This document shows, piece after piece, positions 1 to 64,000 of a stretch of 64,000 bases of DNA; the first letter of the stretch is position 1, and the number at the start of each line of letters is the position of its first letter. This DNA comes from Eubacteriaceae bacterium (GTDB lineage Bacteria > Bacillota > Clostridia > Peptostreptococcales > Anaerovoracaceae). The notes beneath the pieces were generated by a model. It was given only the letters and a program-made list of their open reading frames with translations, did no database searches and was not told the origin of the DNA. Made by a program: the position numbers and the translations under genes. The DNA lies in the NCBI GenBank assembly GCA_902362805.1, contig CABIXY010000007.1, positions 62,001 to 126,000 of the forward strand. The letters run 5' to 3'.

Positions 1-14
1 ATTTGTCTCAAAAT

Positions 15-488
15 TTAATTCCTATTCTCTTCTGTTTTGGCTGAAAGCCGCTTCTGTCTTCTTCCGTACAGAAATCGGTTCACATATTTGTTCACCACCG
101 CTACAAAGACGAATCCCAGGGAGATCGCTAAAGCGATGATGATAGCCGCCGTGCCGTTTTCTACGAACATGGCGTCGTCTTCACTGACCAGGCCGAACAT
201 GGTGTAGTACAATCTGCCGCCGGGAATCAGCGGAACTGCCGCCGCCGTCAGAAAGATGGTCGCCGGCGCTTTGTTGACCCTGGCCATCAGTTCTGCATAG
301 ACCGCCACATAGACCGCCGCAATCAGGTTGCAGATAAAGTCACTCTGCAGCTGCGCAAAGGTCATCAGGTAGATAAACCAGGTGACCAGGCCGCCAATGC
401 CGGCGTACAGCACCTGCCTGCCTTTGATCTTGAGAATCAGGGCAAAACCCAGAGAGCCTAGAAAGGCTGCCGCAAGTTGCGTAATCAT
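15..488 (-). CDS. ThrE-type exporter, small membrane subunit (DUF3815-like)
   Basis: A 157-residue, highly hydrophobic protein with about four to five predicted membrane segments and a basic C-terminus. It resembles the C-terminal half of threonine/serine exporters of the ThrE family, which in many Firmicutes is a separate small protein. Its ATG overlaps the stop codon of the larger subunit upstream (ATGA arrangement), so the two are translationally coupled and probably form one inner-membrane exporter. The exported substrate (threonine, serine or another small metabolite) is inferred from family only. It is the last gene of the valS operon visible here; the 14 bases beyond its stop codon hold nothing recognisable. 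Confidence 0.82.
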   Translation of the reverse strand: MITQLAAAFLGSLGFALILKIKGRQVLYAGIGGLVTWFIYLMTFAQLQSDFICNLIAAVYVAVYAELMARVNKAPATIFLTAAAVPLIPGGRLYYTMFGLVSEDDAMFVENGTAAIIIALAISLGFVFVAVVNKYVNRFLYGRRQKRLSAKTEENRN

Positions 489-1243
489 AGCACACCTCCC
501 AAAGCAATAATTGTAAAGGCAAAACCACAGGCTATGGCCGCCGCCACCAGGATTGAGTTGACCAGCCGCAGCAAACCGGAGGCGATGTCTCCAATCAGCA
601 TATCCCGGATGGCGTTGGTCATAGCGATACCCGGAATCAGCAGCATGATACCGCCGATCATGATTTTATCGGAGTTGACACCCACGCCCAGCTGTACCAA
701 GAGCAGGGTAGCAATACCGGCAGTCACAGAAACTGCGAAGTTATATACAATCTGATTTTTTTCCCGCGATGCCAGAAACAATTCCATCAAAACGATGACA
801 ACTCCCACAATGGCAGCTGCGATGCAATCCAGCCAGCCGCCGCCGAAGAAGACCGTAAATCCGCCAGAAACCAGAATTGCGCCGATAAACTTCAGTGTCA
901 GATGCTGCTTTGGCCGATTCATGACCTCGTCAAACTTCTGCTGCATGGCATCGGGCTCTGGCTGATTCGCACAGATATAACGGCTGAGATCGTTGAGATA
1001 ATCCAGCCGGTCAAAGTTCGCGTCATAGCGGACGATACGCCGTATATGGGTGAGAATCCTGCCGTCAGGCGCTTCCATGGTTACCTGAATATTGGAGGTG
1101 ATGATGAAGACGTTGATTCGATCAGCACCGTAACTTTCACACATGCGGTAGATGCTGTCTTCTACGCGGTTCACCTCGGCGCCGCAGACTACCATCTCCT
1201 CACCGATATCGAGAATTCCCTGCAAAATTCTATCAAAGTCCAT
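485..1243 (-). CDS. ThrE-type exporter, large subunit (DUF1212-like)
   Basis: A 252-residue protein. The N-terminal ~110 residues are soluble (including the segment EMVVCGAEVNRVEDSIYRMC) and are followed by about five hydrophobic segments. This is the layout of the DUF1212/ThrE N-terminal module of threonine/serine exporters. The start ATG overlaps the stop of the upstream acetyltransferase (TAATG), and the stop overlaps the start of the small subunit. It probably pairs with the 157-residue protein to rebuild a full ThrE. Amino-acid export is family knowledge; the particular amino acid is not visible. Confidence 0.85.
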   Translation of the reverse strand: MDFDRILQGILDIGEEMVVCGAEVNRVEDSIYRMCESYGADRINVFIITSNIQVTMEAPDGRILTHIRRIVRYDANFDRLDYLNDLSRYICANQPEPDAMQQKFDEVMNRPKQHLTLKFIGAILVSGGFTVFFGGGWLDCIAAAIVGVVIVLMELFLASREKNQIVYNFAVSVTAGIATLLLVQLGVGVNSDKIMIGGIMLLIPGIAMTNAIRDMLIGDIASGLLRLVNSILVAAAIACGFAFTIIALGGVL

Positions 1244-1689
1244 TATGCAATCTCCAGCTTCATCACCTCAGGATGGCAGCTCACCTGATACTGCGGACAA
1301 TACTTACACTCAAAGAAGTTTGGTGCAGTGTCAGGATCTACAGCCACAAAACCGTTCTTCTTAAAGAACCCCGGCGCTCTCGCCACCAGATACAGTTCTT
1401 TGCCGCCCAGCTCCTTTACCTGTTCGACCACCTTCTTCAGCATGATCTCGCCCACCTTGCTCTTGCGGTACATTTTGTCCACTGCAATACCATCGATAAT
1501 ATAGCGTCCTTCCCGCTTGGCAAGAACCACACCGCCGACCAAAAAGTCTTCGTCACCGTGGGTCACCTTGTAGCACTTTACGATGTCGGTATCCACCTCT
1601 TCATCACCGTCAAACTCCAACTCATTTTCGACGAAAAACTTGACCAGTCTCTCGTACTCATCTGTCTCTTTCATGATTAAACGCATCAT
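1243..1689 (-). CDS. GNAT-family N-acetyltransferase
   Basis: A 148-residue soluble protein of the size and pattern of single-domain GNAT acyltransferases. The segment DGIAVDKMYRKSKVGEIMLK (about residues 67-86) matches the beta4/acetyl-CoA pyrophosphate-binding loop region, and FFKKNGF (about 108-114) the conserved C-terminal motif. The C-terminal tail holds three cysteines (CKYCPQYQVSC), uncommon for GNATs and possibly a metal or redox site. It starts one base after the lipid kinase stop with a GGGGGAAG ribosome site and ends in the ThrE gene start, so it belongs to the same transcript. The acceptor substrate is unknown. Confidence 0.85.
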   Translation of the reverse strand: MMRLIMKETDEYERLVKFFVENELEFDGDEEVDTDIVKCYKVTHGDEDFLVGGVVLAKREGRYIIDGIAVDKMYRKSKVGEIMLKKVVEQVKELGGKELYLVARAPGFFKKNGFVAVDPDTAPNFFECKYCPQYQVSCHPEVMKLEIA

Positions 1690-1690
1690 T

Positions 1691-2620
1691 TTATATCTCT
1701 TCCCCCATATTATCTTCTAAAGTACAGATTTTCAATCTGTTATGTAATACGTCAAATTCCAGCGGGAACTTCTCACCGTGTTCGCCGTCGATGTCTGTCG
1801 GCAGATCGCTGTCAGCCTCGATTTTCAGCTTATCGGTCTGAAAATGGAGGACCTTCTTGCTGGACGGATGGTTGCCCTGCAGAATCTTCATAAACACGCC
1901 CGGCATCTCCAATAAAGTCATATTTCTAAACAGCATGACGTCCAGCAATCCGTCGTTGATTTCTGAATCCGGTGAAATCTTCTTGAAGCCGCCTGCCGAT
2001 TTTCCGTTCATGACCACCATGAAGTACATCTTCTCTTTGTAGACTCTTTCCGGCGTCGTCAGCGTCACTTTGATCGGCTTCAGATTCGGTACTTCAGAAA
2101 GTCCCTTCAGATAATATGCCAAAACGCCGATTGTATTCTTCAGTGTCGGGTCGGTCTTCTGGCTGACGTCTACCACCTGTCCGATGGCAGCCACGTTGAT
2201 AAAGAATCGGTCATTGACCTTGCCCACGTCTGCATAAGTATAATTGTTCCCCAAAGCGATGTCCAGCATTCTGTCTATCTCGTTAGGAATGTTGAAATAA
2301 AAGGCAAAGTCGTTGGCAGTGCCAGCTGGCATAATGGCCAGTGGAAGATAAATTTCGTTTCGAATCATAGCGTTGACACAGATATTGATGGTGCCATCTC
2401 CGCCAGCCGCGATAATCTGCCGGTATTCCTCTCTGTAAGTCTCCTTATCCAGATCCGCCAGGTAATCAAAAATGGCATGGCCGTGAGCCGCCCTGATGGG
2501 CACGACTTGGTATCCTTCATTTTGATATCGACCGATAATATTATCCAGGTTATTCTTAAACATGCCACTTCCCGAGCTCGGATTGTAGAACAAAATCACT
2601 TTCTTCACGTTCTTACTCAT
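1691..2620 (-). CDS. Diacylglycerol/lipid kinase family protein (DagK/YegS-like)
   Basis: A 309-residue protein with the hallmarks of the DAGK catalytic family. YNPSSGSG (about 12-19) is the N-terminal phosphate-loop-like motif and AAGGDGTIN (about 71-79) is the ATP-binding GGDGT motif. PAGTANDFA follows and GGFKKISPDSEINDG lies in the C-terminal lobe. Members phosphorylate diacylglycerol or related lipids at the inner face of the membrane, which recycles lipid head groups after teichoic acid synthesis. The ATG overlaps the end of folC by 8 nt and is preceded by GAGGGGG. Full length. DgkB and YegS-type enzymes cannot be told apart from this sequence. Confidence 0.88.
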   Translation of the reverse strand: MSKNVKKVILFYNPSSGSGMFKNNLDNIIGRYQNEGYQVVPIRAAHGHAIFDYLADLDKETYREEYRQIIAAGGDGTINICVNAMIRNEIYLPLAIMPAGTANDFAFYFNIPNEIDRMLDIALGNNYTYADVGKVNDRFFINVAAIGQVVDVSQKTDPTLKNTIGVLAYYLKGLSEVPNLKPIKVTLTTPERVYKEKMYFMVVMNGKSAGGFKKISPDSEINDGLLDVMLFRNMTLLEMPGVFMKILQGNHPSSKKVLHFQTDKLKIEADSDLPTDIDGEHGEKFPLEFDVLHNRLKICTLEDNMGEEI

Positions 2621-3893
2621 GTAGGTACCCCCTCATCTCTCCAATTAAATATAGTGACCCTGCAAAGAGAAGCAGGTCATATTCCGCATATCGCTTTTTC
2701 ACATATTCTGCCGCGGCTTTTGGTGATTCTATTATAATACAATTCCCGCCCTTTGCGGTAATCATTTTTGCGAGATCAGCAGCCGGCAGTTTTCTCGGAT
2801 TGTCCGGCTCTGTGACGACAAAATCTTTCGTGATAGCGAGGAAGTTATGCAGTACCTCGTCCACATCCTTATCCTGCAAAATTCCAATGGTCATTAGAAT
2901 CTTTTTCCCCTCAAAATGGCTGCTGACCGCTTCTCGCAGCGCTTTTGATCCATCCGGGTTATGCGCACCATCGATAATGACAGAAGGATTTCGCCTCAAT
3001 ATTTCAAAACGTCCAATCTGCTTTGCTTTCTTAAACCCCTTCTTGAGCGCCTCCGTAGAGACAGTGATGCTGCCCTGCTCAGCAAGAAGCGCAATGGCGT
3101 ATAACGCCGCCAAAGCATTTTGCACTTGATGCCTGCCTAACATGGAAATTTCTATATCATATTTCTTCCCCAGGATTTCTGTTTCAAAACAATAACCCTC
3201 TAAAGTCTGGTCTGTAATCTTATATGCCAGCTGCTGCACATCAAAGAAAGGCGCATTCAGTTCATCCGCCCTTTTGATAAAGACTTCTTTTGCATCCTCT
3301 CTGTCTGTTGTAGAAATCACCGGACACCCCGCTTTAATAATGCCCGCTTTTTCGAAAGCGATTTCAGGAATGGTTTCTCCCAGCCGATCAGTGTGGTCCA
3401 AGGAAATTGAAGCGATGATGGAAGCCAGTGGGTGCTTTACCACATTGGTAGAATCCCCTCTTCCACCAAGGCCCACTTCTAACACTACATAATCGGCTTT
3501 CTGCTCTTTAAAATAAAGAAAGGCGATTGCCGTCACCACTTCAAACTCTGTCGGCGACTCATCTCCTTCTTTTACCATTTCTTCAGCCCTGGCGAGAACA
3601 ATTTCGCTGCAGCGATTCAGATCCTCGTCGGAAATATATGCTCCATCGAACTCGATCCTTTCATTGAATACCTCGATATAAGGGGAAGTATAGAGGCCGG
3701 TTTGATAACCGGCCGCCTGTAATACTTCGTAAACATATTTGCAGATGGAACCTTTGCCGTTGGTACCGGCCACATGAATAACTTTTAGGTCGTCCTGAGG
3801 ATTTCCCAGTTTTTTCAAGAGAATGTTCATTCGTTCCAGTCCCAGGACACTGCCGAATCGCAAGAATTCGTGTATCTTGTTTATTGCATCCAT
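2613..3893 (-). CDS. folC: Folylpolyglutamate synthase / dihydrofolate synthase
   Basis: A 426-residue FolC/Mur-ligase-type enzyme that adds glutamate to dihydropteroate and folates using ATP. The P-loop HVAGTNGKGS lies at about residues 40-49, EVGLGGRGDSTN is the omega-loop region, and DGAHNPDG (about 305-312) is the FolC C-terminal signature. The length is normal. It begins one base after the valS stop, with only a weak purine-rich ribosome site inside valS (AAAGAAAGTG), so it is probably translated by coupling. The valS-folC order is common in Firmicutes. The remaining folate genes lie at 19.1-21.8 kb. Confidence 0.95.
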   Translation of the reverse strand: MDAINKIHEFLRFGSVLGLERMNILLKKLGNPQDDLKVIHVAGTNGKGSICKYVYEVLQAAGYQTGLYTSPYIEVFNERIEFDGAYISDEDLNRCSEIVLARAEEMVKEGDESPTEFEVVTAIAFLYFKEQKADYVVLEVGLGGRGDSTNVVKHPLASIIASISLDHTDRLGETIPEIAFEKAGIIKAGCPVISTTDREDAKEVFIKRADELNAPFFDVQQLAYKITDQTLEGYCFETEILGKKYDIEISMLGRHQVQNALAALYAIALLAEQGSITVSTEALKKGFKKAKQIGRFEILRRNPSVIIDGAHNPDGSKALREAVSSHFEGKKILMTIGILQDKDVDEVLHNFLAITKDFVVTEPDNPRKLPAADLAKMITAKGGNCIIIESPKAAAEYVKKRYAEYDLLLFAGSLYLIGEMRGYLHE

Positions 3894-3894
3894 A

Positions 3895-6636
3895 TTATTT
3901 GTTCACTTTCTTTGCTACCATTTCCAGTCTGGCTTCTACCTTAGCCAGCATATCTTCGTACTTCGCCTGCTTCTCTTTTTCCTCATTGACCACCTTTTCG
4001 GGTGCTTTGGCAAGGAAACCCTGGTTGGAAAGCTTGGAGGCCACTCTCTTGACTTCGCCCTCCAGCTTTTTCTTTTCCTTGGTCAATCGGTCAAACTCGG
4101 CGTTAAAGTCAACCAGATCGTCCAGCGGAATAAAGATTTCAATACCTTCGATGACTGCTGACATGACCTCTTCAGGAACTTCTCCTTTGTCGGTTACGAA
4201 CTTAATGTCGGTGATGTTTGCCAGGTCCTTGATATATCTCTCACCACTTTGAATGGTCGCAAGCTTTTCACCTTCCGCATAGATAACTGCTGTCAGCTTT
4301 TTGCTCGGTACCGCTTCTGCCTCCGCCCTGATATTTCTGATAGCGCGGATCGCTTCCATAGCAGTTTCCAGTCTGTATTCTTCCGCTGCAAAGCGTCTCT
4401 CTTCAGAAACTTGCGGCCACTTTGCTTTGATCAGGTAACAGTTTGGATTGTCTTCTCTCTCGCATTCTGAATGAGGAAGGAAGGACCAAATCTCTTCGGT
4501 GATAAACGGCATGAACGGGTGCAGCATCTCAAGCATGTTCTTCAGAACCATGACGAGAACGAACCTTACGACTTTCTTATCCTCTTCATCGTCACCCCAA
4601 AGTCTCTTCTTCACCAGTTCAATATACCAATCGCAGTATTCGTTCCAGATCAGTTCATAAACTCTCTGACCTGCCAAAGCCAGGTCGTATTTTTCCAGGG
4701 CATTGGTAACGTATTCTACCGCGTCATTGACTCTGCTGATCATCCACTTATCTTCATCTCGCAGCATGATGTTGCTGAAATTAGTGGTGTCGCCGCAAGC
4801 CATGCCGCAGCAGTCACCGCAGCATTTTGCCAGCTCTCTGAAATTGCCGTCCTCATCCTGCAGGTTCATGATTACAAACCGGGATGCGTTCCACAGCTTG
4901 TTGGCGAAGTTTCTGGAGGATTCCAGCTTATCTTCTTTAAATCTCATGTCGTTACCAGGCGTGATGCCAGTCGTCAGCATAAAGCGCAAAGCATCGGCGC
5001 CGAACTGGTCGATGACTTCCAAAGGATCGATGCCATTGCCCAGAGATTTGCTCATCTTGCGGCCTTCTGCATCTCTCACCAGACCGTGAACGTAGACGTG
5101 ATGGAACGGCGGCATATCCATGGCCTCGCAGCCAGAGAATACCATGCGGACAACCCAGAAGAAGATGATGTCGTAACCCGTTACCAATACGTCGGTCGGA
5201 TAGAAGTATTCCAAGTCTTTGGTCTTATCAGGCCAGCCTAAAGTTGAGAACGGCCACAGTGCTGAGGAGAACCAGGTGTCGAGGACGTCCTCGTCCTGTT
5301 TCAGATCTGTCGAGCCGCACTTCGGACATTTGCTCGGATCTTCTTCGCTGACGATCAGCTCGCCGCACTCCTGACAGTACCAGGCCGGGATTCTGTGTCC
5401 CCACCAGAGCTGACGGGAAATGCACCAGTCTCTGATTTCTTCTAACCAGTGCAGATAGGTTTTTTCAAATCTCTCCGGAACGTGCTGCAGCTGGCCTGAT
5501 TTTGCCGCTTCGATAGCCGGCTTTGCCAGATCTTCCATTTTGACGAACCACTGATCCGAAAGCATCGGCTCGATGACGGTATGGCATCTGTAACACTCGC
5601 CTACAGGGATGACCTTTTCTTCTGTCTTAACCAGGTAGCCAGCCTCGTCTAAGTCCTTGACCCACTGTTTTCTGCACTCGTAACGATCCATACCTGCATA
5701 CTTACCTGCTAAGTCGTTCATGGTCGCATCCAGATTGATGCAGGATGGACTTTCCAGACCTGCGCGCTGTCCCACCTCGAAGTCGTTCGGGTCGTGAGCT
5801 GGTGTGATTTTCACGGCGCCTGTTCCCTTTTCCGGATCTGGATATGGGTCTGCAATGATTGGAATCTCTTTTCCTACCAGCGGCAGGATGACTTTCTTAC
5901 CGACCATGCCTTTATATCTCTCATCGTCAGGGTGAACGGCGATAGCCACGTCGCCGAACATGGTTTCCGGTCTTGAAGTTGCCACGATCATATCACTGGC
6001 GCCTTCTTCTGCTGCTGGATAACGGAAGTACCAGTAGAGGCCGTTCTTGTCCTCGTGTTCTACCTCTGCGTCAGACAAGGATGTACCGCACTGCGGGCAC
6101 CAGTTGATCAAACGGTTTCCTCTGTAGATCAAGCCCTTGTTATATAATTGTACAAAGAAATGCTTTACGGCTTTGTTGCAGCCTTCGTCCATGGTAAAGC
6201 GCTCTCTGCTCCAGTCGCAGGAATCCCCCAGTTTGCGGCACTGTCTGGTGATTCTGCCGCCGTACTCTTCTTTCCAAGCCCAGGCGCGGTTCAGGAACTC
6301 CTCTCTGCCCAGGTCTTCTTTTTCCTTGCCCTCTTCTTCTCTGATTTTCTCTACGACCTTGACCTCTGTGGCGATGCTGGCGTGATCCGACCCCGGCAGC
6401 CACAGCGCACTGTAACCCTGCATTCTCTTCCATCTGGTCAGAACATCCTGCAGTGTCTGATCCAGTGCATGTCCCATGTGCAGCTGCCCTGTAATATTTG
6501 GCGGCGGCATCACGATGGTGAACGGCTTCTTGTCAGGGTTTACCTCTGCCTTAAACGCGCCGTTCTCTTCCCACATCTGATATATTCTGTCTTCAAAATC
6601 CTTTGGGTTATAAGTCTTTGCTAAATTTTTCTCCAT
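3895..6636 (-). CDS. valS: Valyl-tRNA synthetase
   Basis: A 913-residue class I aminoacyl-tRNA synthetase that charges tRNA-Val. The HIGH box appears as HMGH (about residues 53-56) within [14 protein letters not shown], and the KMSKS box as KMSKS (about 527-531). The editing (CP1) domain lies between them. A C-terminal coiled coil (about 845-910, rich in K and E) is the tRNA-contacting arm typical of ValRS. CxxC pairs occur in WCPQCG and CPKCG. Unusual is a short cysteine cluster, [10 protein letters not shown], at about residues 603-612, where most ValRS carry a plain linker. The gene is controlled by the T-box leader at 7109-7325. Confidence 0.98.
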
Positions 6637-6661
6637 GTTACTTCCTTTCTATTACTATTAA

Positions 6662-6853
6662 CTATTTTTTCTTTATTTGAGATGCTCTGACTGTACTGTA
6701 AGCGCACACTGCAGCACTGACCAGCATGACGATACCGGTTATCCGCACGGTCCAGTCCGAAAGAGGGACTATGCGCATATGAAATCCCACGATCAGCAAG
6801 GTGATTACCAGTATGGTCAAAGTCATGATCTGTACTTTTTGAATTTGTCTCAT
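6662..6853 (-). CDS. Small two-helix membrane protein
   Basis: A 63-residue peptide with two hydrophobic stretches (about residues 8-26 and 33-52) and a basic KKK C-terminus, so probably a small inner-membrane protein. The ATG is preceded by GAAGG with 7 nt spacing. It sits between the DUF6440-like gene and valS on the T-box-controlled transcript, 25 bp before valS. I do not recognise a family. The good ribosome site and conserved operon position support a real gene; the function is unknown. Confidence 0.6.
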   Translation of the reverse strand: MRQIQKVQIMTLTILVITLLIVGFHMRIVPLSDWTVRITGIVMLVSAAVCAYSTVRASQIKKK

Positions 6854-6879
6854 CGTTACGCCTTCTTTCTTAGAACATC

Positions 6880-7086
6880 TTACTCGTCTTTAAAGGCACA
6901 GATATCTCTGCTGCTGATCACTGGCTTGCCCTGCCGATCAAGCAGCGGCGTCAATCCGGCACCATAACCAGTATTGACCATCAGATAGTTCACACCAGTC
7001 TCTTTATCCACAATGACTTCAAAGGACTTTGCCAGTCCATTTGTATACGTCTCTCTGATTTCAAAGCGATTGTCTTTTTTGCTCAT
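6880..7086 (-). CDS. DUF6440-like small protein
   Basis: A 68-residue soluble protein beginning MSKKDNRFEI. The reading frame is open further upstream, but GGAGG six bases before the ATG at 7086, and the T-box terminator lying just upstream, fix this start. The segment VIVDKETGVNYLMVNTGYGAGLTPLLDRQGKP resembles the xxDxxTGVxYL...GLTPL pattern of the DUF6440 family of small Firmicutes proteins, whose function is unknown. It is the first gene after the valS-type T-box, so its expression should follow valine-tRNA charging. The family assignment is from memory of the motif. Confidence 0.7.
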   Translation of the reverse strand: MSKKDNRFEIRETYTNGLAKSFEVIVDKETGVNYLMVNTGYGAGLTPLLDRQGKPVISSRDICAFKDE

Positions 7087-7108
7087 CGTAATCCTCCCAT
7101 TATTAAAT

Positions 7109-7325
7109 AAAAAAGTCCTCTGTAGGATTGCTCCTACAAAGGACGAAAAATTCCGCGGTACCACCTTTGTTCCGCAAAGCATAAACCTTGCGGCTCTCAT
7201 TTACATCGTAAGACTCCAAAGCAACCTTCGACGGATACTGTTTCTCTAAGGTCTCTCAGCCTGTGAACCTTATTCTCTGTAAAGAGTTTTCTCGCCTACT
7301 CCTCTTCTTCAACGTCTAAATATTA
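7109..7325 (-). promoter_or_regulatory. T-box leader (tRNA-Val sensing) with terminator
   Basis: On the minus strand, the T-box core GGTGGTACCGCGGAA lies at 7150-7164. Stem I with the AGGAGTAGGCGAGAA element lies upstream (about 7280-7300), and the intrinsic terminator at 7109-7144 follows (13-bp stem GTCCTYTGTAGGA plus U-run). Uncharged tRNA pairing with the T-box forms the antiterminator and allows transcription. The specifier region at the 3' side of stem I reads ATCCGTCGAAGG, in which GTC (Val) fits the downstream valS; ATC (Ile) is the other in-frame possibility. Two small genes separate the leader from valS. Confidence 0.92.
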
Positions 7326-7337
7326 GCCTATTATGTT

Positions 7338-7365
7338 ATTTTACCAAAAAAACTATTTTTTGCAA
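7338..7365 (-). promoter_or_regulatory. Promoter of the valS operon
   Basis: On the minus strand, TTGCAA (7360-7365) and TAAAAT (7338-7343) are separated by 16 bp, close to the SigA consensus. They lie just upstream of the T-box stem I, so transcription would start at about 7330 and include the whole leader. Confidence 0.6.
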
Positions 7366-7682
7366 GTCATTATTGCACATTTGCATGAAGAATCTGAGAT
7401 TCTGATACTGGTGCTGAATCGGATATTTTTACTAAAAAGTCTCTATCATACATCGTTTTGAGACCGGATGGAATGCAATGATGTTGCCATGCTCCACTTT
7501 ATTCATTCTGATTTGATACCCCCCAAATCAGAACAATCTCTGTCATACGATAGATATCATTTTTATCATTAGAGTTCCATCTTGTTCTATACAATAGAAA
7601 AACAGTAAGGTAAATGAAGTGAATTCCGTTTTATATTATTCCTTTTTATTGTATACTGTAAAGAAGAGGGGAGGAAATAGCA
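7366..7682. other. Gene-free spacer, about 320 bp
   Basis: Intergenic stretch between the valS operon promoter and the MobA-like gene, AT-rich. The only structure I see is a 9-bp stem, TTCTGATTT (7506-7514) with AAATCAGAA (7525-7533), whose 10-base loop contains CCCCCC. It has no U-run, so it is not an obvious terminator. A purine-rich ribosome site (GAGGGGAGGAAAT) precedes the ATG at 7683. No convincing riboswitch was recognised. Confidence 0.5.
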
Positions 7683-8270
7683 ATGGCTTGTAAGAAAAAA
7701 TTATCTGCCGTCATTTTAGCATCTGGGCACAGTCAACGTTTCGGAGAAAATAAACTGCTCTACCCAATTGACGGCATCGCTATGATCGAACATCTGTTCT
7801 CCATCATGCCGACAGATTTATTCAAAAAAGTCATCGTTGTCTCCATCTATGAAGAAATTCTAGCTTTGAGTGAGAAATATGGTTATCTCTCAGCGTACAA
7901 CGATGATAACACCGGTGATATTGCAAAGACGATTGCACTTGGTATTGATATGGCAAGTGATTCTGAAGACGGATGTATGTTCTTCACCTCCGATCAACCT
8001 TGGCTCACTACAGCAACTATCCGAAGATTAGCCGGGCAATTTTATAATAAACCTGAAAAAATACATATTCCTATATGTCAGGGAGAAAGCGGAAATCCGG
8101 TGATCTTCCCGCGGCGCTTTTTCGCAGAGTTACGTACGCTGCCGCCTCATCATAGCGGTAAATATCTCGTAAAAAAATATCCCGAGGCGATTTCCTATCT
8201 GGCCGTCACCAACTCACAGGAATTAAAAGACGTGGATACAAAAGAAGATTTGCCGCCCACATCTATTTAA
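7683..8270 (+). CDS. MobA/MocA-like molybdenum-cofactor nucleotidyltransferase
   Basis: A 195-residue protein of the MobA-like NTP-transferase fold. LASGHSQRFGENKLL (about residues 12-26) is the nucleotide-binding signature (LAxGxSxRxGxxKxL), and FFTSDQPWLT (about 100-109) is the metal-binding region. MocA members attach CMP to molybdopterin to make the dinucleotide cofactor used by xanthine-dehydrogenase-type enzymes. That fits the molybdenum hydroxylase encoded on the opposite strand at 11-15 kb. Its 3' end overlaps the ABC ATPase gene tail to tail by 4 nt. Specificity for CTP rather than GTP is inferred from context. Confidence 0.82.
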   Translation: MACKKKLSAVILASGHSQRFGENKLLYPIDGIAMIEHLFSIMPTDLFKKVIVVSIYEEILALSEKYGYLSAYNDDNTGDIAKTIALGIDMASDSEDGCMFFTSDQPWLTTATIRRLAGQFYNKPEKIHIPICQGESGNPVIFPRRFFAELRTLPPHHSGKYLVKKYPEAISYLAVTNSQELKDVDTKEDLPPTSI

Positions 8271-9049
8271 AGTGATTCTCGACCATAGCCCAGAAATAAT
8301 TCTCCCTCCTTTTCATAGACTTTTATACCCGAAAACACCTGCCTAAGACTTTTCTCTACAGCATCCGCAGAGGATACCCCTTTTTCAATCTTTGCGCAGA
8401 TTTTTCCGTCCTTTAATAAGTAGACTTTATCACAATAGGCCAAGGCCAACTGCGGATCGTGCAGCACCAACAAAGCGCCCAGCTTTTCTTCCGCTGCGAG
8501 TCTATACAAAATCCTCATAAGGTGATAGCGGTTATTCACATCTAAAGAGCTGTCCGGCTCATCAAAGAGCAGCAAGGGTGCACCTTGCACAATACATCTG
8601 GCAATCATCACCATCTGCTTTTCTCCCTCGCTCAGATACATGTAGTTTGCTTGCGCCAAATGCGATATGTGCAAGTAGTTTAAGGCCTCATGGGCACGCC
8701 GGATATGTGCCCTTGTCGGCGTCTGTCCAAACTTTAAATTGGTATTTGCTCCCATGAGAACGATATCTAATACGCCGGTATCAAAATACACGCCGAATCG
8801 CTGTGGCAGATATGCTGTGAATCTGGCCCGTTCTTTTGCAGAAAGGTTCTGTATATTTTTCCCCGAGAGCAAAATGCGTCCTTCTGCTGCGTTCTCTATT
8901 CCACAGATAATCCGCAGTAAGGTTGACTTTCCTGATCCATTTTCACCTAGCAGAGCGCAGATTTCCCCTTCTTTCACTTCCAGATCCATACCATCTAGGA
9001 CGTTTTTCTTCCCATAAGCAAATTCCAGTTTATCAACTTCTAATAAAAT
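8267..9049 (-). CDS. ABC transporter ATP-binding protein (FecE type), non-ATG start
   Basis: ATPase of a FecBCD-type importer. Walker A GENGSGKST (about residues 35-43), signature LSEGE and Walker B LLLFDEPDSSLD are all present. The first in-frame ATG (8989) would cut off the N-terminal strand and the A-loop aromatic in LEFAYGKK, so translation must begin upstream. No ATG, GTG or TTG is available between the AAAAGGAGGGG ribosome site (about 9055-9065) and that region. The best-placed codon is ATT at 9049, about 8 nt after the site, with CTG at 9055 as an alternative. The gene overlaps the permease end. The length then becomes 260 residues, normal for the family. Confidence 0.88.
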   Translation of the reverse strand: MLLEVDKLEFAYGKKNVLDGMDLEVKEGEICALLGENGSGKSTLLRIICGIENAAEGRILLSGKNIQNLSAKERARFTAYLPQRFGVYFDTGVLDIVLMGANTNLKFGQTPTRAHIRRAHEALNYLHISHLAQANYMYLSEGEKQMVMIARCIVQGAPLLLFDEPDSSLDVNNRYHLMRILYRLAAEEKLGALLVLHDPQLALAYCDKVYLLKDGKICAKIEKGVSSADAVEKSLRQVFSGIKVYEKEGELFLGYGRESL

Positions 9050-10041
9050 CGCCAGCCCCTCCTTTTTATCATCAGTATGACCAAAAATGGTGCGCCAATA
9101 AAGGATGTTAAAATACTGATTGGTATTTCTATATCAAAAAAACCTCGCGAGGCACAATCTGCTAAAATCATCAAGATTCCCCCTAAGATGCAGGATAAGG
9201 CCGCAGTCTGCAAATTGCTCTTTTGCGTAAGCATTCTTGCCCCATGAGGTGCAACCAAACCGATAAAGGTAACTAAACCCGTTACCGAAACAATCGCCGA
9301 AACAATCACCGTTGTTGCTGCCAGCACAACACTGCGAATCACCTTTACTCTGACGCCTAATGCAGAAGCTTCCTCATTAGACAGGCCCAAGATGGTAATT
9401 TGGTATCGTACCAGAAACAAGACCAGCATACCCGGTAAAAAGAAAGGAAGCACCCAAAGCACCTTTGAGGCTGTGATAGCCGAAAGTCCGCCCATGGCCC
9501 AATATTCCAGCGGCGCCAGTTCGCTGTTTGGATCTGCAAACAACTTCAGAATCATAATTGCAGCTTCCGCCATGGCGCTGATGACAATGCCTGACAGAAC
9601 AATAGATGCCAGTGAATTTCTATGGCTATTATTTGCAAACAGCATTACGAGCAGAACCGCCAGGATGCCGCCGAAAAACGCATAAATGGGCACTAGTACG
9701 GAACCTGCACCCATGATGACAATCCCCAAGGCAGCGCCAGCATTGGCACCGCTTGCCACACCGATAATGTCCGGGGAAGCCAGAATATTTTTAAATAAGA
9801 GCTGATAGATATAGCCTGCCAGACTCAGCCCTACACCGGTGAGAACCGCCATGAAAGTGCGCGGCAGCCGCAGGGTCATAAACACATCGTAGGTTGCCTT
9901 GTCAGCCTCTTGCCCAGTGAAAATCTTTACGATTTCTTGCATTGATATAGGATATTTTCCGACAAGCAGCGAAAGACCTGTGAGAAAAAACAGTAGTACG
10001 CAAAAAACACAGATCAGTTTATTTACTCTTTTTCTATTCAT
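9040..10041 (-). CDS. FecCD-family ABC importer permease
   Basis: A 333-residue integral membrane protein with about nine to ten membrane segments, matching BtuC/FecCD permeases for iron chelates, cobalamin, heme or molybdate. Recognisable blocks are RLPRTFMAVLTGVGLSLAG near the N-terminus, SPDIIGVASGANAGAALGI, and GLVAPHGARML toward the C-terminus (the coupling region with the ATPase). The ATG overlaps the stop of the binding-protein gene (ATGA). With only one permease gene it should act as a homodimer. Molybdate or tungstate import (MolBCA-like) is suggested by the neighbours, not by the sequence. Confidence 0.92.
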   Translation of the reverse strand: MNRKRVNKLICVFCVLLFFLTGLSLLVGKYPISMQEIVKIFTGQEADKATYDVFMTLRLPRTFMAVLTGVGLSLAGYIYQLLFKNILASPDIIGVASGANAGAALGIVIMGAGSVLVPIYAFFGGILAVLLVMLFANNSHRNSLASIVLSGIVISAMAEAAIMILKLFADPNSELAPLEYWAMGGLSAITASKVLWVLPFFLPGMLVLFLVRYQITILGLSNEEASALGVRVKVIRSVVLAATTVIVSAIVSVTGLVTFIGLVAPHGARMLTQKSNLQTAALSCILGGILMILADCASRGFFDIEIPISILTSFIGAPFLVILMIKRRGWRFY

Positions 10042-11084
10042 GACACTGTAAGAATCTCCTTATCTGCTGTAAATCCATAAAACCGATCATAGAAGTCTGC
10101 CACATCTTCTCGAAGTGTCTGCAGGCTGTAATTCTCTGGATGTAATGCAGCAAAAATCCACAGCTTTCCAAGAATCCCCGACGGTACAGGAGAATCCCAG
10201 GCTTCAAAATCTGAAGGCATCGTCAAAACATGATCCTCAGTCACAGCCTTTAAACTGGCTAGTTCTGGTACCGACTGCAAGTCCTCTGCTGTGTAGCTGG
10301 CTTCGGCTGCGATGATGATATAATCCGGATTCCATGCTAAGAGCTGCTCATAAGAAATCCCTACCCAGCTATCGCCTTTGATTGCTTCAGCGACGTTTTT
10401 TCCGCCTGCACTTTTGATCAAAGTGTTTTGATACATACCGCCGGGACAAGTGCGCAGCATGTCACTATTGCCGGCCAGATAAACCGATGGCGTGTTTACA
10501 TTTTTTATAGACGCAGCCAGTTTCTCATTTGTCTCCTCATAATAATCCAGCAGTGCCTCGCTCTTTGCTTCTTCTCCAACTGCACTGGCAATCAGACGGA
10601 TTGCCTCTTTCAGAAGCTCATCGCTTTCCGGATTGACGAGCAATACCGGAATGCCTAATTCTTCAAGGGTCTGCGCAGGCTCCTGTAATTTTTTCGGCAG
10701 AATTACCAAATCCGGTTTTAAGGCGATACAGGCCTCTAAATTAAAATCCTTCGCAGATCCCATGTTAGGCAGGTCAATGATTTCTGGCGCCGCAAGTGCG
10801 TAGATATTTCGGTCCTTTGCTTTTGCTTCAATACCTGCAAGGCGGTCCTGACAGCCTAAAGCGAGCAGCAGAGAAGTTGAGACATAGTACCCACTTGCGA
10901 TTCTTTGCGGGCGTCGAGAAATGGTCACATCACGACCTGCCTGGTCTGTCACCGTGATACTTTCCCATTCCTTATTCTTCACGTCTGTCCCCGCTCCACC
11001 TGGATTACTGCATGCAGATACACCCAGCAGCAAAACGAAGATCATAAACAGCGCGGCGATTTTTTTAACAAGGCTCTCCTTCAC
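10038..11084 (-). CDS. ABC importer substrate-binding lipoprotein (FecB/BtuF/MolA type)
   Basis: About 348 residues. A hydrophobic signal ends in the lipobox LLGVSAC (Cys at about 25), so the mature protein is a membrane-anchored lipoprotein. The mature part begins ITVTDQAGRDVTISRRPQRI and contains LKPDLVILP and WNPDYIIIAA, typical of class III binding proteins with a rigid helix. I place the start at the GTG at 11084, which has GGAAGGAAG upstream; the longer frame would begin with TTG at 11114 and overlap the hydroxylase gene further. Clustering with a molybdenum enzyme makes molybdate or tungstate the favoured ligand; iron-siderophore or corrinoid are alternatives. Confidence 0.85.
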   Translation of the reverse strand: MKESLVKKIAALFMIFVLLLGVSACSNPGGAGTDVKNKEWESITVTDQAGRDVTISRRPQRIASGYYVSTSLLLALGCQDRLAGIEAKAKDRNIYALAAPEIIDLPNMGSAKDFNLEACIALKPDLVILPKKLQEPAQTLEELGIPVLLVNPESDELLKEAIRLIASAVGEEAKSEALLDYYEETNEKLAASIKNVNTPSVYLAGNSDMLRTCPGGMYQNTLIKSAGGKNVAEAIKGDSWVGISYEQLLAWNPDYIIIAAEASYTAEDLQSVPELASLKAVTEDHVLTMPSDFEAWDSPVPSGILGKLWIFAALHPENYSLQTLREDVADFYDRFYGFTADKEILTVS

Positions 11085-13416
11085 TTCTCTCTTCCTTCCT
11101 TTCTTTCCCTTCAAGAGGTTTCTTCAGCGCTGCCATCACGCGCACTGGCGTAAGTGGAATGCTGTTGATGAAGACTCCCGTAGCGTCAAAGACAGCATTC
11201 CTAATTGCCGGCGCGATACCTACGATTGGCGGTTCGCCGATTCCCTTTGCCCCATAAGGTCCCAGTGCATTAGGATGTTCCACGATGATGGTTTCTAAGT
11301 TCGGCAAATCTAAGGCAGTTGGAATTAAAAAGTCGTGATAGGTATGATTTTTCATCCTGCCGTTTTCCATGAAATGTTCTTCCATGATGCCCCAGCCAAT
11401 GCCTTGTGCCATACCGCCTTCCATCTGCCCCTCTACTGTACTCGGATTGATCGCTTTACCGACATCACAGGCAAGTACACAGCGCAGAATCGTCAGCTCT
11501 CCGCTTTCTGTATCCACCGCAAGTTCTACGCCGCAGGCCCCAAAAGTAAAGGCGTGCATCTGATCGTGGGTATTATCAGAGCGAGGATATACTCTCGGCG
11601 GAAACCAGGAGCCGATTGCAGACAGCGGAACTTGTGCCTTATACGCACTCGCTGCGACCGTTCCCAATGGCACTGATAATTCCGGTCTCCCCTTTACGTA
11701 AACCATATTTCCGTCTATGTCGACCGATGCCGTCCCGACCTTAAAGATTTCATCGGCAGCATGCTTGCTGAAGCGTTCTTTCAGCGTTTTACATCCTGCG
11801 ATTACCGCATTTCCCATTAATGTCGTCGTACGAGACGATACTGTTGCCCCTGCTTCTAAGGAAGATGATGTATCAGAATAATCTACATAAACTTTATCAG
11901 CAGTCACACCCAGCGCTTCTGCCGCAATCTGTTTCATGGCAACAAGCAGGCCTTGTCCAAGTTCGTTAGAGGATACGCCGATATTGACAGATCCATCCCG
12001 CTGCACCTGTATGATACAATGTGCTCCATCAGGAGAACTGCCTGTTCCAATTCCATACATGAAACAAGCCACACCTTTGCCCAGTTTCTTTGTGCCGTCT
12101 TGCCTGCCACGTTTATCATCCCACTTCAGTGCATCTCTTACTTTCAATAGACATTCTTCCAAACCGACGCCTCTTTCACCTAACATGACTTGCCCTGTGT
12201 GGATTGCGTCCCCATCACGTACGATATTCTTGAGGCGCAGCTCAATGGGGTCCATGGACAGCTCATGCGCCAGCATATCCATCTGGCATTCTATGGCAAA
12301 ATGTGCCTGCGGTGCGCCCAGACCTCTGAATGCACAGCCATAGGGGTGGTTGGTGTAAACAGAGTGGGCAGAAACACGAGATGAAGAGATCTTGTACGGA
12401 CCTCCTGCGTATAATAAGGTTCGATCTGGAATCGCATCTACAGACTGATAGGCACCTTTATCTATAATATTAAAAACGTCTATGCCGAGTATTCTCCCCG
12501 TCTTATCGGCTGCAAGTCTGTGATGGAGAAATGTTGCGTGTCTCTTTCCTGTAGTGCGGAACACTTCTTCTCTCGTCTCTTCGTAAAAGACAGGCTTTCC
12601 CGTTTTCAGAGCCAGCACACCTGCAATGGCAGAAACGTCAAAAGTGGAGTCCTCCTTTCCGCCAAATGCACCGCCGACAATGGTGCTGATTATGCGAATC
12701 TTACTCTGCGGCAGACCTAAGACACCACAGAGGGCTTTTTTCGCACCTTGAACGTTATGTTGCGGGCTATATATGGTAATTCCCCCTTGGACTGGGTCAG
12801 GTTCTGCGATACAGACATCAGGCTCAAGATAGGCGTGATCAACCATGGGCGTTTCAAAATAGTTGTCGAGAATCACATCTGCTTTTGCAAAAACCTTTTC
12901 AATATCGCCATGATCTATCTCTGCGCTATAGGAGATATTACTGTCGCCGGAGTATGGATGCTTTTCATGAATCAGTCCCGCTTCCCTCTTAAATACTTCT
13001 CTTGGATCATCATATGCAGGCAACGGCTCATATTCCACTTTGATCAGTGAGACTGCTTCTTCTGCCGTCTTTAAGTCCCGAGCGGCCAAAATCGCTACGG
13101 CATCACCTTCATAGACCACCTTCTTTGCGGCTAAAACTGGTTTGTCATGCTCATCCAGCCCGTACCCGTTGCTGCTTCCTGGCGGCAGATCCTTGGCAGT
13201 CATAACAGCCTCAACCCCCTCCACGGCCTCAGCTTCGGACGTGTCTATAGACACGATTCTCCCATGTCCAAAAGGTGGGAATAAAGCCTTCGCATATAGC
13301 AAATCTGTGCGGTGAACTGCAATGTCAGCTGTAAACTTTGCCTCTCCAGTCACTTTGGCGGCAGTATCTGGTTTGACCATTCGTTGCCCGATAAGGCTGC
13401 TTTCTTTTTTCATCAT
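11065..13416 (-). CDS. Xanthine-dehydrogenase-family molybdopterin-binding subunit
   Basis: A 783-residue large subunit of a molybdenum hydroxylase. Moco-contacting motifs are GGAFGGKED (about 247-255), CAFRGLGAPQAHFAIE and ELGQGLLVAMKQIAAEALG. GAKGIGEPP (about 722-730) carries the catalytic glutamate that activates water for substrate hydroxylation. The enzyme works with the 2Fe-2S and FAD subunits encoded upstream. XdhA/HcrA/nicotinate-dehydrogenase-like members hydroxylate N-heterocycles or aldehydes; the substrate here cannot be assigned. The C-terminal tail is rich in charged residues and overlaps the start of the binding-protein gene. Confidence 0.93.
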   Translation of the reverse strand: MMKKESSLIGQRMVKPDTAAKVTGEAKFTADIAVHRTDLLYAKALFPPFGHGRIVSIDTSEAEAVEGVEAVMTAKDLPPGSSNGYGLDEHDKPVLAAKKVVYEGDAVAILAARDLKTAEEAVSLIKVEYEPLPAYDDPREVFKREAGLIHEKHPYSGDSNISYSAEIDHGDIEKVFAKADVILDNYFETPMVDHAYLEPDVCIAEPDPVQGGITIYSPQHNVQGAKKALCGVLGLPQSKIRIISTIVGGAFGGKEDSTFDVSAIAGVLALKTGKPVFYEETREEVFRTTGKRHATFLHHRLAADKTGRILGIDVFNIIDKGAYQSVDAIPDRTLLYAGGPYKISSSRVSAHSVYTNHPYGCAFRGLGAPQAHFAIECQMDMLAHELSMDPIELRLKNIVRDGDAIHTGQVMLGERGVGLEECLLKVRDALKWDDKRGRQDGTKKLGKGVACFMYGIGTGSSPDGAHCIIQVQRDGSVNIGVSSNELGQGLLVAMKQIAAEALGVTADKVYVDYSDTSSSLEAGATVSSRTTTLMGNAVIAGCKTLKERFSKHAADEIFKVGTASVDIDGNMVYVKGRPELSVPLGTVAASAYKAQVPLSAIGSWFPPRVYPRSDNTHDQMHAFTFGACGVELAVDTESGELTILRCVLACDVGKAINPSTVEGQMEGGMAQGIGWGIMEEHFMENGRMKNHTYHDFLIPTALDLPNLETIIVEHPNALGPYGAKGIGEPPIVGIAPAIRNAVFDATGVFINSIPLTPVRVMAALKKPLEGKERKEERSEGEPC

Positions 13417-13480
13417 ATTCTTCTCCCACTATACAAAAACGAGATGTATGGAACCATGTTCGTATCCTCTTCTTTCTAAA

Positions 13481-13957
13481 CTATACGTCCTGTTCCTGCA
13501 TCCGCTTGGCAGCAAGCTGAATCGCCTCTACAATTTTTTGATATCCCGTACATCGACATAAGTTTCCAGAAATGGCTATTCTGATTTCCTCTTCTGTCGG
13601 GTTTTCATTTTCCTTCAGCAGTGCATATGCAGCTAATACCATTCCCGGAATGCAGAAACCGCATTGCACAGCATTGACATCTACAAAGGCCTGTTGGACT
13701 GGGTGCAAATGCTCCGTCGTGCCTAAGCCCTCTATCGTCATCACATTTTTACCTTCTATCATACCGGTAAGCATCGTGCAGGAACGTACTGCTACGTCAT
13801 CTACTAAAACAGTACATGCACCGCAGTCTCCCGTACCACAACCTCTTTTCGTACCTGTAAGCTGAAAGCGGCTGCGTATGGTGTCGAGCAGAAGTTCATC
13901 TCCTTCTGCTTCGCAGCACACAGATTTTCCATTTAAAACAAAGGATACCCGCATCAT
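13481..13957 (-). CDS. Molybdenum hydroxylase 2Fe-2S subunit
   Basis: A 158-residue two-cluster ferredoxin-like subunit. The plant-type cluster ligands are C40, C45, C48 and C60 (GCGTGDCGACT and RSC). The second cluster ligands are C99, C102, C134 and C136 (QCGFC and NLCRC). It passes electrons from Moco to FAD. The frame is open further upstream, but the ATG at 13957 is preceded by GGGAGG and starts two bases after the FAD-subunit stop, so I use it; ATG 13954 is the only close rival. Full length. Confidence 0.95.
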   Translation of the reverse strand: MMRVSFVLNGKSVCCEAEGDELLLDTIRSRFQLTGTKRGCGTGDCGACTVLVDDVAVRSCTMLTGMIEGKNVMTIEGLGTTEHLHPVQQAFVDVNAVQCGFCIPGMVLAAYALLKENENPTEEEIRIAISGNLCRCTGYQKIVEAIQLAAKRMQEQDV

Positions 13958-13958
13958 A

Positions 13959-14813
13959 TCAAAACCTCCCTTTCTCAGCATCTGCAAGTGCACAAGAAAA
14001 TGCCTGTGCAATGATAGATTTCGTTACAGATTCCTTATATTCTTTAAAGTAAGATTCTCGCAGGCCTGCCTCTGCCGGAAAGTTTTCTTTCAGATATTGG
14101 TATGCCGTTTCTTTTTTCATCCCTCTTATCGCCTCTTCTAAACTGACTGCACGCACGATTTCAGCATTAAGCGCACCCAAAGAGATTGCTGCTTCTCTAA
14201 CAATGTTTTTCTCTAAATGGACACGAACGCCTGCAAGTACCTTCCCTATATCCTGTGCTTTACGGCGGGCAGCTTTGCAATATCCAGTACCCTCTCTCTG
14301 TCTGATTGCAGAGAAACGAATCTCACGAATGATCTCATCAGCTTGTTTTACCGTGCAGTTTCTTCCCACGTAAAAGTCTTCTAAAGACACTGTTCGTTCT
14401 CTTTTACTGTTGGCAAGTACAACGTCTGCACCTAAGGCCATTAACATTGTAGCGCAGTCTGCTGCCGGTGCTGCCGTCCCGATGTTTCCTGCCGGTGTAG
14501 CTACAGCACGAACCCCCGGACTTCCTAAATTGGCAATCGCTTTCATCAAACCTGCAGCCTTTTGACATATTGGGTCATGTGACATTTCTCGATAAGTCAC
14601 ATTTCCGCCCAGAGAAATAACGCCCTTTTCTTCACGGATATATCGTAATTCCGGCAGGTTACCTATATAAACAATGATGTCTGGCGCAATCTTCTTTTGA
14701 CTGATGCTGATGACAATATCGCTGCCGCCGTTGACGATAGCAGCTCTTTCCCCATATTCTTTGAGAATTTCCAATGCTTCGTGTAAGTTATTTGGTCTAA
14801 AAAAGTCTGTCAC
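13959..14813 (-). CDS. Molybdenum hydroxylase FAD-binding subunit
   Basis: A 284-residue medium subunit of the xanthine dehydrogenase family (CoxM/HcrB type). AIVNGGSDIVI (about residues 21-31) is the FAD phosphate-binding loop and GTAAPAADCATMLMALGA the second flavin motif. It begins with GTG preceded by AAAGGAGATC. It is the first of the three hydroxylase subunits on the transcript (FAD, then 2Fe-2S, then Moco), and completes a heterotrimeric enzyme. The electron acceptor is probably NAD or a ferredoxin, which the sequence does not decide. Confidence 0.93.
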   Translation of the reverse strand: MTDFFRPNNLHEALEILKEYGERAAIVNGGSDIVISISQKKIAPDIIVYIGNLPELRYIREEKGVISLGGNVTYREMSHDPICQKAAGLMKAIANLGSPGVRAVATPAGNIGTAAPAADCATMLMALGADVVLANSKRERTVSLEDFYVGRNCTVKQADEIIREIRFSAIRQREGTGYCKAARRKAQDIGKVLAGVRVHLEKNIVREAAISLGALNAEIVRAVSLEEAIRGMKKETAYQYLKENFPAEAGLRESYFKEYKESVTKSIIAQAFSCALADAEKGRF

Positions 14814-14842
14814 GGGCTGATCTCCTTTCGCCGTATTGAGCA

Positions 14843-14884
14843 GGGGCTATTTAGTAAATCTTTTTCTTCTACCATAATAGCCCC
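14843..14884 (-). other. Stem-loop in the carrier-hydroxylase intergenic region
   Basis: A 9-bp perfect stem, GGGGCTATT (14843-14851) with AATAGCCCC (14876-14884), and a 24-nt loop, in the 131-bp gap before the FAD-subunit gene. There is no following U-run, so it may be an mRNA processing or stability element that uncouples the hydroxylase genes from the carrier gene. Function is inferred. Confidence 0.4.
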
Positions 14885-14944
14885 CTTTCTGCTCTTTAGC
14901 AATCTTCTTTCTTTTGTCTCACAAATGCAAATTTATCCATCTGT

Positions 14945-16339
14945 TTAGAATGGTCCGTACTCGGTGACTTGTGCGATAATGATGAAGATGAGGCCCACTG
15001 CAAATTGAATGCCTATGAGAGGTAAAACCCACTTCGCCCATTTCTCCCAAGGAATCTTGGCCAGGGCGAGACCCGCCATCAAAAATCCTGAAACCGGTGT
15101 CAGTACGTTGGACAATCCATTTCCTATAGATAAAGCCATAATCGACGTTTGTCTTGTCACATCTACCAAATCAGCCAAGGGCGCCATCAAAGGCATTGTC
15201 AATGCAGCTTGTCCAGAACCGGATACGACAATTAAGTTCAGCAAATTTTGGAAGATAAACATGCCGATTGCAGAAAAAATCGGTGGTAAAACACCTAAGA
15301 CTGATGCCGCTCCATGTAAAATCACGTGCAAAATGTTTCCGTCTGTTAATACTACGACAATCGCCTTAGAAAATCCAACAATCAGAGCGCCTGTAGCAAG
15401 ATCGGTCATGCCTTTTCCCAGCACTTCAGCGAAGCGGTTGAAACGCATTCTGCCAATGATTGCACAGATGATAGAAGCGCCAAGGAATAATGCGCTGATT
15501 TCATCCATATACCATCCCAGTTCAATCACACCGTAAACCAGTAATACAATCATCAATAGAAACACGACCAAAATTGCCTTTTCGCGGCCGCCGAACTTCG
15601 GCAAGTTATCCAAGTCCAAAGAATCCTCTCTATGTTTATCAAGTTCATACATGGGCGACAGTTGCGGATCTTTTTTTACTTTTCTAGCATATCGCATAAT
15701 CCACAGAGAGGTTACGATTAATAATGCCGCAAACAGTGCAATTCTTAGTCCCATACCAGACAGAGGCGGCAGCTCCGCGATGCCTTGCGCAACTTGTAGA
15801 CAGAACGGATTCATAAACTCGCCTGCCCAGCCGATGGCGCCGCCGACCATAACGATGGCCATACCGACAATAGAGTCATATCCCATGGCAAGACATAATG
15901 CGACAAAAAGCGGAACCAGCGGCACAGCTTCCTCACACATGCCAAAAATGGCACCGCCAATGCCAAATAGGAAGAGGACGATCGGGATGATGATCAAATC
16001 TTTTCCATTGAGGGATTTTGCTAATTTTCCAATACCAGCCTCCAGCGCTCCAGTTGACTGAATCACAGCCATGGCACCGCCAACGATGAAGAGGAAAAAT
16101 ACAATTTGTGCACTCTCTTGCAGGCCTCTCGTGATGGAAGTCAGCATCTGCATGGCAGATACAGGCGTTTGGTCGATGTTGTGATAAGAATCCGGATCTA
16201 CGACTGATCTTCCGTCCAAGTCCATCATCTCGTAAGTTCCCGCAGGAACGATATAGGATAATATACTGCAGACTAATATAATCCCAAAGAGTATGATGAA
16301 TACATTTGGCACCGCAAATTTTTTCTTTTTCTTTTCCAT
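14945..16339 (-). CDS. YfcC-family carrier (DcuC/ArcD-like superfamily)
   Basis: A 464-residue membrane protein with about 11-12 segments and the N-terminal block YIVPAGTYE found in YfcC-family carriers. The C-terminal part LVVSGSGQAALTMPLMAPLADLVDVTRQ matches this family. Members move C4-dicarboxylates, arginine/ornithine or other amino and organic acids in anaerobes. Start ATG with AAAGGAG 6 nt upstream. It lies between the semialdehyde dehydrogenase and the molybdenum hydroxylase, so it probably imports the substrate of this pathway or exports a product. Confidence 0.85.
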   Translation of the reverse strand: MEKKKKKFAVPNVFIILFGIILVCSILSYIVPAGTYEMMDLDGRSVVDPDSYHNIDQTPVSAMQMLTSITRGLQESAQIVFFLFIVGGAMAVIQSTGALEAGIGKLAKSLNGKDLIIIPIVLFLFGIGGAIFGMCEEAVPLVPLFVALCLAMGYDSIVGMAIVMVGGAIGWAGEFMNPFCLQVAQGIAELPPLSGMGLRIALFAALLIVTSLWIMRYARKVKKDPQLSPMYELDKHREDSLDLDNLPKFGGREKAILVVFLLMIVLLVYGVIELGWYMDEISALFLGASIICAIIGRMRFNRFAEVLGKGMTDLATGALIVGFSKAIVVVLTDGNILHVILHGAASVLGVLPPIFSAIGMFIFQNLLNLIVVSGSGQAALTMPLMAPLADLVDVTRQTSIMALSIGNGLSNVLTPVSGFLMAGLALAKIPWEKWAKWVLPLIGIQFAVGLIFIIIAQVTEYGPF

Positions 16340-16396
16340 TTTGTGCTCCTTTCATAATTTCAATTTATCAATGAAAATATCGCAGGAAACCGATTG

Positions 16397-17920
16397 CTAA
16401 ATTCGTTCAACGGTTCCTTCCCAGGTATCAAGTTCTTTTTCCTCTTTTCTCACAGACTCCTCATACCAATGCTTCGTTACTGTTTTAGCTCTGGTATAGA
16501 AGCGGACGCCGTCCTTCCCCAGCACATGCAAATCACCAAAGAAAGAATCCTTATTTCCGGAGAATGGGAAATAGGCAGACGGAACGGGAATGCCAACATT
16601 GATGCCCACCATGCCGCCGTCAGTCCGAATCTCAAACTCCCTCGCATAATATCCATTTTGTGTGAAGATTACAGAGCCATTGGCAAATGGATTTGCATTC
16701 ATCAAAGTGATACCTTCTTCGAAATCTTTCACTCTCTTGATGAGTGTCACAGGTCCGAAGATTTCTCTCTCACCAACGCACATACCGGGTTTTACATGGT
16801 CGAGAATTGTCGGTCCGACAAAAAAACCGCTTTCAAACTTTGGAACGACAATGTTACGGCCGTCCAGCACTAATTCAGCACCTTCTTCAATTCCCCTCTG
16901 AATCCAATCACAAATCTTGGCTTTATGCTCTGCGGATACGACCGGTCCTAAATTAGTCTTAGGATCATATGCACAGCCAACCTGCATCTTCATCGCTTTA
17001 TCTTTTAATAATGCAACAAATTCATCCGCTATACTTTCTTGAACAACGACAACGGGAAGTGCCATGCATCTCATGCCTGCGCAGCCATATGTAGAATTGA
17101 TGATTGCATTCACCGTGCTATTCAGATCCGCATCTTCTAATACCAACGCATGATTTTTCGCCTCACACTGCGCCTGTACACGTTTTCCATGGGCAGCTGC
17201 CGTAGAATAGATTTGTTTACCGACTCCTGTCGTACCAACAAAGGTAATTGCTTTTACCCTAGCGTCACTTAGAAAAATATCAGCCTCCTTTCTGCTGCAG
17301 GTTACAAGATTGACAACGCCCTTTGGGAATCCCCCTTCTTCATAAAAAAGTTCCAAAATACGCATTGCTGTAAGGGGAGTTACACTGGATGCTTTTAACA
17401 CAACAGTATTGCCAGTGGCAATGGCTAAAGGCACCATCCAGCCCCATGGAATCATTGCTGGAAAATTGAAGGGCACAATACCTGCCACAACCCCCAGCGG
17501 CATGCGGTAAGTGGCCGTATCAAAGCCGCTTGTTACCTGAAGTGATGCGTCCCCCTGCATCAAGGTGGGCAGAGAACATGCGTGTTCCGTCGGCTCAATT
17601 GCCTTCAAGATGTCACCTCGTGCTTCTGCCAGGTTTTTCCCCAGCTCCTTTGCACACAAGAGGGTCAACTCTTCTAAATGATCAAGCAGAATCGTTCTCC
17701 ATTTAAACATCAGCTGTGTTCTCTGACTGAGAGATAATTTCGACCATGCTGGAAACGCTTCCTGTGCAGCCGCAATTGCAGATTCGACTTCTTCTGCAGT
17801 ACAGCTGGGCACCTCCGCAATGACTTCTCCAGTGCTTGAATCAGTGATAGGCATGTATTTTTTAGACTTTGATTGACGCCATTCACCATTCACGCAATAT
17901 TTCTTTCTTTCGACATTCAT
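16397..17920 (-). CDS. mmsA: CoA-acylating (methyl)malonate-semialdehyde dehydrogenase
   Basis: A 507-residue aldehyde dehydrogenase of the MmsA/IolA type, which oxidises malonate- or methylmalonate-semialdehyde with NAD and CoA to acetyl- or propionyl-CoA. PFNFPAMIPWGWMVPLAIATGN is the cofactor-binding block, FVGTTGVGK the NAD site, and the catalytic cysteine lies in GCAGMRCMAL (about residue 284). The RCMAL context separates it from ordinary ALDHs. It is the first gene of the cluster, downstream of a near-consensus promoter embraced by IclR-type palindromes. It probably channels the end product of the pathway into acyl-CoA. Confidence 0.9.
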   Translation of the reverse strand: MNVERKKYCVNGEWRQSKSKKYMPITDSSTGEVIAEVPSCTAEEVESAIAAAQEAFPAWSKLSLSQRTQLMFKWRTILLDHLEELTLLCAKELGKNLAEARGDILKAIEPTEHACSLPTLMQGDASLQVTSGFDTATYRMPLGVVAGIVPFNFPAMIPWGWMVPLAIATGNTVVLKASSVTPLTAMRILELFYEEGGFPKGVVNLVTCSRKEADIFLSDARVKAITFVGTTGVGKQIYSTAAAHGKRVQAQCEAKNHALVLEDADLNSTVNAIINSTYGCAGMRCMALPVVVVQESIADEFVALLKDKAMKMQVGCAYDPKTNLGPVVSAEHKAKICDWIQRGIEEGAELVLDGRNIVVPKFESGFFVGPTILDHVKPGMCVGEREIFGPVTLIKRVKDFEEGITLMNANPFANGSVIFTQNGYYAREFEIRTDGGMVGINVGIPVPSAYFPFSGNKDSFFGDLHVLGKDGVRFYTRAKTVTKHWYEESVRKEEKELDTWEGTVERI

Positions 17921-17950
17921 TTTCGCATTCCTTTCAGTAAAACTATATTT

Positions 17951-18015
17951 TGAAATCTAATTTCATTTTAAATCGTTTTCTGAAAATTGTCAATATTATT
18001 TGAAATGCTTTTTCA
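17951..18015 (-). promoter_or_regulatory. mmsA promoter with two IclR-type operators
   Basis: Minus-strand promoter TTGACA (17988-17993), 17-bp spacer, TAAAAT (17965-17970). A perfect palindrome TGAAATCTAATTTCA (17951-17965) abuts the -10 box and covers the start point. A near copy, TGAAATGCTTTTTCA (18001-18015), lies just upstream of the -35 box. The 6-3-6 layout is typical of IclR-family sites, and an IclR gene lies immediately upstream, so it is the likely regulator (inference). Confidence 0.75.
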
Positions 18016-18026
18016 TTTTTATGCAT

Positions 18027-18067
18027 TAAAAAACGCTGATGTTGAATTGTATCGATTCAACATCAGC
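18027..18067 (-). terminator. Rho-independent terminator of the IclR gene
   Basis: A 14-bp perfect stem CGCTGATGTTGAAT/ATTCAACATCAGCG (18034-18067) followed on the minus strand by TTTTTTAATG. It ends the regulator transcript before the mmsA promoter. Confidence 0.88.
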
Positions 18068-18096
18068 GCAGATATGCTGTCCTTTATGATATTTTA

Positions 18097-18882
18097 TCAG
18101 TGTGGATCTTCATAGCCCATCCTAAAAGAGATTTCTTTTGCTACCGCTCTCAAATCCGGCAGAATCACCTTCTGAATGTGCTCAAAAGACATCGTCTCTA
18201 CTTTTCCAAAACAGCTTAACGCAGCCGCGATTTTTTTATGATAGTCATAAATTGGCACAGCAACACAACGCAGCCCCGGTTCACATTCTTGATCCTCTAA
18301 GGCATAATTGTTTTCTCGCGTGCGGCGCATTTCTTCCAAAAGGCCTTCTTTCGTAGTGATAGTTTTTTCTGTCAGTTGAGCCAAGCCTTTTTTGCTGATC
18401 AATAAATCAATGTCGTTTTCTGTATACTCCGTCAAAAACATTTTGCCTGAGGAAACTGCATGAATCGGTGCTTGTAATCCAATGCGCTGCAGCGGGACCC
18501 CATCGCTGATACTGTCAGGGTCGTATACGCAGTCTAAATATACACATTCCATGTTTCTTTCTATAACAAGACAGACACCGAGGGAAAGTTTCACCGACAA
18601 TTCACTGACTAAGTTTCCGGAAAGGGTTCTTATGGTCATGTGGTTTCTCACTAGCTTTCCATATTCGCAGATGCGCCAAGTCATCGCATAGCGGTTAGTG
18701 GCCGCATCCTGAAATACCAGCCCTTCCTGCATCAAAGCATTCAGATAACGAAAAGCTGTAGCAGTGGGTACGCCAATCCTTTCAGAAATATCTTGCAGGC
18801 GCATCGGCGTGCGGCTTTCAGAAATACAGGATATGAGTTGTATCAATTTAGATACAGTCTGATTTGATGTTTTTTTCTCCAT
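18097..18882 (-). CDS. IclR-family transcriptional regulator
   Basis: About 261 residues from the ATG at 18882; the longer frame begins with GTG at 18927 and looks spurious. The N-terminal winged helix (about 5-65, with MRLQDISERIGVPTATAFRY as the recognition region) is followed by an IclR effector domain (about 75-255; SSGKMFLTEY and CVAVPIYDYHKKIAAALS). Such proteins repress or activate catabolic operons by binding 15-bp palindromes. It is separated from mmsA by its own terminator and by the operator pair at 17951-18015, which it probably recognises. The effector is unknown but likely the substrate of the mmsA/hydroxylase pathway. Confidence 0.92.
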   Translation of the reverse strand: MEKKTSNQTVSKLIQLISCISESRTPMRLQDISERIGVPTATAFRYLNALMQEGLVFQDAATNRYAMTWRICEYGKLVRNHMTIRTLSGNLVSELSVKLSLGVCLVIERNMECVYLDCVYDPDSISDGVPLQRIGLQAPIHAVSSGKMFLTEYTENDIDLLISKKGLAQLTEKTITTKEGLLEEMRRTRENNYALEDQECEPGLRCVAVPIYDYHKKIAAALSCFGKVETMSFEHIQKVILPDLRAVAKEISFRMGYEDPH

Positions 18883-19011
18883 AATGATTAAGACCTTACG
18901 TTTCCTCTTATATACAAATATTTCCACATATCATTTGTTTGCATTTACCAATATATCGTATAATTCCCCTTCTGTCAATGCCGACAGCCCGTATCTATGG
19001 ATAAGATTTTT

Positions 19012-19050
19012 TACAAAAAAGTCCGTACAAAGAGGTAAGATTGTACGGAC
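19012..19050 (-). terminator. Terminator of the folate operon
   Basis: A 10-bp perfect stem GTCCGTACAA/TTGTACGGAC (19021-19050) followed on the minus strand by TTTTTTGTAA. It lies about 50 bp after the folBK stop. Confidence 0.88.
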
Positions 19051-19099
19051 TGCTGTCATCTCATATTCGCTTTTTTAATTTTTTCTTCAGGCAATACGC

Positions 19100-19921
19100 T
19101 CATTTTAGGTCGTCTAATAATTCTTTGACGGTCTTGCCCAACCCCGGATGTCTGACCCATGGCGCAATCTGAGCCAAAGGCTCCAGCACAAAATCCCGCA
19201 GATGCATTTCGACATGCGGAATCATCAGGTTCTCGCTCTCATAAATCAAATCATCGTATAGCAAAATATCCAAATCCAAGGTTCTCGGACCCCAGTGTAC
19301 CTCCCTCTTGCGATGAGCGGTTCCTTCAATTCCATGGAGTGCAGAGAGCAATTCCTCCGGGGTTAACAACGTGGAAATTTGTACACAGCCGTTGAGAAAA
19401 TCGTCCTGCTCCACGCCGCCATAAGGCGCTGTAGTAATATAGTCGGACACCCGCTCTACCTTACAATCCTCCATTTTGTTCAGTTCTTCTACTGCCATAT
19501 CCAGAAATGCCTTTTTATCCCCAATATTAGAACCCAGGGCAACATATGCCTGATGCCAAAATCTCTCGATTTTCACTGATACGGTATCCAGCGGCAGTGC
19601 CACCGGCGCCCAGGGTTTTTTCAGTTCCACAGAAACGCCTTTTAGGAGGGGAAAGGTAAGCAGCAATTCCTCTGCCAAATGTTCCGCCGCTGCCTCGATA
19701 AGTTTATAAGTATGTTCTTGCAAAAAACGGGTGATGAAGTGGCTGACACTGCCATAATCTATGGATAAATTCAAATCATCCTTCTGTCCGGCCTTTTTCG
19801 TATCCACATACATGATGATAGAAACCAAAAACTTCTGTCCCAGTTTTGTCTCTTCTGGAAACACACCGTGATTAGCAAAGATTTGCAGGTTTTCTATGCG
19901 AATTTCATCATATTTTTTCAT
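19100..19921 (-). CDS. folK: Bifunctional dihydroneopterin aldolase / HPPK (FolB-FolK fusion)
   Basis: A 273-residue fusion. Residues ~1-120 are FolB (ENLQIFANHGVFPEE, with the conserved YGSV and LIEAAAEHLAEEL blocks), which cleaves dihydroneopterin. Residues ~125-273 are FolK (YVALGSNIGDKKAFL and GPRTLDLDILLYDD), which pyrophosphorylates 6-hydroxymethyl-dihydropterin. Joining consecutive steps in one chain is frequent in Clostridia. The ATG has GGAGG upstream and overlaps the folP end by 14 nt. Last gene of the folate operon. Confidence 0.95.
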   Translation of the reverse strand: MKKYDEIRIENLQIFANHGVFPEETKLGQKFLVSIIMYVDTKKAGQKDDLNLSIDYGSVSHFITRFLQEHTYKLIEAAAEHLAEELLLTFPLLKGVSVELKKPWAPVALPLDTVSVKIERFWHQAYVALGSNIGDKKAFLDMAVEELNKMEDCKVERVSDYITTAPYGGVEQDDFLNGCVQISTLLTPEELLSALHGIEGTAHRKREVHWGPRTLDLDILLYDDLIYESENLMIPHVEMHLRDFVLEPLAQIAPWVRHPGLGKTVKELLDDLK

Positions 19922-20720
19922 GTAAAATTGCCTCCGTCATTTTGATGGCGCGATAGTTTTCCTTGATGTCATGAACACGGACGAAGGCAGCGCCATTGAT
20001 TACGCCCAGAACCGTAGTAGCCAGGGTGCCTTCTACCCTTTGATCCGTCGGCAGATTCAACGTCGTTCCGATGACTGACTTTCTGGAAGTCGCCAGCAGT
20101 ACGGGATAACCGAGAGCGCAGAGTTCCGCAAGACGATGGATGACAGTCAGGTTATGTTCTTGTGTTTTACCAAAACCGACACCTGGGTCGAGAATAATCT
20201 GTTCGTCTCTGATGCCGGCGAATTTTGCGATGCGGATGGACTTTTTCATGTCGCTCAGCATCTCCTCCATGAAATCGTCATAATCGGTGTTGGCGCGATT
20301 ATGCATCAGACAGCAAGGCACATCATATTCAGCAATCAGTTCCCCGACGCGGCTGTCGTATTTGAGCCCCCAGATATCGTTGACGAAATCAGCACCAGCC
20401 TTGAGGGCAGCTTCCACAACATCGCTTTTGTAGCTGTCGATGGACACCGGTATATCAAAGTTTTCCTTAATCATCTGAATATATGGCACGACTCTTTCGA
20501 TTTCTTCCTGGACAGATATCTTCACGTGGCCAGGTCTTGTGGATTCACCGCCAACGTCGATGATGTCCGCACCATCTCTGATCATCTCTTCTACATGTTT
20601 CTTAGCACGATCCAGGTCGTCCCACTTGCCGCCATCAGAAAAAGAATCCGGCGTTACGTTAAGGATTCCCATAATATAACAATTGTTTTTTATATCAAAA
20701 TTCTTGTCGCCTATTTTCAT
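19908..20720 (-). CDS. folP: Dihydropteroate synthase
   Basis: About 270 residues, starting at the ATG at 20720 (AAAGGATTG upstream, two bases after the previous stop). The frame is open 16 codons further but would overlap the HD gene. The signature blocks GILNVTPDSFSDGGKW, DVGGESTRPG and LLATSRKS are all present. It condenses the pterin pyrophosphate with p-aminobenzoate and is the sulfonamide target. No p-aminobenzoate synthase gene lies in the window. Confidence 0.97.
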   Translation of the reverse strand: MKIGDKNFDIKNNCYIMGILNVTPDSFSDGGKWDDLDRAKKHVEEMIRDGADIIDVGGESTRPGHVKISVQEEIERVVPYIQMIKENFDIPVSIDSYKSDVVEAALKAGADFVNDIWGLKYDSRVGELIAEYDVPCCLMHNRANTDYDDFMEEMLSDMKKSIRIAKFAGIRDEQIILDPGVGFGKTQEHNLTVIHRLAELCALGYPVLLATSRKSVIGTTLNLPTDQRVEGTLATTVLGVINGAAFVRVHDIKENYRAIKMTEAILHEKI

Positions 20721-20722
20721 TT

Positions 20723-21208
20723 TCAATCCTTTATATGTGTATTTTTCTTTTCTCTGCTCCAATTGCACTCCGTCTCTGCTTTGCAGACAAAGCAGTTGCG
20801 CGAAGCTTTGTCCGCTCTGTATAGAATGCCTGCAAGGTCATACCCCCTTGCCACATCAGCATTTCTATGGGCAGCGATTGCATCAACAATAACTTTCTTT
20901 TCACCCTCGCAAAAGCCGCAGTCCGTCAGAATCCCCTGTGCCAAAACAGTGCTGGCGTCCTCGTGAGGAAGTCCCTTCTCATATTGCAGGCCTCTGCCGA
21001 TATCGTGGAGAAGGGCAGCTGCGTAGATGGTTTCTTTTGATAAGTCGAGAGACTGCTCCAGATTCTCGATATACGCTATACGGGCAACGTGAAGAAAATG
21101 ATCGAGATCATGCCGGCAGAAGTCCCTGTCCTTCTCTAACGCTTCGATCTGCTGCAGTGCACCTTTCCAAAGGGGATGACGGATGATACGATTCACTCTT
21201 TCCATCAT
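20723..21208 (-). CDS. HD-domain phosphohydrolase in the folate operon
   Basis: A 161-residue HD-superfamily metal phosphohydrolase. [14 protein letters not shown] (about 30-43), [11 protein letters not shown] (about 69-79) and a downstream AAHRN supply the His/Asp metal ligands. It overlaps folE (ATGA) and precedes folP by 2 nt, so its product is co-produced with the pterin enzymes. No separate dihydroneopterin-triphosphate pyrophosphatase (FolQ/NudB) is visible in the operon, so this protein is a candidate to dephosphorylate that intermediate. That role is inference. Confidence 0.88.
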
Positions 21209-21765
21209 GCTCTTTGTCCTAACATCTGAAAGAAGCGGTTCTGCAGCTTCTGGTCCTCTTCAAAAGCGCCTCGTGTCACAACAGTAACTGTCTTTGCTCC
21301 CGGCTTTTTGATGCCGCGCATAGTCATGCACATGTGTTCTGCCTCGATGAGCACCATGACGCCTTTTGGATTGAGTTCTTCCATAAATGCGTCGGCCACC
21401 TGTGCAGCCAGTCTCTCCTGCAGCTGAAAACGCTTGGCAAAAACCTCCACGGTTCTGGCAATCTTCGATAATCCCACAACTTCTCCGTTCGGAATATATG
21501 CCACCGCAGCATGTCCATAAAACGGAAGCATGTGATGCTCACAGAAAGAATAAAAGGTAATATCCTTTTCTATGATCATATCGCTGTCCTCTACATGAAA
21601 CCGTTTGGACAGATGCTCCGCTGCGCTGTCCTCATAACCGGCAGCCAGCTCCTCATACATCTTGGCAATCCGTTCCGGAGTTTCGAGAAGCCCTTCTCTG
21701 TTTATATCTTCGCCGATTCCTTCCAGAATCAGTCGTACACCTTCTTTAATCTTATCTTTGTCCAT
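21205..21765 (-). CDS. folE: GTP cyclohydrolase I
   Basis: A 186-residue type I GTP cyclohydrolase, the first step of folate synthesis. The zinc and active-site block [20 protein letters not shown] (about 74-93) and the C-terminal [20 protein letters not shown] are canonical. It is first in folE-HD-folP-folBK. The ribosome site (AAAGGATT) is rather far from the ATG. A long upstream region (21766-22132) holds inverted repeats that may form a leader RNA. Confidence 0.97.
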
Positions 21766-21870
21766 TAATATGTTGGTAATCCTTTCGATAGATTGATGTG
21801 TTTATTGTACCATATGCTCTAAGCTCTGGCGTCGCCATCGCTAAGAGGCACTGGGCACCTGTCGTACCTC

Positions 21871-21906
21871 GGCTCTGTCTGCGGCTCTGTCTGCGGCTTT
21901 GCCTTG
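21871..21906. repeat. Short tandem repeat, unit GGCTCTGTCTGC
   Basis: Two perfect and one degenerate copy of a 12-bp unit (21871-21882, 21883-21894, then GGCTTTGCCTTG) within the folE upstream region. It is too short and ungapped to be a CRISPR array; it is probably a replication-slippage product. Confidence 0.6.
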
Positions 21907-21915
21907 CCAGTCGCC

Positions 21916-22060
21916 GGGTAAGGACATTGTACCACAATTATGCCGCGAACCTCAAGGATTATCGGGAAAAATCCGCTATTCACAGATAGGGTTGTATGCT
22001 CAGCTCGGTCTGCCCCCCAATCCTGCGGCTTACCAGTTCGAACAGATTCCTGCCTTCCCC
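21916..22060 (-). ncRNA. Possible structured RNA or folE leader
   Basis: Nested complementary segments: GGGTAAGG (21916-21923) with CCTTCCCC (22053-22060), one mismatch; GCCGC (21942-21946) with GCGGC (22025-22029); AGGATT (21955-21960) with AATCCT (22019-22024). One arm also carries a small hairpin ATTGT/ACAAT (21926-21938). The closing stem, internal bubble and apical arm recall a 6S-like or riboswitch-like fold. A TTGACA hexamer overlapping the toxin stop (22131-22136) could start a minus-strand leader. No known riboswitch consensus was matched; the strand and function are uncertain. Confidence 0.35.
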
Positions 22061-22132
22061 TTGCAATCTTCTATCCATAAATAAGTTTGCATTGTTATCC
22101 ATCTTTCTCTTACTATTTCATCCCTTTTGTTG

Positions 22133-22450
22133 TCAACGAATGAACCACCTGTAGTCTTCGCGGCAGTCCAAAATATATTCTACAAAGACAGTATCATCTT
22201 TGATTTGATAAAGGATTAGATACCACTTTTCAATGAACATTTTATGGTATTTGTTGGGCATAATATACATTTCTTCAAAAAATGGGAACCTATACGGCAT
22301 CTGCTGCAAAGACCGCATCGCAGTCATAATCTCTTTCTTTTTCGCCATAGCGGCATCTTTATTGACCTTCGCCATGAACCGGATATGCATCCCCAGCATT
22401 ATTTTTGCCCTATCAGAAACGATAACTTTGTATTTTTTGTTTTCTGTCAT
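22133..22450 (-). CDS. RelE/ParE-family toxin
   Basis: A 105-residue basic protein with the RelE/ParE layout: MTENKKYKVIVSDRAKIMLG at the N-terminus, a central helix rich in Lys, and MPYRFPFFEEMY followed by the strand HKMFIEKWYLILYQI. It ends with EYILDCREDYRWFI, where a C-terminal Arg/Tyr is usually functional. RelE members cleave mRNA on the ribosome and ParE members poison gyrase; which applies is not visible. It starts 3 nt after the antitoxin stop, giving a classic antitoxin-first operon. Confidence 0.85.
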   Translation of the reverse strand: MTENKKYKVIVSDRAKIMLGMHIRFMAKVNKDAAMAKKKEIMTAMRSLQQMPYRFPFFEEMYIMPNKYHKMFIEKWYLILYQIKDDTVFVEYILDCREDYRWFIR

Positions 22451-22453
22451 AGG

Positions 22454-22720
22454 TCATACCTCGGCAATCACTTCACCAAGGAAAGCATCTAGTTCATCGA
22501 GAGTGCAGCCTTTTTTGCCTGCAATTCTATCCTCTTCAACTGCCAAAAGTTCCTCTCTTAATCTGAGCATCTTTTCTCTTCTGTTATAGGTTTCAATATC
22601 CATGACGACCAAATCTCCCTCGCCGTTTTTGGTAAGGTAAACCGGTTCTGCAGTTTTTCTGCACAAATCAGCGATTTCGTTATAATTCTGGCGAATTGCT
22701 GCAGATGGGCGAATATTCAT
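22454..22720 (-). CDS. Phd/YefM-type antitoxin
   Basis: An 88-residue protein starting MNIRPSAAIRQNYNEI, with GGAGGTGAC three bases before the ATG at 22720. The sequence up to about residue 55 (PVYLTKNGEGDLVVMDIETYN) matches the Phd/YefM DNA-binding fold. The acidic C-terminal half (EELLAVEEDRIAGKK) would wrap the toxin. It probably represses its own promoter at 22748-22793 together with the toxin. Confidence 0.87.
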   Translation of the reverse strand: MNIRPSAAIRQNYNEIADLCRKTAEPVYLTKNGEGDLVVMDIETYNRREKMLRLREELLAVEEDRIAGKKGCTLDELDAFLGEVIAEV

Positions 22721-22747
22721 GATGTCACCTCCACACGTTTTCAACAT

Positions 22748-22793
22748 AGTATAATTCTAACTCTATTATACTCATTTAATACCACAAGGTCAA
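22748..22793 (-). promoter_or_regulatory. Toxin-antitoxin promoter with palindromic operator
   Basis: Minus-strand promoter TTGACC (22788-22793), 17 bp, TATAAT (22765-22770). A perfect 8-bp inverted repeat AGTATAAT/ATTATACT (22748-22755 and 22765-22772, 9-bp gap) covers the -10 box and start point. This is a fitting site for autorepression by the antitoxin. Confidence 0.75.
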
Positions 22794-22822
22794 TATATTC
22801 CTATGAGCCTGCAGTGCCGAAA

Positions 22823-24169
22823 TCAATAGCTTTTCAATGCCCTCGCAGCATCTCCAATCTCTTTTTCTGTCGGATCAAAGTAAAACTGTATTTCTGCGAT
22901 GCGGTCTTTCCAGCAGACGATGTAATTATGAAAAGAATCCACTCCCCGATACAGGCAGTAGACCTTTTCGGCGTGCCAACGAGATGGATCTTGTTCCAAA
23001 GCATATTTTGCTGACATGCCCTGCCAATTTTCCTGGTTTTTGCGTAATATCGCGTCAAAACAGATATTATAGATTGAGTCAGCTTTGACTTTCGTCAACG
23101 TGTAAAGAAGCTGTGGCGCTTCTTCGTCCGTTCGGTCTTTAAGTCTGTCCTCTACTTCGATTCGATCGAGAAGGATAGACTGGTCCCGATCATAGTGGAT
23201 TTCATATTTTGTACGATCAGCTGCCGTGAGATCACTGACCAGCAGAGGGGCTTTTATTTCGGCTTCCTTAATGGTAAACAAATGGTCATCTCCGGTTAAG
23301 ATACCCACAAATACGACGCTCCCCAAGAATACGAAAGTCAATATGGTAATCGCTGCAAAGGTTGCGAGGCGATTAAGCCCTTTCGGCACGCCCCAGTGAA
23401 TCAATGTATTCCTTATCAAAAGACTTAGACAGATAACAACAGGCACCACTGCAAAAGCCATCCCACCGATGATGCCAAGTCTCGAAACTACAATCGAATA
23501 GATCAAAAATATCATGTTTACCACGAGGAAAAAAAGTGCCAGTTTTGCAATCCACACCCCACACGGCTTGTCGTAAAAACTGCCGTCTAAATTAGCTGCT
23601 TTCTTTGCCCTATAATACCAAAGAAAATATCCCAAGAGCTGTGAAATGCACAAGAACATCGCAAGACTAAATAAGGAAATTACAGAAATTGTCATATTGC
23701 TTGCTAATTCTATCTCCGGCTCCTCAAAGATCATCTGCAAATTGCTGACAAGCTGAAAAATAGAGAGAAACAGCAACAGAATAAAAGCCAGTACCTGACT
23801 CTTCATCATCACCCGATGAATGTTGGTAACCTGGGTCGCAGCATCTGTCTCAATAGGAACAGGATCTTCTTCCCCGCTATAAAAGGCTTGAAACTGCGCA
23901 GAGTTTGCCGCCAGGTGCCAGCCCGCCTTCTGACAATACGCCAAATAAGCCCTCTGACCAGCAGGCAGCACAGGATCAAAGATTGAGGCTTCTTCAAAAT
24001 ACGTGATAGCAAAGTGAAGTTTAGCCGGCGTTATCCTGCGATACTGCCAGTAGAAGCCTGTCAGTTTTGTAATCATCCAGCCCTGCTCTGCCATCTTTTC
24101 CAAATGCCGCTCCATCCCGCATCTGTCATAGAAAGCGAACCATTCAATCCGGCGTTTGGTATTTTTCAT
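22823..24169 (-). CDS. DUF2812-domain membrane protein
   Basis: A 448-residue protein. The soluble N-terminal ~100 residues (FYDRCGMERHLEKMAEQGWM... and FYWQYRRITPAKLHFAITYF) match DUF2812, a domain regularly encoded beside PadR regulators in Clostridia. About five membrane segments follow (about 120-320) and the C-terminal ~130 residues are extracytoplasmic or soluble. The ATG overlaps the PadR stop (ATGA), so the two are translated together. The family's function is unknown; the pairing suggests a PadR-controlled membrane sensor or stress protein. Confidence 0.85.
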   Translation of the reverse strand: MKNTKRRIEWFAFYDRCGMERHLEKMAEQGWMITKLTGFYWQYRRITPAKLHFAITYFEEASIFDPVLPAGQRAYLAYCQKAGWHLAANSAQFQAFYSGEEDPVPIETDAATQVTNIHRVMMKSQVLAFILLLFLSIFQLVSNLQMIFEEPEIELASNMTISVISLFSLAMFLCISQLLGYFLWYYRAKKAANLDGSFYDKPCGVWIAKLALFFLVVNMIFLIYSIVVSRLGIIGGMAFAVVPVVICLSLLIRNTLIHWGVPKGLNRLATFAAITILTFVFLGSVVFVGILTGDDHLFTIKEAEIKAPLLVSDLTAADRTKYEIHYDRDQSILLDRIEVEDRLKDRTDEEAPQLLYTLTKVKADSIYNICFDAILRKNQENWQGMSAKYALEQDPSRWHAEKVYCLYRGVDSFHNYIVCWKDRIAEIQFYFDPTEKEIGDAARALKSY

Positions 24170-24489
24170 TTTGGTTCCTCCCCTCCAAAGCAGGCATCAT
24201 AATCAGCCAGCTGTCTGCGAAGCCTTGCACATTCTCTATCTAACGCCACCTTGCCCCTTTCGGTCAAAATGTAGCTCCGCCGCCTGCCCTCTTCTCTCGT
24301 GAGACAGATCATCCCCGCGGAGACAAACTGCTCCAGCAGGTTGTAGAGTGTGCCTGGTCCTACGTTGACACGTCCATCGGTCATCGCCGCCACTCTTTCC
24401 ATGATGTCCATGCCATAACACTCCGACCGCAGGCACAGCAGGATATAGAACATCTGCTCCGTCAGCGTCTGAAACTTTTCTCTCGGCAT
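24166..24489 (-). CDS. PadR-family transcriptional repressor
   Basis: A 107-residue winged-helix protein from the ATG at 24489 (GGAGG 5 nt upstream; the longer open frame has no ribosome site). LTEQMFYILLCLRSECYGMDIMERV and GPGTLYNLLEQFVSAGMI are the PadR fold. YILTERGKVALDRE is the wing and last helix. It forms an operon with DUF2812 and probably represses it through the twin palindromes in its own promoter. Confidence 0.93.
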   Translation of the reverse strand: MPREKFQTLTEQMFYILLCLRSECYGMDIMERVAAMTDGRVNVGPGTLYNLLEQFVSAGMICLTREEGRRRSYILTERGKVALDRECARLRRQLADYDACFGGEEPK

Positions 24490-24503
24490 CAAAATCCTCC
24501 AAA

Positions 24504-24558
24504 TATCGATTATCGTTAATCTTGCTTCCATTATACTATCGATATTCGATAATGTCAA
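24504..24558 (-). promoter_or_regulatory. PadR promoter with two operators
   Basis: A perfect-consensus minus-strand promoter: TTGACA (24553-24558), 17 bp, TATAAT (24530-24535). The spacer holds the palindrome TATCGATATTCGATA (24537-24551). A variant copy TATCGATTATCGTTA (24504-24518) lies downstream of the start point. The strong promoter with an operator in the spacer indicates tight repression; PadR autoregulation is the natural reading. Confidence 0.78.
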
Positions 24559-24598
24559 TGAAAGACAACTCATAATTTTAGAGAAGGAACAAAAGAGC

Positions 24599-25117
24599 TT
24601 AGCTATCAGGTGGCGGGCTAATTCCATAATCCTGAGCTAGAATGCGCATGGCTTTATCATAGGATTCGACACCTGTGACAATGCAGTAACCAGAGTCCGA
24701 CATCCAGCCTCGGTTCTGTGCCACTTTAAATGATAATTTGAACAAACCACGTTTTGATAGAAGATAGCCATAATGATAAAAAGCCTCGCCATTTTCTTTG
24801 AACTGCCAATCAGATTTATCATACATGTACGTTATCGGGCTACCATTCTCTACATTTATTTCCAACTGATCATCTACGATATAATCTGTCAGGTCATTAT
24901 TTGATATGCGAATATATCCTTTATAAACATCCTTACAAAGACAGTTGACGTCATAAGTGCCCTCTAGTTTAACAGTAATTAGCTCAAGAAAAGACGAATC
25001 ATCAAGCTTGATCATGACACCATTCACTTCTCGAGAAATATTCCAGGAGATATTATATAGTAAAATTAAAATGATAAATCCCATAGTTAAAACTATTTTT
25101 ACGATATTATGTTTCAT
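24599..25117 (-). CDS. Hypothetical membrane-anchored protein
   Basis: A 172-residue protein from the ATG at 25117, with AGGAGAA 11 nt upstream. A single hydrophobic segment (about residues 5-26, IVKIVLTMGFIILILLYNI) suggests an N-terminal membrane anchor or uncleaved signal; the rest is polar and mostly strand-like. I recognise no family. The frame is long and free of stops, with normal codon use and a ribosome site. It lies between the PadR operon and a decayed response-regulator gene. Confidence 0.6.
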   Translation of the reverse strand: MKHNIVKIVLTMGFIILILLYNISWNISREVNGVMIKLDDSSFLELITVKLEGTYDVNCLCKDVYKGYIRISNNDLTDYIVDDQLEINVENGSPITYMYDKSDWQFKENGEAFYHYGYLLSKRGLFKLSFKVAQNRGWMSDSGYCIVTGVESYDKAMRILAQDYGISPPPDS

Positions 25118-25214
25118 AACATATTGTTCTCCTATGTGCAATAATCACATAACAAGTATTATAATAGTGATTCTTAAATAAGGTAGGGTAAGGGTTATTC
25201 CTCATCCTACCATT

Positions 25215-25232
25215 GCCCCGTACGTATGGGGC
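25215..25232. other. Short near-perfect palindrome
   Basis: GCCCCGTACGTATGGGGC is an 18-bp near-palindrome (one G-U type mismatch) at the broken end of the response-regulator remnant. It has no U-run. It may mark a deletion junction or a weak stem-loop. Confidence 0.35.
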
Positions 25233-25235
25233 TCG

Positions 25236-25506
25236 TATACGACGCTGCATCAATTATGGTTTCTTCCTCATTAATTTTTACTTTTCTACCTAATGGAAGA
25301 AGCTATATGGCCTTATCTAGATACAGTCAGAGTTCCGTTTTATCAATTGGCTTAGTTAGAAAACCAATCACATTGCTGCCATAAGCTTCTTTCATCGCTT
25401 CAGCGTAATTTGTGCAAAGGTGATCAATGGGCAGTTTGATCTGTACATAAGACTTTCCTTCACTTCAATGCCGATGGTAATTGGCATTACAGATTAAAAT
25501 TTTCAT
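25236..25506 (-). pseudogene. Decayed LytTR-type response regulator
   Basis: The minus strand has a perfect ribosome site (GGAGGAATAAT) and an ATG at 25506 opening MKILICNANYHRH, then a TGA (25465-25467). After frame changes, a receiver-domain remnant follows: NYAEAMKEAYGSNVIGFLTK then PIDKTEL, ending in a TGA at 25327-25329. The conserved FLTKP lysine region is clear. Further on, LYLDKAI, a TAG (25303-25305) and LLPLGRKVKINEEETIIDA recall the linker and start of a LytTR DNA-binding domain. At least two stops and one frameshift make it a pseudogene; the C-terminal half is missing. Confidence 0.72.
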
Positions 25507-25680
25507 ATTATTCCTCCAGCTGTTAAAACATATCATTGGAATAGTATTCCAGCAAAGCACGAACTTATTTTATCACGTTTTTCCTACAATACAATAATTC
25601 TTAACAAAAATTAAGAATTCTCAGTCAAATTTACATTGCAATCTTTTGTTATTAAAGACAATATTTTTTGTTCAAAATTG

Positions 25681-25709
25681 TTGACATAATACAACTTTAG
25701 AGTTAAGAT
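25681..25709 (+). promoter_or_regulatory. ilvE promoter
   Basis: TTGACA (25681-25686), 17-bp spacer, TAAGAT (25704-25709), about 70 bp before the ilvE ATG. The upstream ~170 bp is strongly AT-rich and may act as an UP element. No T-box or attenuator was seen. Confidence 0.7.
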
Positions 25710-25778
25710 AGAAGCAGAATTTTTGTTTTTTTATTATTTGTAAAAGTGTAAATAAACGGAAGAAAAGAGGGACCAAAT

Positions 25779-26849
25779 ATGAACTATGAATTTTCTATCA
25801 CCAAGACGGCAAATCCAAAGCAGAAGCCTGATCCAAAGGGACTTCGTTTTGGTACTGTTTTCACCGACCACATGTTTATCATGGATTACAGCGAAGGCAA
25901 AGGCTGGAATAACGGCCGCATCGTTCCTTATGGACCGATTGAACTGGATCCTGCGGCAGTGGTGCTCCATTACGGTCAGGAAATGTTCGAGGGACTGAAA
26001 GCGTACAAGACGCCCGAAGGCCGTGTGCAGCTGTTCAGACCATATATGAACGCAAAACGTACCAACAACACCAACGACAGACTCTGCATTCCAGAAATCG
26101 ACGAAGATTTATTCGTAGAAGCCATCAAAGCTTTGGTCAAAATCGATCAGGACTGGATTCCAGAAGGTGAAGGAACTGCTCTTTACATAAGACCTTTTAT
26201 CTTCGGTGACGAGGCGTTCCTCGGTGTCAGAAGATCTATGACCTATAAATTTATGATCATCCTCAGTCCTGTCGGCCCTTATTTTGAAAACGGTCTCGCT
26301 CCTACCAAGATGTACGTAGAAGATGTCTATGTCAGAGCGGTCAAAGGCGGAACCGGTGAAGCCAAATGCGGCGGAAACTACGGCGGCAGCCTGAAGGCAC
26401 AGGAAATCGCCCACGACAAAGGTTACGAGCAGATTCTCTGGCTGGATGCTTATGAACAGAAATACATCGAAGAAATCGGTGCGGCCAACGCCTTCTTTGT
26501 CATCGGCGACGAAGTGGTTACTAGTGAACTCAACGGTTCCATTCTGCCTGGCATCACCAGAGATTCCATCATCGCCCTTTGCAAGAAAAAAGGCATCAAA
26601 GTCTCAGAAAGAAAAGTCTCCATCGACGAACTGGAAACAGCTTACAGAGCTGGCCAGCTGAAAGAAATGTTCGCATCTGGAACAGCAGCTATCGTCTCTC
26701 CTGTCGGAGAACTGCTCTACAAGGGTGAAAACATGGTCATCAATGACAATAAAATCGGTCCAGTCGCACAGGAAATGTATGATACCATCTACGGTATCCA
26801 GACTGGCAAAGTAGAAGACTTTATGGATTGGACGGTTCCAGTAGAATAA
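25779..26849 (+). CDS. ilvE: Branched-chain amino acid aminotransferase
   Basis: A 356-residue fold-type IV PLP aminotransferase of the group II BCAT type, interconverting Leu/Ile/Val and their 2-oxo acids. FGTVFTDHMF, FEGLKAYKTPEGRVQLFRP and GGTGEAKCGGNYGGSLKAQ are signature blocks; the PLP lysine lies in AKCGGNYG. EEIGAANAFFV and SGTAAIVSPVG follow. Ribosome site AGAGGGA. It is followed after 3 bp by the DUF815 ATPase. Two further branched-chain genes, ilvA (48.5 kb) and ilvD (63 kb), are separate. Confidence 0.95.
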   Translation: MNYEFSITKTANPKQKPDPKGLRFGTVFTDHMFIMDYSEGKGWNNGRIVPYGPIELDPAAVVLHYGQEMFEGLKAYKTPEGRVQLFRPYMNAKRTNNTNDRLCIPEIDEDLFVEAIKALVKIDQDWIPEGEGTALYIRPFIFGDEAFLGVRRSMTYKFMIILSPVGPYFENGLAPTKMYVEDVYVRAVKGGTGEAKCGGNYGGSLKAQEIAHDKGYEQILWLDAYEQKYIEEIGAANAFFVIGDEVVTSELNGSILPGITRDSIIALCKKKGIKVSERKVSIDELETAYRAGQLKEMFASGTAAIVSPVGELLYKGENMVINDNKIGPVAQEMYDTIYGIQTGKVEDFMDWTVPVE

Positions 26850-26852
26850 GCT

Positions 26853-28049
26853 ATGGATAACACTTTATTTGATTTAAACAGACAGTTAAATGCCCTCTCC
26901 GTTTTTCGAAGTATGCTTGAAACCGATGTTGTTTCGAGCCTTCAAAAACTTTTATATGCGATTGAAAAAAGCTCCTTAGACGAGCAACTCAATCTCTATG
27001 GAGCTTTTTCAAGAGCATTATATGAACAAGGTGGCAATTTAACAGAATTTGTAAAAACATTTATCATAGAAGATGAAAACTTCTTTTTGATAAAGAGACT
27101 TAATAATGCCATAATAAGTCGATCTATTTACGAGTGTCTCGATGAGGAATTGCTTGTTTTGCAAAAACTAGCCAATATAACCACTCCTCAAATCAAAGAC
27201 TTAATTAATTATGATGAATACCTTCCTCGTTGGGATACTCAGAAAATAGATTTGAAAAAAGAGTACGACGCGATGCTGGATTCCCTTTCCTCAAGAGGAC
27301 ATGGAATCTTTGCCAAGTACAGGGCATTTAAAGTCGACGATGGTAAGCTTCTGCCAGTGAAAAATGCAGACCAGCAGACCATCGATCAACTATACGGTTA
27401 CGCCAGAGAGCGCAACCAGGTTCTTGAGAACACCAGAGCTTTGGCAGAAGGCAAACCTGCCAGCAACGTCCTCCTCTATGGAGATGCTGGCACTGGCAAA
27501 TCCTCCACTATCAAGGCCTGTGCAAATGCATTCTATGATCAGGGAGTACGACTTGTTGAGTTTGATAAATCTCAACTGTCTGATATCCCGGCAGTTATAG
27601 ACCAATTGTATGATAACCCGCTGAAGTTCATCTTTTATATCGATGACCTCAGCTTTGGCCAAAATGACGACGCATTTTGTTATCTAAAAGGCATCCTAGA
27701 AGGAAATGTGACCAGCTATTCCAAGAATATTGCCATCTATGCAACCAGCAACAGGCGGCATTTGATCAAAGAGTCTATGGACGACCGACTGGGCACAGAT
27801 CTTCATCTCAATGATACCCTACAAGAGACCATGAGTCTGTCAGCCAGATTTGGCCTGACCATCACCTTCTCCAAGCCAGAAAAAGACCTCTATCTGGAGA
27901 TTGTCAAAAGCCTGGCAGCAGAGTACGGCGTAGCGATGGAAGAATCCGAACTGTACCGCAAGGCGGAAGCCTTTGCAATCCGTTCAAACGGCAGAAGCCC
28001 GCGGACGGCTAAGCAGTTCATACAACTCGTTAGCATTGGTATTAAATAA
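26853..28049 (+). CDS. DUF815-family AAA+ ATPase
   Basis: A 398-residue protein. The N-terminal ~190 residues are helical. The ATPase core carries Walker A LLYGDAGTGKSS (about 207-218), Walker B FIFYIDDLSF and the sensor region YATSNRRHLI, ending with ARFGLTITFSKP. This is the DUF815 group of AAA+ proteins, with no settled function. It follows ilvE by 3 bp without a strong ribosome site of its own, so its translation may be coupled. A bidirectional terminator ends the transcript. Confidence 0.88.
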   Translation: MDNTLFDLNRQLNALSVFRSMLETDVVSSLQKLLYAIEKSSLDEQLNLYGAFSRALYEQGGNLTEFVKTFIIEDENFFLIKRLNNAIISRSIYECLDEELLVLQKLANITTPQIKDLINYDEYLPRWDTQKIDLKKEYDAMLDSLSSRGHGIFAKYRAFKVDDGKLLPVKNADQQTIDQLYGYARERNQVLENTRALAEGKPASNVLLYGDAGTGKSSTIKACANAFYDQGVRLVEFDKSQLSDIPAVIDQLYDNPLKFIFYIDDLSFGQNDDAFCYLKGILEGNVTSYSKNIAIYATSNRRHLIKESMDDRLGTDLHLNDTLQETMSLSARFGLTITFSKPEKDLYLEIVKSLAAEYGVAMEESELYRKAEAFAIRSNGRSPRTAKQFIQLVSIGIK

Positions 28050-28082
28050 TACTATGATAAATAAACTCCTTAAATTATAACG

Positions 28083-28123
28083 AAAACAGACAGCCTGACC
28101 ATTTCGGTCAGGCTGTCTGTTTT
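28083..28123. terminator. Bidirectional terminator between DUF815 and M42 genes
   Basis: An 18-bp perfect stem (28083-28100 with 28106-28123) with a 5-nt loop, flanked by A-run and T-run so that it works for both convergent transcripts. Confidence 0.93.
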
Positions 28124-28129
28124 CATTTT

Positions 28130-29212
28130 CTAAATCGTCTTATATTCTTTGATGAAATTCACAATCAGTTCCACCGTATAATCCAAGTCTTCCATATTCA
28201 CCGTGCCTACTGCAGTATGCATGTACCGCTGCGGAATAGAGATCCCGCCAGCAAGTACACCACAGCCCGCCATGGCGGCAGACCAGGCATCCGTTCCTCC
28301 GCCTGTGATGACTTCTCTCTGGAATGGAATATTATGGGCTTTTGCAACTTCGATAATCCTATTCGTAAGTTTTCTTGGGACATTACTCCCCGTCGCCCCG
28401 AGAATTGGATCCCAATCATAATATTTCACTGCAGGACCCAATCCCATCAATGTAGATATTTTATTTTCATCGATACCCGGGGTTCCGCCAGTCAGAGCTA
28501 CATCAACAGCCATAAACAATTCCGGATTCAATCTATTTACAAGGGGTGCTCCCGATCTCATGCCGACTTCTTCCTGCACAGAACCTGCCATGACAATCGT
28601 CGGCTCAACCTCCTGCCCTTTCAAACGCCTCAGGGTTTCTACAAGGGCTGCACAGCCAGCTCTGTCATCCACGGATTTTCCAGTATAATATTTACCGCCG
28701 TTCATCAGATACCCTTCCCTGGCAAAGCCTGCATAGCAACCGATTTCCACGCCAAGAGCCCGAGTCTCATCTGCACTGTCTGTCCCAAAATCCAAGTAGA
28801 GTTCTTCAATGTCGATTACCTTTTCGTGATCCTCCGGCGTCATAATGTGGGCAGGTTTTGACCCTGTCACACCTAAGATTCTTTCGCCGCTGTCTGTGAC
28901 AACATACATATCCTGATTGACTGCAGTTCTGTCATCGTGATACCCTACCGGCAAAAACCTAGCCAGTCCATTGGGTTCTATGTAATTAATGATAAAGCCG
29001 ATTTCATCCATATGGGCGGAAAAGACGATCTTTTTGTCTCTATCCTTTCCATAACGAATAAAAATCTGGGTGCCCATCGGATCTTCGATATATTCATCGT
29101 AGAGTCCTTCCATCTCTTTTTTCATCATCTCGGCCACTGCTTTTTCATCACCAGAAACGCCCGTCACATTATCTAAATTGATTAAAGTTTTTAACAAAGT
29201 TTCACTATACAT
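28130..29212 (-). CDS. M42-family metallo-aminopeptidase
   Basis: About 360 residues from the ATG at 29212 (AAGGAG upstream). SAHMDEIGFII (first zinc ligands His-Asp), KSVDDRAGCAAL (bridging Asp), GSVQEEVGMRSG (catalytic and metal Glu) and AVDVALTGGTPG are M42 signatures; GGGTDAWSAAMAG and the C-terminal YMHTAVG supply the last histidine. These cytosolic dodecameric enzymes trim peptides. It starts 10 bp after the NhaC gene on the same strand, so the two probably share a transcript. Confidence 0.93.
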   Translation of the reverse strand: MYSETLLKTLINLDNVTGVSGDEKAVAEMMKKEMEGLYDEYIEDPMGTQIFIRYGKDRDKKIVFSAHMDEIGFIINYIEPNGLARFLPVGYHDDRTAVNQDMYVVTDSGERILGVTGSKPAHIMTPEDHEKVIDIEELYLDFGTDSADETRALGVEIGCYAGFAREGYLMNGGKYYTGKSVDDRAGCAALVETLRRLKGQEVEPTIVMAGSVQEEVGMRSGAPLVNRLNPELFMAVDVALTGGTPGIDENKISTLMGLGPAVKYYDWDPILGATGSNVPRKLTNRIIEVAKAHNIPFQREVITGGGTDAWSAAMAGCGVLAGGISIPQRYMHTAVGTVNMEDLDYTVELIVNFIKEYKTI

Positions 29213-29222
29213 TTTGCTCTCC

Positions 29223-30599
29223 TTACATAACAAAGCCAGCTATGAGATATAAAATAACCGATCCGCCGCCTGCAATCATAGCATAAGGCAAGGTGGCAAA
29301 CATCAATTCCATCGGTTTGATCTGACAACCCTGCGCGCACATGATAACGCCGTCACCATACAGACAGGTGTTGCTTCCAAAGGCGGCTCCTGAAAATACT
29401 GCTGCAGAAGCGAGTATAGGATCTACACCCATTGCATTTGCCAGCGGAATAACAATCGGCAATATGATTGCCGCCAGATCCCAGAAACAGCCTGTAGCGT
29501 AAGCATATACACCACAAACCAAAAACACGACTGCCGGCAGAAAAGCACCTTTCATAATCGGCTCTGTCACGCTGATTACATAATTTGCAAGGCCGAGGTC
29601 AATATTTGCTGCCTGTACTGCAAAAGCAAGGACAGATAAAACCATGACGAAACCCATGCTCATAATTCCGTCGTAACAACAGGTCAGAAGATCTTTAAAG
29701 CCCATTCTCTTCTGTATAAGATAAAGGACAAAAGCTACTATTACGCCTGCAGCAGAACCGTATAACACTTCTGTATCCATGAGAAGTGTGACTGCAATCA
29801 TCACAATCAGGGGAATCAGAAAATTCCATGGATGCGCTTTGTAACCTTCTGGCAGTACGTCATCCTCATCTATACCTAGTTCCGCCAAGTCTGTTCCTTC
29901 TGGAAAAACATCTCCTGTCGCCTTTGCCCGTTCATAATCCTTCTTGATCGGACCAATCTTCGGGATGATTCCGATAATCTGCAGGATTACGACAATGACT
30001 GCCAGCCATGCGTAGAAAGTAAAAGGCAGCGCCCGCAGATATGCGCCCATGCCGCTTCCATCCACTGTCACACCGCCAGTCTTCAGCAGCGCAGCGAAAT
30101 ATACAGCCCACGATGACAGCGGAATCAAAATGCAGACAGGCGCCGCAACGGTATTAACTACATAAGCCAGCTGTGTTCTCGGAATTTTCAACCGGTCTGT
30201 GATTCCTTTCATTGTCGTTCCCACGGCAAGATTATTGAGATAATCATCAAGAAAAATGATAATTCCTAAAAAAGCTGTTCCAAATAAAGATTGCTTCTCT
30301 GTCTTGATGAACTTTCCAGCCCAGATGCCAAAATCCTTTACCGCATGAGAACGTTCAAATAATACGATCAGCATTCCAAACATGCCGACGACCAGAATCA
30401 GCCACTGCAGGCTTTCGTTGGTCATAGACGCGTAGGCATAGCTGAACCAGCTGTTTACAAAACCGCCGTTTGCTCCGGCAAGTACTGCGGCGGCTACACT
30501 GAGACCACAGACCATAGCAAACAGGGTTCTTTTCGTTGTTACCGCAATCACCAGTATGCATAAAACGGGTAACAAACTCAGTATTCCATATGAATCCAT
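29223..30599 (-). CDS. NhaC-family Na+/H+ antiporter
   Basis: About 458 residues from the ATG at 30599 (AAGGAGG upstream; a longer frame lacks a ribosome site). Around 11-12 membrane segments. FLDDYLNNLAVGTTMKGITD and the C-terminal FGSNTCLYGDGVIMCAQGCQ are characteristic of the NhaC group, which includes sodium/proton and malate/lactate or amino-acid exchangers. Placed before an M42 peptidase and next to PucR, it may exchange an amino-acid-like solute; the substrate is not visible. Confidence 0.9.
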   Translation of the reverse strand: MDSYGILSLLPVLCILVIAVTTKRTLFAMVCGLSVAAAVLAGANGGFVNSWFSYAYASMTNESLQWLILVVGMFGMLIVLFERSHAVKDFGIWAGKFIKTEKQSLFGTAFLGIIIFLDDYLNNLAVGTTMKGITDRLKIPRTQLAYVVNTVAAPVCILIPLSSWAVYFAALLKTGGVTVDGSGMGAYLRALPFTFYAWLAVIVVILQIIGIIPKIGPIKKDYERAKATGDVFPEGTDLAELGIDEDDVLPEGYKAHPWNFLIPLIVMIAVTLLMDTEVLYGSAAGVIVAFVLYLIQKRMGFKDLLTCCYDGIMSMGFVMVLSVLAFAVQAANIDLGLANYVISVTEPIMKGAFLPAVVFLVCGVYAYATGCFWDLAAIILPIVIPLANAMGVDPILASAAVFSGAAFGSNTCLYGDGVIMCAQGCQIKPMELMFATLPYAMIAGGGSVILYLIAGFVM

Positions 30600-30695
30600 T
30601 TCTTCCTCCTTATAATCAGATATATTAATTATAGCAGGTAGTTTCGACAAATTATATAATAGATTATCATTTATTTAAACATAAATCACAAAATT

Positions 30696-32279
30696 TTACA
30701 AATTATCCTTCTCGTTTTCACGCAGCCTGTGCAAGGATACCGCCATATAGATATCATAAGCCATGGGCATTTTAGCCAAGTCATAACCAAGCAGCATCCT
30801 GATTTTATTCAGACGGTACAGCACTGTATTTCTGTGAACATAGAGCAGTGCGGAAGCCGCCTTCAATCCAGAAGACGCATCAAGAAGGTAACAGGCCAGG
30901 GTCTCCATCAGTTCTGGTTCTCTGTCATCCATGATTGGAGTCAAAAGATTGAGATAGTATTCTTTCTCTGCATCGATGGAGTTAAAAAGTTTCTGTACTC
31001 TGCGGGCATAATGCATATCCTCCTCGGTGAACTGTCTTTTATTAGGATAGATTTTCTGCGCTGCATCTTTGCCAGCCGCATACTCCTTAAAAACAGCACC
31101 CATTTTATCAAACAGCTGTTCTGAATGATAAGTAGTACAAAACTTTGCAGCCTGCCATCCTGTCAATTGATTTTGCAGTTCTTCCTCCAGCAGCATGTCT
31201 TTTGTCCCTTCTCCGTTAAAATACAGCATGATAATATGAGTACCTAAATGATCAGCAATCAGAGGCACCGCAAATTGCTCAAAAAGACTTCTCGTCTGTG
31301 TCAGCCATACTCCTATCTCTCGCTCCTGCGCAGTCTGCAGAAGTTCTATAATGACGGCTTCATTGTAGAGTTCCGCTTTGATCCCAGTAAACTGACAGAT
31401 ATGTCTCACCAGGTCTTCATTGCATTCAAAGAGTGCCGGTATCACAGACTCTTTTGCGGAGACGTTCAGATTATAGTTCCAAAGAGCCGTAAACAGCTGA
31501 ATGACTTCCACGACCTCACTCATGATGCCGGAATAGAGGATATCATTGTGGGTAACAGCGCATAACATCAGCTTATTTCCCGCTTTGCCCACAAAAGGCG
31601 TGCGAAAGTAAATGCCTTCTTCCCTATCTTCCATGACGGTGTTTTCTGTCAAAATCTTTTCCTCAAAGGTTTCCTTCACCCTATTAAAATCGAGAAAGTT
31701 GGTTGCCGGCCAAAAAGATGAAGCGATCAGATGATAGCTCTCATCACAAAGAAAAAAACTAGCTTTGGCATAATCGCTGGCAATCTGCAGTGCAAGAGAC
31801 GGGCTCCGCACTGCCTCTGAAGTCTGAGAAAGCCTTTCGATGGTACTGCTGACAAAATAGTTATTTACCTTCCGGTCATAGAAAATCGCTTCCATGACAT
31901 CGCTGATCACGTCACTGTATTTCAGTCCCATATCCCTTTCTGGTAAAAGAATAATTGGAAAATTGAGCAGGTCTGCCATTTCGGTAAAACGGTCATCGAT
32001 ATGCCCCAAGATGACGTCAGAATAAAATAAGACCAGACCTACGTCTCCATTGTACTTGCTCTTCTGCAGAAGCTTGCATTGTGCTTCGACATCATCCTTC
32101 ATGGTGAAAAGCGCGGATATCAGTAATTCATTCGGTGTCATGATATCCAGTTCATCTGTATCGTTGAATTCCAAAACGGATACAGTGGTTACGATGCTGT
32201 CAAGGCCTTTATGGCCTGCAATCACACGTCCCAAACTGAGGGACGGCAGCTTGAGGCAATCTCTTAAAGTGATACTCAT
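30696..32279 (-). CDS. PucR-family transcriptional regulator
   Basis: About 527 residues from the ATG at 32279, with a perfect AAGGAGGAG site. An N-terminal PucR domain (about 1-125, ITLRDCLKLPSLSLGRVIAG) is followed by a GGDEF-like middle part and a C-terminal helix-turn-helix of the HTH_30 type (SGLKAASALLYVHRNTVLYR, near residue 495). PucR proteins activate purine, ureide or similar nitrogen catabolism. It is divergent from the NCS1-DUF917 operon (163 bp between starts) and probably controls it, and possibly NhaC downstream. Confidence 0.92.
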   Translation of the reverse strand: MSITLRDCLKLPSLSLGRVIAGHKGLDSIVTTVSVLEFNDTDELDIMTPNELLISALFTMKDDVEAQCKLLQKSKYNGDVGLVLFYSDVILGHIDDRFTEMADLLNFPIILLPERDMGLKYSDVISDVMEAIFYDRKVNNYFVSSTIERLSQTSEAVRSPSLALQIASDYAKASFFLCDESYHLIASSFWPATNFLDFNRVKETFEEKILTENTVMEDREEGIYFRTPFVGKAGNKLMLCAVTHNDILYSGIMSEVVEVIQLFTALWNYNLNVSAKESVIPALFECNEDLVRHICQFTGIKAELYNEAVIIELLQTAQEREIGVWLTQTRSLFEQFAVPLIADHLGTHIIMLYFNGEGTKDMLLEEELQNQLTGWQAAKFCTTYHSEQLFDKMGAVFKEYAAGKDAAQKIYPNKRQFTEEDMHYARRVQKLFNSIDAEKEYYLNLLTPIMDDREPELMETLACYLLDASSGLKAASALLYVHRNTVLYRLNKIRMLLGYDLAKMPMAYDIYMAVSLHRLRENEKDNL

Positions 32280-32442
32280 CTGTTTCTCCTCCTTAAGAGA
32301 ATAGTAACATAGACGAGATACAGCCACAACCATTTTGTGCTCCGTCACAAATAATAACAAAATTCTTAGGACACTGCTCAAAGACAAAATAATCTGAAAA
32401 TGATACACTCTGATTACATACTACTTTGAAAGGAGAAACAAA

Positions 32443-33723
32443 ATGGAAAATAACAATAAGCACGTTGAAGCCAATGCACTGACTCCGATTCCTGTTGAGG
32501 AACGTCAGGGATGGATTTCCCTCGCCTTGGTTCAAGCTGGAATCTGCGTCTGCGCTTCCTCTTTTTTAGAGGGAGCCCTTCTGGCAGAGGCAATGCCTCT
32601 TGGGGAGGCCATTTTAGCTGGTACTCTAGGTAATTTGATCGTAGTAGTTTTAATGACAATCATCGGATTTCAAGGTTCTGACCTGGGTATTGCCTCCTGT
32701 ACGCTGTCTGAATCCTCCTTTGGCAAAAAAGGCGCCCGCTATCTGGTCAGCGTAGTCTTTGCCATCAACCTCATCGGCTGGTTTGGCATAACCAATGAAA
32801 TATGCGGTGACGCGTTTACCAACTTCATGTCAGAGACCTTCGGTATTCAGATCCCCCTCATTGTCTCCAATATTTTATGGGGACTGATCATGTTAATTAC
32901 TGCCGTATACGGCATGCGCGCAATGGAAAAACTCAACGCGGTTTCGATTCCTTTTCTTTTAATCGTGATGGCCGTTGGCACCTATCTGGCTATCCGGCAA
33001 TACGGTTTTGATGCTGCAACAGCAGAAGTGGAGCGCAGCATGTCCTTCATGGCCGGCGTCAGTCTGGCATTCGACTTTTATGCAGTAGGCGTCGTAACAG
33101 CTGCCGATGTGGCAAGATTTCAGAAAAACAGGGTGGAGACGGCAAAGTCGACAGTCTTAGGCGTATTGCCGGTAGCTGTCATCACCCTCTCTCTCGGTGC
33201 TATTTTAACAAAGATATCAGGGGAATATGACATCAGCTTGGTATTAATTCAAGTCGGACTTCCGATCATTGGCATTCTTTCCATCATCCTTTCCACGTGG
33301 ACGACCAATTCGTCCAATATCTACAGTGGAGGTCTGGATGTGGTCATGGCCTTCAACCTGCCAGATAACAGAAGACGTGAAGTGACCGTCGTCGCAGGTA
33401 TCATCGGAACCTTACTGGGCGCATTCGGCGTGCTGGACCATATCGAATCCTTTCTGAGTTTTCTTGCCTTTCTAGTCTGCCCCGTAGGCGGTGCCATGAT
33501 GGCTGATTATTGGCTGGTCGGTAAGGGGAAAGCAAAAAACTGGCATTCTGTCGATGGTGTAAATTGGGCGGGTATCATCAGTTGGGTCGTAGGTGCAGTT
33601 CTAGCTTATCTAACCGGATATGCATATACAGGCATTCTCTTCTCACTAGTCGCATATTACATCGCTGAGAAGTTTATCCCGTCAAAGTCCAGGGAGGTGA
33701 ATAGAAATGAAAAGGTTGTATAA
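32443..33723 (+). CDS. NCS1-family permease (CodB-like)
   Basis: A 426-residue membrane protein with about 12 segments. GIASCTLSESSFGKKGARYL and IGWFGITNEICG near the N-terminus match nucleobase:cation symporter-1 carriers (CodB, PucI, hydantoin carrier Mhp1). WTTNSSNIYSGGLDVV and GGAMMADYWLVGKGK are C-terminal landmarks. Ribosome site GAAAGGAG. It is first in an operon with two DUF917 genes, overlapping the first by 17 nt, and so probably imports their substrate (a nucleobase, hydantoin or related cyclic ureide). Confidence 0.9.
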   Translation: MENNNKHVEANALTPIPVEERQGWISLALVQAGICVCASSFLEGALLAEAMPLGEAILAGTLGNLIVVVLMTIIGFQGSDLGIASCTLSESSFGKKGARYLVSVVFAINLIGWFGITNEICGDAFTNFMSETFGIQIPLIVSNILWGLIMLITAVYGMRAMEKLNAVSIPFLLIVMAVGTYLAIRQYGFDAATAEVERSMSFMAGVSLAFDFYAVGVVTAADVARFQKNRVETAKSTVLGVLPVAVITLSLGAILTKISGEYDISLVLIQVGLPIIGILSIILSTWTTNSSNIYSGGLDVVMAFNLPDNRRREVTVVAGIIGTLLGAFGVLDHIESFLSFLAFLVCPVGGAMMADYWLVGKGKAKNWHSVDGVNWAGIISWVVGAVLAYLTGYAYTGILFSLVAYYIAEKFIPSKSREVNRNEKVV

Positions 33724-34819
33724 GGAAGATATCATCGACCTGCTCTACGGTTGTACCGTCCTTGGAACGGGCGGCGGCGGCAGTCTGGCACAAGGACTTG
33801 AAATCATGCAAGAGGATTTTGAGCTAAATCGTGTTCTAACTGTAGTTTCTCTCAGTGAAATACCCGATGATGCGATGGTGGCCTCTCCTTATGGCTGCGG
33901 CGCACCTTCAGCGGCTGCCACAGAGCAAGATCGTTTTAAAAAACTGCCCCATGTGAAAGGCTCCCCTGCTGTCTTGGCCTTTCAGGCACTGGAAGAGTTT
34001 TTACAGACGAAGATTTTTGCCATTTCTTCTACAGAACTAGGCGGCATGAACACGGCGGAAGCCCTCCACATCGCCTGTCTTCTGGAACTTCCTCTCGCTG
34101 ACGGAGATCCCGCCGGACGTTCTGTGCCAGAGCTGATTCATTCCACCTTCTATTTGAAAAGCAAATCCATCACGCCTTTAGCTGTAGCAAGCAAATTCGG
34201 TGATGTGGCAATTTTAAAAGATGCCGTCAGTGATTTTAGGGCGGAAGATTTGGTCCGCGCCATGGCCTGTGCCAGCGGTGATGAAATCAGCGTCTGCGAT
34301 CACCCTATGACAGGTCTGGAGTACCGTCAGTCCATCATCCCCGGCGCCATCTCCCATGCCTGGGAAATAGGCAGAATCCTACGAAGGGCGCGGCGTGAAA
34401 ATATCGATGCCGCCTCGGCCATCGCAGACGCTATGGGAGGTGCCATGCTTTTTCGCGGCATCGTTACGGCGCTCCCCTGGGAATGTCGTGACGGTTTTGA
34501 CTACGGAGAAATCCATCTGAAAGGCATCAAAGAATATGACGGCGAAGCATATAAAATTATCTTCAAAAATGAAAACCTCGCCTCTTATAGAAATGATCGC
34601 ATCGATGTCACTGTGCCGGATTTGATCTGCATGATTGATAAAGATGGAGATCCCATGACGACACCGGACTTTCGTGTCGGTGATGAAATGAATGTCTTTG
34701 CACTGCCGGCACCGCAGCTATGGACTACTGCTGAGGGGCTGTCCATCTTCGGTCCCCGCTATTTTGGCATCGACGCCGATTATATACCTTTTAAGCAGAA
34801 CAGGAGGAACGACAAATGA
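33707..34819 (+). CDS. DUF917-family protein, first of a tandem pair
   Basis: A 370-residue soluble protein. Near the N-terminus is GTGGGGSLAQG; in the middle are SPYGCGAPS and SSTELGGMNTAEALHIACLL followed by LADGDPAGRSVPEL. VCDHPMTG follows at about 200. These are the conserved blocks of DUF917 (PF06032), now partly associated with S-methyl-thiohydantoin desulfurases and usually found beside hydantoin-type carriers. It shares well over half of its residues with the following gene. Ribosome site GGGAGGTGAA inside the permease gene. Confidence 0.88.
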   Translation: MKRLYKEDIIDLLYGCTVLGTGGGGSLAQGLEIMQEDFELNRVLTVVSLSEIPDDAMVASPYGCGAPSAAATEQDRFKKLPHVKGSPAVLAFQALEEFLQTKIFAISSTELGGMNTAEALHIACLLELPLADGDPAGRSVPELIHSTFYLKSKSITPLAVASKFGDVAILKDAVSDFRAEDLVRAMACASGDEISVCDHPMTGLEYRQSIIPGAISHAWEIGRILRRARRENIDAASAIADAMGGAMLFRGIVTALPWECRDGFDYGEIHLKGIKEYDGEAYKIIFKNENLASYRNDRIDVTVPDLICMIDKDGDPMTTPDFRVGDEMNVFALPAPQLWTTAEGLSIFGPRYFGIDADYIPFKQNRRNDK

Positions 34820-35910
34820 GAGAATTGAACAAACAAGATATGATCGACCTGCTTTACGGCTGTGCCGTCTTGGGAACCGGTGGCGGCGGTAAAATCGACC
34901 ACGGGTTTGAAATCATGAAAGAAGACTTTGCGCTGGGACGGACGCTTAAGCTGGCCGACTTAGATGAAATTCCTGATGATGGTTATATCAGCATTCCTTA
35001 CGGCTGTGGCGCACCTGCAGCCGTTGGAGCAGAACTGCCCCCTGACCTGGACAGACTTCCCAAAGTGGAAGCTTCTGCTGTCATAGCATTTCAAACGCTA
35101 GAGGAAGAAATCGGGCACAAGTTTTTTGCTGTATCCTCCTCTGAACTGGGAGGCATGAATACAGCAGAAGCTCTCCATATCGCCTGTCTCCTCGATATTC
35201 CACTCGCCGATGGTGACCCTGCTGGCAGGTCGGTACCAGAGCTTTCCCAGTCCACTTTTTATATGAAGGGCTTAAGAAGCGAACCGATGGCAGTCGTTAC
35301 CAAATTCGGAGAAGTCATGGTGTTCAAAGAGATGATTGACGACTTTCGTATAGAAACCCTGGTTCGCTCCATCGCCATCGTCAGCGGCGACGATATCAGC
35401 GTCTGCGATCATCCCATGACCGGCAAGCAGTACCGAGAAGCCATCATTCCAGGTGCCATCAGCTATGCTCTGAAAATCGGCAGAATTTTACACCAGGCAA
35501 AAGAAAGCGGCGATGATGCCGCATCACAGATTGTCTCCCAAATGGCTGGAAAAATGCTCTTCAAGGGAACCGTAACCGATATGCCGTGGGAACTACGCGA
35601 TGGCTTTCAATACGGTGATATCTATCTGAAAGGCCTGAACGGCTATCAAAACGAGACCTATCAGATCAAATTTAAGAACGAAAACATCGCTTCTTACCGC
35701 AATGGGAAAATCGACGTTACAGTTCCCGATCTGATCTGTATGATAGATAAAGAGGGAAATCCGATGACCACACCGGACTTTTCCATAGGCGACGAGATGA
35801 CTGTCTTTGCACTTCCTGCCCCACAAATGTGGAAGTGTCGTGAAGGTTTGGAAATCTTCGGTCCCAGACATTTCGGCATCGACGTGGATTACGTGCCTTT
35901 CGATCAGTAA
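34816..35910 (+). CDS. DUF917-family protein, second of a tandem pair
   Basis: A 364-residue paralogue of the preceding protein with the same blocks (GTGGGGKIDHG, YGCGAPAAV, SSSELGGMNTAEALHIACLL, VCDHPMTGKQY). The ATG overlaps the previous stop (ATGA), with AGGAGG upstream. Tandem copies suggest either a heteromeric enzyme or two enzymes acting on related substrates. No hydantoinase or oxoprolinase (HyuA/HyuB), the usual partners, is encoded nearby. Catalytic role unproven. Confidence 0.88.
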   Translation: MRELNKQDMIDLLYGCAVLGTGGGGKIDHGFEIMKEDFALGRTLKLADLDEIPDDGYISIPYGCGAPAAVGAELPPDLDRLPKVEASAVIAFQTLEEEIGHKFFAVSSSELGGMNTAEALHIACLLDIPLADGDPAGRSVPELSQSTFYMKGLRSEPMAVVTKFGEVMVFKEMIDDFRIETLVRSIAIVSGDDISVCDHPMTGKQYREAIIPGAISYALKIGRILHQAKESGDDAASQIVSQMAGKMLFKGTVTDMPWELRDGFQYGDIYLKGLNGYQNETYQIKFKNENIASYRNGKIDVTVPDLICMIDKEGNPMTTPDFSIGDEMTVFALPAPQMWKCREGLEIFGPRHFGIDVDYVPFDQ

Positions 35911-35931
35911 CATATCATTGAGACATTAAAT

Positions 35932-35967
35932 TGAAACAGGGTTGACCAGCTGGTCAGCCCTGTTTCA
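35932..35967. terminator. Convergent terminator after DUF917 operon
   Basis: A 16-bp stem TGAAACAGGGYTGACC with its complement (35932-35967), AGCT loop, one mismatch. It overlaps the 3' end of the minus-strand AlbA_2 gene and serves both transcripts, although the flanking U-runs are weak. Confidence 0.75.
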
Positions 35968-37417
35968 ACAAATAGACGCCTTTGGCCCCCGCCTGCACAA
36001 GCATATCCAGCTCCTCCAGCTGGTGAATCAGCTTCACAGCTTCTTGCCGATCGCAGCCTGTCATTTCACAAAGCAGAGCGTCCGTCAGTTTCTCCTGCAG
36101 ATCCACCGTGTCTAGTACCCATATCAATAACGCTTTCTGAGATGGATGCATCGCGCTCTTTCTGATCTTTTCCTTCATCTTTTCTCGCCTGAATAACTCT
36201 GGCGCGGAATATTCACTTATGGTTTCATGAACATCCATGCTGTTGTTCCATGTTTTTATATCAGAGTACTCTTGATGATTCTGATTCCAGAATTTGATGG
36301 TGAATTGAATATCCGTTGAATAGAATTCCGGTGGCTTTTTGTCGCTGTAGAGACGCAGTATTTCTTTAATCCCGCTTCCCCTGCGTTCCATCAGATGCAT
36401 ACGGCTTAAAACGTCTGCAATTACTGGATTTCTCCGCTCGGAGGGCAGTGCTGTCAGTTCCAGGTTCTGAATCTTTTTGCCGTTGATCATGCCGCCAGGC
36501 GAACAGATCACGAGTCTGTCGTTGAACATGTCCACATGGATTTCACTGCCAAGAGAAAGATACGAGCGATGAACCAGCGCATTGACTAACGCCTCATGAA
36601 TCGCTGCCTCCTCATAGTCTGGCCATTCAATCCGCCCGTCTGCAGTCTTCGACCACCGCTTTTTAGAATTATTCTTGACAAAAAGCTTTGCGTTTTCCAA
36701 AAGTGACAAAATATTTCCTTCGTATTCCTTATCATCTAAGGCATCTTTAAACAGTGAGCCTGCCTCAAGTCCATCCCATCTGGTACAGAAGATGCGGGAC
36801 TGCAGCAAAGGGCACTGATCAGTAAACAGAAGACCCGCATTGGTCAATTTTCCGCTGCGATCAGCTAAACCAAAGGAAATATAGTCCCCTGGTTCTAAAG
36901 CTTTGTGCATGCGTTGTCTGTAGGTCGCTTCAAAAATTGAAAAACTAAAATCCGACTTATTATATTCGGTAATCATTGCGTCAAAGGACATTCTCTGACC
37001 CTTTAAAATCAGTTCGCTCAAAATGTTAGGAGGAGCCTGTACGCTTTCTTCTCCCATTCTCACATATGGAATCCTGTTACCATCCGAGACGTAATAATAC
37101 GGAGCCAAATTTCCTGCTTTGACTTCTAACTTTAAAATCGCTCTGCCATCATCAGCTTTGACTGGTGTCAATATAAAGTAAGCCGCAGGTTCTATCTTTG
37201 CCAGTATTAATTCGCTGATTTTTTCTGATGCATTTTGTAAATCCGACAGACCTTCCAAAGAACCATCACTGTTAATTCCAAAGTAAATTGTTCCGCCCAA
37301 ACCGTTGGAAAATGCACTGACAGTTTTCAGCCAGCTCTTTGCCTTTTTTGTTTCTAATGCGCTCTTGAACTCATATTCTGTTGCCTCTGCGATTAAGTGA
37401 TCAGTAAAGCTGTCCAT
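35954..37417 (-). CDS. AlbA_2 / Schlafen-like ATP-binding protein
   Basis: About 487 residues from the ATG at 37417 (TTGGAGGAAA upstream; the longer frame would start with TTG at 37432). An N-terminal AlbA_2 domain (about 8-120: EYEFKSALETKKAK and GGTIYFGINSDGSLEGL) is followed by a GHKL-type ATPase part (EEAAIHEALVNALVHRSYLS, RLVICSPGGM) and a winged-helix C-terminus. Annotated as putative RecG-like or transcriptional regulators in many genomes; the true role is unknown and some relatives occur in phage-defence contexts. Confidence 0.87.
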   Translation of the reverse strand: MDSFTDHLIAEATEYEFKSALETKKAKSWLKTVSAFSNGLGGTIYFGINSDGSLEGLSDLQNASEKISELILAKIEPAAYFILTPVKADDGRAILKLEVKAGNLAPYYYVSDGNRIPYVRMGEESVQAPPNILSELILKGQRMSFDAMITEYNKSDFSFSIFEATYRQRMHKALEPGDYISFGLADRSGKLTNAGLLFTDQCPLLQSRIFCTRWDGLEAGSLFKDALDDKEYEGNILSLLENAKLFVKNNSKKRWSKTADGRIEWPDYEEAAIHEALVNALVHRSYLSLGSEIHVDMFNDRLVICSPGGMINGKKIQNLELTALPSERRNPVIADVLSRMHLMERRGSGIKEILRLYSDKKPPEFYSTDIQFTIKFWNQNHQEYSDIKTWNNSMDVHETISEYSAPELFRREKMKEKIRKSAMHPSQKALLIWVLDTVDLQEKLTDALLCEMTGCDRQEAVKLIHQLEELDMLVQAGAKGVYLLKQG

Positions 37418-37502
37418 GCTAATTTCCTCCAACTATACATTACCATAATTTTACATCAAAGCGTGAAAAAATGCAAGAAAAATTACATAATTTTACAAAA
37501 TC

Positions 37503-37718
37503 TCAATCACCCGAGGAACTTTTTTGGGCTACTTCTTCTTTCAGCTTCCCGATCTCATAGATAATCAGGCTGGTGCAGGTCACGATCAATCCAACAAAAA
37601 AAGATAGCATAAAGAGAATTATTAGATAATCAGAAAAAACCATTCCTACGAAAACGCATGTTAAAAAAAATCCTACTGCCGCTACAAGTCCTGTCATAAT
37701 ACTCTGTCCCAGATTCAT
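37503..37718 (-). CDS. Small two-helix membrane protein
   Basis: A 71-residue peptide with two hydrophobic segments (about 8-29 and 32-56) and a Lys/Glu-rich tail, KLKEEVAQKSSSGD. Ribosome site AGGTCAGG. Unrecognised; a plausible small membrane gene because start, site and hydrophobic pattern agree, but no operon partner supports it. Confidence 0.5.
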   Translation of the reverse strand: MNLGQSIMTGLVAAVGFFLTCVFVGMVFSDYLIILFMLSFFVGLIVTCTSLIIYEIGKLKEEVAQKSSSGD

Positions 37719-37860
37719 ACTCTACCTGACCTTTCTTCATCAATAGTAACTTTCTTATATGATTCCATATTATCATATTGACTTGCGCATTACAATTCAG
37801 AGCTGAACTTCTTTAGAATTTTTAAGAATTAGAACAGACATCGTTCATATAAACGTTAAA

Positions 37861-37891
37861 AGGAGCGTTCACTCAAAAGTGATCCGCTCCT
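37861..37891 (-). terminator. Terminator of the small frameshifted gene
   Basis: On the minus strand, GGAGCG, GATCACT, loop, AGTGAA, CGCTCC (37863-37890, one interior mismatch) followed by TTTTAA. It covers the stop codon of the second reading frame. Confidence 0.7.
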
Positions 37892-38032
37892 CTTTGATTT
37901 CTATATGTACTTTCAAGATTCCAATGACCACGACTTCATCATCGTCATGGTACTGGACGTTTCGTGTGCGTGCTTTAGCAGCCACAAATAAATTAAATCC
38001 CTCTTTTCTTTTTCACTCATTTTGTCACTCAT
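37873..38032 (-). pseudogene. Small gene with apparent frameshift
   Basis: The minus strand has GGAGGGAATT before an ATG at 38032 (MSDKMSEKEKRDLIY...). The uninterrupted frame stops after 39 codons at 37913. One base-frame over, from about 37985 on, a better-looking continuation runs FVAAKARTRNVQYHDDDEVV then VIGILKVHIEIKEERITFE and stops at 37873, exactly inside the terminator hairpin. This suggests a ~50-residue protein with a single indel, or programmed slippage. Family unknown. Confidence 0.5.
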
Positions 38033-38174
38033 AATTCCCTCCTGACAGGTAAGCCCTGTTTTAGATTTTTCTATAACCCCTTTTGACAGTTCAATTATAC
38101 AGAAAATTTATGTAGTATATAGGTATGATTTTGTGATGAAATGGTGAACGATGTCTTACGAAATTATTACAGAA

Positions 38175-40727
38175 CTAATCTGTATAATATCGTAATCGCT
38201 CGATTACACTTTCTTTTTCTGTCTTTTTATACATCAAAAGCGGTACTGAGATACAGATGGCAAAAATTCCTGCGATGCAGCCTGCCAGCCAGCCCCACGG
38301 ATAACTGAATACAAAATAGGCAATTCTTTGGTTCATAATCCATTTGAGTGCAAACAGAAGACCGCTTCCAAAAATCATCGTCGCAACCGTCACGACAAGG
38401 CTGTAGAAGATCCCCTCTATCAACAGCAGCTTTCGCAGCTGCCGGCGTGTCAGTCCGATACTCTCCATGACAGCAAATTCTTTACGCCGTAAGGCCAGCC
38501 CTGTCATCGTAACATTGACATAGTTTACAAGGCCCATGAGAATCAAAATCGTGCAGAGCGCCCCCATGACAATTCTGCTGGATGTAAGGTAGTCCTTCGC
38601 TTCTTCCATGACATCTGACTTCGCATTAAACAAAATCATTTCCTTATCTGCCGTATGCTCGCCCAGTTTCCTCTTGGGCGCTATGGTCTTGTTGTAGTCG
38701 GTAATCAATAGGTTCAGCTGGTTCTTCAGCAGAGGCTCCAGTTCCGGCCTTACATTGAGTTCTATGCCAAAAGTCTGCTCCGTCAGGTTCATCTTCTGAA
38801 AGCCCTCTTCACTAGTGAGCAGATACAGGATGCCCGATCCATTCCACGTCGTCTTAAATTTCGGCAGACCTTTCTTGGTGAAATCCAAGTACCCGCTGCA
38901 GGAAAGCGTGCCCGTCTGTTCTCCTGCTAAATTATAGATGTTCAACGGCATGCCGATGGTTTTCTCACTCTTCTCCGTCATAATTCTGGACAAGTTGTGA
39001 TAGTGGAGAATCATAAATCCATTTCCGTCTAACACGCGGTCCACGTCTACAGTCAGCCCCTCTTCTTCTGCAAAGGATTTGATCTGCTTCAGGATATCAT
39101 CACTGAGCGCCTGGACGACGAAAGTGAACGAGGTCTTTTTGTCATAACCCCATGAGGCGATTCTCGGCGCCAAGGCCTTTTCATCACTAAAAACTCTGCC
39201 GTAGCCGCCGTGAACGACGACTTCTTCTTCAATACCTGCCAAGTCTTCAATCTTTTCTTTAAAATCGTCTTTTATAAAAACGTCGTCATCACTATAGTTT
39301 TCCACCTGCATGGCGTTCATATGAGATATGATACTAAAATCCGAATTCTCATAGTTAATCTGATTGGTCTGATCCGTTCCTTTCGAGAGGACAATCGCAC
39401 AAAGAGAAATGGTGATACCGAGAACCAGGGATAGTACGGTGATACAGAACCGTCTGCGAAAGCGGAAAATATTCCTCCAGGCCATATGAGCAATAGCCCC
39501 GCCTTTCGTGGTCTTCTTTTCTTTTTCCTTTGTCTCCGTCCTCTGTTCTGTAAACTTTGCCGCTTCTACAGGTGACATTTTGATCACTTTCCTCATGGCC
39601 ATGGATGCACTGAGAAAAGTCACGACAGCCCCAAAAGTGACTGCAAAAATGAGAATCCATGGTTTAAACGCAATCATGGTCGAGGCGTTTCCCAGACCGT
39701 GGAGATACATGCTGGAAAGAAGTTTCGGTATGATCAGCAGGGTTACTGCGCTGCCGATGACCACGCCCATCCCACTGCCCCACAGGACGGTTTTTGTCAC
39801 CTGACGATAGACGATACGCCTTAGCTGTCCTTTGGTAGTACCCAGAGTCTTCAGCAGCCCGTACTGACGGATATCTCTGTTCAGAGATATCTGCAATACA
39901 TTGTTCAGCAGCAGATAAGCGCCCAGCAAAATCACAACAGTTAATAAAAATGCCGTGTCTAAACCTCCCGCCAAATCGTAAACAGACTGGTAGCTCATGG
40001 AATTTCCGCCGAAAAACTGCTGGGTATCGTCCCTCATCGGCACGTCGTCATACAGCTTCTGTTCTATCTGCTCATCCTCAAGGGTGTCGTTTTGCTGCAT
40101 CAGCAGCAGAGAATTCATCTCGACGTCGACAGGTAAGCTGTCCAAGAACTGCTGAGAACAAAATCCTCGCGGCGGCGCTACAGAAGGGTCAACGTACTCC
40201 GTGTAGAAGCCGGAAAGCCGGAATTCTTTTTTAATCGTCTCTCCGCTGTCCAGTGTCAGTTTTACTGGGATTTTCATGTTCAGCTTGGGATTTTCAATGC
40301 CTGTCTCCTTCAGGGCGCGGATCGGCAGCATGATTTCGTTTTCCTTTGACGGATAGTCTCCGTGAACATCGGTATAGGCGGGCAGCTGCATGGTCTCATA
40401 TGCGTTTTTATCTAAAACTTCGCAGGTGAAGACGTCTGTACTGCCCAAATACACTGATTTCCCCGTTTCTTTTATATAGCTGAGGCCTTCAATGGTTTTA
40501 ATCTGTCGATCCGTCGGTCTTTCTAGCGTCGTATAGGCTGATGTACCAGAAGTTCTCAAGTAAAGCAGGTAATCCGCTTCGATTTTGCCGATGGAGAGAC
40601 TGAATACGCCGAAGAGGGTGATGACAACAAAGGCTACCGCTCCAATGAGAATGCGGTTGCGGCCTCTGTTCTCCTTATAACTGGCAAAGGCCAGCAGGCG
40701 GATGATTTCTCGGTTATTGTTTCTCAT
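38175..40727 (-). CDS. FtsX-like ABC transporter permease
   Basis: About 850 residues from the ATG at 40727 (AAGGTG upstream). One N-terminal membrane segment, a ~210-residue extracytoplasmic domain, three segments (about 260-390), a second single segment near 430, another large external domain, and three C-terminal segments (about 735-845). This duplicated FtsX/MacB-like layout is typical of 8-10-TM permeases for lipids or peptide antibiotics. It pairs with the LolD-like ATPase upstream. Regulated expression by the adjacent two-component system suggests envelope-stress or antimicrobial-peptide response. Confidence 0.92.
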   Translation of the reverse strand: MRNNNREIIRLLAFASYKENRGRNRILIGAVAFVVITLFGVFSLSIGKIEADYLLYLRTSGTSAYTTLERPTDRQIKTIEGLSYIKETGKSVYLGSTDVFTCEVLDKNAYETMQLPAYTDVHGDYPSKENEIMLPIRALKETGIENPKLNMKIPVKLTLDSGETIKKEFRLSGFYTEYVDPSVAPPRGFCSQQFLDSLPVDVEMNSLLLMQQNDTLEDEQIEQKLYDDVPMRDDTQQFFGGNSMSYQSVYDLAGGLDTAFLLTVVILLGAYLLLNNVLQISLNRDIRQYGLLKTLGTTKGQLRRIVYRQVTKTVLWGSGMGVVIGSAVTLLIIPKLLSSMYLHGLGNASTMIAFKPWILIFAVTFGAVVTFLSASMAMRKVIKMSPVEAAKFTEQRTETKEKEKKTTKGGAIAHMAWRNIFRFRRRFCITVLSLVLGITISLCAIVLSKGTDQTNQINYENSDFSIISHMNAMQVENYSDDDVFIKDDFKEKIEDLAGIEEEVVVHGGYGRVFSDEKALAPRIASWGYDKKTSFTFVVQALSDDILKQIKSFAEEEGLTVDVDRVLDGNGFMILHYHNLSRIMTEKSEKTIGMPLNIYNLAGEQTGTLSCSGYLDFTKKGLPKFKTTWNGSGILYLLTSEEGFQKMNLTEQTFGIELNVRPELEPLLKNQLNLLITDYNKTIAPKRKLGEHTADKEMILFNAKSDVMEEAKDYLTSSRIVMGALCTILILMGLVNYVNVTMTGLALRRKEFAVMESIGLTRRQLRKLLLIEGIFYSLVVTVATMIFGSGLLFALKWIMNQRIAYFVFSYPWGWLAGCIAGIFAICISVPLLMYKKTEKESVIERLRYYTD

Positions 40728-40732
40728 GGGGA

Positions 40733-41395
40733 TCACCTTACCTTGCCGTCTTCGATGCGGATCATCCGGTCTGCCATCTGCGCGATCTCCTCGTTGTGAG
40801 TGACTACCACGATGGTCTGGCTGAATCTGGCAGCACTGGCTTTCAGGAGTCCCACTACCTCGATACCAGTCTTGGAATCCAGGTTGCCAGTTGGTTCATC
40901 AGCCAATATGACGGCTGGTTTCATGGACAACGCCCTGGCAATGGCCACTCTCTGCTGCTGCCCTCCCGATAAGGTATTGGGCATGCTGTACAGCTTGTCT
41001 CTCAGCTTCAGGCTGTCCGTAATTTGATCGAAGAAGTTCAAATCCTGTCCCATGCCATCCAGCTTCAGGGGCAGCGTGATATTTTCGCTAACATTGAGAA
41101 TGGGCAGCAAATTGTAATTCTGAAAGACAAAACCAATATTTCTTCTGCGAAACACGGTCAATTCTTCGCTCGTAAGGGTCGTCAGGTTTCTTCCTCTGAC
41201 GATGATATCGCCGCTGGTTGGATCATCGAGACCGCCCAGCATATTGAGCAGGGTCGTCTTGCCACTGCCCGAAGAACCGATAATTGCGATAAACTCACCT
41301 TCTTCTATGGAAATATTAATGCCGTCTAAGGCTCTTACCTCACCAGATGGGGTTTGGTATATTTTTTTCAAATCAGTAGTTTTTAGCACTTCCAT
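40733..41395 (-). CDS. ABC transporter ATPase (LolD/MacB/BceA type)
   Basis: A 220-residue ATPase. Walker A GSSGSGKTTLLN (about 38-49), Q-loop FVFQNYNLLP, signature LSGGQQQRVAIARAL and Walker B VILADEPTGNLDSKT. The NYNLLP and EPTGNLDS blocks are those of the LolD/BceA subfamily working with FtsX-like permeases. AGGAGG precedes the ATG. Its stop lies five bases before the permease ATG. Upstream on the same strand a terminator separates it from the sensor kinase gene, so it probably has its own promoter. Confidence 0.95.
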   Translation of the reverse strand: MEVLKTTDLKKIYQTPSGEVRALDGINISIEEGEFIAIIGSSGSGKTTLLNMLGGLDDPTSGDIIVRGRNLTTLTSEELTVFRRRNIGFVFQNYNLLPILNVSENITLPLKLDGMGQDLNFFDQITDSLKLRDKLYSMPNTLSGGQQQRVAIARALSMKPAVILADEPTGNLDSKTGIEVVGLLKASAARFSQTIVVVTHNEEIAQMADRMIRIEDGKVR

Positions 41396-41459
41396 CTCTA
41401 ACCTCCTATTACTTTATAAGTTCATCATAGCAGTTAAGACTCACAAGGTAGTTACAAAC

Positions 41460-41492
41460 AAGAAAAAAAAGGCGTGGCGTCTCGCACATGCC
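41460..41492 (-). terminator. Terminator between sensor kinase and ABC genes
   Basis: On the minus strand, a GC-rich imperfect stem (GGCATGTGC pairing with GCCACGCC, one mismatch and one bulge) followed by eight T residues, directly after the kinase stop codon. Confidence 0.75.
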
Positions 41493-41493
41493 T

Positions 41494-42336
41494 TTAAGCT
41501 GGCAGAAAAACTGAAATTCTCACCCCCTGCTCCAGAGCAGAGGCTTTCATAAATCCCTGATGCTGCAGTACGATTTCTCTAGTCAGATATAATCCCAGGC
41601 CGAAACCTTCCTGGTTCGTTATCTTTTTTCCTCTATAGAACCGCTTAAAAATCAGATTTTCTTCACCTTTTTCGATGCCCATGCCAAAGTCCCTGACCGA
41701 AATTTCTGCGAACATTTCGTTACACCGTACCTCTATATCGATATATGAATTGGGGGATGAATACTTGATACTATTATCAAGGAGATTGAATACCGCCTCA
41801 CTGAGCCAATTGACATCATGGGCAATCTGTAAGTTTTCATCCATTTGCAGCCTGATCATAATGCCTTTTTCTTCTGCGCCGGCCTCCGCCTGTAAGATAC
41901 TTTTCAGCAATGTATCTTTGAGAGGGGCTGCTTCTTTCTTGATTTGAATGATCCTGCTCTCCAGTCTGGCCATTTTGATAAAACTCTCTGTGAGAAAACG
42001 GATTCTCTTTTCTGAAGCGGCGATAGCTTCGATATATGACAGTTCCTGCTCTCTGCTGTTTCCTTCTTCCTCCAGCAGCTGCAGATACCCTTCCATGTTA
42101 GCAAGAGGATTACGCAGCTGGTGAGCGATTTCACTGATCAACCCTTTGATTTCATCTCTGTCTTTGGTCAGCTGCGCTTCCTGCCCTCTGATCTTGTCAG
42201 AAAGGCGCAAAATCTGATGCTCGACCTTTGACGGCAGTGTATCCTCGTCGCGCAGAATCTGATCAGCAGATTCGCCGCTGATGAGTTTCTCCAGAGCCTG
42301 AGAAAGGACTTCCATTTCTTTTTTCCGCTGAAACAT
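41494..42336 (-). CDS. Soluble-looking sensor histidine kinase
   Basis: About 280 residues from the ATG at 42336 (GGGGGAAA site, 8 nt after the regulator stop). H-box EIAHQLRNPLANM (about 90-102, phospho-His in AHQ), N-box AVFNLLDNSIKYSS, G1 DFGMGI and G2 GFGLGLYL. No transmembrane segment is present: the ~85-residue N-terminus is a charged, helical, coiled-coil-like stretch. It therefore probably senses through a partner, perhaps the ABC permease, as in Bce-type modules. Confidence 0.92.
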   Translation of the reverse strand: MFQRKKEMEVLSQALEKLISGESADQILRDEDTLPSKVEHQILRLSDKIRGQEAQLTKDRDEIKGLISEIAHQLRNPLANMEGYLQLLEEEGNSREQELSYIEAIAASEKRIRFLTESFIKMARLESRIIQIKKEAAPLKDTLLKSILQAEAGAEEKGIMIRLQMDENLQIAHDVNWLSEAVFNLLDNSIKYSSPNSYIDIEVRCNEMFAEISVRDFGMGIEKGEENLIFKRFYRGKKITNQEGFGLGLYLTREIVLQHQGFMKASALEQGVRISVFLPA

Positions 42337-42343
42337 TTTCCCC

Positions 42344-43012
42344 CTACTTTCCAAAAACATAACCCAGTCCAAAAACATTTTTGATGAAAATTGGATTTGC
42401 CGGATCCGGCTCTATCTTTTTCCGCAGTCTGCTCATCGTCACGTTGATCGTGTGTTCTTCCACAAAGGCGCCGCTCTGGTCCCATACCTGGTCCAAAATC
42501 AATTCCTTTGTTACCACCTGCCCCTTGTTTCTGATTAGAATCGCAAGCAGCTGAAATTCTTTAACAGTCAGTTTAATTTCCTGATCCTGATATGTCACCT
42601 GTCTGCTGTCCAAATCCACGGCCAAATCCATATAGTGAAACAGATTTTTCTCTTCTTCTGTCCTTCTGAGCACAGCTTCCACGTGTTTGAGCAACACCTT
42701 CATAGGAAATGGTTTTACCAGGTAATCGTCTGCACCCAGGTCAAAAGCGCGGATCATGTCCTCTTCTTCATCGCGGGCAGTGAGAAAAATGACTGGAATA
42801 TGGTTGTACTCATGGGCCCGTCTGCATAAATCCAGCCCTTCGCCATCCGGGAGATTGATGTCGATGATCATCAGGTCGGGATGGTCATCAATCAGTAAAA
42901 GGCCTTCGCCAAAAGAAAATGCCCGTTTCACTTCATATTCCGCTTTCACGAGAAACTGATATAACGCCTCGTTAAACAACTGGTCGTCTTCTATCATTAC
43001 TATTTTTTTCAT
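42344..43012 (-). CDS. OmpR-family response regulator
   Basis: A 222-residue regulator. Receiver domain (1-120) with acidic pocket EDD (8-10), phosphoacceptor Asp in LMIIDINLPDGEG (about residue 51) and KPF (about 101). The C-terminal winged helix (about 130-220) carries VKEFQLLAILIRNKGQVV and SRLRKKIEPDPANP. GAGGAGGGC precedes the ATG. It is first in the two-gene regulator/kinase operon and likely controls the ABC genes downstream. Confidence 0.95.
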   Translation of the reverse strand: MKKIVMIEDDQLFNEALYQFLVKAEYEVKRAFSFGEGLLLIDDHPDLMIIDINLPDGEGLDLCRRAHEYNHIPVIFLTARDEEEDMIRAFDLGADDYLVKPFPMKVLLKHVEAVLRRTEEEKNLFHYMDLAVDLDSRQVTYQDQEIKLTVKEFQLLAILIRNKGQVVTKELILDQVWDQSGAFVEEHTINVTMSRLRKKIEPDPANPIFIKNVFGLGYVFGK

Positions 43013-43032
43013 GTCGCCCTCCTCTGCTTTCT

Positions 43033-43062
43033 ATTGTATCACAAAGAAAAGGTTCGTGACAA
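43033..43062 (-). promoter_or_regulatory. Two-component operon promoter
   Basis: Minus strand: TTGTCA (43057-43062), 18-bp spacer, TACAAT (43033-43038), about 20 bp before the response-regulator start. Confidence 0.65.
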
Positions 43063-43112
43063 GAAACTCAAAATATGCTACCCTGTAACCATAAGAGAAA
43101 GGAGCCTGACGA

Positions 43113-43136
43113 ATGGGAAATAGAATTTGTGCATAG
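43113..43136 (+). CDS. Possible 7-codon leader peptide (MGNRICA)
   Basis: An ATG with a strong AAAGGAG site opens a 7-codon frame ending in TAG, 79 bp before the CD3324-like gene. Right after it, GCGAAGGC (43136-43143) can pair with GCCTTTGC (43174-43181). The arrangement fits a translation-dependent leader, but it may also be a decayed start. Confidence 0.35.
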   Translation: MGNRICA

Positions 43137-43214
43137 CGAAGGCTGCTAGCACGTAACGAAAAGAATAACAGTGGCCTTTGCTAATCCTGAAAAATTACAT
43201 TTAGGAGGTGCACA

Positions 43215-43481
43215 ATGGGCTATCAAAATCCGATCGACTTATTGCCGAAAGAACTGCTCGAACAATTACAGGAGTATGTAGAGGGGCAGATTATTTACAT
43301 TCCAAAAAAGAAGGCAAACCGAAAGCTATGGGGCGAAAACACCGATACGAAACAATTTTTGTCTTCTCGCAATCGTCAGATATACGTAGATTTCCAAAAT
43401 GGAATGGACCTTGGGCAATTGTCAGAGAAGTATTTTCTCACGGAAAAGAGCATACAGCGAATTATAAAACAGCAGAAATGA
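43215..43481 (+). CDS. CD3324-like small regulator (Mor-type helix-turn-helix)
   Basis: An 88-residue protein: an N-terminal helical part (PIDLLPKELLEQLQEYVEGQ), YIPKKKANRKLWG, then a C-terminal helix-turn-helix, NGMDLGQLSEKYFLTEKSIQ (about 63-82). This is the pattern of CD3324-family proteins related to the Mor/C-repressor DNA-binding domain, frequent in Clostridia and of unknown target. Strong ribosome site AGGAGGTG. It stands alone between the two-component promoter and a terminator, so it may regulate neighbouring exporter genes (inference). Confidence 0.82.
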   Translation: MGYQNPIDLLPKELLEQLQEYVEGQIIYIPKKKANRKLWGENTDTKQFLSSRNRQIYVDFQNGMDLGQLSEKYFLTEKSIQRIIKQQK

Positions 43482-43486
43482 GATAG

Positions 43487-43524
43487 AAAGATGTGCCATG
43501 ACTTTTCAGGCACATCTTTGTTTT
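43487..43524 (+). terminator. Terminator after the CD3324-like gene
   Basis: An 11-bp perfect stem AAAGATGTGCC/GGCACATCTTT (43487-43497, 43509-43519) followed by GTTTT. Confidence 0.88.
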
Positions 43525-43593
43525 AAGAGAAAGTATGAGGTTTCAGAGTTATTTCCCAGTTGATATAATGATTTTGAAAGAGGAGATATACAC

Positions 43594-44346
43594 ATGGCAT
43601 ATTTTAAGTACCAGGATAAAAATATTTATTTCGAGAAAATAGGTTCCGGTTTGCCGGTAATGCTGCTGCATGGAGATACGGCATCATCAAAAATGTTCGA
43701 ATTGCTGCTCCCTCTGTATCAAAATTCCTTCCAGGTGATTCTAATTGATTTTTTAGGCAACGGAAGATCAGACAGAGTAAGCGCATTTCCGGCAGATTTG
43801 TGGTTTTCCCAGGCCAAACAGGTCATTGCACTTCTGGAGTATCTGCATTACGACAAAATCAATTTAATCGGTACAAGTGGCGGCGCGTGGGCAGCTGTCA
43901 ATGCAGCCCTTGAACGTCCGAATCTGATCGGCAGCGTCATTGCGGACAGCTTTGACGGAAGAGCCATCCCCGATGACTTTGCCAAGAATCTGCTTGCAGA
44001 GAGAGCCGCGGCTAAGGAAGATGATCTTTCAAAACAGTTCTATGAATGGTGTCAGGGAGAAGATTGGCAGTCTGTCGTGGATCTCAATACAGAGGCACTT
44101 GTGGAATGCGCTGATAAGAAGCTGCCCCTGTTTCAAAAGCCGTTAGAAGACTTAGAGGTCCCCATATTATTCACCGGAAGCCTTCAGGACGATATGTGTC
44201 GAGAGGATATGGCGGGCGAGTACAAGCAAATGGCAGAACTGGTGTCAAAAGGTAGAATACATCTGTTTTCTTCTGGAGGACATCCCGCCATGCTCACAAA
44301 TGCAGAAGCTTTTCTCTCTTTGGCGGAGGAGTTTTTTATGACATAG
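43594..44346 (+). CDS. Alpha/beta-fold hydrolase
   Basis: A 250-residue serine-hydrolase-fold protein. The oxyanion region VMLLHGDTASS (about 18-28), nucleophile elbow IGTSGGAWAA (Ser at about 93), an acid after strand 6 (FTGSLQDDM) and the catalytic His in SSGGHPAML (about 229) complete the triad. Substrate unknown; relatives range from esterases to dehalogenase-like enzymes. Ribosome site AGAGGAG. A terminator follows 10 bp after the stop, so it is monocistronic. Confidence 0.92.
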   Translation: MAYFKYQDKNIYFEKIGSGLPVMLLHGDTASSKMFELLLPLYQNSFQVILIDFLGNGRSDRVSAFPADLWFSQAKQVIALLEYLHYDKINLIGTSGGAWAAVNAALERPNLIGSVIADSFDGRAIPDDFAKNLLAERAAAKEDDLSKQFYEWCQGEDWQSVVDLNTEALVECADKKLPLFQKPLEDLEVPILFTGSLQDDMCREDMAGEYKQMAELVSKGRIHLFSSGGHPAMLTNAEAFLSLAEEFFMT

Positions 44347-44358
44347 GAGATTTGCAAG

Positions 44359-44407
44359 AAAATGAGTCCCAAATCCTGACTGATTATTGGATTTAGGGAC
44401 TCATTTT
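44359..44407 (+). terminator. Terminator after the hydrolase gene
   Basis: A long stem with AAAATGAGTCCC and GGGACTCATTTT as its base (44359-44370 and 44396-44407) and AAATCC/GGATTT above it; the A and T flanks make it usable in either direction. Confidence 0.85.
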
Positions 44408-44534
44408 GTGGTATATTATAAGGAGCGAATATTTTCATTTACGACTAGCGCCTAGCCGCGTAAAACCCTATCCCTGTTTGTAAAGCAAACGCATCAGGTT
44501 GCTTGCGGGGTGCTATAGCATAAGGAGGACAAGA
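44408..44534 (+). promoter_or_regulatory. Leader region of the ABC exporter gene
   Basis: About 125 bp holding small inverted repeats: GTTTG/CAAAC (44479-44493) and GCTATAGC (44512-44519). An internal AAGGAGC site lies at about 44420 with no ATG behind it. The string TAGCGCCTAGCCGCGTAA (44446-44463) loosely echoes TAGCGAAGGCTGCTAGCACG upstream of the CD3324-like gene. A leader with regulatory structure is possible but not shown. Confidence 0.3.
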
Positions 44535-46268
44535 ATGATTCGAAAATTTGCGAGATTTTATAAACCACATAAAAAGCTGTTCATCTTAGACATGGTCTGT
44601 GCATTCATCGTGGCATGCTGCGACCTGTTTTATCCTGTCATTGCAAAGAACATCATCAATGACTATGTACCCAATCAAAACATCCGGCTCTTTGTAACCT
44701 GGGCCGTCGTGCTTTTGGGTATCTATATATTGAAGGCCTTACTCAACTACATCATTCAGTATTGGGGCCATATCGTAGGCGTCAGAATTCAAGGGGATAT
44801 GAGGCGGGAGCTGTTCCGCCATCTGCAAAAACTGCCATTTTCTTTCTTTGATGAGCACAAAACCGGTTCTGTCATGTCGAGAATGATCAACGACCTCTTC
44901 GAAGTGTCTGAGCTGGCCCACCACGGTCCTGAGAATCTATTTCTCTCACTGATCATTTTGATCGGCGCCTTTATCATGCTGGCACAAATCAACATCGCTT
45001 TGACTTGCATTACCTTTGCAGTGCTTCCGTTCATGCTCTTCTTCGCATTTAAAACAAAGAGGATGATGAACACAGCCTTTACAGAAACCCGCGTGAAGAC
45101 CGCTGAAATCAATGCCAATGTCGAAACAGCCATCGCAGGCATTCGCGTATCAAAGGCTTACACAGCTGCAAAACATGAAAACGAAAAGTTCGACCAGGTT
45201 AACGAAAATCTGAAGCGCTCTCGAGCAGGAGCATACCGTGCAATGGGAATCTTCAACTCTGGTATGGGACTGTTCATGGATCTGCTCTACCTGGTGGTCT
45301 TATCTGCCGGCGGACTCTTTTTCTTCTATGGAAAAATCAACACCGGAGAATTCGCCGCCTATCTTTTATACATGACGATGTTCCTAAATCCAGTCAACAA
45401 GCTGGTTGCCTTCTATGAGCAATTGCAGGAGGGTATGACCGGCTTCAATCGATTTTGTGAGATTATGGACATGCCGGAAGAGGAGGAAGATGCAGAAAAC
45501 CTTCTGGAGCCTGACCACCTGGACGGCAACATCTGCTTTAAAAATGTAACCTTTAGCTACGAATCCAGCGACAATGGCGAAGATAAACCACCTGTCATCA
45601 GCAACCTGACCATGGATATCAAGCAGGGAAAAACCCTGGCTCTGGTCGGTCCATCCGGCAGCGGCAAAACCACCATGTGCCATCTGATTCCTCGCTTTTA
45701 CGACATCGACTCTGGCCGTATCACCATAGACGGCATCGATATCAGCAATATCTCCCGCTATGCCCTGCGAAAAAACATCGGCATGGTGGCACAGGACGTC
45801 TTCCTGTTTAACGGAACCATTCGTGAGAACATCGCTTATGGCAATCTGGATGCCACTGATGAAGAAATCATTGAAGCAGCCAAGAAAGCCAACATTCACG
45901 ACTATATTTTGACGATGGAAAACGGTTATGATACACAGGTCGGCGAGCGCGGGATCAAACTTTCCGGCGGCCAGAAGCAGCGAATCTCCATCGCCAGGGT
46001 CTTCCTCAAGAATCCACCGATCCTTATTTTGGACGAAGCTACTTCAGCCCTGGACAACGCAACGGAAATGCTCATTCAGCAGTCTCTTGAAGAACTAGGT
46101 CGCGGGCGTACTTCCATCATCGTCGCCCACAGGTTATCGACCATCAAAAGCGCTGACGAAATCATCGTTCTCACCAGCGAGGGCATCGCCGAGCGGGGCA
46201 GCCATGAAGAACTGATCAAAGCAGGCGGCATGTACGCCGAGCTGTATCAGTATCAGTTTAGGGACTAG
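44535..46268 (+). CDS. ABC exporter, fused permease-ATPase (MsbA/BmrA-like half transporter)
   Basis: About 577 residues from the ATG at 44535 with AAGGAGGAC upstream; a longer open frame has no ribosome site. Six membrane helices (about 15-310) precede the ATPase: Walker A GPSGSGKTTM (about 372-381), signature LSGGQKQR, Walker B ILILDEATSALD and H-loop VAHRLST. It should act as a homodimer exporting drugs, lipids or peptides. A terminator-like hairpin inside the following MITE (46465-46510) could end its transcript. Confidence 0.94.
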   Translation: MIRKFARFYKPHKKLFILDMVCAFIVACCDLFYPVIAKNIINDYVPNQNIRLFVTWAVVLLGIYILKALLNYIIQYWGHIVGVRIQGDMRRELFRHLQKLPFSFFDEHKTGSVMSRMINDLFEVSELAHHGPENLFLSLIILIGAFIMLAQINIALTCITFAVLPFMLFFAFKTKRMMNTAFTETRVKTAEINANVETAIAGIRVSKAYTAAKHENEKFDQVNENLKRSRAGAYRAMGIFNSGMGLFMDLLYLVVLSAGGLFFFYGKINTGEFAAYLLYMTMFLNPVNKLVAFYEQLQEGMTGFNRFCEIMDMPEEEEDAENLLEPDHLDGNICFKNVTFSYESSDNGEDKPPVISNLTMDIKQGKTLALVGPSGSGKTTMCHLIPRFYDIDSGRITIDGIDISNISRYALRKNIGMVAQDVFLFNGTIRENIAYGNLDATDEEIIEAAKKANIHDYILTMENGYDTQVGERGIKLSGGQKQRISIARVFLKNPPILILDEATSALDNATEMLIQQSLEELGRGRTSIIVAHRLSTIKSADEIIVLTSEGIAERGSHEELIKAGGMYAELYQYQFRD

Positions 46269-46304
46269 GTAGTTACTTGGCGGCAGCCGCTGACCGCCGC
46301 TGTA

Positions 46305-46575
46305 CAATAAGGTTAGGTTTTTTGGCGGTTGCAGACAAATCTCGCGTAACCTTTACTTCCAAATGATGGATATTGGTTATTTTTCCTAGAGAATTTGGCA
46401 TATTTGTCCTAATAAAATTGGCGAAAAGTAACTCGTTTACTGATTTTACCACATCTCAACGCAGAAAAAGACCAGGTGCTCCGAAAAATCGACGCCGCCT
46501 GGTCTTTTTTCTTCTTAAAATCCTTTTCAGTTACGCGAGTAACGCTCCAGGAGCCCAAAAAACCTAACTCTATTG
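46305..46575. mobile_element. MITE-like TIR element, copy 1 (271 bp)
   Basis: Bounded by TA dinucleotides (46303-46304, 46576-46577). The left end CAATAAGGTTAGGTTTTTTG and the complement of the right end CAATAGAGTTAGGTTTTTTG are near-identical terminal inverted repeats. GCGTAAC/GTTACGC repeats lie exactly 40-46 bases in from each end. No coding capacity. TA flanks and inverted repeats suggest mobilisation by an IS630/Tc1-mariner-type transposase (inference). A second copy lies at 51178-51449. It abuts the stop codon of the next gene. Confidence 0.75.
46465..46510 (+). terminator. Terminator-like hairpin inside MITE copy 1
   Basis: AAAAAGACCAGG (46465-46476) pairs with CCTGGTCTTTTTT (46498-46510), ending in a U-run on the plus strand. 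It may serve as the terminator of the ABC exporter gene. Confidence 0.7.
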
Positions 46576-46581
46576 TACAAA

Positions 46582-47367
46582 TCACAGACAGTAGTCATCA
46601 ATGAGTTTTCCGATGTCCAGAGTGTTGATCCGTCCATCCAAGTCATCGCAGGTGAATAATATGTCATCGTAGAGTCTGTATCCATTGGAAAAATACAGCT
46701 CCATCTTCTCCAGAGCATCATTCCGATACTTCTCATCTACAAGGAGGCCCAAGTGCTCCAAAAGTAGAAACTTGTTCTGGCTCTTCACATAAATTCGAAA
46801 ATCCGGTGGGATCGTTCTCCCTCCAACATCTATTTCCTCCTCATAATGATATTCTATGTTTTTTACAAACAGCATGTTGGCAATTAACCCTTCTGACTTG
46901 GATCTAACCTTCTCTCCTTTTAAGGTCTTGTGCTTCAACCCTGCGGGAAATCCTTTGTATTTACGATATGGCATATTACCCCATTTTTTACTGTTATGAA
47001 TTCCCGACATAGAAAAACAGCATTCCGGCGGCGTCTTATAGGCCCTCGTTTCTTCTGCCATGACCTCCTCGGGGTCTACACTTTTATATCTTTTCAGCAG
47101 TTGCTCCATCAATGCACAATTTTGATCAATGCGTTTCACAGAGTTCTCGATGAATCTGCGCTTCTGCAATTGTGCTACTTCTTTACAATCAGCCCTCCCT
47201 ATGTATGTTTTCTTTCCATCTAAAACCTTATAGTAGTAAGTTTGGTTCTTGATGATCGAGGTAGACAATCCCCCTGCAGGGAGCCCTCGCAGCTGCTGCA
47301 TATACTTTTTTCGCAGCAAATGCTGAAAGGCCAGATCTTCTTTTACATATAAATTGCTATTATACAT
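46582..47367 (-). CDS. PD-(D/E)XK-nuclease-like protein
   Basis: About 261 residues. The ATG at 47373 touches its AGGAGG site, so I take the second ATG, 47367, which has 6-nt spacing. The C-terminal part reads VRSKSEGLIANMLFVKNI... then RTIPPDFRIYVKSQNKFLLL and EHLGLL, which fits the E...PDF...(L)EHLG core of VSR/DUF559-like PD-(D/E)XK nucleases (SE, PDF, EHLG). The N-terminal ~130 residues are helical and basic. Possibly a nucleic-acid-handling protein; no methylase or partner is adjacent. Its stop is two bases from the MITE right flank. Confidence 0.7.
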   Translation of the reverse strand: MYNSNLYVKEDLAFQHLLRKKYMQQLRGLPAGGLSTSIIKNQTYYYKVLDGKKTYIGRADCKEVAQLQKRRFIENSVKRIDQNCALMEQLLKRYKSVDPEEVMAEETRAYKTPPECCFSMSGIHNSKKWGNMPYRKYKGFPAGLKHKTLKGEKVRSKSEGLIANMLFVKNIEYHYEEEIDVGGRTIPPDFRIYVKSQNKFLLLEHLGLLVDEKYRNDALEKMELYFSNGYRLYDDILFTCDDLDGRINTLDIGKLIDDYCL

Positions 47368-47424
47368 CTCCATCCTCCTTTTCCATTATTTTACATTAGA
47401 TGTATGGGGAATACAATAGCAATC

Positions 47425-47463
47425 AAAAACTCTGCAAATCTAATAAATAAATTGCAGAGTTTT
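47425..47463 (-). terminator. Terminator after the MBL-fold gene
   Basis: A 12-bp perfect stem AAAACTCTGCAA/TTGCAGAGTTTT (47426-47463) followed on the minus strand by TTTGATTG, just after the hydrolase stop. Confidence 0.85.
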
Positions 47464-47471
47464 GATCTCTT

Positions 47472-48386
47472 TTACTTCAAATGCGACGTATTATAGACGA
47501 TGGAAAATCCGTCGCAAGGATATTCACTGATTGTTTTTCCATCTTCTAAATAGGTATGACCGACAGCGACCTCTCTCTCCCCTGCTGTTTCGCCATGGAG
47601 GATATGCGCCAGTCCATCAGCTGTTTCCTGCAGCTTATGCCAGTCAGCAATAAAGTCATTGTGGGAGCAGTACAGTTTTACGTCTTGTGGAATCGCTGCA
47701 GTGAGACGTTTCATGGTCTCATAATATTGCTGCAGATTTCCGTGGCCGAATTCAGCGCAGTCAAAGTGGGCGTAGAGCGCCCCCAGATAGAAGGTATCCC
47801 CTGTAAAAAGAATCTTATTGGCCTCATCGTAGAGCATGATGCAGTCGTTACTGTGTCCCGGTGTATGTAATACCTGTATTTTGCGATCACCCAGATCAAA
47901 TTCTTCGCCGTCTGCAACGAATTCTGTTTCATAAGGTCTGATGTAAAAATTCTCCGCATCCAGGGTCTGCGGGTAACCGAACTGAAACATCTCTTCGTCT
48001 AATTGGGCGCCCAGAGCCTCCTTTGGCAGACCATTTTCAGCCACATGCTTTACAGAATCATCTTCAAAGACGTGAATCGGTTGAAACTCATGATTGGAGG
48101 CAATATGGTCGAAATGGAAGTGACTGTTGAAGGTGATAATTTCTCCATCATACAGCTCTTCAATCAGAGGTCTGATCGGGCAAAAGCCTTCACCAGTATC
48201 CAGCAGCAGCGCGTAGCTTTCTCCCATGATGAGAAAGAAGTTTACCTCCTGGAAATGCTGGGGTTCACAGATGGCATATACGTTTTTCGGCAGCTTGTAA
48301 ACCTGATACCATCCACAGTCATTCTGTACCTGGACTCTTTCATACTTTTGATAATATTCTCTTGGATAATTCTTTAACCACGTCAT
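47472..48386 (-). CDS. MBL-fold metallo-hydrolase
   Basis: A 304-residue metallo-beta-lactamase-fold enzyme. The zinc motif NSHFHFDHIASNHEF (HxHxDH, about residues 91-105), the second-ligand block LHTPGHSNDCIML and the bridging Asp in LFTGDTFYLGA are intact, with a C-terminal YCSHND supplying the last His. These hydrolyse thioesters, lactones, phosphoesters or act as oxidoreductases; no lid or flavodoxin domain is present that would narrow it. Ribosome site AAGGAGAG; monocistronic. Confidence 0.92.
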   Translation of the reverse strand: MTWLKNYPREYYQKYERVQVQNDCGWYQVYKLPKNVYAICEPQHFQEVNFFLIMGESYALLLDTGEGFCPIRPLIEELYDGEIITFNSHFHFDHIASNHEFQPIHVFEDDSVKHVAENGLPKEALGAQLDEEMFQFGYPQTLDAENFYIRPYETEFVADGEEFDLGDRKIQVLHTPGHSNDCIMLYDEANKILFTGDTFYLGALYAHFDCAEFGHGNLQQYYETMKRLTAAIPQDVKLYCSHNDFIADWHKLQETADGLAHILHGETAGEREVAVGHTYLEDGKTISEYPCDGFSIVYNTSHLK

Positions 48387-48423
48387 AATTCATCTCTCCT
48401 TAAAATTATTGTCATCAACTCTC

Positions 48424-48454
48424 AAAAATAACAGCAAGGCTTTTGCCTTGCTGT
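48424..48454 (-). terminator. Terminator of ilvA
   Basis: A 10-bp perfect stem ACAGCAAGGC/GCCTTGCTGT with a TTTT loop (48431-48454), followed on the minus strand by TATTTTTGAG. Confidence 0.9.
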
Positions 48455-48461
48455 AAAATAA

Positions 48462-49673
48462 TTAAATCATGACGCTGATCAGTTTCGGATCGTACCCGAT
48501 CTTCTTCAGTGCTTTGATGATTTTGTCTTTGTGTTCTGTTCCAAAAGACTCCATGGTGATCTTCAGTTCCACCGCCGCATTTCTGTTGGTGCTGACGAAC
48601 TGATTGTGATCCAGTCTGATGACATTACCCTGCTCCTGAGCAATGGTATTTGCAACTCTTACCAGTTCACCCGGTTTATCCGGCAGCAATACTGAGATGG
48701 TAAAGATTCTGTCTCTCTGAATCAGCCCGTGCTGCACGACGGAAGACATGGTGATGATATCCATGTTCCCTCCGCTGAGAATAGATACGACTTTCTTGTC
48801 CTTGACTTTCAGATGCTTCAGCGCTGCCACAGTCAGCAGGCCGGAGTTCTCGACCACCATCTTGTGATTCTCTACCATATCCAGAAAAGCAACAATCAAC
48901 TCGTCATCGTCCACTGTGATGATGTCGTCGATACTTTTCTGTAAGTATGGGAAAATTTCAACGCCTGGTGTCTTTACTGCAGTACCGTCAGCAATGGTGT
49001 TGACACCATCCAAGGTTACAGGCTTACCTGCCTCCAAGGATGCCTGCAGACAGGCCGCTCCCGCCGGTTCTACAGCGATGATTTTGATCTTCGGGTTGAG
49101 CATCTTTGCTAAAGTGGAAACCCCCGTTGCCAGGCCGCCGCCGCCCACTGGAACCAGAATGTAGTCTACCAGCGGCAGTTCTTTGACGATTTCCATAGCG
49201 ATGGTGCCCTGCCCGGTAGCAACCACAGGATCGTCGAAAGGATGAATAAAAGTATAGCCTTTTTCTTCGGCCAGCTTCTGTGCATAAGCGGCGGATTCGT
49301 CGTAGACGTCACCGTAAAGCACTACTTCTGCGCCATAACTCTTGGTTCTGTTCACCTTCATCAAAGGTGTCGTCGTCGGCATTACGATGGTTGCCTTGCA
49401 GCCATAAGCTTTTGCCGCATAAGCCACACCCTGCGCATGATTTCCGGCAGAGGCTGTAATCAATCCCTTCGCTCTCTCCTCGTCAGTCAGAGTGCTGATC
49501 TTGTAATAAGCTCCTCTCAGCTTATATGCGCCTGTCTTCTGCATGTTCTCAGGCTTCAAATATACTTTATTTCCAGTCTGTTCACTGAAATAGTCACTAT
49601 ATAGCAAATTCGTCTCTATGGCAACTTTTTTCACCACCTCGGTGGCTTCTTCAAATGCATCTAAAGTTAACAT
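48462..49673 (-). CDS. ilvA: Threonine ammonia-lyase (catabolic or biosynthetic)
   Basis: A 403-residue fold-type II PLP enzyme that deaminates threonine to 2-oxobutyrate. The PLP lysine lies in ENMQKTGAYKLRGAYYKI (KLRGA), the phosphate-binding loop is GGGGLATG, and SAGNHAQGVAYAA is the family signature. The C-terminal ~80 residues (ISVLLPDKPGELVRVANTI...) form a single ACT domain, so allosteric control is expected. The length lies between the anaerobic TdcB type (no ACT) and the two-domain IlvA, as in the short Clostridial/Thermotoga form. In an amino-acid fermenter a catabolic role is as likely as isoleucine synthesis. Confidence 0.93.
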   Translation of the reverse strand: MLTLDAFEEATEVVKKVAIETNLLYSDYFSEQTGNKVYLKPENMQKTGAYKLRGAYYKISTLTDEERAKGLITASAGNHAQGVAYAAKAYGCKATIVMPTTTPLMKVNRTKSYGAEVVLYGDVYDESAAYAQKLAEEKGYTFIHPFDDPVVATGQGTIAMEIVKELPLVDYILVPVGGGGLATGVSTLAKMLNPKIKIIAVEPAGAACLQASLEAGKPVTLDGVNTIADGTAVKTPGVEIFPYLQKSIDDIITVDDDELIVAFLDMVENHKMVVENSGLLTVAALKHLKVKDKKVVSILSGGNMDIITMSSVVQHGLIQRDRIFTISVLLPDKPGELVRVANTIAQEQGNVIRLDHNQFVSTNRNAAVELKITMESFGTEHKDKIIKALKKIGYDPKLISVMI

Positions 49674-49741
49674 ATGTTTTTTCCTTTCCTATGTAAATCT
49701 TACTTTTCATTTTACCACAAAAGCATAGAAAATGATAGTCG

Positions 49742-50746
49742 TCACCGATACATATACGCCGTCTTTTCAAAGGAATACATCAGTTTTTTGTAGATAGGCA
49801 AAAGCTGCTTGCTGGATACGGGTACCCCTCCATATCCAGTCTCGATACAGACATAAGGAACCCGATATTCATTGATGACATAATGCTCCAAATCGCCGTA
49901 GGTAGCCCTGGTATAGCTCTCGTCGATCAAATAATACCCGGTCATCTGCTTGAACAGCTTTGCCAAAGCATAGCTCTTTGACTTGTAAGATTTATTCTTG
50001 TATCCCCAATAGATGACTTGTCCCATGCTGTGATAGTTCAGGCAGGCCTTCATGTTGGTCATGGACTTCATCAGATCGCGGACGGCTTTCGTCTCACTTT
50101 CCGAAAACCTGGACGGCCCTGGATAGTTATCACTGGCAGGCTTCCTCTGTGGGTGTTTTCCGGCATACATCTTGTAATTATGATTCAGATCCACGCCTCT
50201 GGCATTGGACTTCCAATTGCTGTAGCCGCCTCTCCTCGGCATCTTCTGCACTTTTTTGCGGAGCGCTGCATTTCTGATCGCGCCGGCTCCTGACTGGCTG
50301 ATGGCGATACCGTCAGGATTGACCATCGGTATGATGTAGACAGCGACTTCATCAAAGAGTTGGCGATAGGTTTTCCCCTTATATTTACCGCCATAGTTTC
50401 GGCAGTAGCGTTCCAACATCATCATCACAACCTGGCAGTTGATGTATTCGCGAGCATGCATTCCCGCTGTAACAAAGATCTGCTTCTCCGCCTCTGGATT
50501 TCCCAGGCAGAGAGCGTAGATGTTTCTGCCGTCGGCGCTCTCTCCCAGAACCTGGCTGGTCAGCCTGTCCGGATACTTGGCCGTCAGCTGCTCAATATCC
50601 TTCCTCATATCCGAATAGCTGTATTTCTTGTCGCTGCGGCTGACGATGTAGGATGTGGCGGCCGAAATCGGCTGTGAGATTGCCGTCATTATCGTCAGGA
50701 AAACAATCAAAATCACTGCAATCCTTCCTTTGCTGCTCGTGTTCAT
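49742..50746 (-). CDS. Secreted M14 zinc carboxypeptidase
   Basis: A 334-residue protein with an N-terminal signal peptide (about 1-30, cleavage after SAA). Carboxypeptidase A/T features: zinc ligands in AGMHAREYINCQ (HxxE, about 94-97) and a later His in CLNYHSMGQVIYW; Arg/Asn substrate-binding RGVDLNHNY; catalytic Glu in CIETGYGG (near residue 299). It probably trims extracellular peptides or peptidoglycan stem peptides (gamma-D-glutamyl-diamino acid type). Followed by a 13-bp gap from the cupin gene upstream on the same strand. Confidence 0.92.
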   Translation of the reverse strand: MNTSSKGRIAVILIVFLTIMTAISQPISAATSYIVSRSDKKYSYSDMRKDIEQLTAKYPDRLTSQVLGESADGRNIYALCLGNPEAEKQIFVTAGMHAREYINCQVVMMMLERYCRNYGGKYKGKTYRQLFDEVAVYIIPMVNPDGIAISQSGAGAIRNAALRKKVQKMPRRGGYSNWKSNARGVDLNHNYKMYAGKHPQRKPASDNYPGPSRFSESETKAVRDLMKSMTNMKACLNYHSMGQVIYWGYKNKSYKSKSYALAKLFKQMTGYYLIDESYTRATYGDLEHYVINEYRVPYVCIETGYGGVPVSSKQLLPIYKKLMYSFEKTAYMYR

Positions 50747-50759
50747 TATCTGCCCTCCC

Positions 50760-51089
50760 CTACTGCTCCGGCACTACAGCAAAGAAAATTAAATCTCTAT
50801 CGCTGTCATTGATCAAGCTGTGTTCATAGCCTTTGGGACAGTAATGGCACAGACCAGCCTCTACTTCTTCATAATTCCCATCAAAAAGGGCCTTTCCCCT
50901 TCCTTCTAAAATATAGATGATTTCGCTGCTAGTATCATGGGTGTGAAGACCGATAGATGCGCCTGGTTCCAGCTTTCCGCGCATGATTTTACAGGCTGGC
51001 TCCACAAACATCCTGGACCTGGTTTCCTTTTCGCCGCCACGGAAGTGAGGAATTATCGTTTCCTCTATTTGATCAAAATTAATTAGCAT
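50760..51089 (-). CDS. Single-domain cupin protein
   Basis: About 109 residues from the ATG at 51089 (AGAGG 8 nt upstream). A small beta-barrel cupin: GASIGLHTHDTSSEIIYILE supplies GxHxHxxxxE (metal ligands), and a second motif follows with CHYCPKGYEHSLIN. Function (isomerase, dioxygenase or sensor) is open. It precedes the M14 gene by 13 bp and is followed upstream by MITE copy 2. Confidence 0.9.
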   Translation of the reverse strand: MLINFDQIEETIIPHFRGGEKETRSRMFVEPACKIMRGKLEPGASIGLHTHDTSSEIIYILEGRGKALFDGNYEEVEAGLCHYCPKGYEHSLINDSDRDLIFFAVVPEQ

Positions 51090-51177
51090 GACTAGTACCT
51101 CTTTCTTAATTTCATATATTACCAGTGTAAATTCAATGTCTGATTTTGTCAAATAGAACTATTAAAGAAACTCTTTA

Positions 51178-51449
51178 CGATAAGGTTACGCTTTTTGAGC
51201 ACTTGCAGCCAGGTTCGCGTAACCAGTCTATTTCCTGACAGAAAAATGAGGGGGTATATCTGGTTTCGGTTACTTTTCGTATCAATTTATCGATTTCTTT
51301 TACTCCTGAACATTAAAAAAAGTAACCATATGTAATATTTTTACAAATATTTGTCAGAGGCATGCTGCTTTTCAACAGAATGGACCCAAAAACTGCCGTA
51401 AAGTTACGCAGAGTCTTTAGGATAGACGTCAAAAAGCCTAACCTCATTG
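51178..51449. mobile_element. MITE-like TIR element, copy 2 (272 bp)
   Basis: Flanked by TA (51176-51177, 51450-51451). Left end CGATAAGGTTACGCTTTTTG and right-end complement CAATGAGGTTAGGCTTTTTG are inverted repeats closely related to those of copy 1. GCGTAAC (51217-51223) and GTTACGC (51403-51409) sit 40-41 bases from the ends, as in copy 1. An additional inner stem GGTTACTTTT/AAAAGTAACC (51268-51277, 51318-51327) is present. The interior has otherwise diverged. No coding capacity; bases just outside also show weak inverted symmetry (AAAGAAACTC...AAGTTCTTT). Confidence 0.75.
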
Positions 51450-51523
51450 TAAGAAGTTCTTTCATCATACCCCCATACCCTATATGTACTGTTCCTGTCA
51501 GGGTTTGAGCTATGATAAAACTA

Positions 51524-51550
51524 CAAAAAGACTGCCTGTGCAGGCAGTCT
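51524..51550 (-). terminator. Terminator of the MttB operon
   Basis: A 10-bp perfect stem AGACTGCCTG/CAGGCAGTCT (51529-51550) followed on the minus strand by TTTTTG, 20 bp after the YkvI stop. Confidence 0.9.
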
Positions 51551-51570
51551 CTTAAAAGATGTCAAAGAAG

Positions 51571-52671
51571 TTATTTTATTGCTTTGTCTTTAGATAATTT
51601 CGTTCTAATCTGGGCAAATGCAATCAGGAAGATAAACGGTAATCCCAACGCACCATAGACGGTAAACATGTAATTTGTCAGAAAATCAAACGGGATCAGC
51701 ATGGTCACGATGGTCACAAATACCCCTGTTCCAATGGAAATGAGCATGTACTTCTTTGTCTTCTCTTTTGCAAAGGTTGCAACAAAGGTAAACATTCCTG
51801 GTACTGCCGAGGAGTATATTCCAAGGATAATCACACCTATGAAAAGTACGGTAAGGAATGGTGACATCTGCTGTGCCAAATATAAAGTCGGTACGAGAAC
51901 CTTTGAAACGCCATCAAGATCACAGAAGAACGCTGCTACCATAATGAACACTGCAAGCATATAGCCTACGTTTCCTACAATCATTCCGGTGATACCTTCT
52001 TTTTTTGTGTCGATGGTTTTGGCCGTTGTAGTCAAAAATGGTGCGGCCATCAGCGGCGCCCATGTCGCAAAGTACACGCCGCCCATGAACCAGTTGTCTC
52101 CAATGCTCAACAGTTCCATCTCCTCAGCGGCTATCGCACCTGCCTTCAATCTTTCCCAATTGCCAATTAAGTAAATTCCGCCAGTTAACAGCGATACGAT
52201 GATCAGTAACGGTCCGATTGTTCCAATGATGTCAGCAATTCTGTGCAGTCCCAGCATAACCGTCAAAGTTACGATCGTACCCATGATGATACTTCCTGCA
52301 ACCATAGGGAATCCTGTCAACTGATTGATTGTAGCGCCAAACCCGGAAATCATGACAGATGGCGCAAACAAGGCATAGACTACGGTCAGCGCTGCCACCA
52401 GCTTACCGAGATATTTTCCGCAGAAATAGTCGAAAACGCCCATGGGATTTTCAAACTGCATGGTTTTCCCTAGCGACATGTAGGATGTGGTCACATAAAT
52501 GTGAATCGCAATACCGACAAGTATTCCAATAAAACCTTTCATACCATAGGCGACAAAGTATTGCATCATATCCTGGCCGGTTGCAAATCCTGATCCGATA
52601 CAGTAGGAAATCCATACTCCGGCAATTTTAATTACATTTTTCAAACTGACTGTTTGTTTATTCGTATCCAC
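51571..52671 (-). CDS. YkvI-family membrane transporter
   Basis: A 366-residue protein with about ten membrane segments, starting with GTG after AAGGAGGG. IAGVWISYCIGSGFATGQDMMQYF at the N-terminus is typical of YkvI proteins, distant relatives of sodium:amino-acid symporters (LeuT-like fold). It is the last gene of the MttB cluster, 21 bp after the M20 peptidase, and so is the best candidate for importing the methylated amine or amino-acid substrate. Specificity is unknown. Confidence 0.87.
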   Translation of the reverse strand: MDTNKQTVSLKNVIKIAGVWISYCIGSGFATGQDMMQYFVAYGMKGFIGILVGIAIHIYVTTSYMSLGKTMQFENPMGVFDYFCGKYLGKLVAALTVVYALFAPSVMISGFGATINQLTGFPMVAGSIIMGTIVTLTVMLGLHRIADIIGTIGPLLIIVSLLTGGIYLIGNWERLKAGAIAAEEMELLSIGDNWFMGGVYFATWAPLMAAPFLTTTAKTIDTKKEGITGMIVGNVGYMLAVFIMVAAFFCDLDGVSKVLVPTLYLAQQMSPFLTVLFIGVIILGIYSSAVPGMFTFVATFAKEKTKKYMLISIGTGVFVTIVTMLIPFDFLTNYMFTVYGALGLPFIFLIAFAQIRTKLSKDKAIK

Positions 52672-52692
52672 GTGTTTCCCTCCTTTTCAATA

Positions 52693-54306
52693 TTAAAATG
52701 ATTCAATTAATCTTCTCATCACTGCCGGCGTGTGAATTTCCAAGTCGGGAAGATAAACTCTCTCTGTTATGGTGTGATAATCTTTGCCCCATGGTCCACA
52801 GATAATGGATGGGAGCGCTATGTATTCCGCCTCTCTCAGCGGAATATGGTAAACTTCCTGCGGCGTAACCATGCTTTTCAGTGCTTCTAAATCTTCTGTC
52901 GGGTCTACACAAGAGATATAGCTGTTGTCAGAAAGCCCCATGAAATAAGGCACGACCTCGACGGTAATTCCATACTTTTTCAATTCGTCGCGGACAATAT
53001 TGATGGTGCCTTCTCTGTCAAAATCCTGAAAGGCGTGATTGTTCACAGCAGGTACATAAGGCGCCATCAGTCCGTAGACAATCATCGGGTCTGTAATGTT
53101 GGACTGTTCAATTTCCCACTCCACGATGTCAAAGCCCGTCGCCAACTGGGTAAGCGAATCTCCCCTGTTCACAATTTCGATTTGCTCCTTGACAAAGGCA
53201 TCTTTCTTCTCCTGGTAATTTTCAACACTCTCGCCATTATGCGCCTGCAAATCTGCCAGGGACATCACCCGTACGTTATGATTGGGATTGGGGTGGTTCG
53301 GCTCCATAAAGGCGTAGGCCTTGTTGTAAGTTTCCACGGCTTCTGCTGCCGATTCCTGGCAGATATGGTCAATGGAATCGAGAATTTTTATGGCATTATT
53401 TGAATTTGTAAATAGCGTATTGAGATACAAATTCGTGTAAAGTGGAACGGATACGTTGTAGTACTTTTTATTGTCCTTCATATAGAGCACTGTCGGCGGC
53501 ACACATTTCTGACCATAATCCTCGCTGCAGAGATCCGTGTTTAGTTCAATACGTCTGACGATATTGGCGGCAATCAGTGATCCGTTTAGCCCCTGCATCA
53601 GATTGCCCACGTGGACAAGCTTGCTCTTGATGACGATAAAAGGAAGTCCTTTTCCAATGGATCCGTCATAATAAGTGTATTTATCAGGGCTGTCTTTAGA
53701 AGTCGGTTCCCCATTGACGAGAAGCTTATAGTCAAAGTCATATTTGTCCTTCAGTTCCGTAAACAGTGCAACACTTTGAAATATCCCTTCCGCCGCGGTT
53801 TCTTCATCGTGAATGCCTACATAGAGAAGGTTCAGCTCTGGATTTATATGGTTTGCAGCAACTTCGAACAGCTGGCAGAGCATGACGGCGGTGCCGCCCT
53901 TCATATCAGCAGTTCCTCTTCCAAACAACCAGTCTTCGGAGTTCAGATCTTTCTCCACATCAGGATCACTCCACTCCATGGTCTTCATTTTTTCTTTTAA
54001 CGTATCTGGTGTCAATGCAAATTCTTTCAAAGTACCATAGCAATCGATTTCGACACAGTCGAAGTGTCCCGAGAGAACCAGACATCTGTTAGACGTTCCT
54101 TTTCTAAGTGCCCAAGGTATGAGACGCCCCATCCGATCATTCCCATCATAAAGCCCGCAGTACGCGGAGTTCTCTTCCCAATAGTCCTGTCCTTTGATTA
54201 CTTCCAAGATATGTTTGGCCATATCTATCTCCAAAGTAGTGTATGTATCACTTTGTACCGAAACTAAATCAAGCAGCAATTCTTTTGGAGTCCATTTTTT
54301 ACTCAT
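52693..54306 (-). CDS. RocB-like M20 family metallopeptidase
   Basis: A 537-residue M20-type amidohydrolase resembling RocB. LSGHFDCVEI (zinc His and catalytic Asp), GRGTADMKGGTAVM (bridging Asp) and GIHDEETAAEG (catalytic Glu-Glu) are intact. The large size and lid region match the arginine-utilisation RocB group, whose activity is uncertain. In this operon it lies between the corrinoid protein and the transporter, suggesting hydrolysis of an N-acyl, dipeptide or betaine-amide form of the methyl donor (inference). Confidence 0.87.
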   Translation of the reverse strand: MSKKWTPKELLLDLVSVQSDTYTTLEIDMAKHILEVIKGQDYWEENSAYCGLYDGNDRMGRLIPWALRKGTSNRCLVLSGHFDCVEIDCYGTLKEFALTPDTLKEKMKTMEWSDPDVEKDLNSEDWLFGRGTADMKGGTAVMLCQLFEVAANHINPELNLLYVGIHDEETAAEGIFQSVALFTELKDKYDFDYKLLVNGEPTSKDSPDKYTYYDGSIGKGLPFIVIKSKLVHVGNLMQGLNGSLIAANIVRRIELNTDLCSEDYGQKCVPPTVLYMKDNKKYYNVSVPLYTNLYLNTLFTNSNNAIKILDSIDHICQESAAEAVETYNKAYAFMEPNHPNPNHNVRVMSLADLQAHNGESVENYQEKKDAFVKEQIEIVNRGDSLTQLATGFDIVEWEIEQSNITDPMIVYGLMAPYVPAVNNHAFQDFDREGTINIVRDELKKYGITVEVVPYFMGLSDNSYISCVDPTEDLEALKSMVTPQEVYHIPLREAEYIALPSIICGPWGKDYHTITERVYLPDLEIHTPAVMRRLIESF

Positions 54307-54390
54307 TTTTTCGCTTCCCTTCTATAAATTTTAACTAAAATTGTCTCTGCGGTAACTTCTTTTCCAAAAGACAGGAGATATAAGATGACT

Positions 54391-55017
54391 TTATGCCATC
54401 AGCTCATTGGCCAGGTCAACGGCAGAAGCTGCATCGTAGGAGAATTTTGCGCCGATTTTTTCTCCGAAATCAGCAGTTACAGGCGCCCCTCCGATCATGA
54501 TTTTGACATGATCATACTTTGGGTCAGCTTTTATGGCTGCAGCAACTTCACTCATCACCGTCATCGTCGTGGTCAGCATGGCGGACATCCCGACACAGTC
54601 GGCCTGGGTTTCATCAAGAGCCCCTAAAAATCTTTCAGGGGTCACGTCAATGCCAAGGTCGATTACCTCATACCCCGCACCTTCTAACATCATTCCGACA
54701 ATTTTCTTGCCGATGTCATGCAGGTCGCCTTTTACCGTGCCGATGACAATCTTCCCTTTCATTTCCCGGGTTTCGCCAACCATCAGTGGCTTCAGAATGT
54801 CATTTCCCTCCTGCATTGCATTTGCAGCCATCAACACTTCCGGTACAAACATCTCACCCGTCTTAAACAGTCGTCCTACTTCATCCATTCCCGGTACCAG
54901 ACCCTGTTCCAAAACATCCAGCGGCTTTACGCCCTCTGCCAATGCCTTTTCTACCAGTTCACAAACAGCATCATCATCGCCTTCAAAAACTGCGTTTCCA
55001 ATCTTTTCTAATAACAT
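54391..55017 (-). CDS. Corrinoid protein for methyltransferase (MttC/MtbC type)
   Basis: About 208 residues from the ATG at 55017 (GAGGAGG upstream). An N-terminal helical cap (about 1-85) is followed by a cobalamin-binding Rossmann domain. GDLHDIGKKI (about 97-106) supplies the DxHxxG cobalt-ligand motif with His100, and MSAMLTTTMT and IGGAPVT are the other conserved loops. It carries the methyl group from the MttB enzymes to a downstream acceptor methylase. It starts 16 bp after the second MttB gene. Confidence 0.95.
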   Translation of the reverse strand: MLLEKIGNAVFEGDDDAVCELVEKALAEGVKPLDVLEQGLVPGMDEVGRLFKTGEMFVPEVLMAANAMQEGNDILKPLMVGETREMKGKIVIGTVKGDLHDIGKKIVGMMLEGAGYEVIDLGIDVTPERFLGALDETQADCVGMSAMLTTTMTVMSEVAAAIKADPKYDHVKIMIGGAPVTADFGEKIGAKFSYDAASAVDLANELMA

Positions 55018-55033
55018 TTTTCTCCTCCTCTTA

Positions 55034-56497
55034 TTAATACTCAATCGCTAATTCTTTCGCCCTGTCTTTGATGATTTCGTCAAAGACTTTTGCGGTCCGC
55101 TCGTCGATGTAGCTATACTCATCCTCTTCAATCATCGACTTCACAGCATTGTCCAGTTTTTCATTGAGCGTAAGACCACCTTCGCTTTCCCATGCCAGAT
55201 ACTGCTTCCTGTTGAAGAACTTCGGATAGAACACCTCGTTCCTAAAGTTCTTTGCCGTATGTTTTTGAGATACATAGGCACCGCCGTAGCCGACCTTATC
55301 GATCAAATCGATGGCAAGAGAATCTTCATCATAGTTGATTCCCTGCACAAATCTCTTTGCAAAGCTGATCTGTTCATCTACCAGTAGAATCATGGACAGA
55401 TTGCCGATGGCCCCCACGCCTGTATATGCATTGTCGTGGACCAGATTTTCTCCGGAAAGTGCTGCGCACATGATGCTGTACATTGCCTCCGTACCCGCCT
55501 GTGCATCCACTTCAAGTGCATCTGTACAGCCTGAGGTTCCATAGACAGGCAGATCATAATATTTCGCCAGGTCCGCCATCACCGCATGGACCATGCCCAG
55601 CTCCGGTCCGCCGTAGACATTCATCGTCGTCATCATATCCATGGCACCAAAGATATAACCGTAAATGAATGGAGCGCCTTTCTTAACCAGCTGATGCAGG
55701 ACTAAACCTGCCAGGCACTCTGCGTTACTGCATACGATTGATCCCGATAATGTAACCGGAGAGGTTCCGCCTGACACACCGCCTGAAGCGTAGGTCGTTG
55801 GAATTCCATACTCGGCGCAGAGCATCAGCTTTTGGATTGCCTCCTCACTATTCATCAGAGGAGAAACTGGCTCGTTGTAGAGCATCAGTGTAGGATTGCG
55901 TTTCAGCTCCTCATAACCGCCTGCCATCTCCGCGCACATATCAATCAGAGCCATCAGGTTTCCTTTGTCTGTTGCCGTACAGAGATTCGGTTTGCTGCAG
56001 TACGTTCTCATGGTTTTCAGGGTAATCATATCGTGGAGATGCTGCGGAATGTCCTGGGCCAACCCCTGATTTGAGACATATGCAAAATTGTCAGCTTTGT
56101 CCACGACCTTTGCGATGTTTTCTACGTCTTTGAGCATCGTAGGCCGAACCTCTTTTGTATAGGGGTCCATATGGGTAGGAAGATCCGTACCTGTTCCAAA
56201 ATACACGTTGTTTCTTTCAAGAAACAGGCTTCTCTTTCCCTGTGGATTTGCTATCACAATTCTGGAAGGTGCAGATTGAATGGCTGCTTTAACCATTCCT
56301 GCCGGTATTTTGACAACCTTAGAATCAAAATCTACATAGGCGCCGCCTTCTGCCAGAATCTTCAGCGCTGTCTCTTCATAAATTTTCACGCCGGTTCGCT
56401 CTAACACCTCTAAACTTGCGTTGTGAAGCCGTGTCAGCTGTTCATAAGAACACATTTTGAAATCGTGGGTGAAATTACCAGTTTGGTTTACATACAT
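55034..56497 (-). CDS. MttB-family methyltransferase (non-pyrrolysine), second copy
   Basis: A 487-residue trimethylamine-methyltransferase-superfamily protein. The frame runs without an internal amber codon, so it lacks pyrrolysine and belongs with the MtgB/MtcB/MtpB-like enzymes that demethylate glycine betaine, carnitine, proline betaine or similar quaternary amines. Blocks include YFGTGTDLPTHMDPYTKE, YGTSGCTDALEVDAQAG and HDNAYTGVGAIGNL. GAAAGGAG precedes the ATG. Roughly half its residues agree with the neighbouring copy. It donates methyl groups to the adjacent corrinoid protein. Confidence 0.93.
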   Translation of the reverse strand: MYVNQTGNFTHDFKMCSYEQLTRLHNASLEVLERTGVKIYEETALKILAEGGAYVDFDSKVVKIPAGMVKAAIQSAPSRIVIANPQGKRSLFLERNNVYFGTGTDLPTHMDPYTKEVRPTMLKDVENIAKVVDKADNFAYVSNQGLAQDIPQHLHDMITLKTMRTYCSKPNLCTATDKGNLMALIDMCAEMAGGYEELKRNPTLMLYNEPVSPLMNSEEAIQKLMLCAEYGIPTTYASGGVSGGTSPVTLSGSIVCSNAECLAGLVLHQLVKKGAPFIYGYIFGAMDMMTTMNVYGGPELGMVHAVMADLAKYYDLPVYGTSGCTDALEVDAQAGTEAMYSIMCAALSGENLVHDNAYTGVGAIGNLSMILLVDEQISFAKRFVQGINYDEDSLAIDLIDKVGYGGAYVSQKHTAKNFRNEVFYPKFFNRKQYLAWESEGGLTLNEKLDNAVKSMIEEDEYSYIDERTAKVFDEIIKDRAKELAIEY

Positions 56498-56543
56498 ATT
56501 TCTAATCTCCTTTCGTGTGTTGATTTATACTTTTTATTTGTAG

Positions 56544-57995
56544 TTAAGCCGAATAGCGGGATTCATGTTCTTCTATGATGGCATCAAATTCTGCCTCTAA
56601 TTCCTTCGTAAGGAAAGTTGGAACATCACCCTCTATGATCTCTTTTGCTTTTGCGGTAAGTTGATCGGGGATATTGGGGCAGCCATCTGCAGCCCAGGCA
56701 ACGTTTCTTTTACGGTTCAGAAATTCTGGTAAAAAGAACTCTTTTCTGAACTTTCTGGCCGTCTCCTTTGTCTGAAGATAATTACCGCCGATGCCGATTT
56801 CCTTGATCAGATTGTAGCCGATGCTTTCCTCTGTGATCTCTATGCCCTGTACATAACGCTTCACAAAGGACAGCAATTCATTCGCGGCTAAAATAGATTG
56901 CAGACAACCCATCTGGCCAATGCCCATGTACCCGTTGTCATGAACAAAATTTTGTCTGCCATAGATAGCAGTCATCATGCTGTAGATCATCTCTGCGCCC
57001 ATTTGGAAGTCGACTTGGTTTGCATCCGTAGCGCCGGAAATACCAAAAGTAGGTAATTTATAAAATCTGCCCATTTCGCCCACAAAGGAATTCATCAGCC
57101 CGTACTCTGGCCCGCCATACATGCATACCGTGGTCTTCATATCCATAATAGAGGCTTCTATGCCATACATAAATGGCGCACCCGGTGCTTTCAGCTGGTG
57201 AATCACCAGACCCATCAGGCACTCCGCACTGCCCACTGCCAAAGTTCCTGCCAGGGTCACAGGGCCAGTCGCGCCTGCTGTGATTCCGGCCGTATAAGTA
57301 ACCGGGATGCCATACTCCGCACAGAGAAGCAGTTTCCCCAAAGATTCTTCAGAATGCTGCAAAGGGGAAATCGGTTCAGCGTAGTGAACAAAGGTCGGTT
57401 TGGCCTTCAGTTCCTCGTAACCTCCAGCTTGTGCTGCCGCCATATCGATGATTCCTTTCAGGCTATATGGGTCCGTTGCCAAGGTAAGAATCGGCTTGCT
57501 GCAGTATTTGCGCATTGCTTTATAATGATACACATCTGCTACCCTTGGATTTTTATCGTTAGCCAGGGCATAAGGCGCTGCCCAATCTATTGACTTGCAA
57601 TGCTCGGCAATCTTAGCAGCGTTTTCACAGTCTTCCAGCTTGCCAGGTCTGATCTCGCCTGAGTATAAGTCGATAAACTCCGGCATATCTGTTCCAGTCC
57701 CAAAGGTCACTACATTCGGGGCAAGACAAAAGCTTTCTGTCCCATCGACGTTATAGATGGAATACTGTGACGGAGCACTCTTCAGTGCTTCATCAACCAA
57801 ACACTCCGGTATCTTCACTAAATTTCCATCAACCACAGCGCCAGCATCCTCAAGGAGCCTTTTGGCCTCCTCATGGAATACATGCATGCCGATTTCCGAG
57901 AGAATTTTGATTGAGGTTTTATGAATCATTTGTTTTTCCTCATCACTCCATCTCTCAAACCTGCCTATGGTTCCATCTGAATCAAACTTTATCAT
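56544..57995 (-). CDS. MttB-family methyltransferase (non-pyrrolysine), first copy
   Basis: A 483-residue paralogue with matching blocks (TFGTGTDMPEFIDLYSGE, GISGATDANQVDFQMGA, HDNGYMGIGQMGCL). It too has no in-frame amber codon. AAAGGAGGC precedes the ATG. It is the first gene after the promoter at 58074-58102. Two different MttB subunits sharing one corrinoid protein could widen the substrate range or handle successive N-methyl groups. No corrinoid:tetrahydrofolate methylase or RamA-type activator is in the window, so those must be elsewhere. Confidence 0.93.
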   Translation of the reverse strand: MIKFDSDGTIGRFERWSDEEKQMIHKTSIKILSEIGMHVFHEEAKRLLEDAGAVVDGNLVKIPECLVDEALKSAPSQYSIYNVDGTESFCLAPNVVTFGTGTDMPEFIDLYSGEIRPGKLEDCENAAKIAEHCKSIDWAAPYALANDKNPRVADVYHYKAMRKYCSKPILTLATDPYSLKGIIDMAAAQAGGYEELKAKPTFVHYAEPISPLQHSEESLGKLLLCAEYGIPVTYTAGITAGATGPVTLAGTLAVGSAECLMGLVIHQLKAPGAPFMYGIEASIMDMKTTVCMYGGPEYGLMNSFVGEMGRFYKLPTFGISGATDANQVDFQMGAEMIYSMMTAIYGRQNFVHDNGYMGIGQMGCLQSILAANELLSFVKRYVQGIEITEESIGYNLIKEIGIGGNYLQTKETARKFRKEFFLPEFLNRKRNVAWAADGCPNIPDQLTAKAKEIIEGDVPTFLTKELEAEFDAIIEEHESRYSA

Positions 57996-58073
57996 CGTGT
58001 GCCTCCTTTATTTACTTAACCTTCAATTTTCAATTCGACACTTTTTGAATTAACGAATCATAATGTTGAGAAT

Positions 58074-58102
58074 ATTCTACCACTTTCATCATGCGAAGTC
58101 AA
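58074..58102 (-). promoter_or_regulatory. Promoter of the MttB operon
   Basis: Minus strand: TTGACT (58097-58102), 17 bp, TAGAAT (58074-58079). The ~75-bp 5' leader contains ATTCG/CGAAT inverted and TTCAATT direct repeats (58022-58058) that could bind the adjacent ArsR- or AraC-type regulators. Confidence 0.7.
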
Positions 58103-58182
58103 CAAGATAACCAATTTGCTAAAATATTTTCACAATTTCATTTTTAATTATCTTTTTAAGCTGACCGCTTTCATCTGCATAA

Positions 58183-58231
58183 AAAATAAGTGCAATTTTA
58201 CTCTTTGCAGGCGTCAAATTGCACTTATTTT
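58183..58231 (-). terminator. Terminator after the ArsR-type gene
   Basis: A 16-bp perfect stem AAAATAAGTGCAATTT with its complement (58183-58198, 58216-58231), followed on the minus strand by TTATGCAG. It separates the regulators from the MttB operon. Confidence 0.9.
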
Positions 58232-58246
58232 ATCCCATATTATTTT

Positions 58247-59371
58247 TTATGACTCTTTGAAATAACCAACTAGCTGTTGCCCCAACTGCGCTAAAGCCTC
58301 CTGGTTCACTTCGTAATAAACGTATTTTTTTATTGCTTTGTTTGTCAATATGCCAGCAGCTTTCATCACTTTCAGATGGGTAGATACCGTGCTTGGAGCC
58401 ATCCCCAGCATCCCCGCAAGATATTGGGTGGTTGCCGGTGCTCCCCACAGTATCTTTGCTATTTTCAGCCTGGTGTCATCACCGAGCGCCTTAAAGATTT
58501 TGCATAACTCTTTCCCCTGCTGCCCTACGTATTTTGAATCCATCAGGTTCAAGTTGTAGTAAATCACCAACGATTCGTCAAAGGTATCGATAAGTAATTC
58601 TTCTCCCGAAAAAGTAGATGGAAAAACATGAACTTTTTTCACGTGATCCAGATCTATCATATAGGGAACATCCTTTTGAATATAGATCGTGCCTTTCGAT
58701 ACCTTGATGCTGCTATGCACATTGGCTATATACTGCGTTACATCACCCAAAAGACTGCACTCATAGTTTGCCGAATCGATTGTTTTGTCCAGGCTGAGCT
58801 CTATCTCGTTCCAAACTGACTTGAAAACATCGTTCCAATAGATAGTCAGCAAATCCTGCAAATCGTCCTTCAGCTCTTTTATATTTCTAATAAATATTTT
58901 CACATCCTTCTGAGAGATATATTGTCCTATGGTCTTAATATCCTTTGATGACATCGTATCAGGGTCTTTAAGCCAGCGAGCCGCGTCACTGCGTTCATAT
59001 CCCAAAGCCGGCATACCTAAGAAGATATTCAAGTATGTGACAAGATCGATTTTCTCATACTCTTTCATTGCCGCATCAAAAGTCAAATAGGTCTCTCCAG
59101 TTTCTTCGTAATGCATGGAGGAGATGTAGGTGGCGATGTCCATGATCAGGAGCCACCCTGCATAGCTTTCACCATACTTCCATAAACTGTACTTGACACT
59201 TGGAGCCAGGTCATTCAATTGATCTTCCAGGTTTTTCAAACTGTGAAGTTTTTCACTTTTTTCAGCATATAAGCTGTGCAGACTTGCTATCGTTTCTACA
59301 AGCTCTGATTTGTGAAAGACAACGGTTCGCACCCCGTCACAAAAACTGTTTTTTTTCTTAGCTGAAATCAT
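58247..59371 (-). CDS. Large ArsR-type helix-turn-helix regulator
   Basis: A 374-residue protein. The C-terminal ~85 residues are a winged helix of the ArsR type (IFKALGDDTRLKIAKILWGA, then GMAPSTVSTHLKVMKAAGIL, and wing KYVYYEVN). The N-terminal ~285 residues are a helical/strand domain with no cysteine metal site, found in DUF5937-like large ArsR regulators. It is therefore a ligand-sensing rather than metal-sensing member. It lies between the AraC-type gene and the MttB operon on the same strand, so it is likely one of the operon's regulators. GGAGG before the ATG. Confidence 0.88.
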   Translation of the reverse strand: MISAKKKNSFCDGVRTVVFHKSELVETIASLHSLYAEKSEKLHSLKNLEDQLNDLAPSVKYSLWKYGESYAGWLLIMDIATYISSMHYEETGETYLTFDAAMKEYEKIDLVTYLNIFLGMPALGYERSDAARWLKDPDTMSSKDIKTIGQYISQKDVKIFIRNIKELKDDLQDLLTIYWNDVFKSVWNEIELSLDKTIDSANYECSLLGDVTQYIANVHSSIKVSKGTIYIQKDVPYMIDLDHVKKVHVFPSTFSGEELLIDTFDESLVIYYNLNLMDSKYVGQQGKELCKIFKALGDDTRLKIAKILWGAPATTQYLAGMLGMAPSTVSTHLKVMKAAGILTNKAIKKYVYYEVNQEALAQLGQQLVGYFKES

Positions 59372-59385
59372 AATAACCTCCTCCG

Positions 59386-60570
59386 TTAACGTTTATCCTT
59401 AAAAACTCGTCGATATTTGCCGGGCGTTTCACTATAATGCTGCTTAAAAGCTCTGATATAGTAGCTCTGACTGGCAAATCCACAGCGTTTTGCCACCTGT
59501 TCCAATGACAAATCAGTCTTTTTCAACAGTTTCACACTTTGATTCAATCGAATCATATTCAAGTATTGTGAAAAAGTCACGGATGTTTCTTTTTTGAACA
59601 GGGAAGACAGGTAAGAAGAATTGACATGAACCTGATCGGCTACCCCTTTTAGCTCAATATCTTTTGCGTAGTGTTCTTCCAAGTAATGTATTGCCTCCTG
59701 GATTACATTTGACGAACCTTTGTATGCTGGCATTCTATCGTCATCATCTGTCATAAATACGATAATTTTCTTACATGCCTCTTGTACTCCCTCGACCGTC
59801 GCAGCATCTTCAAGTTCACCTAGCAGCGTTTCATATCCTTCTGCAGAGAGGTAACTTGACGAGAAATGCTTTGATAAAGAGGCAAGATAGTCTGACAGAT
59901 ACACTTTGATCAAATTTAAATTTCCCCCGTTCGCTATATATGCGTGTTGGAAAATGATGTCCATGGCCGCGGCTGCACTATATAAATCTTTTCTTTGAAG
60001 GGACTGTAATAAGTGATCTACAGCCACATCATCTGAGGTCTGACTGTTTTCCATCAGTTTGTGAGAAAAAATACAATCACAAAACACTTCATAAATGCAG
60101 GAAACTTCCAAGGCAGTCCTTATTGGGTTTATTTCAATTACATCAAAGAGTTCATTGACATGATTTCTAAAATCCGGCAGATTCTTAAAAATATGTTTCA
60201 GGGCATTCTCTCGATTTTTTCCCATGATGATAGGTCCTGCAATCATGGTTCCCTTGAGAGCATTCTCTATCTTCACCGGATAAGCGATTTGGGTCAATCT
60301 GGATGCACACATGAAGACATAGGGTTCATTGAGATTTTCCGCGGCTGCAACGGCGCGCTTCAGGTTCTCATCGCATTGACGGTTTCGAATATCATAGGTC
60401 ATAAACATTGAGCAAATTCTAAGCTCTGGACGGCATTCCCATAAGATATTCAGATCATTATCATATAGCGTAACAGGAATATTTGCAGTATAAGCAAAGG
60501 CTTTCATTCCTCTTAAAAGTCTCTGTTCTCTCCTATCGTTGTGATTGCCTTCTTGTCTATTGTTGTTCAT
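59386..60570 (-). CDS. PocR-domain AraC-family activator
   Basis: About 394 residues from the ATG at 60570; an ATG at 60606 gives 12 more. An N-terminal PocR ligand-binding domain (about 20-180; CRPELRICSMFMTYDIRNRQ and the Cys-containing FMCASRLTQIAYPV) is followed by a linker and a C-terminal AraC HTH pair (about 295-390: LKGVADQVHVNSSYLSSLFK, LEQVAKRCGFASQSYYIRAF). PocR domains sense small hydrocarbon or amine-type ligands in catabolic operons and often accompany corrinoid methyltransferases. It is 14 bp from the ArsR-type gene. Confidence 0.92.
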   Translation of the reverse strand: MNNNRQEGNHNDRREQRLLRGMKAFAYTANIPVTLYDNDLNILWECRPELRICSMFMTYDIRNRQCDENLKRAVAAAENLNEPYVFMCASRLTQIAYPVKIENALKGTMIAGPIIMGKNRENALKHIFKNLPDFRNHVNELFDVIEINPIRTALEVSCIYEVFCDCIFSHKLMENSQTSDDVAVDHLLQSLQRKDLYSAAAAMDIIFQHAYIANGGNLNLIKVYLSDYLASLSKHFSSSYLSAEGYETLLGELEDAATVEGVQEACKKIIVFMTDDDDRMPAYKGSSNVIQEAIHYLEEHYAKDIELKGVADQVHVNSSYLSSLFKKETSVTFSQYLNMIRLNQSVKLLKKTDLSLEQVAKRCGFASQSYYIRAFKQHYSETPGKYRRVFKDKR

Positions 60571-60660
60571 GATCGTCTCTTTTTTAATGCGTCTGTGATT
60601 CGTCATCAGTCAAAATATCGAATATATTTTTAGTCTATCATAAAAATAGTGCTCCTGCAA

Positions 60661-61179
60661 TTACAAATCCTTCAGGTTAGTGATCCAGGCTTCGATTGCC
60701 TCTGCCAATATCTGCTGCTGCTGCAACACAGCCATACCTGTTTCCGGTATCTCCGGCAGCCCTTCTTTTCTGTCGATGTTTTCTTTTATATATGACTTTA
60801 ACGTTTTTATGTTGTCCTCAATGCTGGCCAGGCAGACTTTTTGCTCCTCCATCGACAGGCTGGTCAGATTGACGATGACAGCATTAAAGTCTAAAAATAT
60901 ACGGATCGGTTTTGCGGCGATTTCCAGCATCAGTCGCTGAAATTCTTTATCTCCGGCATCGGTCAACGAATAGACCGCTTTTTCTGCCATTTTTCCCTCT
61001 TTGATATCGCTTTTGATGTATCCCTTACCTTCCAGTTGAATCACCTTCTTATAAATCGATGGGGTGCTGATCTTCACCCATTTAGAAATATTGCGATATT
61101 CCACCAATTTTTGAATATCATAAGCGCTCAAAGCTTCTTTTTTCAATATTCCCAGTACAATCAAATCAATTGTCGCCAT
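60661..61179 (-). CDS. PadR-family regulator of the MATE pump
   Basis: A 172-residue protein with the long PadR layout: N-terminal winged helix (about 1-80: IVLGILKKEALSAYDIQKLV and KISTPSIYKKVIQLEGKGYI) and a C-terminal coiled-coil dimer region (about 85-170). AAGGAGGTC before the ATG. It is divergent from the MATE gene with a shared 120-bp control region holding two palindromes. It is the likely repressor of both genes, released by the pump's drugs. Confidence 0.92.
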   Translation of the reverse strand: MATIDLIVLGILKKEALSAYDIQKLVEYRNISKWVKISTPSIYKKVIQLEGKGYIKSDIKEGKMAEKAVYSLTDAGDKEFQRLMLEIAAKPIRIFLDFNAVIVNLTSLSMEEQKVCLASIEDNIKTLKSYIKENIDRKEGLPEIPETGMAVLQQQQILAEAIEAWITNLKDL

Positions 61180-61198
61180 TATGACCTCCTTTTTTCTC

Positions 61199-61284
61199 TT
61201 GACAACTACTATAATTTATAGTAGTATATGCCACATGATTCTTTTACTATAAACTATAGTAATATAAATTACATCTATTGTCAA
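61199..61284. promoter_or_regulatory. PadR/MATE control region with facing promoters and twin operators
   Basis: Plus-strand promoter TTGACA (61199-61204), 17 bp, TAGTAT (61222-61227) for the pump. Minus-strand promoter TTGACA (61279-61284), 17 bp, TACTAT (61256-61261) for PadR. Palindrome CTACTATAATTTATAGTAG (61206-61224) fills the plus spacer; TTACTATAAACTATAGTAA (61244-61262) covers the minus -10. Both share the arms YTACTATA/TATAGTAR. Confidence 0.8.
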
Positions 61285-61302
61285 CAGAAGGGAGTATTTC
61301 AT

Positions 61303-62706
61303 ATGAATGAACAAAAGAAGAAAATGGAGTTATTGGGGAGCTCGCCCGTGCCAAAGGCTTTGCTGGCCATGGGGCTGCCAACCATGATCGGAATGCTTAT
61401 CAACGCACTATATAATCTGGCAGACACTTACTTTGTGGGCGGGTTGGGTACCGATCAAATGGGAGCGGTCACGGTAGCCTTTCCCCTTGGGCAGGTTATC
61501 GTCGGTCTGGGCCTCTTATTTGGAAACGGCGCTGCCGCTTATCTTTCCAGGCTCCTTGGATGCGGAGATAAAGAGACTGCAGGCAAAGTAGCCAGCACCG
61601 CCCTGTACAGCAGTATCCTCGTCGGCGCAGTCGTCATCGCCTCCTCGATTATTTTTCTCAAACCAATTTTACGACAGATCGGCGCAATGGAAAGCGTCAT
61701 GCCCTATGCGACTGTCTATACCAGCATCTATATCACCTTTTCGATTTTCAACATATTCAACGTTGCCATGAATAACATCGTATCCAGCGAAGGTGCCGCT
61801 AAAACAGCTATGTGTGCATTAGTGGCAGGTGCGGTACTAAACGTGATATTAGATCCCATCTTTATCTACACATTACACCTTGGCGTTGCGGGTGCCGCTA
61901 TCGCAACCGCTATATCACAAGTCGTTTCCACACTGGTCTACTTCGCTTATATTTTACAAAAGAAAAGTGTTTTCAGCTTTCACATGAAAGAGTGCTGTTT
62001 TTCTAAAAGCATCATGTCTGAGATTTTAAAAATTGGGATTCCCACACTGCTGTTCCAGCTTTTAACCAGCCTGTCTATCAGTATGATCAACGATGCAGCA
62101 AAAGAGTTCGGCGGTTCCGCCCTAGCTGCCATGGGACCAGTGACAAAGATCATGTCCATGGGAACTCTGATCGTCTTTGGATTTTTAAAAGGTTTCCAGC
62201 CCATTGCCGGATTCAGCTACGGTGCCAAAAAGTTTGATCGCTTGCAAGAGGCAATCAGGACCTCTATTTTATGGTCTACTTTATTTTGTCTGATTTTCGG
62301 ACTCGCAGCTGTCGTATTCTCCCAGCAGATTATCTCCCTGTTTACAAAAGGAGATCTGGAGATGATTAAGATCGGCGCGACCGCGCTGCGGGCAAACGGC
62401 CTCTCTTTCATTCTCTTTGGATTTTACACAGTATATTCCTTCTTGTTTCTCGTCATGGGAAAGGCAAAAGAGGGCTGTATCCTCGGTGCTTTACGGCAGG
62501 GCATCTGTTTTGTACCAGTCATTCTAATCCTTCCCACCTATTGGGGACTGCATGGGATTCTCTATGCACAGCCCATCGCTGACGTACTCTCCGCTGTCAT
62601 CACTATTTTCATGGCTGTACATCTTCACAAGGAATTGGCTGCAGCAAAGGCAAATACACTGCATAAAGATCAAGCTCTCCGTTGCACTATGCCGCATATG
62701 AAATAA
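61303..62706 (+). CDS. MATE-family multidrug efflux transporter
   Basis: About 467 residues from the ATG at 61303 (AGAAGGGAG upstream; earlier in-frame codons overlap the operators). Twelve membrane segments in two related halves; the N-terminal MELLGSSPVPKALLAMGLPTM, LADTYFVGGLGTDQMG and ASEGAAKTAM-like (NNIVSSEGAAKTAM) blocks are NorM/MepA features. It exports cationic drugs with Na+ or H+. Controlled by the divergent PadR repressor. Confidence 0.94.
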   Translation: MNEQKKKMELLGSSPVPKALLAMGLPTMIGMLINALYNLADTYFVGGLGTDQMGAVTVAFPLGQVIVGLGLLFGNGAAAYLSRLLGCGDKETAGKVASTALYSSILVGAVVIASSIIFLKPILRQIGAMESVMPYATVYTSIYITFSIFNIFNVAMNNIVSSEGAAKTAMCALVAGAVLNVILDPIFIYTLHLGVAGAAIATAISQVVSTLVYFAYILQKKSVFSFHMKECCFSKSIMSEILKIGIPTLLFQLLTSLSISMINDAAKEFGGSALAAMGPVTKIMSMGTLIVFGFLKGFQPIAGFSYGAKKFDRLQEAIRTSILWSTLFCLIFGLAAVVFSQQIISLFTKGDLEMIKIGATALRANGLSFILFGFYTVYSFLFLVMGKAKEGCILGALRQGICFVPVILILPTYWGLHGILYAQPIADVLSAVITIFMAVHLHKELAAAKANTLHKDQALRCTMPHMK

Positions 62707-62784
62707 GGGCAAGGTTTTACCCGTCAATTGGACTTTTTTTCTCAATAGCAAGCAACATTAAGATTTAGCGAGACACGAACGCAC

Positions 62785-62828
62785 TAAAAAAGGAGTTATT
62801 CAACCGAACTGGTATGAATAACTCCTTT
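62785..62828 (-). terminator. Terminator downstream of ilvD
   Basis: A 14-bp perfect stem AAAGGAGTTATTCA/TGAATAACTCCTTT (62789-62802, 62815-62828) followed on the minus strand by TTTTTTAGTG. Between it and the ilvD stop (62829-62967) I see no gene, only short palindromes such as GCACTAAAGTGC (62880-62891). Confidence 0.85.
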
Positions 62829-62967
62829 CAATTAGATTCTCTTAAAAACCTGGTTAGTCTTCGCGCCGTAGAGTGCCACGCACTAAAGTGCTGCACTCCT
62901 GACGGGGGACCTACCGATAATTCTCTTTTGCTCTCAAAATGCTTACAGCATTTGATAGCTCAGACAA

Positions 62968-64000
62968 TTAGGTTAGGTCTCCCATTACAGCGCCTTTGCT
63001 GGACGGTGCAACCATCTTGGAGTATCTGTATAGCCATCCGCTCTTCACGTTTGGCTCACGAGGTACGTAAGTCTTGCGTCTTTCGTCAAATTCTTCATCA
63101 GAGACCTTGGCATTGATCTTTGCTCCAGGAATGTCGATTTCGATGATATCCCCCTCCTGGATCAGACCGATGTTTCCGTCGCTGGCTGCTTCTGGGCAGA
63201 CGTGTCCGATAGAGGCTCCACGGCTGGCACCGCTGAAACGTCCATCTGTGATCAGGGCGACGGTCTTGTCGAGCTGCATCCCTGCCAATGCGCTGGTCGG
63301 ATTGAGCATCTCTCTCATGCCTGGACCACCCTTTGGACCTTCGTAACGAATGACTACGACGTCTCCATCCACAATCTTGCCTTTGTAGATGGCATCGATG
63401 GCATCCTCTTCGCAGTCAAAGACTCTGGCAGGACCTGCGTGAGTGAGCATTTCCGGTGCAACAGCGCTTCTCTTTACAACGCAGCCCTCTTGAGCGATGT
63501 TCCCCCACATGATAGCAAGACCGCCTGTCTCACTGTAAGGTGCATCTACGCTCTTGATGGCATTGTCATCCTTGATATACTTACCTTCGATATTTTCTCC
63601 CACGGTTCTGCCGTTGGCAGTCATCAGTGAAGTATCAATCAGGCCTTTTTTGTTCAGTTCCGCAATGACTGCCTGCACACCGCCGGCGATGTTCAGATCA
63701 TGCATGTGTGTACCGCCTGCTGGTGCCAGATGACACAGGTTCGGTGTTTTTGCGCTCATCTCGTTGAACAACTCGAGATTTAATTCTACACCTGCTTCGT
63801 GGGCAATAGCTAACAGATGAAGTACGCTGTTTGACGAACAGCCGAGAGCCATGTCACAGGCAAGAGCATTTCGAATGGATTTCTCATTGATAATATCTCT
63901 CGCTTTGATATCCTTTTCAATCAAGCCCATGATCGCCATACCTGCATGCTTTGCCAGCATGATTCTACCGCTATGTACTGCCGGAATTGTTCCGTTACCT
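62968..64000 (-). CDS. ilvD: Dihydroxy-acid dehydratase, C-terminal part (runs off the window)
   Basis: About 343 codons of IlvD, open through base 64000 (the frame continues [13 protein letters not shown] upstream of the first internal Met). [37 protein letters not shown] and [20 protein letters not shown] are IlvD/Edd signatures; the Cys of GCSSN binds the Fe-S cluster. The enzyme dehydrates dihydroxy-isovalerate/methylvalerate in valine and isoleucine synthesis. About 200 N-terminal residues, with further cluster ligands, lie outside the window. Confidence 0.95.

What the first reader, a model, noticed from the sequence alone, without database searches (positions are those of the whole stretch)
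46305..51449. Two diverged ~271-bp TIR elements with TA flanks: a MITE family without a visible transposase
Copies at 46305-46575 (271 bp) and 51178-51449 (272 bp) share ~20-bp terminal inverted repeats (consensus CRATRAGGTTASGYTTTTTG, R = A/G and S = C/G, with copy 1 slightly different) and TA at each flank. Both also carry a GCGTAAC/GTTACGC pair placed 40, 40, 40 and 41 bases from the four ends. The interiors have otherwise drifted apart, so the conserved part is the ends and the fold. TA target sites point to IS630/Tc1-mariner-type mobilisation, while the conserved internal repeat spacing suggests a selected RNA or DNA hairpin.
Basis: seen in the sequence. Interest (0 to 1): 0.75.

Follow-up and report, generated by a model that had tools for sequence, protein, structure and literature searches.

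The report
Mobile DNA element with fixed protein-site spacing
The two repeats belong to a family of small mobile DNA elements, about thirty full copies strong in the gut bacterium Emergencia timonensis, whose short motifs keep fixed distances that change only by whole turns of the DNA helix, as if they were landing pads for a protein complex that the cell may have put to use.

Summary
The window comes from a sister lineage of Emergencia timonensis (83-86% nucleotide identity). E. timonensis holds 31 full and 7 partial or weak places of this family; no credible match was found in the 12 other genus genomes or 348 other family genomes (limited sensitivity). The inverted-repeat segment plus a right flank is a ~310-330 bp core of eight boxes. 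Spacer sequence varies but spacer length is nearly fixed, except one spacer of 72, 82-84 or 93-94 bp: steps of one helical turn. Covariation is negligible, so a protein-binding DNA scaffold fits better than an RNA. Some copies lie in ~440 bp units flanked by direct repeats of about 23-30 bp (4 of 10 testable copies); TA/IS630 mobilisation is not supported. No IS630 or rve transposase domain was found in E. timonensis. At copy 2, boxes differ from the ortholog at 7 of 105 positions, other positions at 75 of 235. Best reading: a non-autonomous mobile element whose nucleoprotein core is kept for a host role. The binding protein and that role are unknown.

The parts
51176..51197 (+).
51215..51224 (+). 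Copy 2, box 2L (TCGCGTAACC), inverted to 1L, 34 bp away
51250..51262 (+). Copy 2, box G5 (GGGGGTATATCTG)
51267..51279 (+). Copy 2, box 3L (CGGTTACTTTTCG)
   Evidence: altered in the E. timonensis ortholog
51318..51327 (+). Copy 2, box 3R (AAAAGTAACC), 53 bp from 3L
51328..51401 (+). Copy 2, variable spacer 3R-2R: 82 bp anchor to anchor here; 72, 82-84 or 93-94 in the family
51402..51411 (+). Copy 2, box 2R (AGTTACGCAG)
51430..51451 (+). Copy 2, box 1R (CAAAAAGCCTAACCTCATTGTA)
51466..51486 (+).
51173..51489 (+). Copy 2 whole core (model R1 match, 193.8 bits)
46303..46577 (.). Copy 1, odd member: boxes 1, 2, 3, 3', 2', 1' with spacings 34/30/52/103/36; no G5 or C5 seen; total length as in most copies
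46344..46350 (+). Copy 1, box 2 (GCGTAAC)
46375..46384 (+). Copy 1, box 3 (GGTTATTTTT)
46424..46432 (+). Copy 1, box 3' (AAAAGTAAC)
46530..46536 (-). Copy 1, box 2' (GTTACGC)
46465..46509 (.). Copy 1 interior: inverted AAAAAGACCAGG/CCTGGTCTTTTT, terminator-like to the eye, between convergent genes; not flagged by the terminator scan

Best explanation
A non-autonomous mobile DNA element of the E. timonensis lineage. Full units are about 440 bp, with imperfect outer ends (TCTGCTTC... / ...GCATCACA) and target duplications of about 23-30 bp. Inside lies a ~310-330 bp core: three inverted pairs of an RGTTAC site (A: 1L/2L, B: 3L/3R, C: 2R/1R) and two GGGGGTAT sites (G5, C5). How it works (inferred): protein subunits bind the sites and bridge A, B and C into one looped complex, so spacer sequence is free but spacer length is held and may change only by whole helical turns. 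The transposase that spread the copies was probably supplied in trans and was not found in E. timonensis. In long-resident copies the core is still conserved in place, so it most likely now serves the cell, perhaps in local gene control or chromosome architecture. Shown: copy number, boxes, spacing, long direct repeats, constraint at two orthologous loci. Inferred: protein complex, trans transposase, host role.
For: 31 full and 7 partial or weak places in E. timonensis, 0 in the 12 other genus genomes; of 349 family genomes only E. timonensis and one chance-like hit inside a gene. Direct repeats at both termini in 4 of the 10 copies with a recognisable right end: local scores 16, 18, 25, 29, against at most 14 in 110 mismatched pairs (an 11th row, L093, is no copy). 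3R-2R spacing 72 (2), 82-84 (16), 93-94 (10) in the 28 of 33 rows with well-matched boxes; totals 1L-1R of all 33 rows 245-247 (3), 255-258 (20), 266-268 (10); spacers only 48-57% identical. Four parsimony changes of this class, and copy 1 has its middle pair moved by 20-21 bp with the total kept. Negligible covariation. In-place constraint: copy 2 boxes 7/105 against 75/235 other positions (p 1e-7), with 38% of 1102 four-fold sites different; copy 1 arms 6/115, interior 25/160.
Against: Only two orthologous loci and one species pair support in-place constraint; box 3L of copy 2 is altered in E. timonensis. Four-fold divergence varies from 21% to 43% between the seven well-framed genes. No direct repeat above background in 6 of 10 testable copies; the L065 repeat is A-rich; the right outer end was recognised in 10 of 30 copies. 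The whole-turn argument rests on about five events, and deep branches of the copy tree are weak. The site filled in E. timonensis and lacking in the window is not a clean empty site. No binding protein, transposase or transcript was identified.
Confidence: 0.6

Rival explanations
1. A plain MITE: the boxes are only the docking sites of a (now missing) transposase, and the copies have no use for the host.
For: Long direct repeats, dispersal next to mostly unrelated genes, lineage restriction; IS1202-family elements carry extra transposase sites near their ends (PMC10132070, abstract and passages read).
Against: Boxes stay conserved at resident, orthologous copies while 38% of four-fold sites diverged; boxes persist in copies whose right outer end is not recognisable (20 of 30).
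Confidence: 0.28
2. A structured RNA or hairpin element (three-hairpin RNA, terminator or attenuator).
For: Nested inverted repeats; copy 1 folds far better than shuffles (z -7.45), copy 2 less so (z -3.47); RNAalifold pairs the three box pairs and 5 of its 25 pairs have a both-sided change in some sequence; copy 1 lies between convergent genes.
Against: Covariation term only -0.07; of the 200 strongest covarying column pairs 9 are >80% pairable, against a 9% background; no Rfam hit to the core (window at gathering; 8 loci at E up to 1); length changes by helical turns.
Confidence: 0.06
3. A non-mobile host site (nucleoid or regulatory) with fixed copies; the direct repeats are accidental.
For: In-place constraint; 8 of 20 genes whose 5' end faces the left end are transcription regulators, against 2 of 30 background genes.
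Against: Not found in the 12 other genus genomes; long direct repeats at the same termini in four copies.
Confidence: 0.04
4. One reading: an IS630/Tc1-mariner MITE with TA target sites.
For: TA at all four ends in the window.
Against: TA on both sides in 23 of 30 copies only; conserved sequence outside it; long direct repeats at other termini; no DDE_3 domain found in E. timonensis.
Confidence: 0.02

Closest known systems
Bacterial MITEs in general, e.g. Correia elements with an IHF site (review PMC10969869, passages read)
   Same: Short, non-coding, dispersed, no transposase; a MITE can carry a site for a DNA-bending protein that acts on a neighbouring gene
   Different: Eight boxes with nearly fixed, helically phased spacing; direct repeats of about 23-30 bp (a 2-bp TA for Correia elements is from memory); conservation of the core in place
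IS1202 family, long-duplication subgroup (PMC10132070, abstract and passages read)
   Same: Duplications of 16-28 bp; imperfect ends of about 24 bp; TGT...ACA tips and extra internal transposase sites are described there for the ISAjo2 type
   Different: No transposase gene; outer ends match at only 15 of 23 positions and the left one begins TCT; no rve domain found in E. timonensis; no sequence relation shown
Tn7-type ends (TnsB sites)
   Same: Several protein sites per end; ACAATAAAGT also occurs in Tn7 ends (from memory)
   Different: Sites are inverted pairs and not direct repeats; no Tns proteins seen; no 5-bp duplication (Tn7 details from memory)
Phased multi-site operators and silencers with DNA loops (general knowledge, no call)
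   Same: Site spacing tolerated only in whole helical turns
   Different: Here spread as dozens of copies by a mobile element

Membership tests
IS630/Tc1-mariner MITE | TA target duplication directly outside the inverted repeats | tested here: not met
   TA both sides in 23 of 30; homology continues outside; direct repeats of about 23-30 bp elsewhere
IS630/Tc1-mariner MITE | IS630-type transposase with the same ends in the genome | tested here: not met
   PF13358: 0 matches in E. timonensis. The window's own genome is not held
MITE (non-autonomous transposon) | Multi-copy, short, no coding capacity, inverted ends | tested here: met
   10 of 30 cores overlap an ORF of 90-158 aa that I took as spurious without a test
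MITE (non-autonomous transposon) | Target site duplication | tested here: met
   4 of 10 testable copies; 6 of 10 show none above background
MITE (non-autonomous transposon) | Autonomous partner with the same ends | tested here: not met
   Inner end pattern (one spacing, 3 mismatches): 50 of 53 matches lie in known copies, 3 look like chance. Outer end pattern: 11 of 20 matches lie in known copies (6 control matches); of the other 9 one was looked at and lies in a gene. Only one E. timonensis genome examined
IS1202 family derivative | Long (16-28 bp) duplications | tested here: met
   against PMC10132070
IS1202 family derivative | ~24 bp imperfect TIR with TGT/ACA tips | tested here: inconclusive
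   15 of 23 matches between consensus ends, right tip TGT, left tip TCT
IS1202 family derivative | TnsB-like rve-domain transposase | tested here: not met
   PF00665: 0 matches in E. timonensis; no IS1202 transposase sequence itself was used as query
Structured non-coding RNA | Compensatory base changes | tested here: not met
   no Rfam family over the core
Invertible promoter switch | Both orientations of the segment relative to fixed outer sequence | tested here: not met
   The 20 cores aligned have the same orientation relative to box C5

The most novel reading that the evidence does not exclude
A mobile element has distributed a helically phased, eight-site nucleoprotein scaffold over one bacterial lineage, and the host has taken it over as a genome-wide regulatory or architectural site, kept by selection copy by copy after mobility was lost.
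Probability: 0.33. Interest if true: 0.8.

Novelty: new variant of a known kind. Interest (0 to 1): 0.62.

Why it matters
Bacterial MITEs are usually described by ends and hairpins. Here sequence alone seems to report the architecture of a protein-DNA complex: spacers free in sequence, nearly fixed in length, changed by whole turns. With about thirty natural variants in a culturable gut commensal, it is a ready system for asking how selfish repeats become host regulatory sites. It also adds a case of long target duplications without a known transposase in Clostridia.

Tried and rejected
RNA structure: consensus fold, covariation scan, Rfam at gathering (window) and E-value thresholds (8 loci): nothing for the core. 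Coding potential: the C arm can be read as a short peptide, but 1-nt indels break the frame (by eye). Autonomous partner by solitary inner ends, outer end, rve (57) and IS630 (78) domains: none found. Viral contigs: 0 matches. Pattern scan of genome contigs: 14 of 16 stretches are E. timonensis; the two others (L004, L014) hold single arms and look like chance. The family search scored only four candidates per genome with strict filters, and the genus search at most 128 per genome, so weak relatives could be missed; the one other family hit lies inside a coding gene. Other direct repeats do not fit the termini: L060 (17 bp), L055 (13 bp), L074 (11 bp).

Earlier mistakes: minus-strand loci were not turned; both were redone and nothing from them is used. 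In one search the regex misplaced inner boxes of copy 1 and L077; copy 1 was re-measured, L077 was not. In one search one of eight genes (the cupin, 24 four-fold sites) was read out of frame and is in the total. In one search one of 11 rows (L093) later proved no copy. Rows left out: Wc1, Wc2, L075 and L080 from the reference profile; Wc1, L080, L077, L070 and L075 from the spacing tree; Wc1, Wc2, L080, L077 and L070 from the segment table; Wc1 and L080 from the covariation scan. The background Pfam tally shows only 25 of 131 families and was replaced by 30 randomly chosen proteins of 99 eligible.
Full report
WHAT IS THERE. The window's genome is not held. A pattern built from the ends, run over genome contigs, returned 16 stretches, 14 of them in Emergencia timonensis SN18 (Anaerovoracaceae). 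The window aligns to that genome at 83-86% nucleotide identity around both copies, so it comes from a sister lineage. A sequence-only model of 20 copies finds in E. timonensis 30 full cores, the odd copy 1 locus, and 7 partial or weak places, and nothing in the 12 other genomes of its genus (128 candidates scored per genome). Among 349 family genomes (the genus may be among them) only E. timonensis and one hit inside a gene of another genome came up (four candidates scored per genome). 400 kb of other E. timonensis DNA gave no hit at E up to 0.01.

ANATOMY. Aligned copies show eight boxes: 1L (TACRATAARGTTASGYTTTTTG), 2L (CGCGTAACC), G5 (GGGGGTATATCTG), 3L (CGGTTACTTTT), 3R (AAAAGTAACC), 2R (GTTACGCGA), 1R (CAAAAARCCTAACYTTATYGTA) and C5 (CATACCCCCWNCCCTATATG). 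The six RGTTAC boxes form three inverted pairs. Mean box identity is 75-87% and mean spacer identity 48-57% among 27 copies (random 26%; the 4-nt G5-3L spacer was not scored). Spacer lengths hardly vary: 1L-2L 34 (26) or 35 (4); 2L-G5 31-33; G5-3L 18 in 23 of 25 (one 17, one 21); 3L-3R 52-54; 2R-1R 36 or 37; 1R-C5 26-28. The exception, 3R-2R, is 72 (2 copies), 82-84 (16) or 93-94 (10) in the 28 of 33 rows with well-matched boxes; the total 1L-1R of all 33 rows is 245-247 (3), 255-258 (20) or 266-268 (10). On a tree of 27 copies the 3R-2R classes need four changes. Copy 1, with an otherwise different interior, keeps the total but has its middle pair moved: 34/30/52/103/36 against the usual 34/51/53/83/36. 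If such changes were uniform between 2 and 25 bp, five within 1 bp of a multiple of 10.5 would occur with probability 4e-4; this is a rough null.

NOT LIKELY AN RNA. RNAalifold pairs boxes 1L-2L, 3L-3R and G5-C5, but its covariation term is only -0.07, and 5 of 25 pairs show a both-sided change in some sequence. Among the 200 highest covarying pairs 9 are more than 80% pairable, against 9% of all pairs. No Rfam family covers the core. Single-copy folds are stable for copy 1 (z -7.45) and less so for copy 2 (z -3.47), as inverted repeats must give.

MOBILITY. In a subfamily, homology extends about 59 bp left of the core. A right end TTTTCAAAARYGCATCACA lies 19-42 bp beyond the core in 10 of 30 copies. 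Together this makes units of about 440 bp (added up by hand). Next to these termini lie direct repeats: L071, L080, L052, and a weaker, A-rich one at L065. Local alignment of own flanks scores 25, 29, 18 and 16; mismatched flanks reach at most 14 in 110 pairs; 4 of 10 testable copies show it, the other six score 6-10. So TA is not the target. One site (L056) is filled in E. timonensis and lacks the element in the window at 18981-19103; that gap also differs by a Clostridiales-2 RNA, so it is not a clean empty site. No solitary inner ends, and no rve or IS630 domain, were found in E. timonensis.

CONSTRAINT IN PLACE. Both window copies have orthologs at the same loci in E. timonensis. For copy 2, positions conserved in 28 other copies differ at 7 of 105, other positions at 75 of 235 (Fisher p 1e-7). 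Four-fold degenerate sites of eight nearby genes differ at 38% of 1102, with 21-43% in the seven genes read in frame, so the spacers drift almost freely and the boxes do not. Against this, box 3L of copy 2 is altered in E. timonensis. Copy 1 differs at 6 of 115 arm and 25 of 160 interior positions. The divergence of copy 2's spacers argues against gene conversion (inference).

SURROUNDINGS. Each of the 30 full cores has an ORF of at least 100 aa on either side and none of these covers it; 10 cores overlap a shorter ORF of 90-158 aa that I took as spurious, untested. Neighbours are mixed metabolic genes and regulators (60 proteins). Of 20 genes whose 5' end faces the left end, 8 are transcription regulators, against 2 of 30 background genes (one-sided p 0.006, two-sided 0.009, post hoc); at the right end it is 2 of 14, and both ends together 10 of 34 (one-sided p 0.02). 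For copy 2, a TTGACA-17-TACACT promoter-like site of the cupin gene begins 20-25 bp outside the core; the scan as a whole found 13 such sites where 10.5 are expected.

JUDGEMENT. Mobile origin: likely. A protein-binding, helically phased core: likely. Host role: plausible, from two loci. The closest described features are those of the IS1202 family (duplications of 16-28 bp; TGT/ACA tips and internal sites in the ISAjo2 type; PMC10132070, abstract and passages read), but membership is not shown. Literature searches on E. timonensis (10 of 34 titles seen), MITEs (12 of 23; 10 of 223), TnsB-type miniatures (2 of 2) and helical phasing (6 of 63) listed no title describing this family; only listings were seen there.

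Noticed in passing
L056:1358-1437 (E. timonensis), window 18981-19103: Rfam Clostridiales-2 RNA (RF02937, E 1e-13) sits beside an element copy in E. timonensis; the window's matching intergenic region is much shorter (about 120 against 590 bp) and the window gave no Rfam hit at gathering.
   Followed up: partly
L065, L066, L067 (E. timonensis): Three short GntR-family regulator genes each have their 5' end facing the left end of an element at 116-163 bp; regulators look enriched at left ends (8 of 20 against 2 of 30 background).
   Followed up: partly
window 46465-46509: Copy 1 carries an inner inverted AAAAAGACCAGG/CCTGGTCTTTTT between convergent genes, which may act as a two-way terminator (by eye; not flagged).
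   Followed up: no
L061:2005-3231 (E. timonensis): A Mutator-type (IS256-like) transposase gene starts 187 bp beyond an element copy; its ends were not examined.
   Followed up: no
L060 (E. timonensis): A 17-bp exact direct repeat flanks this copy at positions that differ from the other repeats.
   Followed up: no
window 48407-48424 against G001:C9:1412876-1429823: About 17 kb lies in E. timonensis between two blocks that adjoin in the window: an insertion there or a deletion in the window lineage.
   Followed up: no
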